Shown here: piece after piece, positions 1 through 64,000 of the stretch
Layout of the letters: each line of letters starts with the position of its first letter
How positions within the stretch are numbered: the stretch's first letter is position 1
The notes under the pieces: model-generated
What the model saw: the letters and a program-made list of their open reading frames with translations, nothing else
Databases searched by the model: none
Told to the model about the DNA's origin: nothing
Made by a program: the position numbers and the translations under genes
Assembly: GCA_039944855.1 (NCBI GenBank)
Contig: JBDUXZ010000029.1
Coordinates: 124,001 to 188,000 of the forward strand
DNA length: 64,000 bases
Reading direction: 5' to 3'
Source of the DNA: Rhodothermales bacterium
Lineage (GTDB): Bacteria; Bacteroidota; Rhodothermia; Rhodothermales; JANQRZ01

Positions 1-18
1 TCCTGCGGCTTACCCCCC

Positions 19-1686
19 GTGCGCCTCCTCCCCTTCCGCCTCAGCGCTGCACTCCTCATCGTGTGCCTCGCCCCGCCGGCCTCCGCCCAGCCGGAAATCA
101 TCCCGGCCGAGCATCCGGTCTACGAGTTCCTGCACCAGCAGCGGGTCCAGGGCAAGCTCCCCGAGTACCGCCACGAACTGCGTCCGCTCGGGCGCGACCG
201 CGTCGGGCGCCTGCTCGACAGCCTCACCGCGCGCACCACCGGCACGATGAACGCCGTCACCGCCGACTGGCTGGCACGGTACCGCCGCGAGGTCTTCGAG
301 CCTGAGTCGGCCATCGAGACGGTAATCGGCGCGGGCGGACGGATCGCGATTCCCACGGGGGCGGAGACGGAGAAATTCCTCTACTACCACCGCGACGACG
401 ACTGGCGGCTCGCGCTCAGCGCGATCGGCCGCGTTCAGGCGCGGCGCTCGGAAGCCGAGGCGACGTACAGCGGCGTAGCAATCGTGCCGGAAGGCGTCCT
501 TCAGGGGAATTACCGAGGCCTCGTCGGCTTCTATACGGGCACGTTCAACGGGGGGCAGGTCGCAGGCGACACGCGCGTGCTCCAGTCCGACCCCGTCCTT
601 GCCCCACTCTACTATATCGGCCGGACCGACATCCCCCCCGGCAACTTCGACCGGGCGACGGCCTCGGTGCGGGCAGCCGGCCGGGTGTTCTCCGCCGAGA
701 TCGCCCACGCCCGCCTCCTCGTCGGCGCCTCGTTCGACGACGCGCTGATCCTGACGGAGGGTTCGGACTACTTCTCGTTCGTCCGCCTCGGCGTCGACAC
801 CCGCGTCGTGCAGTACCAGTTCATGCACGGAGCGCTCGGCGACCGCTCGTTCGACGTGCCGGGCGACGAGGACAGCTCCGTGCTCCTCGGCCCCGAACGC
901 TACCTCGCGTTCCACCGGCTGACGCTCAACCCGTGGCACCGGCTCCAACTCGCGTTCACGGAGATGGTGGTCTACGGGCAGCGCGGCCCCGAACTCGCGT
1001 ACCTCAACCCCGTCAACCCCTTCAAGCCGGCCGAGCACGCGCTCTGGGACCGCGACAACACCCTCTTCGCGCTCGAAGCCGTACTCCGACCGACCGACGG
1101 CGTCGAAGCCTACGCCACGTTCCTCGCCGACGACCTCGACACGTCGCTCCTCGGGAAGAACTCGTTCAACAACAAGTGGGCGGTGCAGGCCGGGCTCGGG
1201 GCGGCCCTCGGCCCGGCGCTCGGGTGGGTCGAATACACGCGGATCGAGCCGTTCGTCTACACCCACCGCTTCCTGCTCGACGGCTCGTTCTACAACGCCT
1301 ACCAGCACAACGGCTTCGGACTCGGCCATCCGCTCGGCCCGAACGCGGACCAGGTCGAGGTCGGGCTGCGGGCGTGGGGACCGATGCGGACACGCGGCGT
1401 CGTGAAGGCGCGCTACGTCCGGCGCGGCGAGAACATCATCGACCCCGAGACCGGAGAGACAGTCCGCAACGTCGGCGGCGACATCACCGACGGGCGGCAG
1501 CCGCCCTTCACCGACTTCTCGAAGGTGTTCCTTGCGGGCGAGCGATTCGAGGGGATCGGCCTCAGCGTCGGCCTCTCGTGGGAGCCGATTCGCGATGTCG
1601 CACTCCTCCTCTTCGCCGACTACCAGCAGTGGGACGGCACGTCAAACCAGCTCTTCGTGCGCTCCGAACTCGTCGTCGACCTCTAG
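19..1686 (+). CDS. Outer-membrane beta-barrel protein, capsule assembly Wzi-like
   Basis: A 555-residue secreted protein opening with a typical signal peptide (hydrophobic stretch, then PPASAQP). The rest alternates short hydrophobic and aromatic strands as in a beta-barrel. The central and C-terminal parts (LNPVNPF, RDNTLFAL, then FVYTHRF and GLGHPLGPNADQ) resemble Wzi-family proteins, which sit in the outer membrane and help attach surface polysaccharide. I chose the GTG at 19 because the signal peptide follows it directly. Only 18 bases precede it, so the promoter lies outside the window. The next gene, a PAP2 phosphatase, runs in the same direction. The barrel class is fairly secure; the Wzi assignment is family recognition from sequence only. 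Confidence 0.65.
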   Translation: MRLLPFRLSAALLIVCLAPPASAQPEIIPAEHPVYEFLHQQRVQGKLPEYRHELRPLGRDRVGRLLDSLTARTTGTMNAVTADWLARYRREVFEPESAIETVIGAGGRIAIPTGAETEKFLYYHRDDDWRLALSAIGRVQARRSEAEATYSGVAIVPEGVLQGNYRGLVGFYTGTFNGGQVAGDTRVLQSDPVLAPLYYIGRTDIPPGNFDRATASVRAAGRVFSAEIAHARLLVGASFDDALILTEGSDYFSFVRLGVDTRVVQYQFMHGALGDRSFDVPGDEDSSVLLGPERYLAFHRLTLNPWHRLQLAFTEMVVYGQRGPELAYLNPVNPFKPAEHALWDRDNTLFALEAVLRPTDGVEAYATFLADDLDTSLLGKNSFNNKWAVQAGLGAALGPALGWVEYTRIEPFVYTHRFLLDGSFYNAYQHNGFGLGHPLGPNADQVEVGLRAWGPMRTRGVVKARYVRRGENIIDPETGETVRNVGGDITDGRQPPFTDFSKVFLAGERFEGIGLSVGLSWEPIRDVALLLFADYQQWDGTSNQLFVRSELVVDL

Positions 1687-1726
1687 CGCCCGCTTCGGCC
1701 GCCATCTTCGGTCGGCCGCGCTCGTT

Positions 1727-1734
1727 TATTTCGG
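1727..1734 (+). promoter_or_regulatory. Candidate -7 element (TTATTTCG) before the PAP2 gene
   Basis: An AT-rich octamer in an otherwise GC-rich 133-base gap. It is related to the TAnnTT element seen upstream of other genes here, but is imperfect and lies 85 bases before the ATG. Weak support. Confidence 0.2.
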
Positions 1735-1819
1735 TAGCGGGAGCGGAAGGAATTTGCTACTCTGGAGGGTCCGTCCAAGCGTCCGTCTGCCGTGCGTTGC
1801 CGAGCCTATCCCCTCTCCG

Positions 1820-2614
1820 ATGGCCCCACCCCGACCGCTGTTGTTGCCCCTCCTGCTCGCCGTGTCGCTCTTCGTCAGCTTGGTGGCGCCGGCGGCCCAC
1901 GCGCAGCAGACCGACGGCGGCCGCTTCCTCCGCTGGGCCACGGACGATCCGCTCGGCGTGCTGCGTGGGCTCACGTCGCGCCACGCGATCTACACCGCCG
2001 GCGCGGGCAGCGCCCTCGTCCTCTTCACCCTCACCGACGACACGCTGACCGGGAGTGCGGGCGAAGAGCGCGATCAAGACCTCGGCCCGTTTCTGAACAC
2101 GACCAACCTGATCGGCGACCCGAACCTCGCGCTGCCGGCAGCGGCGGTCGTGTTCGGGGCGACGTTGCTGACAGAGGACGCGCGGCTGCAGGACGCGGCG
2201 TTCACGTCGCTCGAAGCCGGGCTCTACGGGCATGTGCTCGCATCCGTGCTCAAGGGCTTCGCCGGGCGCGCGCGCCCCCACCGGCTGGAGGGGCCGTATG
2301 ACTTCGAGCCATTCTCGGACCAGAAATCGTTCCCCTCAGGCCACACGACGCTCGCCTTCGCACTCATCACGCCGTGGGTGGTCTACTACCCCAGCCCCGC
2401 CACCTATGCCCTCTTCGGGGTCACGACGGGGACGGCCGTCGCGCGCGTCGTCGGGGGCGATCACTGGTCGTCGGACGTAGTGGCGGGAGCGGCCATCGGG
2501 ATCCTTACGGGCTACGCCCTCGCCAACCGGCATCAGCGCCACCCCAGCGGCCTCCGCGTCTCGCCGACCGTCACGCAGGGCGGAGCCGGGCTGTCGCTGC
2601 GACTCTCGTTCTGA
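1820..2614 (+). CDS. PAP2-family membrane phosphatase
   Basis: A 264-residue protein with a signal peptide (to AHAQQ) and all three acid-phosphatase/vanadium-haloperoxidase motifs: KGFAGRARP with Lys145, FPSGHTT with His175, and ARVVGGDHWSSD with His215 and Asp219. Family members remove phosphate from lipid carriers such as undecaprenyl pyrophosphate or phosphatidic acid at the outer face of the inner membrane. Hydrophobic segments surround the motifs, but a cleavable leader plus a modest number of membrane spans could also fit a periplasmic enzyme. The ATG at 1820 is preferred because it begins the signal peptide; the frame stays open upstream but that part is not protein-like. Substrate is unknown. 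Confidence 0.85.
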   Translation: MAPPRPLLLPLLLAVSLFVSLVAPAAHAQQTDGGRFLRWATDDPLGVLRGLTSRHAIYTAGAGSALVLFTLTDDTLTGSAGEERDQDLGPFLNTTNLIGDPNLALPAAAVVFGATLLTEDARLQDAAFTSLEAGLYGHVLASVLKGFAGRARPHRLEGPYDFEPFSDQKSFPSGHTTLAFALITPWVVYYPSPATYALFGVTTGTAVARVVGGDHWSSDVVAGAAIGILTGYALANRHQRHPSGLRVSPTVTQGGAGLSLRLSF

Positions 2615-2667
2615 CGGGGACCGGCTGACACCGGGCAAAAAATCCACCGAACACGGACGGGCCGACG

Positions 2668-3759
2668 ATGCGAACGAGCACCGACCCCGTGGCTCCGCTG
2701 TCCGACCTCGCCCGTGCCCGCGCCCTCGTGCTCCGCCACGGGTGGAACGCGACGGCCTATCAGATCCTCAATCCGGGCATCCGCTTATGGTTCCGGCCCG
2801 ACGGCGACGCCGTCGTCGGGTACGTGCGGTCGTGGCGGATGTGGGTGGTGGCCGGCTCGCCGGTCTGTGCACCCGACAACCTCGACGCGGTCGCGACGGC
2901 GTTCGAGGCCGAGGCGGCACGCCACGGCGCCCGAGTCTGCTATTTCGGCGCCGACGCCCCCCTTCGCGCGATCCGTGCCGGGCGCCCCGGCTACAGCGAG
3001 ATGCTCGTCGGCGCGCAGCCGGCGTGGGACCCGGCGGACTGGCCGGAGATCGTCAGTCACAAAGCGTCGCTTCGCGCGCAGCGCAATCGAGCGGTGAACA
3101 AAGGCGTGGCCGTCGCGGAATGGGCGGCGGGGCGGGCGCACGATCACCCCGAACTGCGCCGCTGCCTCGCCGAGTGGCTACGGACGCGCGGCCTGCCCGC
3201 GATGCGCTTCCTCGTCGAGACCGAAACGCTCGGGCGGCTCCTCGACCGCCGCATGTTCGTCGCTGAACGGAACGGTGAGGCCGTGGCTTTTCTCGTGGCT
3301 TCGCCGATCCCCGCGCGGCAAGGCTGGCTCGTCGAGCAGCTCGTCCGCGGCGACCGCGCCCCGAACGGCACGGCGACGCTGCTGCTCGATGCGGCGATGC
3401 GCGCCCTCGCCGCAGAAGGCGCAAGTTTCGTCACGCTCGGCCTCTCCCCGCTCTCACAACGGGCACCGGCCGACATGGAGAACCCGCTCTGGCTCCGCGC
3501 CCTGCTCGGCTGGGTCCGCGCCCACGGCAAACGGTTCTACAACTTCGAAGGCCTCGAAGCCTTCAAGGCCAAGTTCGTCCCCGACCGCTGGGACCCGATC
3601 ACCGCGCTGACGAACGAGCCCGCACCGAGCCTCCTCACGCTCCACGCCACGGCCGACGCGTTCAGCGGCGAAGGCCGCTCGCCGTTCGCATTCGTCGGGC
3701 GGGCGCTCGTCGAGGCCGTACAAAAGGAAGCGCGCACGCTCGGCGGGCTGCGCGGCTGA
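2668..3759 (+). CDS. DUF2156 (phosphatidylglycerol lysyltransferase C-terminal domain) protein
   Basis: A 363-residue soluble protein matching the GNAT-fold catalytic half of MprF/LPG synthases (DUF2156). In that family an aminoacyl or related group is moved onto a lipid or another acceptor. Recognisable parts are the N-terminal GWNATAYQILNPG segment, the SWRMWVVAGSPVC strand, KASLRAQRNRAVNKG, and the C-terminal RFYNFEGLEAFKAKFVP block. The multi-span flippase half of full MprF is missing, so this is a stand-alone acyl or aminoacyl transferase of unknown acceptor. The start sits 53 bases after the PAP2 stop, so the two may be co-transcribed. It ends 6 bases before the convergent TonB gene. 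Confidence 0.75.
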   Translation: MRTSTDPVAPLSDLARARALVLRHGWNATAYQILNPGIRLWFRPDGDAVVGYVRSWRMWVVAGSPVCAPDNLDAVATAFEAEAARHGARVCYFGADAPLRAIRAGRPGYSEMLVGAQPAWDPADWPEIVSHKASLRAQRNRAVNKGVAVAEWAAGRAHDHPELRRCLAEWLRTRGLPAMRFLVETETLGRLLDRRMFVAERNGEAVAFLVASPIPARQGWLVEQLVRGDRAPNGTATLLLDAAMRALAAEGASFVTLGLSPLSQRAPADMENPLWLRALLGWVRAHGKRFYNFEGLEAFKAKFVPDRWDPITALTNEPAPSLLTLHATADAFSGEGRSPFAFVGRALVEAVQKEARTLGGLRG

Positions 3760-3765
3760 CGCCGG

Positions 3766-4494
3766 TCAGTTCAGGCTGAAGAAGAACGTGATCGTGCCCG
3801 ACTGATTCTCCTGCGGCGCGGCGGGCGGGAGCGGGTTGAACGTCCAGCTTCGGATCGCCTCCTGCACGGCGCGGTCGAGGTTCGGCCCGGCCCGGCGGAC
3901 GAGCGGGTACGCGACGACGCTCCCGTTCGGAGCGACCGTCACGCGGACGGTCACCGTCCCGACGGCGCCGGGATTACGCGGGAGGGGGGCGCGGCGCGGC
4001 GTCCGGTTCAGCCCGTCGATCGAGTACGGGGCGCGGCGCTGCGTGCTCGTCCCCTCGTCGCCCGCTTCGGACGTGGAGCCCGTCGTGCCCACCGGGTTGC
4101 CACCGGTGCGCTCGGTCGGCGCGGGGTCGGCGACGGGGCGCTCGGGCTGTGTCTGCCGCTCCGGCTCGTTCACCGTCTGCTCCGGCGTTGGCGGGGGGAC
4201 GCGCTCGGGCTCGGGCGTCGGCGTGCGCGTCGGGAGCTTGACGGGCTCGGTCTTCGCGGGCGTCGGCTTCGGCGCGGGCTTCTCCGGCTGCGGCTCGGGG
4301 CGCGGCTGCGTCGGCGCCGGCTGCTTCGTCTCGGAGCGGGCGGCGGGCTGCGCCATCTCGAACGGCCCGAACTCGACCTCGATCAGCCCGAGCGGCTGCG
4401 GCTCGGCGACGCCGGACACGATCGTAAAGATCAGCAGCAACAGGGCGTGGAGCCCTACGCTCGTCCCGAGTCCGGTCCAGTCGTCGCGTTTCAT
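3766..4494 (-). CDS. TonB-family energy transducer
   Basis: A 242-residue protein with one N-terminal membrane anchor (VGLHALLLLIFTIVSG), a long Pro/Glu/Thr-rich periplasm-spanning linker, and a C-terminal TonB domain (VGTVTVRVTVAPNGSVV through AIRSWTFNPLP). TonB proteins carry proton-motive energy to outer-membrane receptors. The frame is open further upstream, but only the ATG at 4494 gives the anchor. That ATG lies 2 bases after the stop of the PorV-like gene, so the two are surely co-transcribed. No exbB or exbD is in view. It may serve the STN receptor at 16136-18847, but that is a guess. Confidence 0.85.
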   Translation of the reverse strand: MKRDDWTGLGTSVGLHALLLLIFTIVSGVAEPQPLGLIEVEFGPFEMAQPAARSETKQPAPTQPRPEPQPEKPAPKPTPAKTEPVKLPTRTPTPEPERVPPPTPEQTVNEPERQTQPERPVADPAPTERTGGNPVGTTGSTSEAGDEGTSTQRRAPYSIDGLNRTPRRAPLPRNPGAVGTVTVRVTVAPNGSVVAYPLVRRAGPNLDRAVQEAIRSWTFNPLPPAAPQENQSGTITFFFSLN

Positions 4495-4496
4495 AC

Positions 4497-5585
4497 TTAG
4501 CGGTTGACGCGGGCGAGCGCGTCCTGCGTGAGGGTATACTTCAGCGAGACGCGGTGCGAGTAGCCCAGATCCGAGCGGATGCCGCCGAAGTCGCCGAAGC
4601 CGTAGTCGACGTCGAACGCGCCGACGTTGAGCCCGGCACCGACGGTGGGCGTGACCTGGGTGCCGAAGCGCTCGGAGCTCGTCACGTCGGAGATGCCGGC
4701 GCGGAGGGCGACGACGTTGCGGTACGTCAGCTCCGTCCCGAAGCGGGGGTGGAACGACACGTCGCCGGAGTTGAAGGCGTAGGCGCGCTGCCCGTCGAAG
4801 GCGAGGTCGAAGTCGAGCCCCGTCGTGAAGCCGATGTCGTCGGTGAGCGGGAGCGTGACGCCGGTCCCGAAGCGGGCCACGGGGAGGACGATCTCGGATC
4901 CGCCGACCGGCAGGTCCTGGCCGAACACCTCGCTGATGTTGCCGAGCGCCTCGCTGTCCACGCTCCACGACTGCAGCATCCCCGTGATGTCCTGCAAGTT
5001 GACGCCGAACTGGAAGATGCCGAGCCGGTACTGCGCGCCGACGTCGACGGAGTAGCCCCACGCCGTCGCGAAGTCGCCGATGCCGCGGCGGATGACCTTC
5101 GCCGTCGCGCCGACCGAGAGGTTCGACTTGAGCTGGCGGGCGTACGAGACGAAGAACGCGTAGTCGGCGGCGGAGAAGAAGCTGATCGAGTCCGGCGTCG
5201 GGCGGTCGTTCTGCGCGTCCCACGCGTTGAGGGTGTTCGCGATGTCGTCGACGCCGCTGCGGAAGAACGAGATGCCGACGGTCGAGCGGGCGTTGACGGG
5301 GAAAACGCCCGCGCCGTAATCGAACTGCACGATGCCGTCGAAGCGCTCGGCGTGCATGTACGCGGCCTCGGGGTAGGCCGTCGCGTTGAGCCCGGCGGGG
5401 TTCCAGTAGCCAGCCGTGACGTCGTTCGCGAGGGCAACGTAGGCTCCGCCCATCCCGAGCGCCCGCCCGCCAACCCCGCCGGCGAGGAAGTCGGCGCCGT
5501 ACTTCGCGACACGCTGCGCCTCGGCGGGGGCCGCAGCCACAGCGAGCAGGAGGAGGAGAAGGCCGAGCGAGCGGAGCAGATTCAT
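4497..5585 (-). CDS. PorV/PorQ-family outer-membrane protein
   Basis: A 362-residue protein with a signal peptide (to PAEAQ) followed by the PorV/PorQ hallmark GARALGMGGAYVALANDVT-like segment and YWNPAGL. This looks like a FadL-type 14-strand barrel. PorV shuttles T9SS cargo to the attachment complex and PorQ anchors part of it, but many paralogues in this phylum have unknown roles. The start at 5583-5585 was chosen because the 30 residues upstream in frame are not leader-like. It is translated immediately before tonB. Three proteins in this window carry T9SS-type sorting domains, so a T9SS barrel here makes sense. Which of PorV or PorQ it is cannot be told by eye. Confidence 0.8.
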   Translation of the reverse strand: MNLLRSLGLLLLLLAVAAAPAEAQRVAKYGADFLAGGVGGRALGMGGAYVALANDVTAGYWNPAGLNATAYPEAAYMHAERFDGIVQFDYGAGVFPVNARSTVGISFFRSGVDDIANTLNAWDAQNDRPTPDSISFFSAADYAFFVSYARQLKSNLSVGATAKVIRRGIGDFATAWGYSVDVGAQYRLGIFQFGVNLQDITGMLQSWSVDSEALGNISEVFGQDLPVGGSEIVLPVARFGTGVTLPLTDDIGFTTGLDFDLAFDGQRAYAFNSGDVSFHPRFGTELTYRNVVALRAGISDVTSSERFGTQVTPTVGAGLNVGAFDVDYGFGDFGGIRSDLGYSHRVSLKYTLTQDALARVNR

Positions 5586-5747
5586 CGCGGGGGCAGGCGT
5601 CTGAGAGGGATAACCGGGGAAACATCGCCAATTCGGGCGCGGAGAGCAAGGGGTATTTATCGGCCCTGCCAGCACAACGCCGTACCCACCCCGACTATTT
5701 CACACCGGGTTGGCCGCGCCTCCGCGCACGCAGCGACGCCCCCGGCG

Positions 5748-5755
5748 TAGGTTGG
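5748..5755 (+). promoter_or_regulatory. Candidate -7 element (TAGGTTGG) of rlmI
   Basis: Matches the TAnnTT pattern 33 bases before the rlmI ATG. The same octamer recurs at 20539-20546. No TTG is seen at the right distance upstream. Confidence 0.35.
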
Positions 5756-5788
5756 CCCCCGTCTCCGCTTCCCTACCCTCCCCTCCCC

Positions 5789-6991
5789 ATGCCCGACTAC
5801 CCGCGCGTCGTCCTCCGCCCCCACAAAGACAAAGCGATCCGGCGTGGCTACCCGTGGGTCTTCGCCAACCAGCTCGCCCGCAAGAGTGCGACGCCCAAGC
5901 GCGGCGCCGTCGTCCAGATCGAGTCGTTCGAAGGCGAGGTGTTCGGGCTCGGGCTCTACCATGACGAATCCCTCATCGCGGTCCGCTTCCTGACGCGCGA
6001 CGCCGAGGCCGAGATCGACGCGGCATTCTTCAAAACGCGGATCGACCGCGCCGTCGATCTCCGCGAGGCGGCATTCCCCGACGCCACGCACGCCCGGATG
6101 GTCTTCGGCGAGAGCGACGGCCTGCCCGGCACCGTCGTGGACCGCTACGGCGACGTGCTCACGTTCACGACGCTCTCGTACGGCATGGCCGAGCGGAAGG
6201 AGTGGCTGCTCGACGCGCTCGAAGCCCGGCTCAAGCCCTCCGCGATCGTCGAGCGCAACGACGCGGCGCTGCGCGAGAAGGACGGGCTCGAGGAATCGAC
6301 GGGCGTGCTGCGCGGCGAGCTCTCCGGCCCCGTCCGCATCGAGGAGCACGGCGTGCCGTTCGAGGTCGACGTGCTGAACGGGCCGAAGACAGGCTTCTTC
6401 ATCGACCAGCGGCTGAACCGGCTCAGCATCCGCCCCTTTGCGAAGGGCCGCCGCGTGCTCGACGTGTTCTGCGCCGACGGTGGCTTCGGCCTCCACGCCG
6501 CCGCCGCCGGGGCCGCCCACGTCCACTTCCTCGACGCCTCCGAGGACGCCCTCGCCCGCGTCCGCCACAACGCCGAACTCGCCGGGGTCTCCGACCGCAT
6601 CTCGACCGAGTCCGCCGACGCGCTCGACCGCCTCGGCAGCCTCGCCGAAGAGAAATCCGACTTCGACCTCATCGTGCTCGACCCGCCGGGCTTCGCCCAG
6701 AGCCGCCGTCACGTCGAGGCCGCGATGAAGGCGTACCAGCGCATCAACATCTCGGCGCTGCAGATCCTCCCGCCCGGCGGCCTCCTCGCCACGGCGTCGT
6801 GCTCGCAGGCCGTCTCCGAGGACGACTTCGTCAAGCTCGTCCACTACAGCGCGAAGAAGGCGGGCGCTCACCTCCGCCTGCTCCACCGCGGCGGCCAGCC
6901 GCCGGACCACCCCGTGCTGGAGTCGATGCCGGAGACGCACTACCTCAAGTTCTACCTCTTCCAGAAACTCTGGGACGAGGTGCCGGGCTAG
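5789..6991 (+). CDS. rlmI: 23S rRNA m5C1962-type methyltransferase (RlmI-like)
   Basis: A 400-residue class I SAM methyltransferase with the RlmI layout. It has an N-terminal PUA-like domain (VVLRPHKDKAIRRGYPWVF), a central linker domain (SDGLPGTVVDRYG), and a C-terminal Rossmann domain with the SAM motif VLDVFCADGGFG. LDPPGFAQ and the Cys in TASCSQ are expected in catalysis. RlmI methylates C1962 of 23S rRNA. Its stop shares a CTAG with the stop of the convergent rsmB, another RNA m5C enzyme. The ATG at 5789 directly precedes the PUA domain. Confidence 0.88.
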   Translation: MPDYPRVVLRPHKDKAIRRGYPWVFANQLARKSATPKRGAVVQIESFEGEVFGLGLYHDESLIAVRFLTRDAEAEIDAAFFKTRIDRAVDLREAAFPDATHARMVFGESDGLPGTVVDRYGDVLTFTTLSYGMAERKEWLLDALEARLKPSAIVERNDAALREKDGLEESTGVLRGELSGPVRIEEHGVPFEVDVLNGPKTGFFIDQRLNRLSIRPFAKGRRVLDVFCADGGFGLHAAAAGAAHVHFLDASEDALARVRHNAELAGVSDRISTESADALDRLGSLAEEKSDFDLIVLDPPGFAQSRRHVEAAMKAYQRINISALQILPPGGLLATASCSQAVSEDDFVKLVHYSAKKAGAHLRLLHRGGQPPDHPVLESMPETHYLKFYLFQKLWDEVPG

Positions 6992-8349
6992 CCTTTCCGC
7001 AGCCGGGCGGCGAAGGCGCCGTCGGTGCCGTGGCGGTGCGGGAGCGCGGCGAAGTGGCCGTCCGCCGTCACGAACGTCTCGGGCACGAAGCCGTCGGCGC
7101 GCTCGGCCTCGAAGTAGGGGTGGCGCGCGAGGAAGGCGGCGACGCGCTCGGCATTCTCCTCGGGCTCGATCGTGCACGTGCTGTAGACGAGCAGGCCGCC
7201 GGGGCGGACGAGCACGGCGGCAGCGTCGAGCAGGTCGTCCTGCAAATCGGTGAGCTGGTCGATCTCTTCGCGCGTGCGGCGCCAGCGGAGATCGGCGCGT
7301 TTGGCGAGGACGCCGAGGCCGGAGCAGGGTGCGTCGAGGAGGACGCGGTCGCCCTGCGGCGGGTTCGGTCGCTTGGCCAGTTCGCGCAGGTCCGCCGCTT
7401 CTACTTCGACCGACGACAGCCCGTGCGCGGCGGCGGCTTCGCGGACGAGGTTCGCCCGGCTCGGATGCACGTCGAACGCGAGCACGCGGCCGGCGTCTCC
7501 CATCCGCAGCGCGGCGTAGAGCGTTTTCCCACCCGGCGCGGCGGCGGGGTCCAGCACCGTCTCGTCCGGCTTCGGGTCGAGCAGACGGACGACGAGAGCG
7601 GCGGCCTCGTCCTGCACGGCGCAGCGGCCTTCGGCGAGCCACCCTTCGCGGAGCACGGGCTGGAGTTGGGCGACGGTCACGAAGTCGTCGAGCCACTCGG
7701 ACGGCGTCCACTCTACCCCGAGCGCGTCGAGATCGCGGTGGAACTGCTCCGGCGTCGTGCGCAGCGTGTTGATGCGGAGCGCGTAGCGCGGGCGGGCGTT
7801 GTCGTGCGCGAGAAGAGCGGCGGTTTCGGCCTCTCCGTAGCGATCGAGCCAGCGGCGCGTGATCCACGTCGGATGCGAGTGGCGGACGGCGAGGTCGCGC
7901 TCGGGCCGCCCGGTGTCGGGCTCGGGGAGTCGGTCGCGCTGCCGGAGCACGGCGCGGAGCACGCCGTTGACGAGCCCACCCGCCTTCGGCCGGACGTGGC
8001 GCTTGGCGAGTTCGACGGCCTCGTTGACGGCGGCGTGCTCGGGCGTCGAGAGGAAGAGGATGTCGTAGAGCCCGAGGCGGAGGATCTGCCGGAGCACGGG
8101 CTCCATGCTCTCCAGATCGCCCCGATAGAAATGGGAGAGCAGGAAGTCGAGCCACCGACGCTGCCGCGTGATCCCGGCGACGTACTCGGCCGACTGCCGC
8201 TCTTCGCGAGCGTCCTCCTCGGTGTCGGTCGCTCCGTGGTCCATGAGCCCGACGTAGGCTCCCTCCTGCTCGATGCGGAGGAGGCGGGCGAGTGCTCGCT
8301 CGCGGGCGGATACGAGGGTGGGATCGGAGGATGAATCAGGAAGCGCCAT
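6988..8349 (-). CDS. rsmB: 16S rRNA m5C967 methyltransferase RsmB-like
   Basis: A 453-residue protein with the two-part RsmB layout. An N-terminal NusB-like helical RNA-binding domain (about residues 15-150) is followed by an Fmu/Nol1 methyltransferase domain. That domain has the SAM loop LDPAAAPGGKT, the motif IV Cys in DAPCSGLG, and the motif VI catalytic Cys in YSTCTIEPEENAER. It methylates C967 of 16S rRNA. The ATG at 8349 is preferred; an in-frame ATG at 8373 would add MQHHFSER. Its stop overlaps that of rlmI by 4 bases (CTAG), so transcripts of both genes run into each other. Confidence 0.88.
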   Translation of the reverse strand: MALPDSSSDPTLVSARERALARLLRIEQEGAYVGLMDHGATDTEEDAREERQSAEYVAGITRQRRWLDFLLSHFYRGDLESMEPVLRQILRLGLYDILFLSTPEHAAVNEAVELAKRHVRPKAGGLVNGVLRAVLRQRDRLPEPDTGRPERDLAVRHSHPTWITRRWLDRYGEAETAALLAHDNARPRYALRINTLRTTPEQFHRDLDALGVEWTPSEWLDDFVTVAQLQPVLREGWLAEGRCAVQDEAAALVVRLLDPKPDETVLDPAAAPGGKTLYAALRMGDAGRVLAFDVHPSRANLVREAAAAHGLSSVEVEAADLRELAKRPNPPQGDRVLLDAPCSGLGVLAKRADLRWRRTREEIDQLTDLQDDLLDAAAVLVRPGGLLVYSTCTIEPEENAERVAAFLARHPYFEAERADGFVPETFVTADGHFAALPHRHGTDGAFAARLRKG

Positions 8350-8412
8350 GCGTTCAGAAAAGTGATGCTGCATTCGTTGAACAACTCGAAGTGTGCCCCG
8401 CCCCTCGTCATC

Positions 8413-8428
8413 TCAGCGCAGGCGCTGA
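8413..8428. repeat. Short perfect inverted repeat (TCAGCGC-AG-GCGCTGA)
   Basis: Two 7-base arms separated by 2 bases, followed by AAAAG. It lies in the 367-base gap between rsmB and the zinc-ribbon gene. It could be part of the neighbouring palindromic element or of a hairpin in the rsmB leader region. Nothing else gene-like is visible in this gap apart from the element at 8461-8530 and the candidate promoter at 8670. Confidence 0.4.
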
Positions 8429-8460
8429 AAAGATGCGCTTCCAGGCTCCCCCCTTTACCC

Positions 8461-8530
8461 GTCATCCCGCGATGGCGGCAACCCACAGGAGGGCGGTGGC
8501 CGGTGGGTCCCCGATCAAGTCGGGGATGAC
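8461..8530. repeat. Degenerate palindromic intergenic element, GTCATCCC family
   Basis: A 70-base element bounded by GTCATCCC (8461-8468) and its complement GGGATGAC (8523-8530). Inside it are a second pair CCCAC/GTGGG and a terminal hairpin CCCCGA-TCAAG-TCGGGG. It is clearly related to the perfect copy at 54309-54378 but its arms have diverged. Confidence 0.65.
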
Positions 8531-8669
8531 TGTCTGTTGGGGCTGAAGCTCATCGATAGCGAGAAGAGATAAAAGAGGCCACGGGCTAGGGAGACGGCGT
8601 CAACCTACGACCCATCGGGGCGCGAGTTCGGCGGCCCGGATCTATCTGCGACCCGCATGGTTCGGTGTC

Positions 8670-8677
8670 TACCTTTC
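8670..8677 (+). promoter_or_regulatory. Candidate -7 element (TACCTTTC) of the zinc-ribbon gene
   Basis: Matches the TAnnTT pattern 39 bases before the ATG at 8717. The identical octamer is found on the other strand before the CDF transporter (11372-11379). Confidence 0.4.
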
Positions 8678-8716
8678 CGCGCGTCCTCTCCTCCATTTCC
8701 GTCTGCCCCCCTCCCC

Positions 8717-8953
8717 ATGCCTACCTGCGATACCTGCGGCAACGAATACGACAAATCCTTCACCGTCACCACGTTCGCGGGCGACCAGTACGTGTTCGAC
8801 TCCATCGAGTGCGCCGCCCAGAAGCTCGCGCCGAACTGCAAGAACTGCGGCGTCCGCATCCTCGGCCACGGGCTCGAATCCGACGGCACCTATTTTTGCT
8901 GCGATCACTGCGCCCAGAAATCCGGCGTCACCGGGCTGAACGACCGCGTCTGA
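8717..8953 (+). CDS. Small Cys-rich metal-binding (zinc-ribbon) protein
   Basis: A 78-residue protein with four Cys-pair-like motifs: CDTCGNEYD at the N terminus, a lone Cys in IECAAQ, CKNCGVRILGHG, and YFCCDHCAQKSG. This looks like a zinc-ribbon or bacterial metallothionein-like fold binding one or more zinc ions. Small proteins with this pattern are widespread but uncharacterised, and I cannot name a function. The ATG at 8717 begins the first Cys motif; the in-frame GTG or ATG further upstream would add a low-complexity stretch. Its last 26 bases overlap the 3' end of the convergent flavoprotein gene. Confidence 0.8.
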   Translation: MPTCDTCGNEYDKSFTVTTFAGDQYVFDSIECAAQKLAPNCKNCGVRILGHGLESDGTYFCCDHCAQKSGVTGLNDRV

Positions 8954-10325
8954 CAGTGCCGGCCGCCTTCGCCGCCACCGAAGCCGCAATCAGCAACGGG
9001 TCTACGGCCGGCGCGATCGGCGGGTTGTAGATGAGGTCTACTTCGTCGGCGATCTGCCGCGCCGTGTAGCCCTCGCGGATGAGCGGGACGAGCACGTCGG
9101 CCCGGAGCCCGGCACCTTCCTGCCCGACGAGTTCGCCGCCGAGCAATCGCCCCGTCCCGCGCTCGACGACGAACCGGACCCAGATCGGCTTCGACTTCGG
9201 GTAGACCTTCGTCCGCGACCAGTGGCGGATCGTGCTCGCCACGGCGTCGAACCCGGCCTCCCGCGCTTCCTCCAGCCCCAGCCCGACGCGGGCCGACTCC
9301 ACCCCGAACGCGCAGACGCCGACGGCGCCGGTGATCGGGGCGAACGTGGCGCGGTCGCCCCGGCCTTGCCGCGCCGCGTTCCGCGCCGCCACGCGAGCCG
9401 AGCGTCGGCCGACGGGCGCGAGCGGGACGTAGACCGGCTTCCGGCGAAGGATGTGGGGCACTTCGATGCAGTCGCCGCAGGCCCAGACGTTCGCGACGTT
9501 TGTCTGCATCCCATCGTCCACGGCGATCGCGCCCGTGGCGCCGAGCTTCACGCCGGCGGCGCGGGCCAGCTCCGTGCGCGGCTCCAGCCCGATCGCGACG
9601 AGCACGAGGTCGCAGCCGATGATCTCTTTCTTATCCGTGTGCACGGCCTTCACGCGCCCCCACCGATCCGTCGCAAACGCCGTCGGAACTTCGCCACGGA
9701 CGACGACGCCGCCGGCGCGAACGGCCTCGCTGACGGGCGCGCTCAGGTCGTCGGAGAGCGTGCCCGGAAGGACGCGGCCCGCCCGTTCGAGGATCGACAC
9801 GCGGACGCCGCGCGAGCGGAGCGCCTCCGCCATTTCGAGCCCGATGTAGCCGCCGCCGACGACGACGGCGTGCCGCACCGGTTCGGCGTCGAGATACGCT
9901 TTGATGGCGATGGCATCCTCGTAGGTCCGCACGGCGAACACGTTCGGTGCGTCCTCCCCGTCGAGCCCGAGGCGGCGCGGCCGGGCGCCGACGGCGAGGA
10001 CGAACCGGTCGAACCGCTCGTCGTGGACGCTACCAAAGTCGAGGGCTTCGACGGTGAGCGAGCGCTCGCGCGGGCGGATCGCCGTCACCCGGTGGCGCGT
10101 CTTCACGGTCCCGCCGCGCGTCGCCTCGAACTCGCGCGGCGTCAGCACTTCGAGGTCGGCCTCCTCCCCGATCAAGCCGCCGACGAAGTACGGGATCTCG
10201 CACGCGCCGACCGAGATGTGCGGTCCCTGCTCGAAGAGCACGACCTCGGCCTCGGGGTTCGTGCGGAGGGCTTCGGCGGCGGCGGCGGGGCCAGCAGCGA
10301 GGCCCCCGATGATGGCGATGCGCAT
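8928..10325 (-). CDS. FAD-dependent pyridine nucleotide-disulfide oxidoreductase (CoA-disulfide reductase/NADH oxidase type)
   Basis: A 465-residue flavoprotein. It has an N-terminal FAD-binding motif (IAIIGGLAAGPAAAAEA), an NAD(P)H motif in the middle (AVVVGGGYIGLEMAEAL), the second FAD motif VWACGDCIEV, and a C-terminal dimerisation domain (SKPIWVRFVVERGTGRLLGGE, LIYNPPIAPAVDP). A single Cys in GACEIPYFVGG sits where CoA-disulfide reductases and NADH oxidases carry their one redox Cys. The partner or substrate could be CoA disulfide, a polysulfide or oxygen. The ATG at 10325 begins the FAD motif; one at 10349 would add MSLAARRP. It lies 68 bases downstream of the CDF transporter and probably shares its transcript. 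Confidence 0.85.
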   Translation of the reverse strand: MRIAIIGGLAAGPAAAAEALRTNPEAEVVLFEQGPHISVGACEIPYFVGGLIGEEADLEVLTPREFEATRGGTVKTRHRVTAIRPRERSLTVEALDFGSVHDERFDRFVLAVGARPRRLGLDGEDAPNVFAVRTYEDAIAIKAYLDAEPVRHAVVVGGGYIGLEMAEALRSRGVRVSILERAGRVLPGTLSDDLSAPVSEAVRAGGVVVRGEVPTAFATDRWGRVKAVHTDKKEIIGCDLVLVAIGLEPRTELARAAGVKLGATGAIAVDDGMQTNVANVWACGDCIEVPHILRRKPVYVPLAPVGRRSARVAARNAARQGRGDRATFAPITGAVGVCAFGVESARVGLGLEEAREAGFDAVASTIRHWSRTKVYPKSKPIWVRFVVERGTGRLLGGELVGQEGAGLRADVLVPLIREGYTARQIADEVDLIYNPPIAPAVDPLLIAASVAAKAAGTVRRGRSAR

Positions 10326-10393
10326 GGGGCGGCGGGCGGCGAGAGACATGGGGAAACGCGGCAGCTATGATACGTCCCGCCCTAATCGGCGCG

Positions 10394-11353
10394 CTACTCC
10401 GGCGGCGGCGTGGCGAGGGCGTCGTGAGCCGTCTCGACCGCCGTCGGGTGGTGGTGCTCGTGGGTGTCGGGTTCGAGGTGGGACGTAACGAGCACGTCGT
10501 CTTTGGGGAAGAGGCTGCGAATGGCGGTCTCCACGGACGTAGCGCGGGCGTGGGCCTCGGTGATCGAGAGCGCCGGCGGGAAGAGGAGGTGGACCTCGAC
10601 CCAGACCTGATCGTTGACGCGGCGGTGGCGGAGTTGGTGCCACCCCATCACCGTCCCGCGCACCTCGGCCTCGTGGAGTCGCTCGACGATCTGCGCCGTG
10701 TCCCCCGCCTCGACCTTCTCCATCAGCCCCTCGTACGACCGGCGGAGCAGGCGGACCGACGTCCAGATAATGTTCGCCCCGACGAGAATCGCCACGACGG
10801 GGTCGAGCCACAAGATGTCCGTCACCCAAACGAGCCCGAGGCCGACGAGCACGCCGAGGCTCGTCCACATGTCGGTCAGCACGTGCTGACCGTTCGCCAC
10901 GAGCACAATCGCGTTGTGCCGCTTGCCGACGCGGATGAGCCCGATCCCGAGTACGGCGTTGATCCCCGCGAGCACGGCCGTGATGAGGAGCCCAACGCCG
11001 AGCTGCTGCAGCTCCGGCCCGGTGATGAGCGCGTCGGCCGCCGTCACGATGATGGCAACGGCGGCGACGGCGATCAACAGACCCTCGAAGGCACTCGAGA
11101 AGTACGCGATTTTGCCGTGGCCGTAGGGGTGCGCCGGATCGGGGGGCTGCGCGGCGTACCACAGGCTGACCGCAGCAATGCCCGTCGCGAAGAGGTGGAT
11201 CACCGACTCCAGCGCGTCGGAGAGGATCGCCGTCGAGCCCGTGATAAAGAAGGCGGCGAGCTTGCCCACGAGCATCAGCACAGCGACGCCGAGGCTCGCG
11301 GTCATGGCGAGCTTGCGCTGATCGCGCGCGGCGGACGGAGACGATGCGGACAT
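10394..11353 (-). CDS. Cation diffusion facilitator (CDF) metal transporter
   Basis: A 319-residue inner-membrane protein with about six membrane spans and a cytoplasmic C-terminal domain. It has the CDF signature GSTAILSDALESVIHL in the second span and the paired HVLTDMW in the fifth, which together form the metal site. HPYGHGKI lies between them, as in zinc- and iron-exporting members. The C-terminal tail is His-rich (HEHHHPT), suggesting divalent metal sensing. It exports Zn2+, Fe2+ or similar ions against protons; which metal cannot be told here. The start at 11353 lies 18 bases downstream of a TACCTTTC box. Confidence 0.9.
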   Translation of the reverse strand: MSASSPSAARDQRKLAMTASLGVAVLMLVGKLAAFFITGSTAILSDALESVIHLFATGIAAVSLWYAAQPPDPAHPYGHGKIAYFSSAFEGLLIAVAAVAIIVTAADALITGPELQQLGVGLLITAVLAGINAVLGIGLIRVGKRHNAIVLVANGQHVLTDMWTSLGVLVGLGLVWVTDILWLDPVVAILVGANIIWTSVRLLRRSYEGLMEKVEAGDTAQIVERLHEAEVRGTVMGWHQLRHRRVNDQVWVEVHLLFPPALSITEAHARATSVETAIRSLFPKDDVLVTSHLEPDTHEHHHPTAVETAHDALATPPPE

Positions 11354-11371
11354 AAGCAGCGGGGACGGGCT

Positions 11372-11379
11372 GAAAGGTA
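11372..11379 (-). promoter_or_regulatory. Candidate -7 element (TACCTTTC) of the CDF gene
   Basis: Reads TACCTTTC on the minus strand, 18 bases before the CDF ATG. Same octamer as at 8670-8677. Confidence 0.4.
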
Positions 11380-11481
11380 CGACCTCCCCGTCGCTCCTCC
11401 GTGCGCGGCCCCGCCGGTTGCATGGGACCGCCCTATCGGTTTAATTGCACCGCTCCGCCCACCCACACGCCGACCCCGTCC

Positions 11482-12651
11482 ATGCCGCTCACGGCCTCCG
11501 AATCCACCACGAAGATCCCCTTCTGCGGATCGCCCCGCCCGACGCTCGGCGTCGAGCTCGAAGTCCAGATCCTCGACCCGGCCACGATGAACCTCACGTC
11601 GGGCTCGCTCGCCATCCTCGACCGCGTGAACGTGAACGGCGTCGAGCACCCGAAGATCAAGCAGGAGCTGACGCAGTCGACGGTCGAGGTCATCACCGGC
11701 ATCTGCGAGACGGTCGACGAAGCCCGCGCCGACCTCGCCGCGACGCTCGAAGAGGTCTACGCCATCGGCGACGAGGTCGGGCTCGCGTTCGCCCTCGCCG
11801 GGACGCACCCGTTCGGGCAGTGGCGCGACCAGGAGATTTTCCCGAACGAGCGGTACGAGATGCTCGTCGAGCGCATCCAGTGGCCCGCGCGGCGGCTGCT
11901 GATCTACGGGCTCCACGTCCACGTCGGCGTGAGCAGCGGGGAGAAGGCCATCGCCATCACAAACGCGCTCACGACGTACATCCCGCACCTCCTCGCCCTC
12001 TCCGCCTCCAGCCCCTTCACCGACCACGAGGATACCGGGCTGGCCTCGGCGCGGAGCAAGATCTTCGAGGGGATGCCGACCGCCGGCCTCCCGTACCGCC
12101 TCGCCAACTACGGCGAGTTCCAGTCGTTCATGAACACGCTGATCCGCGCCGGCGCCATCCAGTCGGTCCGCGAGATCTGGTGGGACATCCGCCCGCACCC
12201 GAACTTCGGCACGATCGAGGTCCGCGTCTGCGACGTGCCCTCGACGCTCACCGAAGTCGCCGCCCTCTCGGCGCTCATCCAGAGCCTCGTCGCCTGCCTC
12301 AGCGAGCACTACGACGAAGGGCACTACATGACCATCCTCCGCCCGTGGATCGTCCGCGAGAACAAGTGGCGGGCGGCCCGCAGCGGGCTCGGCGCCGAGA
12401 TCATCACGGACAACGAGGGCGGACGCGCCCCGCTCCGGCAAGAGATCGAAGCCCTCGTCGAGAACCTCGGCTCGTTCGCGCAGAAGCTCGGCTGCTACGA
12501 CGAACTGCAGGACGTCCGGACGATCCTCCGCGACGGAGCCTCGTACGAGCGGCAGCGCCGGGCCTATGCCGAGACCGGTTCGCTCGAAGCCATCGTCCGC
12601 GCGCTCGCCACCGAGATGCGCGCCGACGTGATGAAGGGCGCGACTCCATAA
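11482..12651 (+). CDS. ybdK: Carboxylate-amine ligase YbdK-like (glutamate-cysteine ligase family 2)
   Basis: A 389-residue protein of the GCS2 family. It begins with the family hallmark PTLGVELEVQILDP, where the Glu residues bind metal. The active-site region follows (LHVHVGV, FEGMPTAGLPYRLANYGEF, WDIRPHPNFGTIEVRVCD), and then YMTILRPWIVRENKWRAAR. YbdK members show weak glutamate-cysteine ligase activity, and many are thought to act on other amines. The ATG at 11482 is preferred over the open frame upstream, which is not conserved-looking. The stop runs straight into a strong bidirectional terminator. Confidence 0.85.
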   Translation: MPLTASESTTKIPFCGSPRPTLGVELEVQILDPATMNLTSGSLAILDRVNVNGVEHPKIKQELTQSTVEVITGICETVDEARADLAATLEEVYAIGDEVGLAFALAGTHPFGQWRDQEIFPNERYEMLVERIQWPARRLLIYGLHVHVGVSSGEKAIAITNALTTYIPHLLALSASSPFTDHEDTGLASARSKIFEGMPTAGLPYRLANYGEFQSFMNTLIRAGAIQSVREIWWDIRPHPNFGTIEVRVCDVPSTLTEVAALSALIQSLVACLSEHYDEGHYMTILRPWIVRENKWRAARSGLGAEIITDNEGGRAPLRQEIEALVENLGSFAQKLGCYDELQDVRTILRDGASYERQRRAYAETGSLEAIVRALATEMRADVMKGATP

Positions 12652-12685
12652 AAAAGCGGGAGGGGTTACGGCCCCTCCCGCTTTT
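12652..12685. terminator. Strong bidirectional intrinsic terminator
   Basis: A perfect 14-base inverted repeat (AAAAGCGGGAGGGG and its complement) around a 6-base loop TTACGG, giving A-tracts and T-tracts at both ends. It starts right after the ybdK stop and serves both ybdK and the convergent DUF4397 gene. Confidence 0.93.
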
Positions 12686-12715
12686 GTTACGGCGTTTCGC
12701 TCGGGCGCATGCTCC

Positions 12716-14887
12716 TCAGCGAATCACCGTGAGTCGACCGCTCTGGACGAGGGTGTCCGCCGCGGTCTCCGCCGTGAGGCGGTAGAGGTAGGCCCCAGAC
12801 GGCAGCGATCCCGCGTCGATCCGGACCTCCTGCGCCGTGCCGGCTGCCTTCAGTGCGGGCGCGGTCTGCAGCACCCGCCGTCCGAGCACGTCGAAGACTT
12901 CGACGCTGACGCGGGCGTCTGTGCCGAGATCGAACTGCACCGTCGTCGCGGCCTGCACCGGGTTCGGATACGCGCCGCGGAGCGTGAACGCCGTCGGCGA
13001 TACGGCTCCGTCCTCGTTCGACACGGCACCTATCGGCAGCAGCGCCGTCGTGCCGTCGGGGAAGACGGCGAGCAGGCCGAAGGCCGGGCCGTTCTGGTCG
13101 TTCTCCGGCGAGAGGAAGCCCGAGGCAAGCACGGTCAGCGCTACGCCGGCCGCACCGCTGAGGTCGGCGGCGAACGTGGCCGCGACCGTCGTGCCGTCGG
13201 CGAGCGTCACGTCGAGCGTGTACGCGCCGGCCGGGACGCCGATGTAGTCCGTGATGTCGCCGTACGTCGCGTCGTCGACGAGCGTCGCCACGTCGCGGGC
13301 GATCACGTCGACGGTCGGCGCGTCGGTGGCGCCGTGGACGACGCTGAACTGCACCTCGTCTTCTTCCGTCGACGCTTCCTGCGCGTCGTCGTCCACGAAG
13401 AGCGTGAACGCAATCGGCTCGCCCGACGGGTTCGCTTCGAACTGGCTCGGATCGAGCACGCCGTTCGCGATCACCGAGTACGTCGCACCCGGAAGGAGGA
13501 CGACGGGGAACGTCGCGAGCCCATCGTCGGCGCTGTCCGAGTCGCCCGGCGCTACCGTGATCGAGAGCGTCGTGTTCGCCGGCAGGTCGATGAACGGCGT
13601 GGCGGCGCGGAAGGCGAGGTCGCCGATCGCGGGCTCATCCGTGCTCACCTCTTCGATGTAGATATCGACGACGGCCGCAGCGGGGTCGGCGGCGTTGTGG
13701 ATCACCTGCACGCGGGCATCGGTGAGCTGCGGCAGGAGCGCCGTCGTGCCATCGGCGAAGACGGCGAGCAGGCCGAAGGCTTCACCGTTCTGATCGTTGT
13801 CGGGCGAGAGGAAGCCGGAGGCGAGGACGGTCAGCGCCGCACCCGCCGCGCCACGGAGGTCCGCTTCGAACGTCGCGACGATCACGTCGTTGGCCTCGTC
13901 GGGCGTGACATCGAGTAGGTAGCGGCCTTCAGGCACGCCGATGTACCCGGTGAGGTCGCCGTACGTCGCGCCGTCGACGAGCGTCGCCACGTCGCGGGCG
14001 ATCACGTCGACCGCCGGCGCGTCGGTCGCGCCGTGGACGACGTTGAGTTGAATCTCGCCGGCCGTGTCGCTGTCCTCCTGCCCCGCTCCGTTGACGAAGA
14101 GCGTGAAGGCAATCGGCTCCCCGCTCGGGTTCGCCTCGAACTGGCTCGGGTCGAGCACGCCGTTCGCGATGAGCTGATACGTCTCGCCCTCTTCGAGCGT
14201 GTACTCGAAGGACGCGAGCCCGTCATCGGCGTTGTTGGAATTGCCGGGCGCGACGGTTACGGTCAGCGCGACGCCGGCCGGTACGGTCACGTACGGCGTG
14301 GCGGTGCGGAAGGCGAAGTCGTCGATGAACGGCTCCTCGGTGCTGACCTCCTCGACGTAGACGTCGACGACGGCGGCGCCGGGGTCGGCGGCGTTGTGGA
14401 TCACCTGCAAGCGCGCGCCACCAGCGGCTTCGAGGAGCTGGCCGCGAACTTCGCCGCTCGGATTCCCGACCGAGTGGACGTTGACGTAGTACAGCCCTGC
14501 CGCGAGGTCGTCGGCCTGCGCCTGCGTCAGCGTGAACGAGTTGTTGCCAGGCTCGAACGTGCCGCCGCGATTGTCCCCGTCGAGCGTCGGGTCGAGCGGG
14601 AAGATGACGGGACCGTTCGCGTCGGCGGCGCCCCGGTGGATGTGGGCGCCGACGGCCGTGTTGAAGTCGGTCTCGAGCCCTTCGAAGCTGCCGCTCACCG
14701 TCAGCGAAAGCCCGTCGAGCACGGCCTCGACCGCGCCGGAGGCGTCGGTGTCGACGGGCGGGACTTCGTTCGCCCCGGCGAGATCGGCGGTGAACGTCTG
14801 CGCCCATGCCGGGGTCGCAGCGAAGAAGAGGAGCGCGACGGAGAGTGCAGCGAGCGCCCCGCGAGATGCAGAGTAGAAGTTAGACAT
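12716..14887 (-). CDS. Secreted CHRD + tandem DUF4397 protein with T9SS sorting domain
   Basis: A 723-residue exported protein. Order: signal peptide (to AWAQ), CHRD domain (about 25-155; ANEVPPVDTDASG, AHIHRGAADANGP), two DUF4397 modules each about 233 residues beginning ARLQVIHNAADP and ARVQVIHNAADP, then a C-terminal type A sorting domain (AYPNPVQAATTVQFDL, VEVFDVLGRRVLQT, GAYLYRLTAE, ending LTVIR). The sorting domain marks it for T9SS export and probably surface attachment. CHRD domains resemble the BMP-binding repeats of chordin; their bacterial role is unknown. The ATG at 14887 has a clear GGAGG 4 bases upstream, one of the few Shine-Dalgarno sequences here. The two modules are a recent duplication (699-base period). 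Confidence 0.85.
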   Translation of the reverse strand: MSNFYSASRGALAALSVALLFFAATPAWAQTFTADLAGANEVPPVDTDASGAVEAVLDGLSLTVSGSFEGLETDFNTAVGAHIHRGAADANGPVIFPLDPTLDGDNRGGTFEPGNNSFTLTQAQADDLAAGLYYVNVHSVGNPSGEVRGQLLEAAGGARLQVIHNAADPGAAVVDVYVEEVSTEEPFIDDFAFRTATPYVTVPAGVALTVTVAPGNSNNADDGLASFEYTLEEGETYQLIANGVLDPSQFEANPSGEPIAFTLFVNGAGQEDSDTAGEIQLNVVHGATDAPAVDVIARDVATLVDGATYGDLTGYIGVPEGRYLLDVTPDEANDVIVATFEADLRGAAGAALTVLASGFLSPDNDQNGEAFGLLAVFADGTTALLPQLTDARVQVIHNAADPAAAVVDIYIEEVSTDEPAIGDLAFRAATPFIDLPANTTLSITVAPGDSDSADDGLATFPVVLLPGATYSVIANGVLDPSQFEANPSGEPIAFTLFVDDDAQEASTEEDEVQFSVVHGATDAPTVDVIARDVATLVDDATYGDITDYIGVPAGAYTLDVTLADGTTVAATFAADLSGAAGVALTVLASGFLSPENDQNGPAFGLLAVFPDGTTALLPIGAVSNEDGAVSPTAFTLRGAYPNPVQAATTVQFDLGTDARVSVEVFDVLGRRVLQTAPALKAAGTAQEVRIDAGSLPSGAYLYRLTAETAADTLVQSGRLTVIR
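13019..14416 (-). repeat. Two 699-base tandem units encoding DUF4397 modules
   Basis: Unit A is 14416 down to 13718 and unit B is 13717 down to about 13019. They share identical protein blocks such as VLDPSQFEANPSGEPIAF and VIARDVATLVD, and long identical DNA runs, so the duplication is recent or kept uniform by recombination. Confidence 0.8.
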
Positions 14888-14891
14888 GATG

Positions 14892-14896
14892 CCTCC
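14892..14896 (-). promoter_or_regulatory. Ribosome binding site GGAGG
   Basis: GGAGG on the minus strand, 4 bases before the ATG of the CHRD/DUF4397 gene; it decides that start over the upstream TTG at 14902. Most other genes here show no such site. Confidence 0.6.
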
Positions 14897-14961
14897 ATGC
14901 AAGAGTAAGGGAGAGCCCCGACGCCTCGAAGTGAACCACGTGAGCGGGCGCCTGGCGAGTT

Positions 14962-14996
14962 GTCATCCCCATTACCCGTCGCCATGCGGCGATGAC
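14962..14996. repeat. Short remnant of the GTCATC...GATGAC palindrome family
   Basis: GTCATC (14962-14967) and GATGAC (14991-14996) enclose a smaller hairpin TCGCC-ATGC-GGCGA. It resembles a shortened copy of the elements at 8461 and 54309. Confidence 0.45.
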
Positions 14997-15030
14997 TACC
15001 TACCATCAACTAAAACAGAGGCAAAAGAAA

Positions 15031-15063
15031 ACCGGCGCAACGGAGAAATCCCGTTGCGCCGGT
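15031..15063 (-). terminator. Intrinsic terminator of the fasciclin gene
   Basis: Perfect 13-base stem (ACCGGCGCAACGG) with a 7-base loop. On the minus strand it is followed by TTTTCTTTTG, a proper U-rich tail. Confidence 0.85.
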
Positions 15064-15128
15064 CATTACGTCTCCCAGCGTTTGCCGGAGAGAACGTCCG
15101 TTCTCTCGACGACGCGCGCTGTGGAGCA

Positions 15129-16049
15129 CTACGGCAGGAGCACGGCGTCGATGGCGTGGATGACGCCATTCGACACGTCCACGTTCGGCACCACGACGGT
15201 GACGGTATTGTTGGCCCCGACGAGCGAGACGGTGCTGCCGGTAATGTCGACGGTCAGCGTGCCGCCGCCGAGCGTAGTGAGCACCTGCCCGTCGCTGAGG
15301 TCCGAGGCGAAGGCTTCGCCCTCGACCACGTGGTAGAGCAGGATGTCATCTAGGTCGTCCCGCGCAAGGAGCTCTTCGGCCGTCACGTTGAGCGCGGCGA
15401 GGAGGTCGGCGAAGGCCTGCTCCGTCGGCGCAAAGACCGTGAACGGGCCGTCGCCCTGGAGGTCGTCGACGAGGCCGGCCGCGCCGAGCGCCGCGACGAG
15501 CGTGTCAAAGCCCTGCAGCACCGCCACGTCCGTGACGTCGAGGTTCTGCGTCAGCACGCCGCTGATGAGGTGGACGACGCCGTTCGAGGCCTCGATGTCG
15601 GTCTGAACGATCTCGACGCCGTTGACGCTCGCGCCGCCGTCGAGGTCGATCGTGAGCGTGCTGCCCTCGACGGTCGTGACGGTCTGTCCGTCGGTGAGGT
15701 CGGCGGCGAGGATGCGGCCGGGGATGACGTGGTAGGTCAGCACCTTCTGGAGGAGGGCCTGGTTGCCGGAGGCGAGGAGCCGGGCGACCTGGTCCTGGTC
15801 GAGCGCGGCGAAGGCGCTGTTGACCGGGGCGAAGACGGTGAACGGGCCGTTGCCGTTGAGGGTGGAGACGAGCTCGGCGGCTTGAAGCGTGGTGACGAGC
15901 GTGCTGAGGTCGGGCGTGGCCTGCGCGACCTCGACAATCGTCTGCCCGTCGTCGTCATCGGCGTCGTCGCTGTCGCACGCGGCGAAGCTGAAGGCGAAGA
16001 CGGGAAGCAAGAGCAGCGTGAGGAGGCGGTGGAATCGTAGGTGGGTCAT
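15129..16049 (-). CDS. Lipoprotein with two fasciclin (FAS1) domains
   Basis: A 306-residue lipoprotein. The leader ends in a lipobox with Cys in SFAACDSDD, followed by an acidic linker. Two FAS1 domains follow (about 45-170 and 175-306), each with the H1 motif (GPFTVFAPVNSAFAAL and GPFTVFAPTEQAFADL) and the YHV motif (LTYHVIPG, LLYHVVEG). FAS1 domains act in adhesion on the cell surface. The ATG at 16049 begins the leader; one at 16070 would add seven polar residues. It lies 86 bases downstream of the TonB-receptor gene on the same strand, so it may be read from the sigma/anti-sigma operon. A clear terminator follows. Confidence 0.9.
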   Translation of the reverse strand: MTHLRFHRLLTLLLLPVFAFSFAACDSDDADDDDGQTIVEVAQATPDLSTLVTTLQAAELVSTLNGNGPFTVFAPVNSAFAALDQDQVARLLASGNQALLQKVLTYHVIPGRILAADLTDGQTVTTVEGSTLTIDLDGGASVNGVEIVQTDIEASNGVVHLISGVLTQNLDVTDVAVLQGFDTLVAALGAAGLVDDLQGDGPFTVFAPTEQAFADLLAALNVTAEELLARDDLDDILLYHVVEGEAFASDLSDGQVLTTLGGGTLTVDITGSTVSLVGANNTVTVVVPNVDVSNGVIHAIDAVLLP

Positions 16050-16135
16050 CGGTGTGGGGTATGTGTCCAAGAGGAGTGAACTGCATCCCCTCTACCCGTC
16101 ACCGCCCGAGCATACCCATCGGCCCCGAAAAGAAA

Positions 16136-18847
16136 TCAGAGCCCGACCCGCAGCGTGACGACGGGCTGGATCCCGAGCCCGGTCCGCGCTACGGCCTCGA
16201 ACCCTTCCCCAACCGGCCGCAGGCTGTAGTCGAGCACGTTCGCCCGGTCGAGCACGTTGAGCACGTCGACGGTGAGCGCCACGCTCGTGCCCGCCACGCG
16301 GCGGCTGTAGCCCACGCCGAGGTCGACCTCGTAGAGCGCGGGGAGGGCGCGCTCCTCCGGCAGCCCGATCTCGCCGCCGTTGCCGTGGAACGCGAGGAAG
16401 TCGTAGTACGCCTGCCGGTAGCCCCACGTCCGGCCCCACACGCCGCGCCCGCGCAGCCGCGTCACGAACCCGGTGCCGAGGTCGAGGTCGGCGCTGAGTT
16501 GGAGGCGGTGCGGCTGGTTCCACGGCGCCGGCTGCGTGCGCCCGTCGAAGCGGGACGGGAAGGTGCGGCGGGAGTAGCTGTAGTCGTAGCCGAGGCCGAG
16601 GCGGACGCGGCCTGTCTCGCGTTCGAGCCGGGCGCCGCCGCCGTACGCGAATCCGCGCGCCGCGCCGATGAACGAGGCCTGGGCGGCGTCGGCTTCGAAG
16701 CTGGCGCTGTGATCAAGGAGCGCGCCGTAGTCGAGCGCGAGGAGGTGCGGGAGGTGCTTGTAATACGTCTCGCCCCGGACCGTCCACCCGGCCGCGGGCG
16801 CGGCGAACCCCTCGGCGGCGAGGTGGAGCGCGCGCGGCGGCATGAGGCTCGCATCGACGGGCAGCCAGAACCGTACGCTCGGCACGATCGCGCTCGGCCC
16901 CACGCTCGTCACGTCGAACTGGTTCACGAACTGGCGGTAGAGCCCGGCGGCGAGGCGTACGGCGTACGGCCCGACGGGGCCGCGCTCGGCATCGTAGCGG
17001 AGGGCGACGCGCGGCTCGGCGTAGACGGCGGCGCGGTCCGGCACCCACGTCATCCGAAGCCCGGCTTCGAGCGTCGTCCGGCGCGAAACATGGACGCGGT
17101 CGGTGACGAAGGCGGCGACGCGGCCGAGCGTGCTCGCGCTCCGCAGCGGCCGGAGGTAGGGATTGTCGAGGTGGAAGGCGTGATCCACGACGGCGCCCTC
17201 GACGCCGACCTCGACGAGGTGCGTCGGCGACAGGCTGTAGTCGAGCCCGGCCTCGGCGACCCACTCGGTGAAGCGGTTGCCGTCGTCGGGGAGCGGCTCG
17301 GCGGCGAGGGCGTCGCGGAGCGCCGTCTCGAAATCCGAGATCGAGCCCGTCTCCGGCGCATAGCCGATGTCGGCCGCGTCGAGCGCCTGATAGCCGTGAG
17401 CGAGTGTGTGGTGGCTGGCGCGGACGCCGGCGTATCCGAGCGCCCGCGCGCCGAGGAGCGACTCGACCCGGACCCGCCCGGTCGTGTTCGTCCAGCGGTA
17501 GCGGTCGCGGCTGAGCGTGAGTTGCTCCGGGCTCTCCGCCGCGCCGAAGCCCGCCGCTAACAGCTCCGTCTCTACTTCGTTCGAGCCGCGATACGCCGAA
17601 GCGCGCAGCGTACGGAACGGGCCGAGCTTGACGCGGACCGCCGCGTGGAGGTCGGTGAACGCTACGTCCGAGCCGTGGCGGTGCGGCTGGAAGGTGAGTT
17701 CGTCGCTCGCTCCGCCGGACGGCGTCGCCACAGAAATCAGGAGGGGGTCGATGTCGTTCCAGTGGCGGAGCGCCGCGTCGAGCGTGCCGGGCCGGTAGAG
17801 GCTCCACAAGCTCGTCCGCGCGGCCGCCATCGCCGCCACGTTTGCGCTGCCGCCGCCGACGTGGACGTTCGCGCTGTACGGGTCGAGCTGGGCCGTGGCC
17901 GCGAGCGGGCCGTTCCCGAGCGCCTGGTCGATCTCGACCACGCCCGCCGTGTAGCTCCCGTGCGCCGCGCCGAAGCCCGCCTTCCGCACGGTGAGCCGCT
18001 CGACCGCGAGCGGGCTGAACGCGGTGAGCACACGTCCGAGCGAGACGGGGTCGAAGACCGGCGCGCCGTCGAGCGTGGTGACGTGCTCGCCGGCCTCGCC
18101 GCCCTGGATGCTGAGGTCGGCGAGGAGCGGGCGGTCGGCGATGCCGAGGAGCGTGCGGGCGCTGCGGGCGGCGTCGGCCGGGCCGAGCGTGGCGGCCTGC
18201 GACTCGGCGGCGGAGAGGTCGGACTGGCCGGGGAGCGCGGACGGCGCCCGTTGCTGCAACCCGTCCACGACGACGGGCGACGCGGCGAACGGCTTCGGCC
18301 GGAGCGCGATTCGATGGCGCGCCCGCCCGTCGGCCGGCACCCACACGCGCTCCGCCACCGGCTCGTATCCGATGAACGACGCCGTCACGCGGTACGGCCC
18401 CGGTTCGAGCGCCGAGAACGTGAACATCCCCGCCGCGTTCGCCGCCATGCCTGCCGAGGCATCGGCGAGGAGCACGCTCGCGCCCGGCAGCGGCTCGCCC
18501 GTGTCGCCGTCCACGACGATGCCCGCGAGGCTGCCGTACTGCGGAACCTGCTCGGCGCGCTCAATAACGACGTACGTGCCCGACGAGAGCTGGTAAAAGT
18601 CGAGTCCCGCGCTCTCGACGATGCAGCGAAGGAGCGCTTCGGCGCTGGCGTCCGTCCGGCGGCAGAACGTCCGTTCGGCGCCGATCTCGTCGCCGTAGAC
18701 GAGGCTGATGTCGGTGAGCGCGACGAGTTCTTCGAGCGCCTGCTCCAGCGGTACGTCGCGGAGCGCGAGGGAATACGCCGCCTCCTGCGCCTGCGCCGGG
18801 AGGGCGAGGCACGTCAGCAGGACGAGGGCGCAGCGGCGGAGAAGCAT
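16136..18847 (-). CDS. TonB-dependent receptor with STN signalling domain (FecA-like)
   Basis: A 903-residue outer-membrane protein. Order: signal peptide (to PAQAQ), STN secretin/TonB N-terminal domain (about 25-95; DVPLEQALEELVALTDISL), a carboxypeptidase-regulatory-like domain (about 108-185; GIVVDGDTGEPLPGASVLL), a plug domain (about 195-310; LSIQGGEAGEHVTTLDGAPV), and a 22-strand-type barrel. An STN domain touches a membrane anti-sigma factor to report ligand. The gene lies 22 bases after fecR, which follows the sigma gene, so all three form one surface-signalling unit. Ligand is unknown; no siderophore genes are in view. Confidence 0.9.
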   Translation of the reverse strand: MLLRRCALVLLTCLALPAQAQEAAYSLALRDVPLEQALEELVALTDISLVYGDEIGAERTFCRRTDASAEALLRCIVESAGLDFYQLSSGTYVVIERAEQVPQYGSLAGIVVDGDTGEPLPGASVLLADASAGMAANAAGMFTFSALEPGPYRVTASFIGYEPVAERVWVPADGRARHRIALRPKPFAASPVVVDGLQQRAPSALPGQSDLSAAESQAATLGPADAARSARTLLGIADRPLLADLSIQGGEAGEHVTTLDGAPVFDPVSLGRVLTAFSPLAVERLTVRKAGFGAAHGSYTAGVVEIDQALGNGPLAATAQLDPYSANVHVGGGSANVAAMAAARTSLWSLYRPGTLDAALRHWNDIDPLLISVATPSGGASDELTFQPHRHGSDVAFTDLHAAVRVKLGPFRTLRASAYRGSNEVETELLAAGFGAAESPEQLTLSRDRYRWTNTTGRVRVESLLGARALGYAGVRASHHTLAHGYQALDAADIGYAPETGSISDFETALRDALAAEPLPDDGNRFTEWVAEAGLDYSLSPTHLVEVGVEGAVVDHAFHLDNPYLRPLRSASTLGRVAAFVTDRVHVSRRTTLEAGLRMTWVPDRAAVYAEPRVALRYDAERGPVGPYAVRLAAGLYRQFVNQFDVTSVGPSAIVPSVRFWLPVDASLMPPRALHLAAEGFAAPAAGWTVRGETYYKHLPHLLALDYGALLDHSASFEADAAQASFIGAARGFAYGGGARLERETGRVRLGLGYDYSYSRRTFPSRFDGRTQPAPWNQPHRLQLSADLDLGTGFVTRLRGRGVWGRTWGYRQAYYDFLAFHGNGGEIGLPEERALPALYEVDLGVGYSRRVAGTSVALTVDVLNVLDRANVLDYSLRPVGEGFEAVARTGLGIQPVVTLRVGL

Positions 18848-18869
18848 CGGTCGGCGGCGGGTGGGCGGC

Positions 18870-19811
18870 TCAGTACACCTCGAAGCCCCGGCTGGTTCGG
18901 CGGTAGCGGAGGTCGCGCGCCGTGCAGAGGTCGCGCAGGATCGCCTCGGCGTCGGTCGGCTGCGGGAAGTAGAGCGTGAGCGTGTCGCCTGCGGCGTCCG
19001 GCGCGTTCAGCGTGATCTCGACAGCGAAGCGGCGTTCGAGTTCGGCGAGGACGGCGGCGAGCGGGACACCCTGCGCGGCGAAGCCTCGGCTCCGCCACGC
19101 GAGGGCCTGCGCTACGCCTGAGGCCTCGACCGTCGGCACGCCGCCGACCACGCGGGCGCGCTCCCCAGCGTCGAGCACGACGGCCTCGGCCGCCGCCGTG
19201 CCGTCGACCTGCACGCGGCCTTCGGCGACGGTCACTACGGTCGAGCCGTCGCGCGTCCGCACGTTGAACGCGGTCCCGAGCACACGGACGCGGGCGTCGG
19301 CCGTCTCGACGACGAACGGCCGCCCGTCCGTCTCGACGTCGAAATAAGCCTCGCCGACGAGGCGGACCGCCCGCGTTTCGGCGGCGATGAACGGGAGCCG
19401 CCAGAACGCGCGGGGATATTCGATGGCCGAGCCGCTGTTGAGCTCGACCGTCGAGCCGTCGGGGAGGGCGACGGTCGTGAACGAACCGGCCGGTGCCGTG
19501 ACCGATACCGGCGCGCTGAGGTAGACCCAGCCCGCCACGGCGAGCAGAGCGGCGAGCACCGGCGCGAGGATGCGAACCCGGCGACGCTCGCTCCGGCGTG
19601 GGGCGCGGTCGGCAGCCCGGTCGGCCGTGCGGCGGCTGGCGGGCGCGTCGAGCGTTGCGGCGCGGAGGCGGTCCCACGCTGCGCCGTCGGCGTCCGACGG
19701 CTCGGGGGCCGCTTCGCCGAGGAGGTCCCACACACGCGCGAGTTCGGCGGCGTCGGGCTCGTCCCGCAGGCGGGCGTCGAGTTCGGGGGGGATGGGCGTG
19801 CGCTTCTTCAT
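18870..19811 (-). CDS. FecR-family anti-sigma factor
   Basis: A 313-residue single-span inner-membrane protein. Its N-terminal cytoplasmic part (about 1-75) should bind the sigma factor. One membrane span (ILAPVLAALLAVAGWVYL) is followed by the periplasmic FecR domain (GSFTTVALPDGSTVELNSGS, GEAYFDVETDGRPFVVET, VLGTAFNVRTRDGSTVVTV) and a C-terminal STN-like segment. Its ATG overlaps the sigma gene stop as ATGA, so the two are translationally coupled. FecR proteins hold or activate the sigma factor depending on the receptor signal. Confidence 0.92.
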   Translation of the reverse strand: MKKRTPIPPELDARLRDEPDAAELARVWDLLGEAAPEPSDADGAAWDRLRAATLDAPASRRTADRAADRAPRRSERRRVRILAPVLAALLAVAGWVYLSAPVSVTAPAGSFTTVALPDGSTVELNSGSAIEYPRAFWRLPFIAAETRAVRLVGEAYFDVETDGRPFVVETADARVRVLGTAFNVRTRDGSTVVTVAEGRVQVDGTAAAEAVVLDAGERARVVGGVPTVEASGVAQALAWRSRGFAAQGVPLAAVLAELERRFAVEITLNAPDAAGDTLTLYFPQPTDAEAILRDLCTARDLRYRRTSRGFEVY

Positions 19812-20425
19812 CGCTGGATCAGGCTCGGCTCGTAGGCGGCCGTACAGTCCCGTAAATACTTGAGGGCTTTCACGAGGTGGTTGTTGACGGTGCGGGGCGA
19901 GACCTCCATCACGTCGGCGATCTCGTCGTGGCTGAGGCCGTCGAAGCGGCTCAGCGTGAGGGCTTCGCGCTGGCGCTCGGGCAGTTCCGCGATCCACGCG
20001 TCGAGGTGGCGGCGGAGCTCGCGGCCCTCGGCGTGGGCGTCGGGCGTCGGTTCGCGGTAGACCTCGGGGTCGTAGTCGGTGAGGAGGTCACGGCGGGTCT
20101 GGCGGTCGCGGACGCGGTTGAGGGCGAGGTTGCGGACGGTCCGGTAGAGCAGCGCCTTCAGCGAGCGGTTCGGGTCGAGCGTGGCGCGGCGTTCCCAGAT
20201 GCGGACGAAGGCGTCCTGCACGAGGTCGTGCGCCGCCACCGCATCGTGGGTGTACGTCGTGGCGTAGCGGACGAGCGCGCCGTGCGTGGCGCGGAACACG
20301 GCCTCGAAGGCGTGCGGGTCCGACGCGGCGAGCCGTCGGCACCAGGCGGCGAACGGGTCGGTGTCGGGGAGCGGATCGGAGGACACGAAAGCCGGGGCGG
20401 GCAGCGTGAGGGTGAGGGCGCGCAT
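19808..20425 (-). CDS. ECF RNA polymerase sigma factor (FecI-type)
   Basis: A 205-residue sigma-70-family factor. Region 2 (HDLVQDAFVRIWERR, then LKALLYRTVRNLALNRVRDR) binds core polymerase and the -10 element. Region 4 (LPERQREALTLSRFDGLSHDEIADVMEVSPRTVNNHL, in two parts) is a helix-turn-helix for -35 recognition. It is the first gene of the sigma-fecR-receptor operon and probably activates that operon. The divergent M20 gene starts 228 bases away, and the shared gap holds both promoters. Confidence 0.92.
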   Translation of the reverse strand: MRALTLTLPAPAFVSSDPLPDTDPFAAWCRRLAASDPHAFEAVFRATHGALVRYATTYTHDAVAAHDLVQDAFVRIWERRATLDPNRSLKALLYRTVRNLALNRVRDRQTRRDLLTDYDPEVYREPTPDAHAEGRELRRHLDAWIAELPERQREALTLSRFDGLSHDEIADVMEVSPRTVNNHLVKALKYLRDCTAAYEPSLIQR

Positions 20426-20538
20426 AGGCCGGGGAGCGAGTTCACCGAGAATACCCGGGACCGCTCGGTCGTGACTACCGAGACGGCGCGCGGCACGTCC
20501 AATGCGTTAATACGCCATAGGGTACGGACGATATACCG

Positions 20539-20546
20539 TAGGTTGG
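20539..20546 (+). promoter_or_regulatory. Candidate -7 element (TAGGTTGG) of the M20 gene
   Basis: Same octamer as before rlmI, but 107 bases before the chosen start. TATACC lies directly upstream at 20532-20537. Confidence 0.25.
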
Positions 20547-20653
20547 GCAACAGCCCCGGAAGCCCTTCCACCTGCGCCGTCGCTGCGCAAACCTCGCCTT
20601 CCATCGGGCGTACACCCCGTGCTCACGCTCCGCTCGCTCCTCCCATTCCCGAC

Positions 20654-21880
20654 GTGCATTCCAGTCCCGTCCTCTCGATCCCCTCGGCCCACACCGACGA
20701 AGGCTTCCACGATCTGCTGATCGAGCTTCGCCGCCACCTCCACCAGTACCCGGAGGTCGGATTCCGTGAGCACGAGACGTCCCGCTACCTCCGCGCCTGC
20801 CTCGAAACCTACGGGTTCGAGATCCACGGCCCCCTCGCCGGGACGGGATTCTACCTCGACATCGAGGGTGCCCATCCCGGCCCGACCGTCGCGTACCGGA
20901 CCGAGCTCGACGCGCTCCCGATGCAGGACGCGAAGACGTGCGCCTACGCCTCGACCGTCGCCAACATGGCGCACCTCTGCGGTCACGACGCCCACATGGC
21001 CGTCGCCGTCGGCGTGGCGCTCCTGCTCGACGAGCGGCGCGACGCCCTCTACGGCACCGCCCGCATCCTCTTCCAGCCGAACGAGGAGAGCACCCCCTCC
21101 GGCGCGCCCCGCATGATGGCCGACGGCGTGCTCGACGCTCGACCCGGCCAGCGCGACGGCGCCGTCCGCGAGATCTTTTGCATCCACGTCGACTCCAGCC
21201 TCGACGTCGGCCGCTTCGGGCTCCGCACCGGCGCCATTACCGCGGCGACGGCACCGTGGGAGGTCCGAATCACGAGCGGCGGTTCGGGGCATTCCGCCCG
21301 GCCGTACGAGACCGTCGACACGGTGTGGCTGGCGACGCAGATCCTCAACACGTTCTACCAGCTCCCCGGTCGCATCCACGACGCGCGCCGCACGGCCGTG
21401 CTCACCGCCTGCCGCTTCCGCGCGGGCGAGGCGCTCAACGTCATCCCCTCGGAGGTCGAGTTCGGCGGCACGCTCCGGTGCGTGGACTTCGACGCGCTCC
21501 ACTTCCTCGCCGACAAGATGCAGGCCGTCGCCGAAGAGATGGGCGCGCTCTACGACGCGCAGATTCAGTTCGACATCGACGACAACCTCCCGCCCGTCGT
21601 CAACGACGCCGCGCTCGTCGAGACTGTCCGCGACCTCATCGTGGAGCAGCACGGCAAGGCCGCGGTGCACACGATCCCCGAGCCGAGTATGGGCGGCGAG
21701 GACTTCGCGTTCTACGCGCAGGAGATCCCCGGCATGCTCCTCCGCGTCGGCACGCGGAGCGGGAAGGAGACGAGCTACCCGCTCCACCACGCCCTCTTCG
21801 ACGTGACCGAGGAGGCGCTGCCCGCCGCCGCTCACCTCATGGCCGACGTGATCGCTCAACGCCTGTCCATTGGGGGCTGA
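20654..21880 (+). CDS. M20-family amidohydrolase/peptidase
   Basis: A 408-residue zinc amidohydrolase of the M20D (N-acyl-amino-acid hydrolase) type. It has LRRHLHQYPEVGFREHET near the N terminus, the metal motif LCGHDAHMAVAVGVA, an NEESTPSGAPRMM segment in place of the usual PAEE, and the metal ligand region MGGEDFAFYAQEIPG. No signal peptide is seen, so it should be cytoplasmic. Such enzymes deacylate N-acyl amino acids or hippurate-like compounds. The GTG at 20654 is the most sensible start, since the long upstream open frame is not protein-like. It has an extended insert (ARPGQRDGAVREIF) between the motifs. Confidence 0.8.
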   Translation: MHSSPVLSIPSAHTDEGFHDLLIELRRHLHQYPEVGFREHETSRYLRACLETYGFEIHGPLAGTGFYLDIEGAHPGPTVAYRTELDALPMQDAKTCAYASTVANMAHLCGHDAHMAVAVGVALLLDERRDALYGTARILFQPNEESTPSGAPRMMADGVLDARPGQRDGAVREIFCIHVDSSLDVGRFGLRTGAITAATAPWEVRITSGGSGHSARPYETVDTVWLATQILNTFYQLPGRIHDARRTAVLTACRFRAGEALNVIPSEVEFGGTLRCVDFDALHFLADKMQAVAEEMGALYDAQIQFDIDDNLPPVVNDAALVETVRDLIVEQHGKAAVHTIPEPSMGGEDFAFYAQEIPGMLLRVGTRSGKETSYPLHHALFDVTEEALPAAAHLMADVIAQRLSIGG

Positions 21881-22051
21881 CATCGTTCCATCCGGCGGCG
21901 TCACGCGGGTCGGACACTCGTCGTCTGCACTTCGGAGGCTCGGGTAACGGTGCGTTTGTTCGCTGCCTTCGCTCGCGGCTCCACCGTATACTGTGCGCCG
22001 ACGCCGGGCACCTCTCCGGCCCCGCTCCTCCGTTGACCGTTTCGCGCCGCT

Positions 22052-25000
22052 ATGTCCGGGCTCCGCCGCGCCCTCCCCCTCCTCCTCGCCCTCCTCTGGA
22101 CCTCGGCCGCCCTTGCCCAAGTGCAGGACGACTTCGCCGACGGCGACTTCACCGCCGACCCCGCGTGGACGGGCGACACCGACCGCTTCACTGTCGTCCC
22201 GTTCGGCGCTGACTTCGCGCTCCGCTCGGACGGGCTCGCCGCGTCGGATACGATCGCGCTCGCCACGGCGTCGAGCGTCGCATCCGGCCGGTGGACGTTC
22301 ACGTTCCGCTGGGAAGCCAACCTCACGAACGCGAACGGTACGCGCGTCTACCTCATCGCCGACACGCCGGAGCTGACGGGTGAGGTGCAGGGCTATTACG
22401 TCCAACTCGGTACGAACAACTCCGACGAGGTCCGGCTCTACCGGCAAGACGGCCCGGCGACGTCCCGCACCGAACTCGGCGCAAGCGCCGGGCCGGTTGT
22501 GGTCGGCGACGAGGGGACGGTGGCGGTCGAGGTGTTGCGCGACGACAGCGGGACGTGGCAGGTTAACGTAGACGGCGCGCCCGTCATCACGGGGGTGCAG
22601 GACGACACGTACGCCACGAGCGCCGCGCTCGGCGTGTGGCTCAAGCACTCGTCGGCGAATGGCGCGGCCTTTTTCTGGGACGACTTCCTCGCCGATCCCG
22701 ACGCGGGCGACCTCTCCCCGCCCGTACCGCTCAGCGTCGCGGTGCAGGACGGCGGCGGCACGCTCCTCGTCCAGTTCGACGAAGCGCTCGCCCCGACGAC
22801 GATTCAGCCGGCCAACTTCTCGCTCGACAACGGCGTCGGTGCCCCGAGCACGGCAGCGATCGCCGGACAGGGCGACGCGGTCCGGCTCACGTTCGCCACG
22901 CCGATCCCGTCGGGCGACTACACGCTCTCGATCAGCGAAGTCTCCGACACGGAGGGCAACGTCGTCCCACCGGGCACGACGATTGGGTTCACGTTCGAGG
23001 CCGACACCATGCCGCCCGACCTCGTCAGCGCCGAAGCCCTCGACGCAACGACCATCGCCGTCACCTTTAGCGAGCCCGTCGACGGCCTCGACCCGTCGCT
23101 CTACGACGTCGCGCCCGGCATCGGAGCGCCGAGCGAGGTCGTGGCGATCCCCGAGAATCCGCAGACGGAATACTTCCTCTTGCTGGACCAACCGCTACAG
23201 TCGGGCACCCTGTACACCGTCACGGCGACGAACGTCGCCGACACCGAAGGGAACGTGCAGCCGGAGACCTCGGCGAGCTTCTTCTTCGGCGATTTCGACA
23301 CGCCCGACGTGCGCGACATCGTCGTCAACGAGATCCTCTACGACCCGCCGGAGGTGAACACGAACGAGTTCGTCGAGCTGCTCAACCGGACCGACGACCA
23401 GACCTTCGACCTCAGCCAGCTCACGTTCTCGGACAACACATCGAACCCCGTCCCGCTCACCGGCGAGCCGACGGCGCTCGGCCCCGGGGAGTACGTCGTG
23501 CTCGTCCGCAACGCCGACGCCTTCCAGCAGCGGTTCCCCGGCGTGCCGTTCCTCGCCGTCGCCGGCTTCCCCGCGCTCAACAACGATGGCGATACGCCGA
23601 CGATCCGGCTCGGCGACACCGTGATCGACGCTGTGCCGTACGCCGCGAACTGGGGCGGTAATGATGCCTCGCTCGAACGCCGCGACCCCGACGGCCCGAG
23701 CACGAGCGCCACGAACTTCGCCACGACGACGGACCCGCGCGGCGGAACGCCCGGCGAGCAGAACACCGCGTTCGAAGTCGACACGGCGCCGCCCGCACCG
23801 CTCGACGCCGACGTGAGCGGCGATGGGCAGACCGTCACCGTCTTCTTCGACGAGCCGCTCGATCCGGCGACCGTCGTGCCCGGCAACTTCGTGCTTGACG
23901 GCGGCGCACCGGCCGTGACGAACGCGGGCTACGACGCCGACGCCACGGCCGCCGTGCTGACGCTCGCCGCCCCGCTCGCGCCCGGCAGCTACACCCTCAC
24001 GATCACCGGCATCGCCGACGAGCGCGGCAACGCCACTGACGGCGCCACCGTTGGCGTGAGCTACGACCCCGACGTGACGCCGCCCGCCCTCGCCTCCGTC
24101 AGCGCGCTCGACGCGACGACCGTCGCCGTCGTGTTCTCCGAGCCGGTGGACGCGGCCTCGGCCGGCGATCCGGCGAACTATTCCATCGACAACGGCATCG
24201 GGCAGCCCGCGAGCGTGGCCGTCGCGCCGGGCGGCAACCCGGCCCGCGTCGTCCTCACGCTCGGCGCGCCGCTCGACGGGCCGCAGACGTACACGCTGAC
24301 CGTCACGAACGTCGCCGACCTCAGCGGGAACGTGCTCGGCTCCGACAGCGCCGACTTCTTCTTCGGCGAGGGCGATGTGCCCGAGCCGCGCGACCTCGTC
24401 GTCAACGAGATCATGTACGACCCGCCGGCGGTGAGCTCGAACGAGTACGTCGAGCTGTTCAACCGCTCCGACAAGACGTTCGACCTCAGCGACTTTACGC
24501 TCTCCGACCTCACCGCGACGGTCCCCGTCGCCGCCGATCCCATCTTCCTCCTGCCGGGCGAATACACCGCGCTCGTCCGCGACGCCGCGGCGTTCCAGCA
24601 GCAGTTCCCCGGCGTGCCGTTCCTCGCCGTCCCCAACTTCCCCGCGCTCAACAACAGCGGCGGCGACGCCGTCGTGATCCGCCACGCGCCGAGCGGTGTC
24701 CGCGTCGACTCCGTCCGGTACCAGACGAGTTGGGGCGGGACCGACGCTTCGCTCGAACGCCGCAGCCCCGACGGCCCGAGCAACGTCGCGAGCAACTGGG
24801 CCACCTCGCTCGATCCACGCAGCGGCACGCCGGCGGCGCCGAACTCCGTCCCGCCCGACACCGATCCGCCGCAGCCGACCGACGCCGACATCGCCTCCAA
24901 CGGCCTCACGCTCACCATCTCCTTCGACGAGCCGCTCGCCGAAGCCACCGTCACGCCCGGCGCGTTCACGATCACCGACGGCCCGGCCGTCCTCACGGCC

Positions 25001-28000
25001 GAGTACCTGGACGACGACGACCCCGCCGTCGCGCTGACGCTCGCGAGCGCGCCCGCGCCCGGCACCTACACCGTCACGATTTCCGGCGTCACCGACCAGC
25101 TTGGCAACGTCGCTCAGGGTCTGCAGATCGGCTTCACCTTCAGCCCCGACCTCACGCCGCCCGCGCTCGTCCAGGTCGCCGCGCTCGATGCGACGACGGT
25201 CGAGGCCTTGTTCTCCGAAGCTGTCGATCCAGCGTCGGCCGGGACCGCGGGGAATTACGCCGTGTCCGGCGGGATCGGCGCGCCGGCCTCTGTCGCGGTG
25301 GCCCCGGCCGGCGATGCGCGGCGCGTGGTCCTCACGCTCGCGACCCCACTCGCCGCGCAGCAACAGTACACGCTCACCGCATCGAACATCGCCGACACCG
25401 AAGGGAACGTGCTCGGCGAGGGCAGCGCCGACTTCTTCTTCGGCGAGGGCGACGTGCCCGAGCCGCGCGACCTCGTCGTGAACGAGATCATGTACGACCC
25501 GCCGGCGGTGAGCTCGAACGAGTACGTCGAGCTGTTCAACCGCTCCGACAAGACGTTCGACCTCAGCGACTTCACGCTCGCCGATCTAAGCGACACCGTC
25601 GCCATCACCGACGCGCCTCGCTTCGTGCTGCCGGGCGAGTACGCCGTCCTCGTGAACAACCCCGAGGCGTTCGCTGCCGCCTTCCCCGGCGTCCCGTTCG
25701 TGGAAGTCGCCAATTTCCCCACGCTCAACAACTCTGGCGATGCGGTCGTGATCGCCTATGCGGCGGGCGATACCCGGATCGTGACGGATTCCGTCCGCTA
25801 TCAGACGGCGTGGGGCGGGATCGACGCTTCGCTGGAGCGCCGTAGCCCCGAGGGTCCGAGCAACGTCGCGAGCAACTGGGCGACCTCGCTCGACCCGCGC
25901 AGCGGCACGCCCGGCGAGGCCAACTCCGTCCCGCCCGACACCGACCCGCCGACGCTCGTCGACGTGGACGTGGAGGCTGACGGCACGACCCTGGCGGTGA
26001 CGTTCGACGAGCCGCTCGCCGCGGCGACCGTGACGCCCGGCGCGTTCAGTCTCAGCGGCAGCGCGCCCGCCGTCGTCGGCGCAGACCTCGTCGGGGAAGA
26101 CGAAATAGTCGTCGTGCTGACACTCGCCGCTCCACTCGACGGCGGCGACTACACCCTCACCGCGACTGGCATCGCGGATCAGCTCGGGAATGCGACGGCC
26201 GGGGCGACGATCGACTTCACGTTCGCGCGAGACGAGACGCCGCCCGCGCTCCTCCGCGTCTCTGCCCTCGGCGCGACGACGCTCGACGTGCTGTTCTCCG
26301 AACCCGTGAGCGAGGCGACGGCGACGAACCCGGCGAACTACGCTATCGATGGCGGGATCGGTCAGCCCACGGACGTAGCGTACGCGCCCGGCGGCAACCT
26401 CGCCCGCGTGACGCTCACCCTCGCCGTGCCGCTCGCCGAGGGGTCGAGCTACAGCCTCACCGCGACCGGCATCGCCGACCTCGTCGGGAACGTGCTCGGC
26501 TCCGGCTCGGCCCCGTTCTTCTTCGGCGAAGGCGCGGTGCCCGGCGTCCGCGACGTCGTCGTCAACGAGATCCAGTTCCAGTCGCCGCAGGGCAACGACG
26601 GCGAGTACGTCGAGGTGTTCAACCGCTCCGGCGCCAACTTCGACCTCAGCGAGTTCACGCTCTCCGACGAGGGCAGCACGCCCGCACCGCTCGCCGACGC
26701 GCCGTTCTTCCTCCTCCCCGGCCAGTACGCCATCCTCGTCGCCGACGCCGCCGTCTTCGCCGAGGCCTTCCCCGCGGCCGGGCCGGTGCTCGAGCTCGGC
26801 GGCTTCCCCAACCTCAACTCGACGGGCGATGCCGTAGTGATCCGCTACGCCCCGTCAGGGCTCACGGTGGACTCCGTCCGCTACAGCCCGAACTGGGGCG
26901 AGTCAGATGACGCCGCGCTCGAGCGGATCGACCCCGACGGGCCGAGCAGCGTGTTCGTCAACTGGGCCTCGTCGGTCGACCCGCGGGGCGGGACGCCGGG
27001 CGAACTCAACTCCGTCTTCGCCCCAGACGCCGGAGCCCCCGCTGTACTCTTCGCCGAGCAACTCGACGCGGCGACGGTCCGCCTCTACTTCTCCGAACCG
27101 CTCGACCCAACGAGTGTCCAGCCCGGCGACTTCGCACTCGATGGCGGGACGACTCCCGACGCCGTCGCGGTGTCCGATTCCGAGCCGACCGTAGACCTGA
27201 CCTTCGGCGCCGTCGATGGCCGGACGGTCACAGTCGGCGGTGTGGCGGACTTCGTCGGGAATACGCTCGACGCGGCCGAGATCCCCCTCGCCCGGCTCTC
27301 GCCCGTCGGTGGGCTCGTCGTCAACGAACTGATGATCGACCCGCTGCGCGACCCCCGCGACGGGCGGCTCGACGGGACCGAGTACGTCGAGTTCTTCAAC
27401 GCGACGGATCTCACGCTCGCCCTCACGCGCGTACAGATCACCGATGCGCAGGACGAGAACAACGCGGTCCGTACAGTCAGCGTCGGCGGGCGGCTGACGG
27501 GCGCCGTGCCGTTCGCCGCCCTCCCGCCCGGCGGTTATGCCGTCGCCTTCGCCGATACGAGCGCGTTCGGCGACCGCTTCGAGGACCCGCCGACGCAGGG
27601 CGCGCTCGCCGACTCGTCGCTCCTCGCCCGCCTCTTCCCGGGCACCGACTTCTCCGACGCCCTCCTCCTCCCCGTCGACCGCACGACGTTGTCGCTCGCC
27701 AACACCGAAGACACCGTCCGCCTGCTCCGCGGCGACGGCGTGCTCGTCGACAGCGTGGCGTACTCCGACGACTGGCACCGACCCGAGCTCGACGACGCGA
27801 CGGGCATCTCGCTCGAACGGCTGGACCCCGAGGGACCGAGCAGCAGCGCGGGGAACTGGACGAGCAGTCTCGACCCGGCGGGCGGCACGCCGGGCCGGCA
27901 GAACAGCGTCTTCCTTCTCCCCGGCGAGGCCCCGCCCGCGCCCGGCCTCACGATCTCGCCGTCGCCGTTCGACGCGTCCGTCGGTACGCAGATCAGCTAC

Positions 28001-28249
28001 ACGCTCGAAGCCGACGCCGCGCTCGTCCGCGTCCGCATCTTCGACGCCGCGGGCCGGCTCGTCCGCACGCTCGAAGACGCCGCGCTCGGCGGCGCGACGC
28101 AGACCGGCACGCTCACGTGGCAGGGCCGCAGCGACGACGGGCAGCCCCTCCGCATCGGCATCTACATCGTGTTCCTCGAAGCGCTCGACCTGAACGGCGG
28201 GAGAACGGAGGCGTACAAGGAAGTGGTCGTGCTGGCCCGTAACCTCTGA
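22052..28249 (+). CDS. Giant secreted protein with five lamin-tail domains and Ig-like repeats
   Basis: A 2,065-residue exported protein with a signal peptide (to AALAQ). Residues about 25-225 look like a concanavalin-type beta sandwich (DDFADGDF through FFWDDFLADP). Then bacterial Ig-like modules (VQFDEALAPTTIQPANF type) alternate with five lamin-tail domains starting near residues 424, 783, 1142, 1503 and 1756, each opening VVNEI or VVNEL and containing EYVELFNR-like cores. The last 100 residues are a FlgD-type Ig domain (VRVRIFDAAGRLVRTL). LTDs in bacteria are tied to surface or secreted nuclease-type proteins, but no nuclease motif is visible here. It is not a classical type A sorting domain at the end. 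Likely cell-surface scaffold or adhesin. Confidence 0.85.
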   Translation: MSGLRRALPLLLALLWTSAALAQVQDDFADGDFTADPAWTGDTDRFTVVPFGADFALRSDGLAASDTIALATASSVASGRWTFTFRWEANLTNANGTRVYLIADTPELTGEVQGYYVQLGTNNSDEVRLYRQDGPATSRTELGASAGPVVVGDEGTVAVEVLRDDSGTWQVNVDGAPVITGVQDDTYATSAALGVWLKHSSANGAAFFWDDFLADPDAGDLSPPVPLSVAVQDGGGTLLVQFDEALAPTTIQPANFSLDNGVGAPSTAAIAGQGDAVRLTFATPIPSGDYTLSISEVSDTEGNVVPPGTTIGFTFEADTMPPDLVSAEALDATTIAVTFSEPVDGLDPSLYDVAPGIGAPSEVVAIPENPQTEYFLLLDQPLQSGTLYTVTATNVADTEGNVQPETSASFFFGDFDTPDVRDIVVNEILYDPPEVNTNEFVELLNRTDDQTFDLSQLTFSDNTSNPVPLTGEPTALGPGEYVVLVRNADAFQQRFPGVPFLAVAGFPALNNDGDTPTIRLGDTVIDAVPYAANWGGNDASLERRDPDGPSTSATNFATTTDPRGGTPGEQNTAFEVDTAPPAPLDADVSGDGQTVTVFFDEPLDPATVVPGNFVLDGGAPAVTNAGYDADATAAVLTLAAPLAPGSYTLTITGIADERGNATDGATVGVSYDPDVTPPALASVSALDATTVAVVFSEPVDAASAGDPANYSIDNGIGQPASVAVAPGGNPARVVLTLGAPLDGPQTYTLTVTNVADLSGNVLGSDSADFFFGEGDVPEPRDLVVNEIMYDPPAVSSNEYVELFNRSDKTFDLSDFTLSDLTATVPVAADPIFLLPGEYTALVRDAAAFQQQFPGVPFLAVPNFPALNNSGGDAVVIRHAPSGVRVDSVRYQTSWGGTDASLERRSPDGPSNVASNWATSLDPRSGTPAAPNSVPPDTDPPQPTDADIASNGLTLTISFDEPLAEATVTPGAFTITDGPAVLTAEYLDDDDPAVALTLASAPAPGTYTVTISGVTDQLGNVAQGLQIGFTFSPDLTPPALVQVAALDATTVEALFSEAVDPASAGTAGNYAVSGGIGAPASVAVAPAGDARRVVLTLATPLAAQQQYTLTASNIADTEGNVLGEGSADFFFGEGDVPEPRDLVVNEIMYDPPAVSSNEYVELFNRSDKTFDLSDFTLADLSDTVAITDAPRFVLPGEYAVLVNNPEAFAAAFPGVPFVEVANFPTLNNSGDAVVIAYAAGDTRIVTDSVRYQTAWGGIDASLERRSPEGPSNVASNWATSLDPRSGTPGEANSVPPDTDPPTLVDVDVEADGTTLAVTFDEPLAAATVTPGAFSLSGSAPAVVGADLVGEDEIVVVLTLAAPLDGGDYTLTATGIADQLGNATAGATIDFTFARDETPPALLRVSALGATTLDVLFSEPVSEATATNPANYAIDGGIGQPTDVAYAPGGNLARVTLTLAVPLAEGSSYSLTATGIADLVGNVLGSGSAPFFFGEGAVPGVRDVVVNEIQFQSPQGNDGEYVEVFNRSGANFDLSEFTLSDEGSTPAPLADAPFFLLPGQYAILVADAAVFAEAFPAAGPVLELGGFPNLNSTGDAVVIRYAPSGLTVDSVRYSPNWGESDDAALERIDPDGPSSVFVNWASSVDPRGGTPGELNSVFAPDAGAPAVLFAEQLDAATVRLYFSEPLDPTSVQPGDFALDGGTTPDAVAVSDSEPTVDLTFGAVDGRTVTVGGVADFVGNTLDAAEIPLARLSPVGGLVVNELMIDPLRDPRDGRLDGTEYVEFFNATDLTLALTRVQITDAQDENNAVRTVSVGGRLTGAVPFAALPPGGYAVAFADTSAFGDRFEDPPTQGALADSSLLARLFPGTDFSDALLLPVDRTTLSLANTEDTVRLLRGDGVLVDSVAYSDDWHRPELDDATGISLERLDPEGPSSSAGNWTSSLDPAGGTPGRQNSVFLLPGEAPPAPGLTISPSPFDASVGTQISYTLEADAALVRVRIFDAAGRLVRTLEDAALGGATQTGTLTWQGRSDDGQPLRIGIYIVFLEALDLNGGRTEAYKEVVVLARNL
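23321..26557 (+). repeat. Three consecutive LTD + Ig periods of 1077, 1077 and 1083 bases
   Basis: Measured from the GTCGTCAACGAG-type start of successive lamin-tail domains at 23321, 24398, 25475 and 26558. The second and third domains share about 130 nearly identical bases (around 24361-24500 and 25438-25577). Confidence 0.85.
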
Positions 28250-28415
28250 CATTCGCCGGCTGACTGCATCGTCGATCGCGTGATTGCGATGCCCTCCAGG
28301 GACCAATCGCACAATCCCCCGATCACCCAATTTTAGAGGAACTGCCCCCGCGTGCTCCTGTTGTATGCCGTGCACTGAACTAGAGCGCTGGCGGTCCAGC
28401 CTTCCCGTACGACCT

Positions 28416-28805
28416 ATGAACACGAACGTCTCCCCCGCCCCCCCGTCCGAGTCCACGCCGAGCCCGGTCCGCCGTCCGTCCCCGGTTAAGTTGACCGACC
28501 GCGCCGTGACTGAAGTCGGCCGGATCATCGCCAACAAGCAGATCCCCGAGGGCTACGGCCTCCGCGTCGGCGTGAAAGGCGGCGGGTGTTCGGGCATGAG
28601 CTACGTGCTCGGCTTCGACAAGCAGCGCGAACATGACCTCGAGTTCGACCTCGACGGCATCGTGGTCTACATGGACAAGCGCCACGGGCTCTACCTCATG
28701 GGCACGGTCGTCGACTACCACGATGGCCTCGACGCGCGGGGCTTCGTCTTTGAGAACCCCAACGCCACGCAGACGTGTGGCTGCGGGTCCAGCTTCAGCG
28801 CCTGA
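28416..28805 (+). CDS. A-type iron-sulfur carrier (IscA/ErpA/SufA family)
   Basis: A 129-residue protein with the three conserved Cys of A-type carriers: one in KGGGCSGMSY and two in QTCGCGSSFSA at the C terminus. It delivers Fe-S clusters to apoproteins in the cytoplasm. It carries a Pro/Ser-rich N-terminal extension of about 25 residues before LTDRAVTEVGRII, longer than E. coli IscA. The ATG at 28416 is preferred; the frame upstream is not conserved-looking. No other isc or suf genes are near, so it may act as an ErpA-like general carrier. Confidence 0.9.
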   Translation: MNTNVSPAPPSESTPSPVRRPSPVKLTDRAVTEVGRIIANKQIPEGYGLRVGVKGGGCSGMSYVLGFDKQREHDLEFDLDGIVVYMDKRHGLYLMGTVVDYHDGLDARGFVFENPNATQTCGCGSSFSA

Positions 28806-29076
28806 TCGCCCAGCGCGATCTCGTTCAGGCAATGTGTGTACGTTTCACCCGGCGTGAGCACCATTCGCGCCACGTGGACGACGGTTCGCTTTGGTTGCGA
28901 ACTCCGTGCATATCAAGCCCGATCCGCAGTACGTTATAGAACGGAGCCCCCGACCGGGGCCGCACCGACTCGGCCCGCTCTTTGCGAGCCATCGTAACCC
29001 CGGCCGACTCACGATATATGCAGCCGGTAGGCGTCGCTCGATCCACCGACACGGCCCTGCCCCGACCACCCCATAC

Positions 29077-31638
<2,562 letters not shown>

Positions 31639-31666
31639 CCGGCCTCGCCTCCGGTTCCTCCGAAAT

Positions 31667-31702
31667 GCCGCGCCTCGTTGCCTCTCAGCAGCGGGGCGCG
31701 GC
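31667..31702. terminator. GC-rich hairpin between convergent clpC and GT39 genes
   Basis: GCCGCGCC (31667-31674) pairs with GGCGCGGC (31695-31702) around a 20-base loop. There is no strong T-tract, so termination is uncertain. Confidence 0.45.
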
Positions 31703-31738
31703 TACGTTCTGGCCGCTCCCGATGTACGCCGAGCAGGA

Positions 31739-33184
31739 TCAGTCGCGCCGGAGGTAGAGGTACTCGGGCCGGGAGGGGTAGCCCGTTGTGGGCAGGAAGA
31801 CGCGCGGGCGGTCGAACACGGGGCCAGCGAGGCGGTAGTGCGCGTCGAAGTCGTCGGGCGTCCCCCACCACGGTTCGTCGAGCACGATCGCGCCGTAGCG
31901 GCGGTCGCGGATTGCCCGTTGGATCAGGGCCTCGATCCGGTCGCGGTCGCCGGGCGCGCCGCGCCACACGTCGAAGAGCGCCATCTCCTGTGCGTGCGGC
32001 GGTTTCCCGACGCGCTCGGCGAGGTAGGGATGCGAGAGGACGAGGACCTCGCCCGGCACGTCCCGCAAAATCTCTACGAGCCGGTCCCCCGCTGCCCGGT
32101 CCTCGGCCGTAGGGACGAGCCGCATCGGGTTGTAGAGGAGCGCTCCGAACTGCACGAGCACGGCGACCATCAACACGGCCGTCGCCCGGTGTCCCTGCTG
32201 CTCTGCCCACCGTTGCATCGCGTCAACACCGAGGGCGAAGCCGAGGGCCAGCCCGGCGTACGCAGGCATCAGCGCGTTGAGGTACGAGCCCGTGTGAATC
32301 CGCGAGACGAAGCTCGCGCCGATGAGTCCGACGAGGACGAGCGCGTAGAAGAGCGCCTGCTCGCGCCGCGCGCCGACGAGGAAGACGCCCGTCGCGAGCA
32401 CCGCCCAGCCGAGGGGCCGCAGCAGTCCGCTGCTCCAGAACGAGAGGACGGCCGACGGAATAAGAGCGTGGTGACCCGGCAGCGTGAACACGTAATACGT
32501 GAACCACCCGCCCGATACGACGTGCAGCGCGAGCGCTCCTCCGCCCGCTACCAGCGCGAATGCGAGCGGGGCCGCGAGACGCGCGGCCCCACGCTGCGCG
32601 AACACCGTCCAGGCCACCACCGGCAACGCGACGATCAGCCCCGGCTGCTTCGTCAGAAACGCGAGGCCGAGGAGCCCGCCAGCCGTCGCCAAGCCGACCA
32701 CGCCCCGGCTCCACCGTGCCACGTAGATGCCCCCGAGCAGGCAGAGCATGAACAGCGCATCCACCCGCGCCAGGTCCATCCACACCCCGGACGCCTCGAA
32801 GGTGGCAGCGTAGAGCCCGGCCGCCAGCAACCCCGCCCGCCACGAGGCGGCCTCGCGCCGAGCAAGGAGGAACAGGAGCGCGCAGCACCCCAGCGTGCTG
32901 AGCACCGAGACGAGGCGCAGCGGGAAGAACCCCTCGCCGAGCAGCGCGGACGCTCCGGCCGCCACCCAGAAATAGAGCGGGGTGTAGATGAACGGGACGA
33001 AGTCGAGCGACGGCGAGACGTAGAGCGGGGAGCCCGCCAGCACGCGGCCGACATGACCGAGCGCGCCCCCTTCCATCCACTCCAGCTCGTACGGATACGG
33101 CATCCGGAGAGCCGCGACCACGACGAACAGGAGGAGGAAAAAGGTCGGCGCTGCGATCAGCGCTGCACCACGGAGGGCTTTCAC
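31739..33184 (-). CDS. GT39/ArnT-like membrane glycosyltransferase
   Basis: A 481-residue inner-membrane protein with about eleven hydrophobic segments. An acidic first periplasmic loop (YELEWMEGGALGHVGRVL) is followed by GSPLYVSPSLDFVPFIYTPLYFW, as in the PMT/ArnT group that moves sugars from polyprenyl-phosphate to lipids or proteins outside the membrane. RVDALFMLCLLGGIYVA and AFLTKQPGLIVALP are further family-like spans. The last 120 residues form a soluble periplasmic domain. It is the last gene of a leftward set with a NUDIX gene, a small gene, rhomboid and an acidic protein. A TAGATTCG box 34 bases upstream suggests its own promoter. Donor and acceptor are unknown. Confidence 0.8.
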   Translation of the reverse strand: MKALRGAALIAAPTFFLLLFVVVAALRMPYPYELEWMEGGALGHVGRVLAGSPLYVSPSLDFVPFIYTPLYFWVAAGASALLGEGFFPLRLVSVLSTLGCCALLFLLARREAASWRAGLLAAGLYAATFEASGVWMDLARVDALFMLCLLGGIYVARWSRGVVGLATAGGLLGLAFLTKQPGLIVALPVVAWTVFAQRGAARLAAPLAFALVAGGGALALHVVSGGWFTYYVFTLPGHHALIPSAVLSFWSSGLLRPLGWAVLATGVFLVGARREQALFYALVLVGLIGASFVSRIHTGSYLNALMPAYAGLALGFALGVDAMQRWAEQQGHRATAVLMVAVLVQFGALLYNPMRLVPTAEDRAAGDRLVEILRDVPGEVLVLSHPYLAERVGKPPHAQEMALFDVWRGAPGDRDRIEALIQRAIRDRRYGAIVLDEPWWGTPDDFDAHYRLAGPVFDRPRVFLPTTGYPSRPEYLYLRRD

Positions 33185-33218
33185 GGAGGGATGCGCAAGT
33201 CGATCAAACGGACGGGGC

Positions 33219-33226
33219 CGAATCTA
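33219..33226 (-). promoter_or_regulatory. Candidate -7 element (TAGATTCG) of the GT39 gene
   Basis: Fits the TAnnTT pattern on the minus strand, 34 bases before the ATG at 33184. Confidence 0.35.
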
Positions 33227-33279
33227 ACCACCGCGCCCTAAACGCATCGCCCAAAGCCCAGCCGACTCACCGGGCCGTC

Positions 33280-33441
33280 TCAGTTGTCATCCTCTCCGTC
33301 TTCGTCCTCGTCGTCGCTGTACGTCGCCGAATAGCTCGGCGCGTCGCTGGCCGGAAAGCTCTCGAAAGAAGCCTCGTCCACTTTGTTCTCTTCGTCGATG
33401 GTCTCTTCGGGATCGTCTTGGCGGGGCGGATTGTCAGGCAT
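33280..33441 (-). CDS. Very small acidic protein, FESFPASDAPSYS family
   Basis: A 53-residue protein reading MPDNPPRQDDPEETIDEE, then KVDEASFESFPASDAPSYS and a tail made almost only of Asp and Glu. The core EASFESFPASDAPSY matches a family of tiny unannotated proteins with ESFPASDPPS-like cores that I recall from many bacteria. No function is known to me. It has a proper ATG and TGA, sits 36 bases after the rhomboid stop and 95 before the GT39 start, and runs with them. The strong acidity and short length argue for an intrinsically disordered cytoplasmic protein. Confidence 0.75.
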   Translation of the reverse strand: MPDNPPRQDDPEETIDEENKVDEASFESFPASDAPSYSATYSDDEDEDGEDDN

Positions 33442-33477
33442 CGCAGTAAGGGGTTGGATTGATAAAGGGGAAGCTAA

Positions 33478-34245
33478 TCACCAGAGCGGCCGAGTTCGAG
33501 CGTCGGCACCGATGGCGTGGGTGAGGCGGTTGGGGAGCTCGCGGACGGTCCGCCGCAGCACGAACGCCATGAGCACGCCCGCGAAAAATCCGCCGATGTG
33601 CGCGCCGTACGCGACGCCGCCCGTCTGCTCCGCCGCCGCGATCGCGCCGGCTCCGTTGACGAACTGGAACACGATCCACAGCCCGATCGCCACGATCGCA
33701 GGGACCGAAACGACGGTGAACAGGAACACGGCGTGGACTCGGTTGCGCGGGAACAGCACGAGGTACGCGCCGAGCACGCCCGAGATCGCCCCGCTCGCAC
33801 CGAGGCTCGGAATGACCGAGCCCGGGTCTAGCGCGATCTGCGCCGCGCTCGCGACGAGCCCGCTCACGAGGTAGAACGCCAAGAAGATGCCGTGCCCGAA
33901 GCGGTGCTCGACGTTGTCCCCGAAGATCCAGAGGTAGAGCAGGTTGCCGAAGAGGTGCGCGAAGCCGCCGTGCATGAACATGCTCGACAGCAGCGTGAGG
34001 TGCACCGGCACGGGGCCGGGCCGCTGCGGGATCTGGCTGAGATCGGACGGACTGAGATCGACCGGCGCGCTGTTGACGAGGTCCTGCCCCGTCGTGATCT
34101 CGAAGGGGACCGTGCTGTAGGCGTAGATCAGCTCCGGATCCAGAAGTTGGAGCACGAACACGCCGACGTTCGCCAGCAGCAGCGCCCCCGTGACGAAGGC
34201 GGGGCCGGAGAGCGAGCGGTCGTCGTCGCCTATGGGGAACAGCAT
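33478..34245 (-). CDS. Rhomboid-family intramembrane serine protease
   Basis: A 255-residue inner-membrane protein with six or seven spans. It has the rhomboid sites in order: SMFMHGGFAHLFGNLLYLW in the second span, the catalytic Ser in SLGASGAISGVLGA, and the catalytic His in GVAYGAHIGGFFAG. It cleaves other membrane proteins within the bilayer. An extended loop (about residues 45-75, rich in Ser and Pro) separates the first two spans, a little longer than in GlpG. It runs with the NUDIX, acidic small-protein and GT39 genes. Substrates are unknown. Confidence 0.92.
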   Translation of the reverse strand: MLFPIGDDDRSLSGPAFVTGALLLANVGVFVLQLLDPELIYAYSTVPFEITTGQDLVNSAPVDLSPSDLSQIPQRPGPVPVHLTLLSSMFMHGGFAHLFGNLLYLWIFGDNVEHRFGHGIFLAFYLVSGLVASAAQIALDPGSVIPSLGASGAISGVLGAYLVLFPRNRVHAVFLFTVVSVPAIVAIGLWIVFQFVNGAGAIAAAEQTGGVAYGAHIGGFFAGVLMAFVLRRTVRELPNRLTHAIGADARTRPLW

Positions 34246-34307
34246 GGCGGAGGGGCTGCGAGGGGGAAAGATCGGTGGCAGCGGCAGCCGCCGCCCGCAC
34301 TATTGGG

Positions 34308-34574
34308 TTAGACCCGCGGCTCGCCCGCGTCCTCGTCGTCCCCAGCCTCGGGCTGCACGATCACGTTGTCCTCATCGATCTGGCGTTCGAGCGTGACCTG
34401 CATCCGCATGAAGTGCTCGGAGTTGCTGCCGGGACCCGCTCCCCCACCCGAGATCGGGATCTTCTGGATGACCTGCCAGCCGTTGCCGACCTGCGCCTGG
34501 ATCTGTTTGATCTGGGCGGGCTCGTCCTGCTCGGTGTTCACCGAAACGATCACGGTAGTCTGTTCTTTTTGCAT
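34308..34574 (-). CDS. Small hypothetical protein (88 aa), DUF4177-like core
   Basis: An 88-residue protein beginning MQKEQTTVIVSVNTEQ, with a GNGWQVIQKIPISGGG segment that recalls the GAEGWELV core of DUF4177-type proteins. The tail is acidic (PEAGDDEDAGEP). No signal or membrane segment. It sits between NUDIX and rhomboid genes and is transcribed with them (gaps 125 and 62 bases). Real because of the sensible start, the non-repetitive composition and its fit in the operon; function unknown. Confidence 0.6.
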   Translation of the reverse strand: MQKEQTTVIVSVNTEQDEPAQIKQIQAQVGNGWQVIQKIPISGGGAGPGSNSEHFMRMQVTLERQIDEDNVIVQPEAGDDEDAGEPRV

Positions 34575-34699
34575 AGGTCTGAAGGGATGAGGGGCGAGAA
34601 GAAGTGGTCTGCGGTGGGGAGAGGATTCTGCGGTGGGGACAGATGCTGTCCATACGCCGCGTCCGGTCAGACGTTTCTGCGGATCGAACGCGAAACGAT

Positions 34700-35302
34700 C
34701 TACCCCCCGTCCACCGAGCGCGCGCCGTCGCCAATTAGCCCGCGCTGCATCGCCCAGAACACCGCCGCGATGTGGGTGCCGTGCACGATCTCGCCCCGCT
34801 CCACGAGCCCCGCCAGATCACCGGCGTCGACGAGCCGGACGCGGAGGTCCTCCGTCTCGTCGAGTTGGGGTGCGCCGACGCGCCGCGCGCCGCGCGCGAC
34901 GAAGAGGTGCCCGTAGTTCGTGTGGCGCGACGGCTCCACCGCGCATCGCCCGAGCGCCGTCCACTCGTTGGCCACGTAGCCCGTCTCTTCGAGCAACTCA
35001 CGCCGAGCCGCTTCGAGGGGCGGCTCCCCCGCGTGGACGACCCCGGCGGCGAACTCCAGCCCCACGCGGTCCACGGCGTAGCGGTACTGCTCCACGAGCA
35101 CGGCCTGCCCGTCCTCCGTCAGCGCGACGGCGAGCGCCCAGTCCGGATATTCCGCGACGTGGAACTCCTCCATTTCGACCCCGCTCGGGAGGCGGACGTG
35201 GTCGGCGCGGAGCGTGATCCACCACCGCTCCAACAGCTTTGCTGAGGAGAGCGTCGTCCAGCGTCGGCCCTCATTCGAGAGAGACGGAGTATCGTTCGGC
35301 AT
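34700..35302 (-). CDS. NUDIX hydrolase
   Basis: A 200-residue cytoplasmic NUDIX enzyme with the Nudix box GEPPLEAARRELLEETGYV preceded by a FAAGVVHA strand. This fits the ADP-ribose pyrophosphatase group, which hydrolyses nucleoside diphosphates linked to another group. The N-terminal DHVRLPSGVEMEEFHVAEYP segment is also typical of that group. It is the first gene of the leftward NUDIX-hypothetical-rhomboid-acidic-GT39 set. A TAACTTCG box lies 37 bases upstream. Confidence 0.88.
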   Translation of the reverse strand: MPNDTPSLSNEGRRWTTLSSAKLLERWWITLRADHVRLPSGVEMEEFHVAEYPDWALAVALTEDGQAVLVEQYRYAVDRVGLEFAAGVVHAGEPPLEAARRELLEETGYVANEWTALGRCAVEPSRHTNYGHLFVARGARRVGAPQLDETEDLRVRLVDAGDLAGLVERGEIVHGTHIAAVFWAMQRGLIGDGARSVDGG

Positions 35303-35338
35303 AGTCAGGGGCGGAGGGTGAGAGCGCGGGCGAAGGCC

Positions 35339-35346
35339 CGAAGTTA
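35339..35346 (-). promoter_or_regulatory. Candidate -7 element (TAACTTCG) of the NUDIX operon
   Basis: Minus-strand TAACTTCG, 36 bases before the NUDIX ATG. A near-identical TAACTTCA precedes the amidohydrolase at 57764. Confidence 0.4.
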
Positions 35347-35422
35347 CGCCGTCGCGCGCGAGGCTTTGGGTTCGGGCTGCCTGGTGGTATCATCCCCGCT
35401 CCTCCACCTGCTTCGAACGGTT

Positions 35423-38400
35423 ATGCTCATTCTCCGCTCCGCCCTCCTCCTCCTCGCCTGCGCCGCGACCGCCGCCGCGCAACCCTTCGTCATCGACGAC
35501 GCGGTGAGCGGCGGCGGGCTGAGCGCCGACGGCGGCGACGGCATCGCCCTCGCGGCCGACGGCAGCCGCTACGTCGTCGGCACGTTCGAGGGAACCGCGA
35601 CGTTCGGTGACGTGAGCGTCACGAGCGCGGGCGACAGCGACATCTTCCTCGTCAAGTACGACGACGACCTCGATGCCGTGTGGGCCCGCCGCGCCGGCAC
35701 CGGCGTGTTCAACGACTTCGGCGGTGCCGTGGCCGTAGCCCCCGACGGCAGTGTCTATGCGACGGGCTTCTTCACCGGCATCGCCACCTTCGATGGCGGC
35801 GACAACCCGGACGGCGAGCTGACCACGTTCAGCGACTTCGACGCCTTCCTCGCCAAGTACACCCCCGACGGCGACCTCGCTTGGGTCCGGCAGGCGGGAG
35901 GCATCGGCCAAGACACGGGCCGCGACGTGGCGGTTGATGCCGAGGGCAACGTCTACCTCGTCGGCGGCTTCGACGGGACGGCCACGTTCGGCGACGTGAT
36001 GCTCACGAGCGCCGGGTCGAGCGACGCCTTCCTCGCCAAGTACGACTCGGACGGCGAGGTCGTGTGGGCGCGGCGCAGCGGCTCCGACCAAGGCGACCTC
36101 GCCTACGGCGTCGCCGTCACCGACGACGGGCGGGCGCACGTCTCCGGCTCGTTCCGCGGCGTCGCTCTCTTCGGCGACCTCCCGATCCAGAGTGCCGGCG
36201 CGACCGACGTGTTCGTCGTGCAATACGACACCGACGGCGAACCTGTGTGGGTCGAGGGCGTCGGCGCGGACGGCTCCGAGTTCACGCGCGGCGGCGGCAT
36301 CGGGCTCGGCCCCGACGGCAGCGTCTACGTGCAGGGCTCGTTCTCGAACACGATCCTCATCGCCTCCGACGTGCTCGAAAGCCAGGGCTTCACCGACATC
36401 TTCGTCGCCAAACTCACGCCCGAGGGGAATGAGGTCTGGGGACGGCGCGGCGGTGGCGACGGGACCAACTTCTCCGCCGCCCTCGCCGTAGACGCGAGCG
36501 GCAACGCCCTCGCCACGGGCTACGTCGACGGCGCTGGCACCTTCGCCGGCGAACCGGTCACGACGCAGGGCCGCGACGGCTACCTCGCCGTGTTCGACAG
36601 CGAGGGCGGCCTCGTCACCGTCGAACTCCTCGGCGGGACCGGGCAGGACACCGGCACCGGCGTCGCTGTCAACGCCGACCGGTTCGCCGCAACCGGCTCG
36701 TTCCGAGGCACAGCCAGTTTCGGCGACCTCGACCTCACAAGTGCCGGCAGCAGCGACGTGTTCGTGATCGGCGGCCCCGGCCAAGTCGCGGCCTCCTCCA
36801 CCCTCTTCGTCGACGCCGACGCGACGGGGTCTGAGACAGGCCTCTCCTGGGCCGATGCCTTCACCGACCTGCAGGATGCCCTCGCCCTCGCCGCCGCCAT
36901 CGACTTTGACACACTCGCCATCTGGGTCGCCGAGGGCGTTTACTACCCCACGGACGATAGCGACCGGACGGTGAGCTTCGAGCTACAGACTGGCCTCGCC
37001 CTGTATGGCGGGTTCGACGGCACCGAGGCTGAACTCGATCAGCGGAACTGGGCGACGAGTGAAACAGTGCTCAGCGGTGACATTGGCGCATCCGGAGAGG
37101 GCTCGGACAACAGCTTCAGCGTCGTCCGAGCCGACAGTTTAGCGGGGGCTGCCATCCTCGACGGGTTCACCGTCGCCTCCGGGCACGCATCAGGCGTGGG
37201 GGAATTATCCTCGGGCGGTGGCCTTAGATGCACTGCCTCGGTCCTTTCTGTCCGTAACACGTTCTTCCGTGACCACACAGCCGCCAGCGGCGCCGGCGCC
37301 CACCTCGAGGGTTGCTCAGGCCTCATCTTTAACGTCACCTTCGAGGATAACCTATCTACGTTTCTAGGGACGGATGACTCGATAGGTGGTGGTGGGCTCG
37401 TGCTAAAGGACAGTTCTCCGCTGATCGTAAACTCCCGCTTCATCCGTAATCGCTGTGCTTCGGTCAACTTCGCCGCGGGCGGAGGCGTGCTAATCACAGG
37501 CAGTTCCCCGATCTTCGTCAACGCCGAGTTCTATGGAAACATCGCTGACGGCGCCGACTCGTGCGATGGTGGCGCTATGCTATCTCGTGATAGCTATATC
37601 GAGCTAATCAACGCCGCGTTCGTGGGGAATCAGTGCGAAGATGGGTTCCTGTCTAATCGTTATAGCGATCTCCTCATCGTCAATGTGGGGGCGACGCGAA
37701 ACCAGTCAGGGATCGTCAACAGCGACGGGTTCGAAGAGACTTTGATGGTCCGAGTTCGCAATTCGGTCTTGTGGGACAACGGGGGGGCCGAAATCAACGA
37801 GCCCTTCAAAGTAAACGTTGTCCTCTCACACTCAGTCGTTCAAGGGGGCTTCGATGGGCCATTCGTTCTCAACACCGATCCGCTCTTCGCTGCAACCCCA
37901 TCGTCCGGTCCCGACTCCGAGTGGGGCACTGAGGACGACAATTATGGCAACCTCCGCCTCCAAGAAGGCTCTCCGGCCGTCGGTTTCGGCCGGCAGCTAT
38001 TCCTCCCGCCCGACACCTTCGACCTCGACGGCGACGGCGACACCGAGGAGCGGTTGCCCATCGACCTCGACGGCGGACCGCGCGTGCTCGGTAATGAGAT
38101 AGACCTCGGCGCGTACGAGAGCCCCTTCACTGTAGCCCTCGAACCCGGCATTGGCGTGCCTGCGGAAAACGCGCTGGGCGCTGCCTACCCCAACCCGTTC
38201 CGCGATCTGACTACGCTCGCGCTCGACATCACAGCGGCGCAGGACGTGACGGTGGAGGTGTTCGACGTGCTCGGGCGCCGCGTGGCGACGGTGCACGATG
38301 GGCCGCTTCCGGTCGGCGCACACCGCGTCGTTGTCGAAGCGCGGGGGCTTCCGGCGGGGGCGTACGTCGTCCGCGCCGAGGGCGAGACGTTCAGCCAATC

Positions 38401-38425
38401 GCAGCGCGTGACGGTCGTGCGCTAA
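35423..38425 (+). CDS. T9SS-exported beta-propeller + parallel beta-helix protein
   Basis: A 1,000-residue exported protein. Order: signal peptide (to TAAAQ), an SBBP-like beta-propeller of repeated ATFGDVSVTSAGDSDIFLVKYD units (about 25-450), a pectate-lyase-like beta-helix of the polymorphic membrane protein type (about 460-900; SGGGLRCTASVLSVRNT, GGGLVLKDSSPLIVNSRF), and a type A sorting domain (AYPNPFRDLTTLALDI, VEVFDVLGRRVATV, GAYVVRAEG, ending VTVVR). The beta-helix section (about 37100-37960) has clearly lower GC than both flanks. I counted 31 of 60 G+C in the line at 37561 against 42 of 60 at 38221. The ATG at 35423 begins the leader. Confidence 0.85.
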   Translation: MLILRSALLLLACAATAAAQPFVIDDAVSGGGLSADGGDGIALAADGSRYVVGTFEGTATFGDVSVTSAGDSDIFLVKYDDDLDAVWARRAGTGVFNDFGGAVAVAPDGSVYATGFFTGIATFDGGDNPDGELTTFSDFDAFLAKYTPDGDLAWVRQAGGIGQDTGRDVAVDAEGNVYLVGGFDGTATFGDVMLTSAGSSDAFLAKYDSDGEVVWARRSGSDQGDLAYGVAVTDDGRAHVSGSFRGVALFGDLPIQSAGATDVFVVQYDTDGEPVWVEGVGADGSEFTRGGGIGLGPDGSVYVQGSFSNTILIASDVLESQGFTDIFVAKLTPEGNEVWGRRGGGDGTNFSAALAVDASGNALATGYVDGAGTFAGEPVTTQGRDGYLAVFDSEGGLVTVELLGGTGQDTGTGVAVNADRFAATGSFRGTASFGDLDLTSAGSSDVFVIGGPGQVAASSTLFVDADATGSETGLSWADAFTDLQDALALAAAIDFDTLAIWVAEGVYYPTDDSDRTVSFELQTGLALYGGFDGTEAELDQRNWATSETVLSGDIGASGEGSDNSFSVVRADSLAGAAILDGFTVASGHASGVGELSSGGGLRCTASVLSVRNTFFRDHTAASGAGAHLEGCSGLIFNVTFEDNLSTFLGTDDSIGGGGLVLKDSSPLIVNSRFIRNRCASVNFAAGGGVLITGSSPIFVNAEFYGNIADGADSCDGGAMLSRDSYIELINAAFVGNQCEDGFLSNRYSDLLIVNVGATRNQSGIVNSDGFEETLMVRVRNSVLWDNGGAEINEPFKVNVVLSHSVVQGGFDGPFVLNTDPLFAATPSSGPDSEWGTEDDNYGNLRLQEGSPAVGFGRQLFLPPDTFDLDGDGDTEERLPIDLDGGPRVLGNEIDLGAYESPFTVALEPGIGVPAENALGAAYPNPFRDLTTLALDITAAQDVTVEVFDVLGRRVATVHDGPLPVGAHRVVVEARGLPAGAYVVRAEGETFSQSQRVTVVR

Positions 38426-38433
38426 CCGCCCGA

Positions 38434-38658
38434 TCAGTCGCGGCGGAACTGCATGCGCTGGTGGAGGCGGACGCGGCCGGAGGGCTCGCCGTCGATGCGG
38501 ACCTCCTGCCAGCCGTGGAGGTCAGCGTCGTCACCGACGGTCACGGCGGCATCGTCGTCGAGGTCGGCGGCGCGGCGGACGGCTTCCTCGGGCGTGCGGC
38601 CACGGACCCGGCCTCCGTACGCCGCCGGTCCCACGTGGTCGAGTTCGTACTGTGGCAT
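38434..38658 (-). CDS. Small hypothetical protein (74 aa)
   Basis: A 74-residue soluble protein: MPQYELDHVGPAAYGGRV, then RTPEEAVRRAADLDDDAAV and HGWQEVRIDGEPSGRVRL. No signal or membrane segment. The GRTPEEAVRRA helix followed by a strand-rich end suggests a small alpha/beta fold, but I do not recognise the family. It converges with the T9SS protein gene (8-base gap). ATG at 38658 is preferred; one at 38676 would add MNLLDT. The opposite-strand frame here is antisense. Confidence 0.6.
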   Translation of the reverse strand: MPQYELDHVGPAAYGGRVRGRTPEEAVRRAADLDDDAAVTVGDDADLHGWQEVRIDGEPSGRVRLHQRMQFRRD

Positions 38659-38843
38659 GGTATCGAGTAAGTTCACTGCGAAGGGACAGACAAGATACCC
38701 TGCGCGGAAGCGCTACCGGAACGGACGACGCCGCTCGCACGTCCAATTACAGCGTATCCACGGTGCCTTAACCGCCCCGTCCCGCGCCGCCCTCGTCCGC
38801 TTCCCCCGCATTCCTTTTTCGTTTACGTAGTTACCCACGCCCC

Positions 38844-40076
38844 ATGGCTGATTCCTCGCAGACCCTCCACACCCAGGGCGACGGCTCGTCCCTCGCCGCC
38901 GTCGCTACCGAGCCCAACGCCCAGCAGACCGACGCGACGACGGCGAAGGCCGCCGGGCTGCGCGGCGCGCCCGACCACGTCGCCGACGACTTCCTCCCGA
39001 TCAACGGGACCGACTACGTCGAGTTCTACGTCGGGAACGCGAAGCAGGCGGCGTACTACTACGCCGCGGCGTTCGGCTTCGAGATCGTCGCCTACCGGGG
39101 GCCGGAGACGGGCCACCGCGAGGCCGCGAGCTATCTCCTCAAGCAGGACAAGATCCGGTTCGTCTTCACGACGGCGCTCCACTCCGGCCACCCGATTGCC
39201 CACCACGTCGCCAAGCACGGCGACGGCGTGAAGGACATCGCGCTGTGGGTGGACGACGCCACGAAATCGTTCGAGGAAGTCACCAAGCGCGGGGCCGTCG
39301 CGGTGCGCGAGCCCGAAGTGCTCGAAGACGAGCACGGCCGCGTCGTCGTCTCCGCGATGGGGACGTACGGGGACACGATCCACACGTTCGTCGAGCGGAA
39401 GGACTACGACGGCCTCTTCATGCCCGGCTTCGAGGCGTGGGAGAACGACGACTGGAAGCCGGAAGGCGTCGGGCTCAAATACGTCGACCACTGCGTCGGG
39501 AACGTCCACCTCGGCGACATGAACCGCTTCGTCGAGTACTACTCCGAGACGATGGGCTTCCGCAACATCATCGCCTTTACCGACTCCGACATCCAGACGG
39601 AGTACTCGTCGCTGATGTCGAAGGTGATGTCGAACGGGAACGAGCGGATCAAATTCCCGATCAACGAGCCCGCCAAGGGCAAGCGCAAGAGCCAGATCGA
39701 CGAGTACCTCGACTTCTACGACGGCGCCGGCGTGCAGCACGTCGCGATGGCGACCGACGACATCCTCGATACGGTCTCGAAGCTCCGCAGCCGCGGCGTT
39801 CAGTTCCTCACCGTCCCGACGACGTACTACGACCAACTGCAAGGCCGAGTCGGCACGATCGACGAGCCCGTCGACGAGCTCGCCAAGCTCGGCATCCTCG
39901 TCGACCGCGACCCTGATGGCTACCTCCTGCAGATCTTTACGAAGCCCGTCGAGGACCGCCCGACCGTCTTCTACGAGATCATCCAGCGCAAGGGCGCGCG
40001 CACGTTCGGCGAGGGCAACTTCAAAGCGCTCTTCGAAGCCATCGAGCGCGAGCAGGAACGGCGAGGGAATCTCTAG
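38844..40076 (+). CDS. hppD: 4-hydroxyphenylpyruvate dioxygenase
   Basis: A 410-residue Fe(II) dioxygenase with two VOC domains. It turns 4-hydroxyphenylpyruvate into homogentisate, the second step of tyrosine breakdown. The metal ligands are visible: His in KYVDHCVGNV, His in GAGVQHVAMATDDI, and Glu in FYEIIQRKGARTFGEGNF, with the typical C-terminal helix. An N-terminal extension of about 45 polar residues (to HVADDFLPINGTDYVEFYV) is longer than in many bacterial enzymes and resembles the eukaryote-like group. It is followed by hmgA, the next enzyme, after a 90-base repeat-filled gap. Confidence 0.95.
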   Translation: MADSSQTLHTQGDGSSLAAVATEPNAQQTDATTAKAAGLRGAPDHVADDFLPINGTDYVEFYVGNAKQAAYYYAAAFGFEIVAYRGPETGHREAASYLLKQDKIRFVFTTALHSGHPIAHHVAKHGDGVKDIALWVDDATKSFEEVTKRGAVAVREPEVLEDEHGRVVVSAMGTYGDTIHTFVERKDYDGLFMPGFEAWENDDWKPEGVGLKYVDHCVGNVHLGDMNRFVEYYSETMGFRNIIAFTDSDIQTEYSSLMSKVMSNGNERIKFPINEPAKGKRKSQIDEYLDFYDGAGVQHVAMATDDILDTVSKLRSRGVQFLTVPTTYYDQLQGRVGTIDEPVDELAKLGILVDRDPDGYLLQIFTKPVEDRPTVFYEIIQRKGARTFGEGNFKALFEAIEREQERRGNL

Positions 40077-40165
40077 TTACGAGTGACGAACGACGAGCGA
40101 CGAATGCTGACCTCGCCGCTCATCCCCCACTCGTAACTCAACACTCGTAACTCAACACTCGAAAT
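40071..40165. repeat. Tandem and inverted short-repeat array between hppD and hmgA
   Basis: Two perfect 14-base copies of ACTCGTAACTCAAC (40129-40142, 40143-40156) plus a partial third, preceded by related degenerate pieces (GACGAACGACGAGCGACGAATG). AGTTACGAGTG at 40075-40085 is the exact complement of CACTCGTAACT at 40128-40138, so a large hairpin is possible. The repeat begins on the hppD stop codon. Confidence 0.75.
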
Positions 40166-40166
40166 C

Positions 40167-41426
40167 ATGCCGTATTACGTCCGCATGGGGAACGTGCCGC
40201 ACAAGCGCCACACGCAGTTCCCTCGCCCCGACGGCGCGCTCTACACCGAAGAGGTCATCGGCGCCGAGGGGTTCTCCGGGATCCAGTCGATCGCCTACCA
40301 CATCCACCCGCCGACGCTCGTCGAGCGCGTCCTCGAGCCGGAGCCCTACGCCGTCGAGTTCGTCGAGAAAGACTTCCTCCGCCACCGCCACTTCCTCGGC
40401 AAAGAGGTCGACCCCGGCGGCGACTGGCTGACGGGCCGCCGCTACATCATGGGCAACCCCGACGTCAACCTCGCGCTCTGCGCCCCGACCGAGGCGATGG
40501 GCGAGAACGAGTTCTTCAAGAACGCGACCCACGATGAGCTGATCTACGTCCACGACGGCGAGGGCCGTCTCGAGACCGTGCTCGGCACCGTCGAGTTCAC
40601 GAAGGGCGACTACGTCCACGTCCCGCGCACGATCACGCACCGCTGGGTGTTCACCGGCGACGTACAGCCTCGCCTGCTCGTGATCGAGGCACCGACACAG
40701 TTCAGCCCGCCGAAGCGGTACCGCAACAACTTCGGCCAGCTCTTGGAGCACTCGCCGTACTGCGAGCGCGACTTCCGCCCGCCGGGCGAGCTGACCACGA
40801 TCGACGAGAAGGGCGAGTTCATCGTCCGCATCAAGAAGCACGGCAAGCTCCACCCGTTCGTCTACCGCTACCACCCGTTCGACGTGGTCGGCTGGGATGG
40901 CTACATGTACCCCAACGCGATTTCGATCCACGACTTCGAGCCGATCACCGGCCGCATCCACCAGCCGCCGCCCGTGCACCAGATGTACGAGGCGCACAAC
41001 TTCGTCGTCTGCTCGTTCGTGCCGCGCCTCTTCGACTACCACCCGGACTCGATCCCAGCACCGTACAACCACTCGAACATCGACTCCGACGAGGTGCTCT
41101 ACTACGCCGAGGGCGATTTCATGTCGCGCAAGGGGATCGAGCGCGGCAGCTTCACGCTCCACCCCGGCGGCATCCCGCACGGCCCGCACCCGGGCACGAC
41201 GGAGGCGTCGATCGGCAAGACGGAGACGCACGAGCTCGCGGTGATGGTGGACACGTTCCGCCCGCTCCACCTCACCAAAGATGCGCTCGACATCGAGGAC
41301 GAGGACTACATCTACTCGTGGCAGCCGGAGAAGCACGGGCACCCGCTCCCCGACGCCGCGCCCGTCCCGCCGCACGCGGGTGACGGCGCGATGACGGACG
41401 CCTCCCCGGCCGACGCAGCGCGCTGA
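40167..41426 (+). CDS. hmgA: Homogentisate 1,2-dioxygenase
   Basis: A 419-residue cupin-fold Fe(II) dioxygenase that opens homogentisate to maleylacetoacetate, the step after HppD. Family-typical parts are the N-terminal HTQFPRPDGALYTEEVIG, the central FTKGDYVHVPRTITHRW and HPFVYRYHPFDVVGWDGY, the EAHNFVVCSFVPRLFDYHP block and the metal-site GGIPHGPHPG. No fumarylacetoacetase or maleylacetoacetate isomerase gene is near, so the pathway must be completed elsewhere. An intrinsic terminator follows at 41452. Confidence 0.95.
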   Translation: MPYYVRMGNVPHKRHTQFPRPDGALYTEEVIGAEGFSGIQSIAYHIHPPTLVERVLEPEPYAVEFVEKDFLRHRHFLGKEVDPGGDWLTGRRYIMGNPDVNLALCAPTEAMGENEFFKNATHDELIYVHDGEGRLETVLGTVEFTKGDYVHVPRTITHRWVFTGDVQPRLLVIEAPTQFSPPKRYRNNFGQLLEHSPYCERDFRPPGELTTIDEKGEFIVRIKKHGKLHPFVYRYHPFDVVGWDGYMYPNAISIHDFEPITGRIHQPPPVHQMYEAHNFVVCSFVPRLFDYHPDSIPAPYNHSNIDSDEVLYYAEGDFMSRKGIERGSFTLHPGGIPHGPHPGTTEASIGKTETHELAVMVDTFRPLHLTKDALDIEDEDYIYSWQPEKHGHPLPDAAPVPPHAGDGAMTDASPADAAR

Positions 41427-41445
41427 GAGATATCCGTCCGACGCG

Positions 41446-41453
41446 TACCTTGG
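41446..41453 (+). promoter_or_regulatory. Candidate -7 element (TACCTTGG) of the porin-like gene
   Basis: Fits TAnnTT 56 bases before the ATG at 41510, but overlaps the start of the hmgA terminator stem. Confidence 0.25.
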
Positions 41454-41490
41454 TGGGGGCGACCGATCCGGTCGCCCCCACCTCGTTTTC
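41452..41490 (+). terminator. Intrinsic terminator after hmgA
   Basis: GGTGGGGGCGACC (41452-41464), loop GATCC, and the exact complement GGTCGCCCCCACC (41470-41482), followed by TCGTTTTC. A strong 13-base stem with a short U-rich tail. It separates the tyrosine genes from the porin-like gene. Confidence 0.85.
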
Positions 41491-41509
41491 CCCCGGCCCC
41501 TCTCCCACC

Positions 41510-42568
41510 ATGCCGCTCCCCTCGCACCGATCCTGGCTCGCCCCCTTGCTCCTCCTGCTCATGCTCGCCGCCCCGGCGCGCGCGCAAGAACGCCCCACCG
41601 AGGACGACGAGGAAGCGGGCAGCGGCCAGACCGAAACCGACAAGGAGGGGCTGTACGACGAACTCGTCGCCCAATTCCAGCGAGACTACCTCCGGTTCAC
41701 GGCGCTCATCCAGGTCGTCCCCCAACTCATCCTCGAAGACACCGAGGCGGTGCAGAGTGGCTTCAGCATCGCCGCGGCTCGATTCGGGATCGCCGGGTTG
41801 CTCGACGGCGGGTTTGGCTACCGGATCCAAGCGGAGTTCGCCAGAAGCCCGGCGCTCCTGGACGCCTACGTGAGCTACCGCCCGAACGAGGCGACCCGGA
41901 TCTTGGTCGGACGCCACAAAGTGCCGTTCTCGTACGAGTTCTTGACCTCGGCCGCCGGGATCGACTTCGTCAACCGCTCGCGGGTCGTCCGCGCGCTCGC
42001 CCCTGGACGGGGAGTCGGGGGATCGATGCGGACGCAGGTGGCCGGCGAGGCGCTCACCCTGCGCGCGGGCCTCTTCAACGCCTCGTTCAATACGACGGTG
42101 GACGGTCGCACCGTCCGCCAGGCACAGCGCGGCGGGTTCACCTTCGTCGGTCGCGCGCAGAGCACGACGCAGCCCTCCAGCGGCACGACGCTGATCGTCG
42201 GCGCGAACGTCGCCTACGACACCCCGGATACGGCCAAGGCCCTCGACGTGCCCGGCCGCCTGCTTCTCGGTGCCGACGTCCGCCTCCGCGCCGGCCCCTT
42301 CCTGCTCGCCGCCGAAGGCATCGCGGAGCGCGTCGGGGACGACGTGTTCCCCGACAGCGACGGGTTCTACCTCACCGGCGGCGTCGACCTCAACGCGAAC
42401 AACCGTCTCCTCGTCCGCTTCGATCGCTTCGAAGGGTCCGACGAAGTGTTGCTCGGCTACAACCTCACGCTCACCCGCGCCGCCGCCTTCCAGGCCAACG
42501 TCGTCCTCCCCCTCGACGACGCGGCCGAACCCACGCAGGCGCTCCTGAACGTCCAGCTCGGATTTTAA
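41510..42568 (+). CDS. Porin-like outer-membrane protein (phosphate-selective porin O/P type)
   Basis: A 352-residue protein with a signal peptide (to APARAQ), a short acidic linker (TEDDEEAGSGQTETD), and then barrel strands. The strands show the OprP/OprO style RYQAEFARSPALLDAYVSYRP-like and RILVGRHKVPFSYEF segments and end in a final aromatic strand LLNVQLGF with C-terminal Phe. Such proteins form diffusion channels. Its stop overlaps the start of the acyl-CoA synthetase by one base (TAATG), so the two are co-translated. What passes through is unknown; an acid that the synthetase activates would fit. Confidence 0.7.
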   Translation: MPLPSHRSWLAPLLLLLMLAAPARAQERPTEDDEEAGSGQTETDKEGLYDELVAQFQRDYLRFTALIQVVPQLILEDTEAVQSGFSIAAARFGIAGLLDGGFGYRIQAEFARSPALLDAYVSYRPNEATRILVGRHKVPFSYEFLTSAAGIDFVNRSRVVRALAPGRGVGGSMRTQVAGEALTLRAGLFNASFNTTVDGRTVRQAQRGGFTFVGRAQSTTQPSSGTTLIVGANVAYDTPDTAKALDVPGRLLLGADVRLRAGPFLLAAEGIAERVGDDVFPDSDGFYLTGGVDLNANNRLLVRFDRFEGSDEVLLGYNLTLTRAAAFQANVVLPLDDAAEPTQALLNVQLGF

Positions 42569-44544
42569 TGCCCATGCCCTCCGCTCCGCTCACCTTCCCC
42601 TTCGGCCAGGAGATCGCCTGGCGGCCCGACCCCGACCAGCGCACCAACCTCCACCGCTTCATGGAGCGCGTCGGCGTGGACGATTACGACGCGCTCTGCC
42701 GGTGGGCCGTCGACGACGTCGGCCGCTTCTGGCACGCCGTGCTCGAATCGCTCGACGTGCAGTTTTACCGGCCGTACGACCGCACCCTTGACACAGCGGA
42801 GGGCATCGAGTTTCCGATGTGGTGCGTCGGCGGCGAGATGAACATCGTCCACAACCTGCTCGACAAGTGGCAGGACACGGAGGTCGCCGGGCGCGACGCA
42901 ATCCGCTACGAGAGCGAAGAAGGCGAGGTCCGCACGATGACGTACGCCGAGCTGCACCGCGAGGTGAGCCGTTGTGCCTCCGCACTCCGCGCGCTCGGGC
43001 TTGGGAAGGGCGACGCCGTCGGGCTCTACATGCCGATGACGCCGGAGATCGTCGTCGCCTTCCTCGCCGTCGCGAAGATTGGCGGCGTGATCCTTCCCCT
43101 CTTCTCGGGCTACGGCGCCCAGGCCGTCGCCACCCGCCTCGCCGACGGGGAGGCCAAAGCGCTCTTCGTGGCGAACGCCCTCGCGCGGCGCGGCCGAGCG
43201 ATCCCGATGAAACCGACCGCCGACGAAGCCCTCGCGGACGTGCCGAGCGTCGAGCACGTGATCGTCTTCGAGCACGTCCCCGGCCTCGACGTGCCGATGA
43301 CGGACGGCCGCGACCGGACATGGGACGACCTCATGGCCCTCGGCACGGACGATCCCCACGCGGTGGCGACGGAGCGCACGAGTGCCGAAGACCTCGTCAT
43401 GCTGATCTACACGAGCGGCACGACGGGCGCGCCGAAGGGCGCGGTCCACACCCACTGCGGCTTCCCGATCAAAGCGGCGCAGGACATGGCGCATCCGATG
43501 GATCTGCGCGCGGGCGACGTGATGTGGTGGATGAGCGATATGGGCTGGATGATGGGCCCGTGGCTCGTTTTCGGCACCCTCCTCAACGCCGCTACCCTCG
43601 TGCTCTTCGACGGCGCGCCCGACTACCCCGAGCCCGACCGGACGTGGGCGCTGTGCGAGCGGCACGGCGTCACCCACCTCGGTCTGAGCCCCACGCTCGT
43701 CCGCTCGCTCATGCCTCATGGCACCGAGCCCATCGCCAAGCACGACCTCAGCGCGCTCCGCGCCGTCGGCTCGACGGGCAGCCCGTGGGACCCGGAAAGC
43801 TGGACGTGGCTGTTCGAAAACGTCCTCGATTCCAGCAAGCCGATCCTCAACTACTCCGGCGGGACCGAGATCTCCGGCGGCATCGTCTGCGGCAACTTCC
43901 TCCAGCCGCTCAAGCCGTGCGCGTTCTCCGGCCCCGTCGTCGGGATGGACGCCGACGTGGTGAACGACGCGGGCGAGCCGGTGCGGGGCGAAGTCGGCGA
44001 GCTCGTGATCCGGCAGCCGTGGATCGGGATGACGCGTGGGTTCTGGGGCGACCGCGCGCGCTACCTCGACTCGTACTGGCGCCGACACCCCGCCCTCTGG
44101 ACGCACGGCGACTTCGCTGCCGTCGACGCGGACGGGCTGTGGTACATCCTCGGTCGGAGCGACGACACCATCAAAGTCGCTGGCAAGCGGCTCGGGCCGG
44201 CCGAGGTCGAGGCCGTGCTGAACGCGCACCCGGCTGTGCTAGAGAGCGCGGCGGTCGGCGTACCGCACGACATCAAAGGGCAGGAGGTCGTCGCCTTCTG
44301 CGTGCTCGCCGCCGGGCACGCGCCGAGCGAGGAACTCCGCGCCGACCTCGTCGCCCGGCTCGTGGATGCGCTCGGCAAGCCGCTGAAGCCGCGCGAGGTG
44401 AAGTTCGCGACGGCCCTCCCGAAGACGCGGAACGCGAAGGTGATGCGCCGGCTTATCCGGGCCGCCTACCTCGGCGACGCCCTCGGCGACACGACGAGCC
44501 TGGAAGAGCCGGCGGCGGTGGACGCCGTGCGTGATGCGGTGTGA
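42568..44544 (+). CDS. Acyl-CoA synthetase of the acetyl/acetoacetyl-CoA synthetase group
   Basis: A 658-residue AMP-forming enzyme. It has the P-loop-like LIYTSGTTGAPKGAVHTH near residue 280, the adenylate motif in ILNYSGGTEISGG, the hinge GRSDDTIKVAGKRLGPAEVE, and the C-terminal catalytic Lys in KTRNAKVMRRLIR, a known site of acetyl regulation in this family. It makes acyl-CoA from a short acid, CoA and ATP. The full length and N-terminal ACAS-like domain fit acetate, propionate or acetoacetate. It follows the porin gene by a one-base overlap. Tyrosine breakdown yields acetoacetate, which would suit this enzyme, but that link is inference. Confidence 0.88.
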   Translation: MPMPSAPLTFPFGQEIAWRPDPDQRTNLHRFMERVGVDDYDALCRWAVDDVGRFWHAVLESLDVQFYRPYDRTLDTAEGIEFPMWCVGGEMNIVHNLLDKWQDTEVAGRDAIRYESEEGEVRTMTYAELHREVSRCASALRALGLGKGDAVGLYMPMTPEIVVAFLAVAKIGGVILPLFSGYGAQAVATRLADGEAKALFVANALARRGRAIPMKPTADEALADVPSVEHVIVFEHVPGLDVPMTDGRDRTWDDLMALGTDDPHAVATERTSAEDLVMLIYTSGTTGAPKGAVHTHCGFPIKAAQDMAHPMDLRAGDVMWWMSDMGWMMGPWLVFGTLLNAATLVLFDGAPDYPEPDRTWALCERHGVTHLGLSPTLVRSLMPHGTEPIAKHDLSALRAVGSTGSPWDPESWTWLFENVLDSSKPILNYSGGTEISGGIVCGNFLQPLKPCAFSGPVVGMDADVVNDAGEPVRGEVGELVIRQPWIGMTRGFWGDRARYLDSYWRRHPALWTHGDFAAVDADGLWYILGRSDDTIKVAGKRLGPAEVEAVLNAHPAVLESAAVGVPHDIKGQEVVAFCVLAAGHAPSEELRADLVARLVDALGKPLKPREVKFATALPKTRNAKVMRRLIRAAYLGDALGDTTSLEEPAAVDAVRDAV

Positions 44545-44615
44545 GCGGATTGACTTGCGCAGATAGGAGGTTCTATTATCAGGGGCCGCTTCCCAATCAT
44601 CTTGCTGCGTGCCCC

Positions 44616-46055
44616 ATGTGTCTCTCTGCTCGTTTTCTACCCCTCGTTCTCCTCAACGCATTTTTTCTTGCCGCTGCACTTCCCGGATTCGCCGTGCAGG
44701 CTCAAGTCTGTCAGGGGAGTTTCGAGCTAGATACACAGGCAGAGGTAGACGCTTTCGACTGCGCGGAGGTGACGGGTAACCTGATGATCGGTGGCGTAGT
44801 GAGCTCCATCGATAGCCTCCACAGTCTAGTCTCTGTCGGAGGCACCCTTCGCCTCAGTTCAAGAGGTGGGCTGAACGACCTTGCCGGACTCGGTGCTCTC
44901 GTCTCTGCCGGAACCCTCTTCATTACGCACAATGAGTCACTCGTACACCTCAACGGCCTCACCAGCCTCTCTGAAGTGGGCAACATCCACATCTCAGGCA
45001 ACGAGGAACTTCTCGATGTGGCTGGTCTCCTCGCTCTGACCTACGTCGAGGGGGACGTCGTTATCGCGGGGAACGACGTCCTCAGCACCCTCGAAGGACT
45101 CGCTGGGCTTACCTCTGTTGGAGGGCTTCTCTCAATTAACCGCAGCAACGCGCTCTCTGACTTGGATGGGCTTCATAACATCGTGTCTGTTGGGAGCCTT
45201 ACAGTGTATGAGAGCGAGAATCTCACGAACCTTCGCGGCCTCGGTGCGCTCGCTTCGGTCGGGGAAGCCGCCTACATCTATAACAACGACGCGCTCGCTG
45301 ATCTCGGTGGACTCAACAACCTTATCGCTGTGGAGGGACTCCTCGAAATATCCTACAACAGCGCCCTCTACAGTCTCCAAGGGCTCGAATCCCTCCTCTC
45401 GATTGGGGAACTGGTCATCGAAGGCAATGGCGTACTTACCAACCTCGAGGGCCTCGATGCTCTCGCCTCAACGGACGACAATCTCATTATAACAGGTAAC
45501 GGCGCGCTCACCGATCTCGACAACCTCAACGGTCTTACCGCTATCGGGGGAAGACTCCAGATCAATGCTAACGACGCCCTTCCCCACCTCGACGGCCTCG
45601 CCAACCTCATTGCTGTAGCGGAGGGGCTCCGCGTCTTCTCGAACAACGTACTCAGTTCATGCACGGTCGGCCTCTACGATCTCCTCGCTAACGATGGCGT
45701 CGGCGGCGATATCGATATATCCAACAACGCAACTGGCTGCAATTCCGTTGAGGAGATCCTCAATTCAGTCGATGCCGAGGACGAAGCGACACCGGCCGTG
45801 ACAGCCCTCGCCGCGCCCTTTCCCAATCCCACCGCCGGGACTACCACGCTCGCCTTTACCCTCGCCGAGCTCGCCGACGTCCGCCTCACCGTCTACGACG
45901 CACTCGGCCGCCGCGTGGCGACGCTCGCCGATGGACCTCACGCATCGGGCACGCACGAGGCGGCGTGGGGCGCGGGGCTCCCGGCGGGGACGTACGTCGT
46001 GCGATTCGAGACGAGCGAGGAAGCGTGGACCGAGCGCGTGACGCTCGTCCGCTAG
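44616..46055 (+). CDS. T9SS-exported receptor-L-domain/leucine-rich-like repeat protein
   Basis: A 479-residue exported protein with signal peptide (to FAVQAQ), about thirteen repeats of about 24 residues (pattern GN-x-x-L-x-x-L-x-G-L-x-x-L-x-x-V-x-G-x-L-x-I), and a type A sorting domain (APFPNPTAGTTTLAFTL, LTVYDALGRRVATL, GTYVVRFETS, ending VTLVR). The repeats match receptor L-domain or LRR-like surface proteins used in binding. The repeat part has lower GC (29 of 60 at line 45301 by my count) than the sorting domain (45 of 60 at 45901). The ATG at 44616 begins the leader. It starts 71 bases after the synthetase stop. Confidence 0.82.
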   Translation: MCLSARFLPLVLLNAFFLAAALPGFAVQAQVCQGSFELDTQAEVDAFDCAEVTGNLMIGGVVSSIDSLHSLVSVGGTLRLSSRGGLNDLAGLGALVSAGTLFITHNESLVHLNGLTSLSEVGNIHISGNEELLDVAGLLALTYVEGDVVIAGNDVLSTLEGLAGLTSVGGLLSINRSNALSDLDGLHNIVSVGSLTVYESENLTNLRGLGALASVGEAAYIYNNDALADLGGLNNLIAVEGLLEISYNSALYSLQGLESLLSIGELVIEGNGVLTNLEGLDALASTDDNLIITGNGALTDLDNLNGLTAIGGRLQINANDALPHLDGLANLIAVAEGLRVFSNNVLSSCTVGLYDLLANDGVGGDIDISNNATGCNSVEEILNSVDAEDEATPAVTALAAPFPNPTAGTTTLAFTLAELADVRLTVYDALGRRVATLADGPHASGTHEAAWGAGLPAGTYVVRFETSEEAWTERVTLVR

Positions 46056-46066
46056 CCAAACGAAAA

Positions 46067-46096
46067 CAGGGCAGGAAGCCGGAGCCTCCTGCCCTG
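46067..46096 (-). terminator. Intrinsic terminator of the glycine-zipper gene
   Basis: CAGGGCAGGA (46067-46076) pairs with TCCTGCCCTG (46087-46096), loop of 10. On the minus strand it ends in TTTTCG, so it mainly serves the leftward gene; the + side lacks a T-tract. Confidence 0.75.
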
Positions 46097-46124
46097 CTGC
46101 CAGGGTTGCCGTACGAGCCGCGCG

Positions 46125-46655
46125 CTAGTAGTGGATGTTCCGCGCGCCGTACGTGTCCCACTCGTTCGCGAGGTACTCGCGGTCCTCGTCGTTGCGCGGG
46201 TGCGCGCCGACGACGATGCCGCCTTCCTTGACGCCCTCGTGGTACTCCTTCGCCCGGTCCTCGGGGATGCCCGCACCGATGAGCGCGCCGACGAGGCTGC
46301 CCGCCGCGCCACCCGCACCAGCACCCGCGAGCGCACCGGCCAGCGGGCCGGCGATCGCGAGGCCGAGGCCCGGGACGATCACGTTCGTGCCGACGGCGGC
46401 GAGCGCGCCGATGATGCCGCCGATCGTGCCGCCGGTCGCGGCGCCGGCGCCGGCGCCTTCCATCGCCTTGCTGCCCTCCTCGATCTCGACGTGCTCGCGG
46501 TCGTAGTACTGCTTCTTCGTGTCCTTCGACATCACGACGTGGATGTCGTCGTCGGTGTAGCCCCGGTCCCGGAGCGAGCGGTACGCGCGGTCGGCGCTGT
46601 CGTTGTCGTGGAACATGCCCGTCACGATGGGACGGTCTGCGGTTCGATTAGCCAT
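46125..46655 (-). CDS. Glycine-zipper protein with general-stress (YflT-like) N-terminal domain
   Basis: A 176-residue protein. The N-terminal part (about 1-60; TGMFHDNDSADRAYRSLRDRGYTDDDIHVVMS) resembles general stress protein 17M. A long glycine-zipper helix pair follows (about 70-130; GAGAGAATGGTIGGIIGAL and GPLAGALAGAGAGGAAGSL), then a YLANEWDTYG tail. Glycine-zipper segments insert in or span membranes. It likely acts in envelope stress but I cannot say how. ATG at 46655; the upstream frame is not conserved-looking. It ends next to a good terminator. Confidence 0.75.
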   Translation of the reverse strand: MANRTADRPIVTGMFHDNDSADRAYRSLRDRGYTDDDIHVVMSKDTKKQYYDREHVEIEEGSKAMEGAGAGAATGGTIGGIIGALAAVGTNVIVPGLGLAIAGPLAGALAGAGAGGAAGSLVGALIGAGIPEDRAKEYHEGVKEGGIVVGAHPRNDEDREYLANEWDTYGARNIHY

Positions 46656-46870
46656 GAGAGTGCTCGTAGAGGTGAGAAAATGATCCTGCTGAGGGGAAGT
46701 CCTGCTGAGGTGCTCGCCCTTACATGGCGCTTCACGCCGTCTTGTTCCTAACCCGTCATTTTCTCCCGATCCGTCTACCTGCGAAACAGTTCGTGCATCC
46801 CACCCGCGCTTATGCATCGCGGAAGGGCCCTGTAATGCCACGTGGTGTACGAACGAGCCGCCGCCTGCGT

Positions 46871-46878
46871 TACTTTCG
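46871..46878 (+). promoter_or_regulatory. Candidate -7 element (TACTTTCG) of the S8 protease gene
   Basis: Close to the Bacteroidota TAnnTTTG pattern, 52 bases before the ATG at 46931. No upstream TTG at the usual distance. Confidence 0.4.
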
Positions 46879-46930
46879 GGCGCCCACGTTGGACCGTCCA
46901 CCCGCCCGCTTTCTCCCTCCTGCTCTCCAG

Positions 46931-48634
46931 ATGACGTCGTTCCGCCCGCTCCTCGTCCTGTTCCTCGCCGCCACGCTCGTCGGCTGTTCCGCCGCGCGGG
47001 ACGTGGCAACGCCCGCGCCCACCGCCCCTGCCATCGAGAGGGTCCAGGACCCGACCGAGCCCGCCACCGAAGCTCCGTCTGCTGCGGAAGACCCGGCCCC
47101 CGCCCGCCTCGTGGCCGCCCCTCCAGCGTGGCTCGAACTCGACGAGACGGCCGACGCCGTGCGCGGCATCAGCCTTAATCAAGCGTACCGAGCGCTCGAC
47201 GGACGCACGCCGCAACGGGAGGTTATTGTCGCCGTGATCGACTCCGGCGTCGACACCACGCACGAGGACCTGCAGGGTCGCCTCTGGAGAAACGAAGACG
47301 AGATCGCCGGCAACGGCGTGGACGACGATGGGAATGGCTACGTCGACGACGTGCACGGCTGGAACTTCCTCGGCGGCCCCGATGGCGCGAACGTCTTCCA
47401 CGACACGTACGAGCTCACGCGCGAGGTCCTCCGCCTCCGCCCCCGCTATCGCGACGCCGACCCCGCTGCCCTCGATCCGGCCGGCCGCGAGGAGTACGAC
47501 TACTACCAATCGCTGGAGCGGGAGTTGGCGGCGAAGCGGGCCGAGTACGAAGCGGTCCTCCCGCAGATGCAGCAGATCGAAGAGGCCACGCAGCGCGCCG
47601 TCTCCATCCTCGAACCGACGCTCGGCAGCGGGCCGTACTCCGCTGAGAAGCTGGAGCCCGGCATGCTCGACACCCCCGCCGTGCTTCAGGCGAAGGGCCT
47701 CGTGAGCTACCTCCTCCAGTCCGGGTTCACGCCGGCCGACATCACGCAGCAGCGGATCCAGGTCGCGAACATGCTGAAGTACGGCTACAACCTCGAATTC
47801 GACCCCCGCCCCGTCGTCGGCGACGATTACGACGACACGAACGAGCGCTACTACGGCAACGGCGATGTGACGGGGCCGTACCCGAACCACGGCACATCGG
47901 TCGCCGGCGTGATCGCGGCGATCCGGGGGAACGAGGCAGGGACGCGCGGCGTCGCGCCGGACACGCTCGTCTACGTCATGCCCATTCGCGCCGTGCCGAG
48001 CGGCGACGAGCGCGACAAAGACGTGGCGAACGCGATCCGCTACGCCGTCGACAACGGCGCGCTCGTCGTCAACATGAGCTTCGGCAAATCCTATTCGCCC
48101 GACAAAGACGCCGTCGACGCGGCCGTGCGCTACGCCGAGGAGCGCGGCGTCCTCCTCGTCCACGCCGCCGGCAACAGCGCCGAAGACATCGACCGCGCCG
48201 CCAACTTCCCCTCCCAGGTCCTCAGCGACGGAGCGCGCGCGAGCAACTGGCTCGAAGTCGGCGCGTCGTCGTGGGACCCTGACGCCTTCGCCGCCTCGTT
48301 CAGTAACTACGGCGTCACGAACGTCGACCTCTTCGCGCCCGGCGAGGCCATCGACGTGCTCGAACCGGCGAACGCGACGACGCGCGTGGACGGAACGAGC
48401 GTCGCCGCCCCCGTCGTGAGCGGCATCGCGGCCCTCCTGCTGAGCTACTACCCGGACCTCTCGCCGCTCGACGTGCGCGAGATCCTCCTCGAATCGGCCG
48501 TGCCGTACCGCGGCGTGCCGGCGATCCGGCCGGGCTCGGGCGATGAGGTGGACTTCGCGACGCTCTCGGTCACCGGTGCCGTCGTCAACGCGTGGCGCGC
48601 CGTCGAACTCGCCGACACCCGAGTGGGGAATTAA
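46931..48634 (+). CDS. S8 (subtilisin-like) protease lipoprotein with large Asp-His insertion
   Basis: A 567-residue lipoprotein (lipobox Cys in AATLVGCSAA) with a Pro/Ala/Glu-rich linker and an S8 domain. The triad is Asp104 (VIAVIDSGVD-like: VIDSGVDTTHEDL), His320 (PNHGTSVAGVIAAI) and Ser490 (DGTSVAAPVVSGIAA). The Asp-to-His gap is 216 residues; in subtilisin it is about 30. The extra part (about 120-310) includes GNGVDDDGNGYVDDVHGW, which may bind calcium, and a helical stretch. It likely works on the cell surface or in the periplasm. ATG at 46931 is chosen because it starts the lipoprotein leader. Confidence 0.9.
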   Translation: MTSFRPLLVLFLAATLVGCSAARDVATPAPTAPAIERVQDPTEPATEAPSAAEDPAPARLVAAPPAWLELDETADAVRGISLNQAYRALDGRTPQREVIVAVIDSGVDTTHEDLQGRLWRNEDEIAGNGVDDDGNGYVDDVHGWNFLGGPDGANVFHDTYELTREVLRLRPRYRDADPAALDPAGREEYDYYQSLERELAAKRAEYEAVLPQMQQIEEATQRAVSILEPTLGSGPYSAEKLEPGMLDTPAVLQAKGLVSYLLQSGFTPADITQQRIQVANMLKYGYNLEFDPRPVVGDDYDDTNERYYGNGDVTGPYPNHGTSVAGVIAAIRGNEAGTRGVAPDTLVYVMPIRAVPSGDERDKDVANAIRYAVDNGALVVNMSFGKSYSPDKDAVDAAVRYAEERGVLLVHAAGNSAEDIDRAANFPSQVLSDGARASNWLEVGASSWDPDAFAASFSNYGVTNVDLFAPGEAIDVLEPANATTRVDGTSVAAPVVSGIAALLLSYYPDLSPLDVREILLESAVPYRGVPAIRPGSGDEVDFATLSVTGAVVNAWRAVELADTRVGN

Positions 48635-48650
48635 GGCCGAAGGACCACCT

Positions 48651-48679
48651 CGCGAGGGACGGAGTCTGAGCCCCTCGCG
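48651..48679. terminator. Hairpin after the S8 protease gene
   Basis: CGCGAGGG (48651-48658) and CCCTCGCG (48672-48679) with a 13-base loop. No T-tract, so it is only a possible terminator. It lies in the 134-base gap before the rhodopsin gene. Confidence 0.35.
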
Positions 48680-48768
48680 CGGGACTGCGGAGAAACATCG
48701 CGGAGCGCGGGGCGTCAGTGCCCGTCACGTCTCGCGCTCCCCGTCTCCTCTCCTCTGCCGCCCCTCCG

Positions 48769-49494
48769 ATGGATCTCTCCACGACCCTCCACTTCGTCTA
48801 CGTTGCCTGCATGGCGGGCGGGGCGCTCCTCTTCCTCGCGTGGATGCGCGACCCGCGCGGCGTGCCGACGTGGGAATACCTCGTCGCCACCATCATCCCC
48901 GTCTGGTCGGGGCTGGCCTACCTCGCGATGGCGCTCGGGCTCGGCACCGTCGAAGTCGCGGGGCAGACGACGTACTGGGCGCGCTACGCCGACTGGGTGG
49001 TGACGACGCCGCTCCTGCTCGTCGCCCTGTGGATGACGGCCACGACGCGGACCGACAAGCGCCCGCACGTCCCCACGCTCCTCACCCTCGTTACTGCGGA
49101 CGTGGTGATGATCCTGTGCGGGCTCGTGGGCGACCTCTCGACGGGGCCGGCGCGCTACGTCTTCTTCGCCGTCGGCGTCGGCGCGCTCGTGCTCATCTTC
49201 TGGACCGTATTCGGGCCGCTCCGCCGCGTCGCAGGCCACGACGCCGAGGTCGCCGACGTCTACGGGAAGGTGGCCGTCTACCTCGCGCTCTTCTGGGTCG
49301 GCTACCCGCTGACGTGGATCCTCGGCCCCTCCGGCTTGGGCGTGGTCGGGCAGACGACGGACACGGTGCTCTTCGTGCTCCTCCCGGTCTTTTCGAAGGT
49401 CGGATTCAGCATCCTCGACCTCGGGCTGCTCCGGCGGATCGGCGGCGAGCCGGGCCGTGACGCCGTCCGGCCGAGCCTCTCCCCCGTCGTCTGA
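48769..49494 (+). CDS. Xenorhodopsin (candidate inward proton pump)
   Basis: A 241-residue seven-helix retinal protein. Helix C reads RYADWVVTTPLLLVA, with Arg72, the counter-ion Asp75, Thr79 and Ala86 at the place of bacteriorhodopsin Asp96. Helix G reads LLPVFSKVGFSILDL, with retinal Lys210 and Pro206 where outward pumps have Asp212. Asp217, seven residues after the Lys, matches the cytoplasmic acceptor of Anabaena sensory rhodopsin and xenorhodopsins. Helix F has WVGYPLTW. This set defines the xenorhodopsin/ASR clade, and characterised xenorhodopsins pump H+ inward. Leu at position 83 suggests green absorption. The ATG at 48769 lies just before helix A; a GTG at 48718 would add a charged leader. 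No retinal-making gene or transducer is adjacent. Confidence 0.93.
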   Translation: MDLSTTLHFVYVACMAGGALLFLAWMRDPRGVPTWEYLVATIIPVWSGLAYLAMALGLGTVEVAGQTTYWARYADWVVTTPLLLVALWMTATTRTDKRPHVPTLLTLVTADVVMILCGLVGDLSTGPARYVFFAVGVGALVLIFWTVFGPLRRVAGHDAEVADVYGKVAVYLALFWVGYPLTWILGPSGLGVVGQTTDTVLFVLLPVFSKVGFSILDLGLLRRIGGEPGRDAVRPSLSPVV

Positions 49495-49516
49495 GCCCGC
49501 GCTCCGTCTCGGGACC

Positions 49517-49545
49517 GCTCCCCCGCCTCGCCGGGCCGGGGGAGC
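49517..49545. terminator. Hairpin between convergent rhodopsin and FKBP genes
   Basis: GCTCCCCCG (49517-49525) pairs with CGGGGGAGC (49537-49545), loop of 11. There is no T-tract. Its position between two convergent stops fits a two-way terminator. Confidence 0.45.
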
Positions 49546-49552
49546 CCCCGGT

Positions 49553-49987
49553 TCATCCGCCGACGATCTCTTCGAGCGTGATCTCGAACGTGAGGTCTTG
49601 GCCAGCGAGCTCGTGGTTCGCGTCGAGGATGACTTCGTCGTCGGCGATCTCGGTGACGCGGACGACGACGGCCTGCCCGTCGGGCTGGCTGAGCTGGAGC
49701 TGCTGGCCGATCTCGGGCTCCATCCCGTCGGGGAACTGGTCGGGGCTGACGCTCAGCATCATCTCCTCACGCAACGGGCCGTAGGCTTTCTCCGCCGGGA
49801 TCTCGACGGTCTGCGTCTCGCCGGGCTTCATGCCCTCGACGGCGCTGTCGAAGCCGGGGATCACCTGCCCGACGCCAACGGTGAACTCGAGCGGGCCGCG
49901 CCCTTCGGAGGAATCGAACACGGACCCGTCGGAGAGGGTGCCGGTGTAGTGGATGCGGACGGTGTCGCCTGCGGTTGCCTGTGCCAT
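49553..49987 (-). CDS. FKBP-type peptidyl-prolyl isomerase (SlyD-like)
   Basis: A 144-residue cytoplasmic protein with the FKBP core (VRIHYTGTLSDGSVFDSS, GVGQVIPGFDSAVEGM, IPAEKAYGP) and, after it, an insert-in-flap domain (FPDGMEPEIGQQLQL through DANHELAGQDLTFEI) as in SlyD. It helps proteins fold by isomerising prolyl bonds. It lacks the His-rich metal tail of E. coli SlyD. It follows the BI-1 gene on the same strand after a 99-base gap that holds a hairpin. Confidence 0.93.
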   Translation of the reverse strand: MAQATAGDTVRIHYTGTLSDGSVFDSSEGRGPLEFTVGVGQVIPGFDSAVEGMKPGETQTVEIPAEKAYGPLREEMMLSVSPDQFPDGMEPEIGQQLQLSQPDGQAVVVRVTEIADDEVILDANHELAGQDLTFEITLEEIVGG

Positions 49988-50022
49988 GAAAACGGTCGAA
50001 TCAGAACGGAGGAATACGAAAG

Positions 50023-50052
50023 GGGGGCGGCCGCGCGATGGCGACCGCCCCC
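50023..50052 (-). terminator. Possible terminator after the BI-1 gene
   Basis: GGGGGCGG (50023-50030) and CCGCCCCC (50045-50052) form an 8-base stem with a 14-base loop. On the minus strand CCTTTCG follows, a weak tail. Confidence 0.5.
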
Positions 50053-50086
50053 GTCCCTCGTAAAAGGGAGAGATGCGTGCGGGTTC

Positions 50087-50776
50087 CTAGTTCCGGTTCA
50101 TCATCAGCCGGAGCACGTACCAGAACATCAGCGCGACCGACGCGAAGAGCTCCAGCGCTGCCGCGACGTGGCGGTCCTCCGGGTAATGGTGGAGCACGTT
50201 CGACGTGTCGTAGAGGATCGCCGCTCCGGCGAGCGCGATCATCCCGACGGAGAACCACGTGCCGAGTTCGAACCCGAAGAGCACGCCCGCGACGATGGCG
50301 ACGAGCGCGACGATGAACGCCCACCGCAGCATCCCGCCGAGGAACGAGAAGTCCTTCCCGGTGAGCACGACGACGGCCGTCAGCCCGGAGAAGCCGAGGA
50401 GCGTCACCCACGCCGCGCTGTTGATGGCGCCCGGGAACTGCGTAAATGCGATCGCGAGGAGCGGGACGAAGATGAGGGCTTGGGCGAGCACGAACCCGCC
50501 GAGCGCCGCGTACTGCGCCGCCGGCGACTCCGCCCGGTGCGCCGCCCGGCTGGCGAACCAGCTCACGACGACGAACCCGCCGAGCACGACGAGCCAGCTC
50601 ACGCCGAGCATCGCATTAGCGATCGGGTACGCGAGGCCGCTCTTGAAAAGGGCGACCTCGATCCCGGCGAAGAGCAGGATCGCGCCGAAAAGGTGGAGGT
50701 ACGTCCGGGTGAGGAAGGCCGCGCGGGTATCGCTACCGAGCGCGGCGACGGGAGTGGACATGCCGTAGGTTTCCAT
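50087..50776 (-). CDS. Bax inhibitor-1/YccA family membrane protein
   Basis: A 229-residue inner-membrane protein with seven hydrophobic segments, ending EDRHVAAALELFASVALMFWYVLRLM. The BI-1 signatures are LTRTYLHLFGAILLFAGIE near the start and AGAAILYDTSNVLHHY late; the Asp there is the conserved one linked to Ca2+/H+ leak. Bacterial members such as YccA bind FtsH. The ATG at 50776 (METYGMSTPV) is preferred; ones at 50761 and 50803 are possible. It is divergent from the thioesterase gene. Confidence 0.9.
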   Translation of the reverse strand: METYGMSTPVAALGSDTRAAFLTRTYLHLFGAILLFAGIEVALFKSGLAYPIANAMLGVSWLVVLGGFVVVSWFASRAAHRAESPAAQYAALGGFVLAQALIFVPLLAIAFTQFPGAINSAAWVTLLGFSGLTAVVVLTGKDFSFLGGMLRWAFIVALVAIVAGVLFGFELGTWFSVGMIALAGAAILYDTSNVLHHYPEDRHVAAALELFASVALMFWYVLRLMMNRN

Positions 50777-50903
50777 AAGGGGGTACGCGGTGCGTTGGGT
50801 CAAAAAGGGAGGCGAGGATGCCCTGGTCCGGGGCTAACCTACACTCGTCCGCTGCAGAACCGCTATCCTTCCGGTTCGGTTTCCCCCCTTCTCCGCGCTC
50901 CCG

Positions 50904-51659
50904 ATGCCCCCGATTCCTCCCGTCTGGCGCGATGCGTTCCGCGTCCGCGCCTACGAGATCGACCCCGCCGGCCGGCTCACGCTCCCGACGCTCTGCAACT
51001 ACTTCCAGGAGACGGCCGGCAACCACGCCACGGCGTTCGACCTCGCCTCGGATCAGCTCCTCGCCGGCGGCATCGCGTGGGTCCTCGCTCGGCTCCAGGT
51101 CGAGGTCGAGCGCTACCCCGCGTGGCGCGAAGACGTCACCGTCGAGACGTGGCCGAGCGCGTTCGACGGGCTCTACGCGCAGCGCGACTTCGTCGCCACC
51201 GACGAGCACGGCGAGACTATCGCGCGGGCGACGAGCCAATGGTTCGTGATGGACGTGGCGCGGCGGCGGCCGATCCGCCTGCCCGCCGCCGTCGCCGAGA
51301 TCGAGCGGCCCGACCGACCCCACGCCCTCGACCCCGACCGCACGCCCCTCCCCGACTTCGGCGAGCCCGACGCTGAGCGCCTCTTCAGCGTCCGCCGCCA
51401 CGACCTCGACTTGAACCAGCACGTCAACAACGTCCGCTACGTCGAGTGGGCGCTCGAAGCCGTGCCCGACGCCGTCCGCGACGCCCACACCCTCCGCCGC
51501 CTCGACGTGCACTTCCGCGCCGAGAGCGTCTACGGCGACACCGTCCGCTCCGCCTGCTCCCCGCCCGAGCCTTCCGGCGATGGCGTCGCCCTCGCCCACG
51601 AAGTCACCCGCCACCGCGACGGTCGCCTTCTCGCCCGTGCCCGCACCGCGTGGCGCTAG
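50904..51659 (+). CDS. Acyl-ACP thioesterase (FatA/FatB-like)
   Basis: A 251-residue double-hotdog protein. The N-terminal hotdog carries RVRAYEIDPAGRLTLPTLCNYFQE, the second carries the catalytic block LDLNQHVNNVRYVEWALEA with Asn, His and the nearby Glu. It releases fatty acids from acyl carrier protein. Bacterial homologues of plant FatA are common in this phylum. No signal peptide. It is divergent from BI-1 (127-base gap) and followed by a 359-base gap full of palindromic repeats. Confidence 0.9.
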   Translation: MPPIPPVWRDAFRVRAYEIDPAGRLTLPTLCNYFQETAGNHATAFDLASDQLLAGGIAWVLARLQVEVERYPAWREDVTVETWPSAFDGLYAQRDFVATDEHGETIARATSQWFVMDVARRRPIRLPAAVAEIERPDRPHALDPDRTPLPDFGEPDAERLFSVRRHDLDLNQHVNNVRYVEWALEAVPDAVRDAHTLRRLDVHFRAESVYGDTVRSACSPPEPSGDGVALAHEVTRHRDGRLLARARTAWR

Positions 51660-51670
51660 AGAGTGCTATG

Positions 51671-51797
51671 CCCCCCTCTGAGGGGGGCGACTAGGCCCGT
51701 TTGCGGGGCGAGCGGGGGGTCCGCAGCGTTCGAGGAGCCCGATGCGGTCGCGTCGAGCGAGGCGGACCCCCACCTGTCCTCCCCCTCCGAGGGGGAG
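51671..51797. repeat. Compound palindromic element with three hairpins
   Basis: Within the 359-base gap between two genes. Hairpin 1 is CCCCCCT-CTG-AGGGGGG at 51671-51687. A longer inverted pair GGGGGTCCGC (51715-51724) and GCGGACCCCC (51762-51771) is in the centre. Hairpin 2 is CTCCCC-CTCCGAG-GGGGAG at 51779-51797. An imperfect direct repeat AGCGTTCGAG...CCCGA occurs near 51725 and 51811. It has no coding sign. Confidence 0.7.
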
Positions 51798-51887
51798 GGA
51801 CGCGATCCCGAAGCGTTCGAGAGGGCCCGACTGGTTGAAGTCCACTGCACGCTTTATGCAATTCCGCCAACCCACTCCACTCCCTCT

Positions 51888-51992
51888 GTCATTGCGAGCG
51901 ACCGGAGGGAGCGCGGCAATCTCCCGATTCCAGCAGACCGCAGGAGATTGCCGCGTCGCTACGGGACGAGTCCCTGCGCTCCTCGCAATGAC
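51888..51992. repeat. Palindromic element, GTCATTGCGAG family (copy 1)
   Basis: A 105-base element with outer arms GTCATTGCGAG (51888-51898) and CTCGCAATGAC (51982-51992), and inner arms GCGGCAATCTCC (51913-51924) and GGAGATTGCCGC (51943-51954). A second copy is at 56387-56469. The gap 51660-52018 contains this, the compound element before it, and nothing gene-like. Confidence 0.85.
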
Positions 51993-52018
51993 ATGGTGGA
52001 AGGGTTTGTTCAGCTTTT

Positions 52019-53215
52019 CTAAACTCCGAACCGCTGCGCGTCGAAGAGATCGGTGAAGGGGTCCGATTGCCCGAGGAGGGTGGCGGCGACGAGGCGGCCC
52101 ATCCGAAACCCGTAGCCCATCCCGTGGCCGGTGAAGCCGCCCACCCAGAGGCTGCCCGCTACGCCCGGTACCGCGCCGAACGCGGGCAGCCCGTCGGCCG
52201 AGAACCCCATCGTCCCGCTCCACCGGCGCGCGACGGGCGCGTCGGCGAAAGCAGGGAAGTGATCGCGGAGGTACGCTTCGAGATCGGCTTGCAGCGGGGC
52301 CGTCGTCGCGTCGTCGTAGCCGACTTCGGCGGCGCGGTGGCGGTGGCGCGCGCCGCCAAGCAGGACTTCGCCCGTGGCGAGTTGGCGGAGGTAGAAATAG
52401 CCTTCGTGGGAGTAGACCGGTGCGGCGAGCCGGTGCGGAAGCGGGGCCGTCGCGAGCATCTGTGCTCGGATCGGGCGGACGAACCGGGCGAGGTCGGGGA
52501 CGAACTGCGGGAGGTACGCGTTCAGCGCGAGGACGGCGTGCCCGGCATCGAGCGTCCCGCCATCCGTCACGACCCGCACGCCGGAATCGACGGACTCGAT
52601 GCGCTCGACGCTGCATCCCTCCACCACCTGCGCCCCGCTCCGCTCGGCGAGGGTTCGCACTGTGCGGACCGGGTGCAGCATCGCCCCGCTCTCAACGTGC
52701 AGCGCACCGAAAAACCCGACGCTGCCGAGCCGCGCGTTCGTCTCCTCGGACGAGAGGTAGTGCACCGCCACGCCGCGCGCTCGCAGCAGGTCCGCAGCGC
52801 GACGGAGCCGGTCGTCCTCCATCTCATCGCCCGCCACGGAGAAGCTGCCTGAAGCCGCCAGCCCAACGCCTGCACCCGCGACCGCATCGACGAGCACGTC
52901 GCGGTTCTCCTGCGTGAACTGCCAGAGCCGCCACGCCGCCTCGGGGCCGCGTTCGTCGGCGGTGCGGGCGAAGTCGGCGTCGGTGCCTTGCAACAGGAAG
53001 CCGGCGTTGCGGCCGCTCGCGCCGTGCGCCAGCCGCTCGCGCTCCACGATCACCACGTCGAGATTCGCATCGAGTTGCCGGAGCCAGTACGCCGTCGAGA
53101 CGCCCGCGATACCGCCGCCGATTACAGCCACGTCGCACCGCGCAGGCAGGGCGTTGGTCGAGGGCTCGGCGCGCGCGTCGGTCTGCCAGTGCGAGGTGGT
53201 CGCTGTGGCCGTCAC
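52019..53215 (-). CDS. FAD-dependent amino-acid/glycine oxidase-type (DAO) oxidoreductase
   Basis: A 398-residue flavoprotein of the DAO family. The FAD motif is near residue 28 (VAVIGGGIAGVSTAYWL), followed by GASGRNAGFLLQG, where the Asn-Ala-Gly loop contacts flavin. The C-terminal VGGFTGHGMGYGFRMGRLVA is the second FAD motif. It resembles gamma-glutamylputrescine or glycine oxidase types, acting on an amine or amino acid. The GTG at 53215 is chosen because it overlaps the YhdH stop as GTGA, meaning translational coupling. The longer upstream frame runs antisense-like through the YhdH gene and is rejected. Confidence 0.85.
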   Translation of the reverse strand: MTATATTSHWQTDARAEPSTNALPARCDVAVIGGGIAGVSTAYWLRQLDANLDVVIVERERLAHGASGRNAGFLLQGTDADFARTADERGPEAAWRLWQFTQENRDVLVDAVAGAGVGLAASGSFSVAGDEMEDDRLRRAADLLRARGVAVHYLSSEETNARLGSVGFFGALHVESGAMLHPVRTVRTLAERSGAQVVEGCSVERIESVDSGVRVVTDGGTLDAGHAVLALNAYLPQFVPDLARFVRPIRAQMLATAPLPHRLAAPVYSHEGYFYLRQLATGEVLLGGARHRHRAAEVGYDDATTAPLQADLEAYLRDHFPAFADAPVARRWSGTMGFSADGLPAFGAVPGVAGSLWVGGFTGHGMGYGFRMGRLVAATLLGQSDPFTDLFDAQRFGV

Positions 53216-54198
53216 GCGTTCACGTCCACGACGATCCGCCCCTGCGTCGCGCCGTTCGTGATCCGCTCGCTGTAGTCGATGACCTCGCCGAGGGTGATCG
53301 TCTGCCCCATCGCTTCGAGGTCGCTCGCTGTCAGCACATCCGCGAGGCGCTGCCACGCGGCGGCGCGGCGGTCCGGCGGGCACGTGTTCGAGTCGATGCC
53401 GAGGAGGTTGACGCCGCGGAGGATGAACGGAAAGACCGTCGTGTTCAGCTCGTGGCTCTGCGCGAGGCCGTACGAGGCGACGCTGCCGTGGCGCTCCGTC
53501 TGCGCGATGAGTGCGGCGAGCGTCGGGCCGCCGACGGCATCCACCGCGCCGGCCCAGAGGGCTTTCTCCATCGGGTGCGTCGGCCCTTCGCTGAGTTCGT
53601 CGCGGCCGATGATGCGCTTCGCGCCGAGGCTCACGAGGTAGTCGTGCGCCGCCGCCGTCCCCGTCGAGGCCACGGCGGCGTAGCCGAGCCGGCTGAGGAG
53701 CGCGACGGCCATGCTCCCCGCCCCGCCCGATGCGCCGGTGACGACGACCTCGCCCTCGCCCGGCCGCACGTCGTGCTCTTCGAGCGCCATCACCGCGAGC
53801 ATCGCCGTGAACCCCGCCGTGCCGACGATCATCGCCTCCTTCACGCTCATCCCGACGGGCACCGGGACGAGGTGATCGGACGAGGCGCGGGCGAACTCGG
53901 CGAAGCCGCCCCACCGGTCCTCGCCCGTCCCCCACCCCGTGAGGATCACCTCGTCGCCGGGCTGAAACCGCTCGCTGGAGGACTCCGCGACGGTCCCCGC
54001 GAGATCGACGCCGGGCACGAACGGGAACTCGCCCCGGACGATCTTGCCTTTGCCCGTGACGGCGAGCCCGTCTTTGTAGTTGAGGCTGGAGTACGCGACG
54101 TCGATCAGCACGTCGCCGGCCGGGAGGTCGGATTCGGAGACGGTTTCGATGCCCGCGCGGAGGCCGTCGTCGGACTGGGTGAGGAGCAGGGCTTTCAT
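53212..54198 (-). CDS. YhdH/YhfP-family quinone oxidoreductase (acryloyl-CoA reductase type)
   Basis: A 328-residue MDR-family enzyme without the zinc of alcohol dehydrogenases. It has YSSLNYKDGLAVTGKGKI and FVPGVDLAGTV in the catalytic domain and the NADPH motif VTGASGGAGSMAVALLS. The closest named group (AcuI) reduces acryloyl-CoA to propionyl-CoA. The start at 54198 begins MKALLLTQ, as in the family. A TACTTTCA box lies 39 bases upstream. Its stop overlaps the GTG of the DAO gene. Confidence 0.88.
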   Translation of the reverse strand: MKALLLTQSDDGLRAGIETVSESDLPAGDVLIDVAYSSLNYKDGLAVTGKGKIVRGEFPFVPGVDLAGTVAESSSERFQPGDEVILTGWGTGEDRWGGFAEFARASSDHLVPVPVGMSVKEAMIVGTAGFTAMLAVMALEEHDVRPGEGEVVVTGASGGAGSMAVALLSRLGYAAVASTGTAAAHDYLVSLGAKRIIGRDELSEGPTHPMEKALWAGAVDAVGGPTLAALIAQTERHGSVASYGLAQSHELNTTVFPFILRGVNLLGIDSNTCPPDRRAAAWQRLADVLTASDLEAMGQTITLGEVIDYSERITNGATQGRIVVDVNA

Positions 54199-54237
54199 TG
54201 AATGCGGAGGGACGAATGGAGAGTTGCGAGTGGACGT

Positions 54238-54245
54238 TGAAAGTA
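54238..54245 (-). promoter_or_regulatory. Candidate -7 element (TACTTTCA) of the YhdH-DAO operon
   Basis: Minus-strand TAnnTTTC, 39 bases before the ATG at 54198; preceded by GTCG as in the box before the CDF gene. Confidence 0.4.
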
Positions 54246-54308
54246 CGACGTGCTGCTCTCCCGTTCGTCTCACCCTATCCGTGGACCGCGCCCCCACCTC
54301 TACTTTCC

Positions 54309-54378
54309 GTCATCCCCGCGCAGGCGGGGACCCGCCGGGCTTGCACCGCCTCTAGATCCCCGCCTGCGCGGGGATGAC
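54309..54378. repeat. Perfect palindromic element, GTCATCCC family
   Basis: Two exact 22-base arms, 54309-54330 and 54357-54378 (GTCATCCCCGCGCAGGCGGG and on, and its complement), around a 26-base centre. Each arm itself holds a small CCCCGC...GCGGGG hairpin. It lies in a 285-base gap with no gene. The perfect arms suggest recent movement or strong upkeep. Confidence 0.9.
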
Positions 54379-54483
54379 TGGTTCGTGTTGAGCGGGCTAC
54401 TCCAACGCAGTACCGCTTTTCAACTCGTGTGGCTGGCGTACGGCTGGCGTATGGACGACCCCGCGAGGTTGATGCTGTAGGAC

Positions 54484-54840
54484 TCAGTCTCCCCGCTGCC
54501 TTTTCGTTCTTTCCAGAGCAATCCACCTGCGAAACCGACGCATCCTACGCTGCTCGACAGCCACGACTACCGTCGTGAGAACCGCAACCAGAATTGCCGC
54601 AATCCATCGGTACGCCAGTGGGGAGCGCGTACCAACAGGCCCCTGTTTCCGCTCGCCCGTGGCCCGGAGCGCCTCGCGGTTTTTATCGCCGAGCGTGCGG
54701 ACCTCGTCTGTCCGGCTATCTGCGTGAAGGTGGAATACCTGCTCGCTGCTGGTCACCCCTTCCTCCTCGGGATATGGAGGGCTAGAGCAACTCGCGAGGC
54801 AATGCAGCGCCACCAACACCGTCGTCAATCTCAGCGCCAT
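54484..54840 (-). CDS. Small hypothetical lipoprotein with C-terminal membrane span
   Basis: A 118-residue protein starting MALRLTTVLVALHCLASCSS, a lipoprotein leader with Cys near residue 18. A polar middle follows and then one membrane span (WIAAILVAVLTTVVVAVE) and a strongly basic end (RRMRRFRRW, RTKRQRG). The two membrane anchors are unusual for a lipoprotein. GTG at 54861 is another possible start, overlapping the amidohydrolase stop. I do not recognise the family. GC is lower than in the neighbours (36 of 60 at line 54541). Confidence 0.5.
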   Translation of the reverse strand: MALRLTTVLVALHCLASCSSPPYPEEEGVTSSEQVFHLHADSRTDEVRTLGDKNREALRATGERKQGPVGTRSPLAYRWIAAILVAVLTTVVVAVEQRRMRRFRRWIALERTKRQRGD

Positions 54841-54851
54841 GATTCTCCCGC

Positions 54852-56057
54852 TCACCGGCACTCATCCACGGCGACTTCGCCGCCGGCGATGACGGTGCAA
54901 ACGTGGGAGGTGTACTCGAACGGGTCGCCGTCGAAGAGGACGAGGTCAGCGTCTTTGCCTTCGGCGAGGGAGCCGACGCGGTCGGCGATGCCGAGGATCT
55001 GGGCGGCGTCAATCGTGATGGTCCGCAGCGCGTTCTCCATCCCGAGCCCGTTCGCGGCGGCAATGGCCGCTTCGAAGAGGACGACGCGGGTCTTCGGCAC
55101 GTAGGCCTCGTAGCCGCTCTGGATCGCGACGAGGAGGCCGGCGTCGTGCAGCGTTTTGGCCGTCTCGAAGCTCGCGTTCTTCGCCTCGCCGCCTGCTCGG
55201 ATCATCGTCGGGTGCAGGATGACGGGCACGTTCGCAGCTTTGAGTTGGTTAATGACGAGGTACGATTCGGCCCCGCCGTCGAGAATCATCCGCAGGTCGA
55301 ACTCGTCGGCGAGGCGGAGAGCGGTGCGGATGTCGTGGGCGCGGTGCGCGGTGACGAGCGCGGCGGCCTCACCGGAGAGCACGCGGGCGAGCGCCTCTTT
55401 GCGCAGGTCGCGCGCGGGCCGCTTCTCCTCGTCCTCCTTCGCCATGTCCTCGGCGTAGCGCTGCGCCTCCAGGAGCGCCTCGCGCAGTTCCGCGATCAGC
55501 TTCGAGCGCGTTCCTGGCGAGTCGAAGTTGCGCTGCGTGCCCGATCCGACCGTGATCGCCACCATCGGGGCGTCCTCGACGAGCCCGTCGGCGACGGTCC
55601 GCGCATGCGTCTTGAAGATGGCCGTCTGCCCCCCCACCGGCGCGCCGGGCGATGGGCCGACCTGCACCGTCGTCACGCCGAAGCCGAGCACCCACTCGAC
55701 GAGGTCTTCCGTCGGGTCGTAGGCGTCGATGGCGCGGAGTTCGGGCTGGATCGGGTCGGAGGTGTCGAGGTGGTCCTGGTCCTGCGGCTGGTTGAGGATG
55801 CCCGAGAGGCCGACCGTCCCGCGCGCGTCGACGAGCCCCGGCGTCACCACGGCGGCATCGAGCACACGGTAGCCGTCGGGGATGGCGACGTCGGCGGCCG
55901 GGCCGACGGCTTCGATCTGGCCGTCCCGGACGAGCACAACGCCGTTCTCGATGGGCGCGCCCTCCATCGTATAGACCATGTCGCCGCGCACGGCGAGTTG
56001 CGCGTGGGCGGACCCGGCGAGGAGGAACAGGATGACTGCAATAACGGATCGCTTCAC
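54852..56057 (-). CDS. Amidohydrolase-fold periplasmic protein lacking key metal ligands
   Basis: A 401-residue exported protein with signal peptide (to GSAHAQ). The fold is amidohydrolase (MVYTMEGAPIENGVVLVRDG at the start, GSLAEGKDADLVLFDGDP at the end). But where the family has the first-strand His-x-His (PGLVDTHSH in the paralogue at 56487), this one has PGLVDARGT. Where the paralogue has VLHHVSEGW it has ILDGGAESY, and where the paralogue has an Asp in AYHTDDY it has AIQSGYE. It therefore seems unable to bind metal in the usual way. It may be a non-enzyme partner of the paralogue, with which it shares layout and strand. Confidence 0.85.
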   Translation of the reverse strand: MKRSVIAVILFLLAGSAHAQLAVRGDMVYTMEGAPIENGVVLVRDGQIEAVGPAADVAIPDGYRVLDAAVVTPGLVDARGTVGLSGILNQPQDQDHLDTSDPIQPELRAIDAYDPTEDLVEWVLGFGVTTVQVGPSPGAPVGGQTAIFKTHARTVADGLVEDAPMVAITVGSGTQRNFDSPGTRSKLIAELREALLEAQRYAEDMAKEDEEKRPARDLRKEALARVLSGEAAALVTAHRAHDIRTALRLADEFDLRMILDGGAESYLVINQLKAANVPVILHPTMIRAGGEAKNASFETAKTLHDAGLLVAIQSGYEAYVPKTRVVLFEAAIAAANGLGMENALRTITIDAAQILGIADRVGSLAEGKDADLVLFDGDPFEYTSHVCTVIAGGEVAVDECR

Positions 56058-56085
56058 GGGGCTTCAGGCTTGGCGTGGAATAGGC

Positions 56086-56373
56086 TTATCTGGACTTGGG
56101 CTCGACGCGATCCAACTCCCATTCATCGGAGGTAGACCTTCGATATATGAACTCGAAATCGACTGAATCCCCAGTAGCGGTGTAGACTCTCGCGCCATAG
56201 TGCGCTGGAGTGTCTGTAGAGTACAAACCCAGCAACAGATGATCCTTCGAGTCTGCAACCGCACACAAAGCGTATGCTCTGATGTCCCGTCTTACCTGCT
56301 CATTGTCCGGTAGATCGGCACAACCGGATAGCAGCACGAGCAGGAGGGAAGAGAATCGTTTGTGGGTCAGCAC
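56086..56373 (-). CDS. Small hypothetical lipoprotein (95 aa), low GC
   Basis: A 95-residue protein with a lipoprotein leader (FSSLLLVLLSGCAD), then DNEQVRRDIRAYALCAVAD and a strand-rich part (SVDFEFIYRRSTSDEW). No known family recognised. I counted 29 of 60 G+C in the line at 56101, far below the surrounding genes, which suggests recent gain. It lies between the two amidohydrolases on the same strand (28 bases before one, 113 after the other) and next to a palindromic repeat. Confidence 0.6.
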   Translation of the reverse strand: MLTHKRFSSLLLVLLSGCADLPDNEQVRRDIRAYALCAVADSKDHLLLGLYSTDTPAHYGARVYTATGDSVDFEFIYRRSTSDEWELDRVEPKSR

Positions 56374-56386
56374 AAGATTTCCGTTT

Positions 56387-56469
56387 GTCCTTGCGAGGAG
56401 CGAAGCGACGTGGCAATCTCCTAAGGATTAGCAGGCTTGGGGAGATTGCTTCGCTGCGCTCGCAATGAC
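56387..56469. repeat. Palindromic element, GTCATTGCGAG family (copy 2)
   Basis: GTCCTTGCGAGGAGCGAAGC and on at the left, GCTTCGCTGCGCTCGCAATGAC-type sequence at the right (split arms 56387-56421 and 56441-56469), with GGCAATCTCC and GGAGATTGC inner arms as in copy 1 at 51888. It fills most of the gap between the small lipoprotein and the second amidohydrolase. Confidence 0.8.
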
Positions 56470-56486
56470 AGGCTTTGAAACGTGGC

Positions 56487-57764
56487 TCAGTGGTCGCCGT
56501 GATGGTGGATGGTGGAACCGCGGAACACGTCGTAGCCGCCGACAGAGGCGGCGCGGTCGTCGGGATTCGCCCGGTCGAACACCTTCGTGCCGTCGATGTA
56601 CGCCTGCTCGACGTGGGTGTAGGTCGAGAGCGGGTCGCCGGAGAGCACGAGGAAGTCGGCGTCCTTGCCCGCTTCGAGCGAGCCGAGGCGGTCGGCGAGG
56701 CCGAGCATCCGGGCGCCGGCGAGCGTGAGCGATTCGAGCGCTTTCTCGCGGCTCATCCCGCCGCGCACACCGAGCGCCGCCGAGCGGAGGAAGAGGCGCG
56801 AGTCGGTGATGTAGTCGTCGGTGTGATACGCCACGTCCACGCCGGCCTTCTCCATCACCGCCCCGGTCGTGATGTAGAGCTCGTCGGCCTCGATCTTCCC
56901 GCCGGGCGAGTCGAGCACGATGATGGAGGCGGGCGCATTCGCGGCGGCGATCTCGTCGGCGACCTTCCAGCCTTCGGAGACGTGGTGGAGCACGGGCGTG
57001 AAGCCGAACTCCTCGCCGAGCCGGAGCGCCGTCAGGATGTCGTGCTGGCGGTGTGTGTGGAAGTGGACGATGCGGCGTCCGTCCATCACTTCGAGGAGGC
57101 CCTCCATCTGGAGGTCACGCGGCGGCGGCTCGTCGTCACCCTGCTTGTCGCGGTACTGCTGCGCTTTGAGGAAGAGCGCGCGGACGAGCGCAGCGCTCTT
57201 GGCGCGCGTGCCGGGGAACGGGCCGGGGCTCTCGCGGATCGAGTTCGTCCCGTTCGCCATCTTCATCCCGCCGCAGATGCCGGTGAGGAGGTCGTCGCAG
57301 AAGACCATCTCCTCGATCGTCGTCGCCGGGCGGGTTTTGAGGTAGGCCGTCTGCCCGCTCATGAGGTGGCCGCTGCCGGGCATCACGTTGACGGTTGTGA
57401 TCCCGCCCGCGCGGGCCTTCTTGAACGTGTCGCTCATCGGATCGAGCGCGTCGAGGATACGGACGTCTGGGTGGAGCGCCGACGAGCGATCGCCGCCGTC
57501 GCCCTCGCCGACGTGGGAGTGGGTATCCACGAGGCCCGGCATGATCACCTTGCCCGACACGTCGACCTGCCGGGTGCCGGGTGCGAGGTTCGTACGAACC
57601 GGGCCGACCTCGACGATCTTTCCGCCCTCGACGATGAGCATACCGTCCTCGATGGGCGGTCCGGCGATGGGGTAGATCGTAGCCCCGACGTACGCGGTGG
57701 GCTGCGCGAGGAGTGGCGCGGCGAAGAGGAACGCGAGGAGGAGGACGAGCGAGCGCATGGGCAT
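56487..57764 (-). CDS. Metal-dependent amidohydrolase, exported
   Basis: A 425-residue exported protein with signal peptide (to APLLAQ). It has the metal motif MPGLVDTHSHVGEG, a second metal region VLHHVSEGW, the Asp in AYHTDDY, and LADRLGSLEAGKDADFLVL at the end, as in imidazolonepropionase-like periplasmic amidohydrolases. It keeps all ligands the paralogue has lost. The last residues HHHGDH form a His-rich tail that could hold metal. Substrate is unknown. A TAACTTCA box lies 22 bases before the ATG. Confidence 0.87.
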   Translation of the reverse strand: MPMRSLVLLLAFLFAAPLLAQPTAYVGATIYPIAGPPIEDGMLIVEGGKIVEVGPVRTNLAPGTRQVDVSGKVIMPGLVDTHSHVGEGDGGDRSSALHPDVRILDALDPMSDTFKKARAGGITTVNVMPGSGHLMSGQTAYLKTRPATTIEEMVFCDDLLTGICGGMKMANGTNSIRESPGPFPGTRAKSAALVRALFLKAQQYRDKQGDDEPPPRDLQMEGLLEVMDGRRIVHFHTHRQHDILTALRLGEEFGFTPVLHHVSEGWKVADEIAAANAPASIIVLDSPGGKIEADELYITTGAVMEKAGVDVAYHTDDYITDSRLFLRSAALGVRGGMSREKALESLTLAGARMLGLADRLGSLEAGKDADFLVLSGDPLSTYTHVEQAYIDGTKVFDRANPDDRAASVGGYDVFRGSTIHHHGDH

Positions 57765-57786
57765 AGGAGCGGGTGAGCGGCGGCGC

Positions 57787-57794
57787 TGAAGTTA
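57787..57794 (-). promoter_or_regulatory. Candidate -7 element (TAACTTCA) of the amidohydrolase genes
   Basis: Minus-strand TAnnTT box 22 bases before the ATG at 57764; nearly the same octamer as before the NUDIX operon. Confidence 0.4.
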
Positions 57795-57912
57795 ATCGAC
57801 GCGCCGCATTAAAAAGCGCACGGCACGCATACAGCGAAGCCCGAAGAGCCCGCCGCGTCGGAACGGTCGGCATGCGTCGGCCGTCCACTGCTCTCACCCT
57901 CCCCTGCCCGCT

Positions 57913-58452
57913 ATGCATCCCTGGCACGACCTCCCCTCCGGCGACACCGCCGGCTGCTTCCAGACCGTCATCGAGGTCCCCAAAGGCGGGACCGTCAAGT
58001 ACGAGCTCGACAAGGAGAGCGGGCTCCTGCGCGTGGACCGCGTGCTCTACAGCGCCGTCTTCTACCCCGCCAACTATGGCTTCATCCCCCGCACCCTCGG
58101 CGGCGACGGCGACGCGCTCGACGTGCTCGTGCTAATGGACCAGCCCGTCGCTCCGCTCAGCGTCCTCCGCGCCCGCGCGATCGGCGCGCTCCCGATGGTC
58201 GACGACGCCGGGGAGGACGAGAAGATCATCGCCGTCTGCTGCGACGACCCCGGCTTCGCCCACTACACCACGCTCGCCGACCTCCCCAGCCACCAGCAGC
58301 GCCAGATCGACCGGTTCTTTCAGGACTACAAGATCCTCGAGCGCAAAGCCGTACGCACGATGGAGTTCATGGACCGGGAGGAGGCCCTCACCGTCATCCA
58401 AGACAGCATCGACCGCTACGCCCGCACGTACCCGGACCGCGCCGCCTCATAG
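57913..58452 (+). CDS. ppa: Inorganic pyrophosphatase (family I)
   Basis: A 179-residue soluble enzyme that splits pyrophosphate and so drives biosynthesis. Family I motifs are clear: VIEVPKGGTVKYELDKESG, VFYPANYGFIPRTLGGDGDALDVLVL with the metal-binding Asp trio, and DDAGEDEKIIAV. FFQDYKILERKAVRTMEF near the C terminus is also typical. ATG at 57913. Confidence 0.95.
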   Translation: MHPWHDLPSGDTAGCFQTVIEVPKGGTVKYELDKESGLLRVDRVLYSAVFYPANYGFIPRTLGGDGDALDVLVLMDQPVAPLSVLRARAIGALPMVDDAGEDEKIIAVCCDDPGFAHYTTLADLPSHQQRQIDRFFQDYKILERKAVRTMEFMDREEALTVIQDSIDRYARTYPDRAAS

Positions 58453-58476
58453 CCTCGCTCCCCACACCCCGGCCGA

Positions 58477-58507
58477 TTGCGCGGTCCTGCCCCGCGACGT
58501 ACCTTAT
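58477..58507 (+). promoter_or_regulatory. Candidate promoter of gcvT: TTG, 20 bases, TACCTTAT
   Basis: TTG at 58477-58479 and TACCTTAT at 58500-58507 are separated by 20 bases, the spacing of the Bacteroidota -33/-7 promoter. The ATG follows 33 bases later. Confidence 0.5.
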
Positions 58508-58540
58508 CGCCCCCTCTCACCCTCTCACTCGACGTCCTGC

Positions 58541-59668
58541 ATGGAGCCTTCTGTTACGCACCTCGAACGGACCCCGCTCTACGAAACGCACCGCGCGCTC
58601 GGGGCCAAGATGATGCCCTTCGGCGGGTTCGAGATGCCCGTGCAGTACTCCGGCATCCTCGACGAGCATCGGGCCGTCCGCGAGGCCGCCGGCCTCTTCG
58701 ACGTGTCGCACATGGGCGAGGTCCTCGTCCGTGGGCCGCAGGCGTTCGACTTCGTGCAGCACCTCGTCACGAACGACGCGGGCACGCTCTACGACGGCCG
58801 CGCGATGTACACGGCGATGTGCAACGCCGACGGCGGCGCCGTCGATGACCTCCTCGTCTACCGGCTGAATGAAGAGGCTTACATGCTCGTCATCAACGCC
58901 TCGAACATCGCCAAAGACGTCGCTCACATGCGCGCCGTCCACGAGGCCGGCGGCTACGACTGCACGGTCGAGGACGTGTCGGAGATGATCGGGCTGCTCG
59001 CGTTGCAGGGGCCGAAGGCCTTCGACGTCGTCGAAGAGGTGACGGACCTGCCGGTGCGTGACGTGAAATACTACCACTTCATGCGGCCCGAGCCGGGCGC
59101 GTTCCTAGGCTGCGAGAAGGTGTTCCTCTCGCACACGGGCTACACCGGCGAGCCGGGGCTCGAGATCTACTGCGAGGCCGAGAAGGTCGAGGACGTGTGG
59201 AACGCCCTCATGGAAGCGGGCGCGGCACACGGGCTCAAGCCCGCCGGGCTCGGCGCCCGCGACACGCTCCGCCTCGAATCGGGCTACTGCCTCTACGGCC
59301 ACGAACTGACCGAGGACACGACGCCGCTCGAAGCCGGGCTCGGGTGGGTGACGAAGCTCGACAAAGGCGACTTCGTCGGGCGCGACGCGATCGCATCGCA
59401 GAAGGAGCAGGGTGTCCCGCGCAAGCTCGTCGGCTTCGTGATGGAGGACCGCGGTATCCCGCGCCAGGGCTATGCCATCACCAACGCCGACGGCGAACCC
59501 ATCGGCGAAGTCACGAGCGGCTCGCAGTCGCCGATCCTCGGGCAGGGCATCGGGCTCGGCTTCGTCCCGAACGACCCGCAGTACACCGCACCCGGCAGTT
59601 CGATCGGCATCGCCGTGCGCGGGAAGATCCTCCCGGCCACCGTTCAGAAACCGCCGTTCCACAAATAA
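58541..59668 (+). CDS. gcvT: Glycine cleavage system T protein (aminomethyltransferase)
   Basis: A 375-residue folate enzyme that takes the methylene group from the H protein and makes methylene-THF and ammonia. Typical parts: LYETHRALGAKMMPFGGFEMPVQ (two pieces), the catalytic Asp in GAVDDLLVYR, LLALQGPKAFDVV, SHTGYTGEPGLEIYC, GLGARDTLRLESGYCLYGHE, and GEVTSGSQSPILGQGIGLGF at the end. Full length. No gcvH or gcvP gene is near. ATG at 58541. Confidence 0.95.
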   Translation: MEPSVTHLERTPLYETHRALGAKMMPFGGFEMPVQYSGILDEHRAVREAAGLFDVSHMGEVLVRGPQAFDFVQHLVTNDAGTLYDGRAMYTAMCNADGGAVDDLLVYRLNEEAYMLVINASNIAKDVAHMRAVHEAGGYDCTVEDVSEMIGLLALQGPKAFDVVEEVTDLPVRDVKYYHFMRPEPGAFLGCEKVFLSHTGYTGEPGLEIYCEAEKVEDVWNALMEAGAAHGLKPAGLGARDTLRLESGYCLYGHELTEDTTPLEAGLGWVTKLDKGDFVGRDAIASQKEQGVPRKLVGFVMEDRGIPRQGYAITNADGEPIGEVTSGSQSPILGQGIGLGFVPNDPQYTAPGSSIGIAVRGKILPATVQKPPFHK

Positions 59669-59769
59669 TGAGCACCGCCGTCCGCTGCGTTGTGGTGACG
59701 CATCGGCTGACGTACCGATGACACCCCGGGCCGCGTACCCTCCGGCCTCCCCTCGCATTTCCGGCTCAC

Positions 59770-60546
59770 ATGAACGTCGAAGTCTACCTCACCGCTAGCT
59801 CCGCCACCGAAGACGACCTGAAAGGGAAGTCCGTCATCGTCGTGGACGTGCTCCGCGCCTGCTCCACGATCGTGACCGCGCTGAACCACGGCGCGCGGGC
59901 CGTCATCCCCGTGGCCGACATGGCCGAGGCGAGCCGGATCGGCGCGCACATGGGCACGACGAGCCTGCTCGGCGGCGAGCGGAGCGGGACGAAGATCGAC
60001 GGCTACGCGCTCGGCAACTCCCCCGAGGAGTACACGCCCGAGGCCGTGCAGGGCAAGACCGTCGTGCTCAACACGTCGAACGGGACGCGGGCGGTGACGC
60101 AGGCGCGCGGCGCGGCCGAGATCGCGATCGGCTGCTTCCTGAATGTGAGCAAGGTGATCGAGTTCGCGTGGAAGGCCGAGCACGAGGTCGTCATCCTCTG
60201 CGCCGGCTCCGACGACCGCGTCGCGCTCGAGGACATCCTCTGCGCCGGTCTCATCCTGAATCAGCTCTGGTCCGACGGCGAGCACCACGAGCGCTCCGAC
60301 GCCGCCCACATCGCGCTCTCGCTCTACGCCTACGACAAAGACGACCTCACGAACGCGCTGATGCGGAGCAACCACGCGCAGCGCCTGATCGAGCTCGGCT
60401 TCGAGGACGACGTCCGCTACTGCGCCCGCGTCGACGCGCTCCCGCTGCTGCCGATTTACCGCGACAGTCGCCTCGTCCTCGCCGACCCCTCGGCCGCCGC
60501 GTACTCGTCGAAGACGGTCCCGTCCGAGGCGCCGACCGAGACCTGA
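59770..60546 (+). CDS. comB: 2-phosphosulfolactate phosphatase
   Basis: A 258-residue Mg-dependent phosphatase of the ComB family. Typical parts are VIVVDVLRACSTIVTAL, LLGGERSGTKIDGYALGNSP, VVLNTSNGTRAV and AGSDDRVALEDILCAG. ComB makes sulfolactate from phosphosulfolactate, known from coenzyme M synthesis in methanogens and sulfolactate in some bacteria. This organism will not make coenzyme M, so sulfolactate or a sulfonate lipid path is more likely; sulfonolipids are known from relatives. No comA is in view. ATG at 59770. Confidence 0.9.
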   Translation: MNVEVYLTASSATEDDLKGKSVIVVDVLRACSTIVTALNHGARAVIPVADMAEASRIGAHMGTTSLLGGERSGTKIDGYALGNSPEEYTPEAVQGKTVVLNTSNGTRAVTQARGAAEIAIGCFLNVSKVIEFAWKAEHEVVILCAGSDDRVALEDILCAGLILNQLWSDGEHHERSDAAHIALSLYAYDKDDLTNALMRSNHAQRLIELGFEDDVRYCARVDALPLLPIYRDSRLVLADPSAAAYSSKTVPSEAPTET

Positions 60547-60598
60547 TCGCTCCGGCGTAACGCTGCGCGGCGGATTCCTCCGCGCGATTCGCCGCCCG

Positions 60599-60606
60599 TA
60601 TATTCC
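60599..60606 (+). promoter_or_regulatory. Candidate -7 element (TATATTCC) of ftsK
   Basis: A TAnnTT box 51 bases before the GTG of ftsK, in a GC-rich gap that also holds a small GC hairpin after comB (60565-60585). Confidence 0.35.
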
Positions 60607-60657
60607 GGGGTCCAGGCCGCCTCCGGCCGCACTCTTTCGGATCGACCGACCCCCCAC

Positions 60658-63204
60658 GTGAGCCGATCCTCGACTCGCTCCTCCACGAAAAGCAAGAAGC
60701 GGCGCTCTCCCAAGCGCGACGCCGCCCTCGTCTCCAGTCAGCGCAAGACCGAGGTGTTCGGGCTCGTCCTCATGGCCCTCGCCCTCCTGCTGACGCTCGC
60801 GCTCGTCACCTACGACCCGGCCGACGACGCCCTCGCCCGCTCGTTCTCGTGGGCCGACGCGCTCGACCCGCGCGGGAACCAGGCCGACAACGCCCTCGGC
60901 CTCGTCGGCGCGACGCTCGCCTACGGGCTGATCCCTCGCCTCCTCGGCTACCCCATCGTCCTCCTCACCGTGCTCCTCGGCGCGTGGGGCTACGTGTTCT
61001 TCCGCCGCCGCACGACGGTCTTCCTCCCGCTCCTCAGCGGCCTCGCCGTCGTCGTCACGCTCCTCGCCTCGACGTTCTTCGGCTGGTTCGCGGACGGCGC
61101 GGGCTCTGCCCTGACCCTCTGGAGCGGCGACGTCGGGCTCGGCGTGGCTGGGTGGATGCAGCAGGTGTTCGGCGCCGTCGGCTCGTTCATCCTCCTCACG
61201 CTCGCCGCCCTCGTCACCCTCCTCCTCATCGTCGACCACGACATCCAGGTCACGCTCGATCGGTTCGAGGAGTTCGTCGCCTCCGTCCGCGGACGGACGC
61301 ACGAGCGGTGGATCGATGCGAAGGCGGCGCACGCCGAGCGCGCCGAGGCCCGCGCCGCCGTCCTCGCCGAGCGCCGGCAGGAGCGCGAGGCGAAGCAGCG
61401 CGAGCGGCTGAAGCAGGAGAAGGAGCGGGCCGCGCGGAAGAAAGCTGACCGCAAGGAGGAGGCGAAACCCGTCCGCGCCGAAGAACCGGCGCGGCCCGAA
61501 CCTCGGCCGGAGCCAAAGCGGGTCGCCCCGCCGCCGCCCTCCCCCGCCCCGCCCGACGATGACGACGTGCTCGACGACCTGATCGCCGAGCGCCGGGCGC
61601 AGCCGAAGCCCGAGACCGCCCGCGCCGAGCCGACGCTCCACGTGCAGGGACCCGTGCAGGAGGCCGCCGGCGACCTCGAAGCCCGCCACAAGCAGGCCGA
61701 GGCCGCCACCCTCCCCTACGACTTCCCGCCGAGCGACCTCATGGACGAGCCAGACACCTCGGCGGGCGTCGACTACGACGAGATCGAGGACAACAAGCAG
61801 GTGCTCCTCGACAAGCTGGAGACGTACAAAGTCGAGATCACCGAGATCAACGCTGTCGTCGGCCCGACGGTGACGCGGTACGAGTTGACGCCGGCACCGG
61901 GCGTCCGCATCAGCCGGATCACCGCGCTCGAAGACGACCTCGCGATGGCGATGGCCGCGCCCGGCATCCGCATCCTCGCCCCGATCCCCGGAAAGTCAGC
62001 GATCGGCGTCGAGATCCCGAACCGCCACCGCGAGCTCGTCCGGCTCCGCAGCGTGCTCGCCACGGCACGGTTCACGGATGCGAAGATGGAGCTGCCCGTC
62101 GCCCTTGGCAAGAACATCCAGGGCGAGGTGAGCATCGAGGACCTCTCGAAGATGCCGCACCTCCTCATCGCGGGCGCGACCGGCGCGGGCAAATCCGTAG
62201 GGCTCAACGGCCTCGTCATCGGCCTCCTCTACGCCTGCCGACCGACCGATCTCAAGTTTGTGATGATCGACCCGAAGAAGATCGAGCTCGGGCCGTACCA
62301 GCAGTTGCTCGACCACTACATCGCGATGCCGGAGGACGCCGAGGACCCGATCATCACCGATTTCCACCAGGCCGCCGCCGTGCTGAAGTCGTGCGAGCGC
62401 GAGATGGAGGACCGCTACGACCTCCTCGCCGAAGCTGGCGTGCGCGGCATCCGCGAGTACAACGAGAAGGTCCGCACCGGCGGGCTCCCGCCCGAGGACG
62501 ATCACCGCCACCTCCCCTACATCGTCGTCATCATCGACGAATTGGCGGATCTCATGATGACGAGCGGCAAAGAGGTCGAGCCGCCGATCGCGCGGCTCGC
62601 GCAGATGGCCCGCGCCGTCGGCATCCACCTCGTCCTCGCCACGCAGCGGCCGAGCGTCGACGTCATCACGGGCCTCATCAAAGCCAACTTCCCGTCCCGC
62701 ATCGCCTTCCAGACCTCGTCGAAGATCGACTCGCGGACGATCCTCGACTCCGGCGGCGCGCAGCAGCTCGTCGGCAACGGCGACCTGCTCTACATGAACG
62801 GGAGCCGGATGGAGCGGCTGCAGGGACCGTACGTCTCGAACGACGAGATCGAGCGGATCGTGACGTTCATCGGCGGGCAGAAAGGCGCCGGGCCGTATCT
62901 CCTCCCGCCGATGAGTACGGAGGAGGATAGCGTGCTCGGCCCGACGAGCGAAGAGGACCGCGACGAGTTGTTCTCGGACGCGGCGAAGGTGATCGTTCGC
63001 AGCCAGCAGGGCTCGGTCTCGCTGCTCCAGCGGAAGCTCTCGGTTGGCTACACACGGGCGGCGCGGATCGTGGACCAGCTCGAAGACGCCGGCATCGTCG
63101 GCCCTTTCGAGGGCTCGAAGGCGCGCGCTGTGCTCGTGGCGGATGAACACGGACTCGACCTGCTGCTCAACGGTGAACCAGAAGAGCTAGAAGATGAAGA
63201 GTAG
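60658..63204 (+). CDS. ftsK: DNA translocase FtsK/SpoIIIE family
   Basis: An 848-residue protein that pumps DNA at the division septum. Order: basic N-terminal tail, about four membrane spans (residues 25-195; VFGLVLMALALLLTLALV first), a charged Arg/Glu/Pro linker (about 215-345), the alpha and beta motor domains with Walker A AGATGAGKSVGLN near 505 and Walker B VVIIDELADLM, and a C-terminal gamma winged helix (QGSVSLLQRKLSVGYTRAAR) that reads KOPS sequences. The start is GTG, 60658, chosen because the basic tail follows. purK starts at or just after its stop. Confidence 0.95.
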   Translation: MSRSSTRSSTKSKKRRSPKRDAALVSSQRKTEVFGLVLMALALLLTLALVTYDPADDALARSFSWADALDPRGNQADNALGLVGATLAYGLIPRLLGYPIVLLTVLLGAWGYVFFRRRTTVFLPLLSGLAVVVTLLASTFFGWFADGAGSALTLWSGDVGLGVAGWMQQVFGAVGSFILLTLAALVTLLLIVDHDIQVTLDRFEEFVASVRGRTHERWIDAKAAHAERAEARAAVLAERRQEREAKQRERLKQEKERAARKKADRKEEAKPVRAEEPARPEPRPEPKRVAPPPPSPAPPDDDDVLDDLIAERRAQPKPETARAEPTLHVQGPVQEAAGDLEARHKQAEAATLPYDFPPSDLMDEPDTSAGVDYDEIEDNKQVLLDKLETYKVEITEINAVVGPTVTRYELTPAPGVRISRITALEDDLAMAMAAPGIRILAPIPGKSAIGVEIPNRHRELVRLRSVLATARFTDAKMELPVALGKNIQGEVSIEDLSKMPHLLIAGATGAGKSVGLNGLVIGLLYACRPTDLKFVMIDPKKIELGPYQQLLDHYIAMPEDAEDPIITDFHQAAAVLKSCEREMEDRYDLLAEAGVRGIREYNEKVRTGGLPPEDDHRHLPYIVVIIDELADLMMTSGKEVEPPIARLAQMARAVGIHLVLATQRPSVDVITGLIKANFPSRIAFQTSSKIDSRTILDSGGAQQLVGNGDLLYMNGSRMERLQGPYVSNDEIERIVTFIGGQKGAGPYLLPPMSTEEDSVLGPTSEEDRDELFSDAAKVIVRSQQGSVSLLQRKLSVGYTRAARIVDQLEDAGIVGPFEGSKARAVLVADEHGLDLLLNGEPEELEDEE

Positions 63205-63208
63205 GTCG

Positions 63209-64000
63209 ATGGCGGAGCCGACCGTCGCTCGCTCCGGGCTCGCGCACTTCCCCACGCTCGGCATCCTCGGCGGCGGCCAGCTCGGCCGGATGACGGCGCT
63301 CGCCGCGATCCCCCTCGGCATCCGCGTCCGCTTCCTCGTCCCGAAGCCGTCCGCGTCCGTCGCCGGCCTCGGCGAGGTCACCGTCGGCGATTGGACCGAC
63401 CGCGATGTGCTCCGCGACTGGGCCGCCGACTGCGACGCGATCACCGTCGAGAGCGAGTGGGCACCGGCCGACGTCCTCGCCGAGGTGCTGCCCGAGCGTA
63501 CGGCGCTGTGGCCGTCGCCCGACACGCTCCGCCTCATCCGCGACAAAGGAGTGCAAAAACGCACCCTCCGCGACGCCGGCCTGCCCGTCCCCGACTTCCA
63601 CTGCTGCCCGACGCTCGACGACGCGCTCGCCACGGCCGAGGCCTTCGGCTACCCCGTCGTCGTCAAGAAATACCGCGGCTCGTACGACGGCTACGGCAAC
63701 GCCACGGCCCGCACACCCGACGACCTCCGCGCCGCGTGGTCTGAGTTGAGCGATGACGATGGCGCGCTCGTCGAAGCGTGGGTGACCTTTCGGCAGGAGC
63801 TGACCGTGCTCGTCGCCCGCCATCCCGACGGCTCGCACGTCACCTACCCCATCGCGTACACCGAGCAGCGCGACCACCGATGTCACGCCGTCGTCGTCCC
63901 GGCCGAGGTGTCGGAGGCAACGGCCGAGGAAGCCCGGCGCATCGGGCTCGAAGCCGTGAAAACCGTCGGCGGCGTCGGGATCACGGCGGTGGAAGTGTTC
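63209..64000 (+). CDS. purK: N5-carboxyaminoimidazole ribonucleotide synthase (partial, 5' part)
   Basis: An ATP-grasp enzyme of purine synthesis, open to the right edge of the window with no stop (264 codons seen; usual length is about 380). It opens with LGILGGGQLGRMTALAAIPL. It continues DTLRLIRDKGVQKRTLRDAG and the ATP-grasp block YPVVVKKYRGSYDGYGNA, then VEAWVTFRQELTVLVARHPDG. It turns AIR, bicarbonate and ATP into N5-CAIR. ATG at 63209 lies 4 bases after the ftsK stop; another at 63194 overlaps it by 11 bases. Either way it is in one operon with ftsK. Confidence 0.9.
   Translation, partial: MAEPTVARSGLAHFPTLGILGGGQLGRMTALAAIPLGIRVRFLVPKPSASVAGLGEVTVGDWTDRDVLRDWAADCDAITVESEWAPADVLAEVLPERTALWPSPDTLRLIRDKGVQKRTLRDAGLPVPDFHCCPTLDDALATAEAFGYPVVVKKYRGSYDGYGNATARTPDDLRAAWSELSDDDGALVEAWVTFRQELTVLVARHPDGSHVTYPIAYTEQRDHRCHAVVVPAEVSEATAEEARRIGLEAVKTVGGVGITAVEVF

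Follow-up and report, generated by a model that had tools for sequence, protein, structure and literature searches.

The gene studied here forms an intact open reading frame within the window, i.e. the whole 64,000 nucleotide stretch of Rhodothermales DNA that was analysed, and encodes 241 aa when counted from its ATG (Table 1). In the alignment this ATG falls on Met1 of Anabaena sensory rhodopsin (ASR); an in-frame GTG located 51 bp further upstream, at 48718, is an alternative start. The 241-aa protein matched the Pfam family PF01036 with an E-value of 5e-53 and 180 bits, the cut-off being 24.6 bits. For the flanks the original prediction, made from the letters alone, had named a surface protease and a chaperone, with neither a transducer nor a retinal gene adjacent. 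This agrees with the S8 subtilase and the FKBP-type isomerase that we found on either side. The intergenic stretch in front of the rhodopsin gene gave no promoter or terminator call, and its fold was not beyond that of shuffled sequences (z -1.1). Elsewhere in the window, a secreted leucine-rich-repeat-like protein with a weak Por-type C-terminal sorting tail is encoded at 44541-46055, and mechanical translations of about 51660-52060, after an acyl-ACP thioesterase, resemble common interspersed repeats rather than genes.

Table 1. Features at the xenorhodopsin locus (window coordinates).
Feature	Position	Strand	Basis
S8 subtilase, lipoprotein-like signal, start codon uncertain; upstream neighbour	46724..48634	+	Pfam
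Upstream intergenic stretch, 134 bp, GC-rich	48635..48768	+	sequence scan
Xenorhodopsin gene, 241 aa	48769..49494	+	PF01036, PDB matches, tree, AlphaFold
Asp75 codon, Schiff-base counterion	48991..48993	+	aligned to ASR D75 / PoXeR D74
Asp111 codon, corresponds to PoXeR Asp108, Gln109 in ASR	49099..49101	+	alignment, mutant data (PMC5118547)
Pro206 codon, replaces BR Asp212, xenorhodopsin hallmark	49384..49386	+	alignment
Lys210 codon, retinal Schiff-base lysine	49396..49398	+	alignment
Asp217 codon, putative cytoplasmic proton acceptor, corresponds to PoXeR Asp216	49417..49419	+	alignment, PMC5118547
FKBP-type peptidyl-prolyl isomerase, downstream neighbour, convergent	49553..49987	-	Pfam

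When the locus was compared with those of the two closest orthologues (genomes G176 and G178), the rhodopsin was the only gene in common with the window and neither neighbour was shared, such that the locus has no conserved partner gene. Against these orthologues the gene showed dN/dS values of about 0.11 and 0.21, indicative of purifying selection; they were obtained with the Nei-Gojobori method over 110 codons and are averages over branches, which a very recent relaxation could escape. The GC content of the gene is 70.2% (68.7% for the window), and its GC3 of 0.95 lies towards the top of the values for genes in the window. We therefore saw no clear sign of a foreign origin and rejected horizontal transfer on grounds of odd composition. 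Carriage on a plasmid was rejected as well, the plasmid matches being distant rhodopsins only, with at most 37% identity.

Both sequence and predicted structure place the protein among the xenorhodopsins (XeRs). The best sequence matches in the PDB were ASR (1e-63) and the XeR of Bacillus coahuilensis, BcXeR (1.4e-61), followed at 4e-27 by the next rhodopsin; no other rhodopsin comes within 110 bits of either. The AlphaFold model (pLDDT 93.1) consists of seven long helices. Used as a Foldseek query, it returned BcXeR chains (7zmy) as all of the top ten matches at an rmsd of 0.7–0.8 Å, and ASR in second place (1.3–1.7). The seven helices and the retinal-binding Lys210 in helix G are those of a microbial (type 1) rhodopsin. 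Within this superfamily, xenorhodopsins are set apart by a Pro that replaces BR Asp212 in helix G and by the lack of an acid at the position of BR Asp96 (PMC3198991). Our protein carries Pro206 at the former site and Ala86, thus no acidic donor, at the latter.

In a tree of 71 rows, from which the Nanosalina XeR (NsXeR) was absent, the XeR/ASR set split from the other rhodopsins with support of 99/97. The protein falls inside this set, where the original prediction had expected it. There it forms one group (100/96) with two Rhodothermia orthologues of 73–75% identity, L002 from G178 and L003 from G176. The group is sister to XeRs from Micromonospora (98/92). Four of the latter (L122, L124, L125 and L132) have Ser instead of the hallmark Pro206, together with Asn111 and Trp213, and show weak Blh-like matches shortly downstream. 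G176 contains two rhodopsins, one XeR and a more distant one. Since the published draft of Rubricoccus marinus SG-29 likewise holds two, L003 can with high probability be equated with RmXeR, whose inward H+ pumping has been characterised (PMC7704677); this supports the proposed kinship with a Rubricoccus pump. Judged from its sequence, which is well conserved, the protein appears to belong to the xenorhodopsin inward-pump group and to be ordinary for its family.

The residues on which the original prediction was built, Asp75, Thr79, Ala86, Pro206, Lys210 and Asp217, were all found at the ASR numbering. Helix B was also correctly described as free of His: Ala40 occupies the site of NsXeR His48, which is equivalent to BcXeR Ala38 (PMC13093656). 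What did not hold was the reading of these residues as a complete inward-pump set. Wild-type ASR is not a pump (PMC5118547), yet it departs from this set only at position 86, where it has Ser. As these residues recur almost completely in ASR and its relatives, the set cannot separate pumps from sensors. In our alignment Asp75 is invariant (85/85 XeR/ASR sequences), and Ala86 also occurs in 35 of the 53 cyanobacterial homologues; the proven pump PoXeR of Parvularcula oceani has Leu86.

A more telling position is Asp111, which was missing from the predicted set and which we suggest as the better pump marker. Mutation of each of four carboxylates in PoXeR (E35, D74, D108 and D216) impaired pumping (PMC5118547), and all four are kept in our protein as Glu36, Asp75, Asp111 and Asp217. 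At position 111 the non-cyanobacterial xenorhodopsins have Asp in 28 of 32 cases, ours included, and Asn in the remaining 4/32. Their cyanobacterial counterparts have Gln in 52 of 53, among them all five that adjoin a gene for ASRT. Being a clade marker as well as possibly functional, Asp111 supports pumping without proving it. Pumping cannot be read from the sequence with certainty, because ASR is about 50% identical, has the same core and, as wild type, does not pump. Within the cyanobacteria we observed two ASR homologues of Cyanobacteria bacterium FACHB-63 (L084 and L085) with a natural Glu217, equivalent to the ASR mutation D217E that creates inward H+ transport (PMC5118547). Oculatella sp. 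LEGE 06141 was found to possess two XeR-type genes (L059 and L123), one pump-like with Asp111 and basal to the cyanobacterial clade, the other ASR-like with Gln111.

The genome that carries the gene (G000; 4.6 Mb, 41 contigs, 97.9% complete) encodes a single rhodopsin in a genome-wide search. Neither Blh/Brp nor an RPE65-type oxygenase was found genome-wide, which extends the predicted absence of a retinal gene next to the rhodopsin to the whole assembled genome. As control, the same search detected Blh in 99 of 245 genomes of the class; 104 of the 245 have a rhodopsin, and Blh turned up in 95 of these. Of the nine rhodopsin genomes that remain, two, G000 and G130, reach a completeness of 97% or more. 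G130, listed as 100% complete, is thereby another candidate for a non-canonical retinal route. Conversely, G055, G183, G189 and G201 have Blh and no rhodopsin match, two of them being only 62% complete. Carotenoid genes are present in G000: phytoene synthase crtB lies on C24 next to a CruF-type carotenoid gene, and a two-sequence profile detected a CrtYcd lycopene cyclase at C20:88411-89106. The profiles PF05834 and PF18916 had given no family-level match to a lycopene cyclase in G000, and the early idea that only acyclic carotenoids are made was overturned by this more sensitive search. With the cyclase present and both Blh and RPE65-type enzymes absent, a cyclic carotenoid is probably made for which no known cleaving enzyme is encoded. 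Contigs C29, C11, C20 and C24 have matching compositions.

Regarding a transducer, the predicted absence held for the locus and failed for the genome. A homologue of ASRT, a signalling protein that binds a cyanobacterial rhodopsin, is encoded at C11:30510-30866 (L047:9510-9866; PF07100, 3.5e-51), on a different contig from the xenorhodopsin and thus unlinked to it and outside its operon. It is of the Anabaena type, scoring 191 bits to Anabaena ASRT and 59 bits to Thermotoga TM1070. Its neighbours are an ECF sigma factor, an ABC-F gene, glgC and a glycogen debranching enzyme. In the 80 named loci, ASRT adjoins the XeR gene five times, on each occasion in a cyanobacterium; a search of 45 other XeR genomes found it in 6. 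Outside the cyanobacteria the two occur together in Parapontixanthobacter, Metabacillus litoralis and Micromonospora maritima, such that a claim from 2011 (PMC3198991), by which ASRT had been found in no xenorhodopsin genome but that of Nostoc, no longer holds; even so, the combination is not the rule.

Taken as a whole, we consider it probable that the protein is an inward proton pump, that the influx serves light signalling or pH control, and that retinal is imported or provided by an enzyme other than those known to form it. The inward-pump chemistry of the original prediction is thus upheld as the best guess. Transport is assigned by analogy to the 73–75% identical orthologues, probably including RmXeR, and to PoXeR and BcXeR. 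In the mechanism that we envisage, all-trans retinal bound to Lys210 would isomerise upon illumination. As Pro206 replaces the second counterion, Asp75 would hold the Schiff-base proton only weakly, and the proton could leave to the cytoplasmic side towards Asp217, whose pKa would be tuned by Glu36. The Schiff base would then be re-protonated from outside, possibly with the help of Asp111. Retinal may enter by uptake or be produced by an enzyme acting on the cyclic carotenoids for which the cell appears to be equipped. As no outward rhodopsin pump is encoded in the genome, no second rhodopsin could balance the influx, which is more likely to act as a light signal or a local pH change than in energy capture; this presumably defines its physiological role.

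Other readings have to be weighed against the inward pump. That the protein is an ordinary outward proton pump, with which it shares fold and superfamily, is hardly credible given the Pro at the BR Asp212 site, the Ala at the BR Asp96 site and the position inside the XeR clade (99/97). The protein could instead be a light sensor whose signal passes chiefly to the unlinked ASRT, in line with the proposal for ASR in Anabaena, while net pumping in the cell is slight or nil; this reading has more in its favour and is still unlikely. ASRT was found in only 3 of 245 genomes of the class (G000, G180 and G189) and that of G000 is of the Anabaena type; moreover, the linkage of ASRT to XeR in some loci and their co-occurrence in further genomes fit a sensor. 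With three XeR and three ASRT genomes among 245, at least one overlap would arise by chance with a probability of about 0.036, a value that counts for little because several candidate partners were looked at. On the other hand, no ASRT was found in the sister XeR genomes G176 and G178 (96–97% complete), which leaves the coupling weakly supported, and no XeR was found in G180 and G189. Furthermore, glgC and the debranching enzyme beside ASRT fit the sugar-linked role proposed for its family (PMC2739507), and the ASRT-linked cyanobacterial rhodopsins have Gln instead of Asp at position 111. A second rhodopsin of G180 (an assembly of 750 contigs), considered as a possible XeR, was rejected: L138:4640-5311 (G180:C709) is halorhodopsin-like and broken up by what look like frame shifts, which could reflect faulty sequencing or a pseudogene. 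A combined scheme, in which a pump-type XeR signals through proton entry coupled to an unlinked Anabaena-type ASRT outside the cyanobacteria, and a novel, non-Blh enzyme supplies retinal in the same cell, appears very unlikely.

Two further alternatives concern the chromophore. Retinal supply may be entirely ordinary, with blh lost in an assembly gap, a reading that would leave inward pumping untouched. The assembly does consist of 41 contigs at 97.9% completeness, and a crtYcd copy adjoins blh in G164, G176 and G178, such that a single gap might account for the loss of the entire cassette. Yet only about 2% of the genome is expected to be missing, and the lycopene cyclase was found with no Blh within 10 kb. 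This CrtYcd groups weakly (78/89) with a paralogue that is not blh-linked in the relatives, and in the family member G163 both blh and a rhodopsin are missing. We thus regard a gap as improbable. If there were no retinal in the cell, the protein would be dark, and the lack of a known retinal gene may be taken to indicate an unused or dying gene that yields apoprotein without chromophore. This is very unlikely for an intact frame that has kept all functional residues at a dN/dS of about 0.1–0.2 against both orthologues.

The gene bears on the wider question of why a pump that moves protons inwards is retained by bacteria. As the sole rhodopsin of its genome the xenorhodopsin cannot belong to a set with an outward pump. 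The genome also encodes ASRT as a candidate soluble partner and raises the puzzle of where retinal comes from; a cultured relative would make both testable. What is unusual here is the genomic setting of the protein: a sole rhodopsin, no known retinal gene found and an unlinked ASRT.

A rhodopsin without blh has precedents in Aurantimicrobium minutum and Rhodoluna lacicola, the former also lacking diox1; Rhodoluna depends on retinal being supplied, whereas Aurantimicrobium forms it by an unknown route (PMC7734400). These are however Actinobacteria, and A. minutum pumps protons with a xanthorhodopsin-like protein rather than a xenorhodopsin. ASR has about 50% identity to our protein, the same core residues and a transducer with a homologue in G000; it differs by Ser86 and Gln109 in place of Ala86 and Asp111, and by the linkage of ASRT. 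BcXeR provides the closest solved fold (rmsd 0.7) and likewise has Ala at the His48 site, but is only 49% identical and carries Ser at 79 and Glu at 198. PoXeR (L057; 53–54% identity) shares Glu36, Asp75, Asp111, Pro206 and Asp217, whereas it has Leu at position 86, belongs to a separate clade with Erythrobacteraceae and comes from an organism with three rhodopsins (PMC5118547). The closest counterpart is RmXeR, which is probably L003. Its genome, if G176, contains a second rhodopsin and a crtYcd-blh cassette, in contrast to G000, while the protein itself belongs to the same clade (100/96), lies within the 73–75% identity of the orthologues and shares the key residues, including Ala86 and Asp111.
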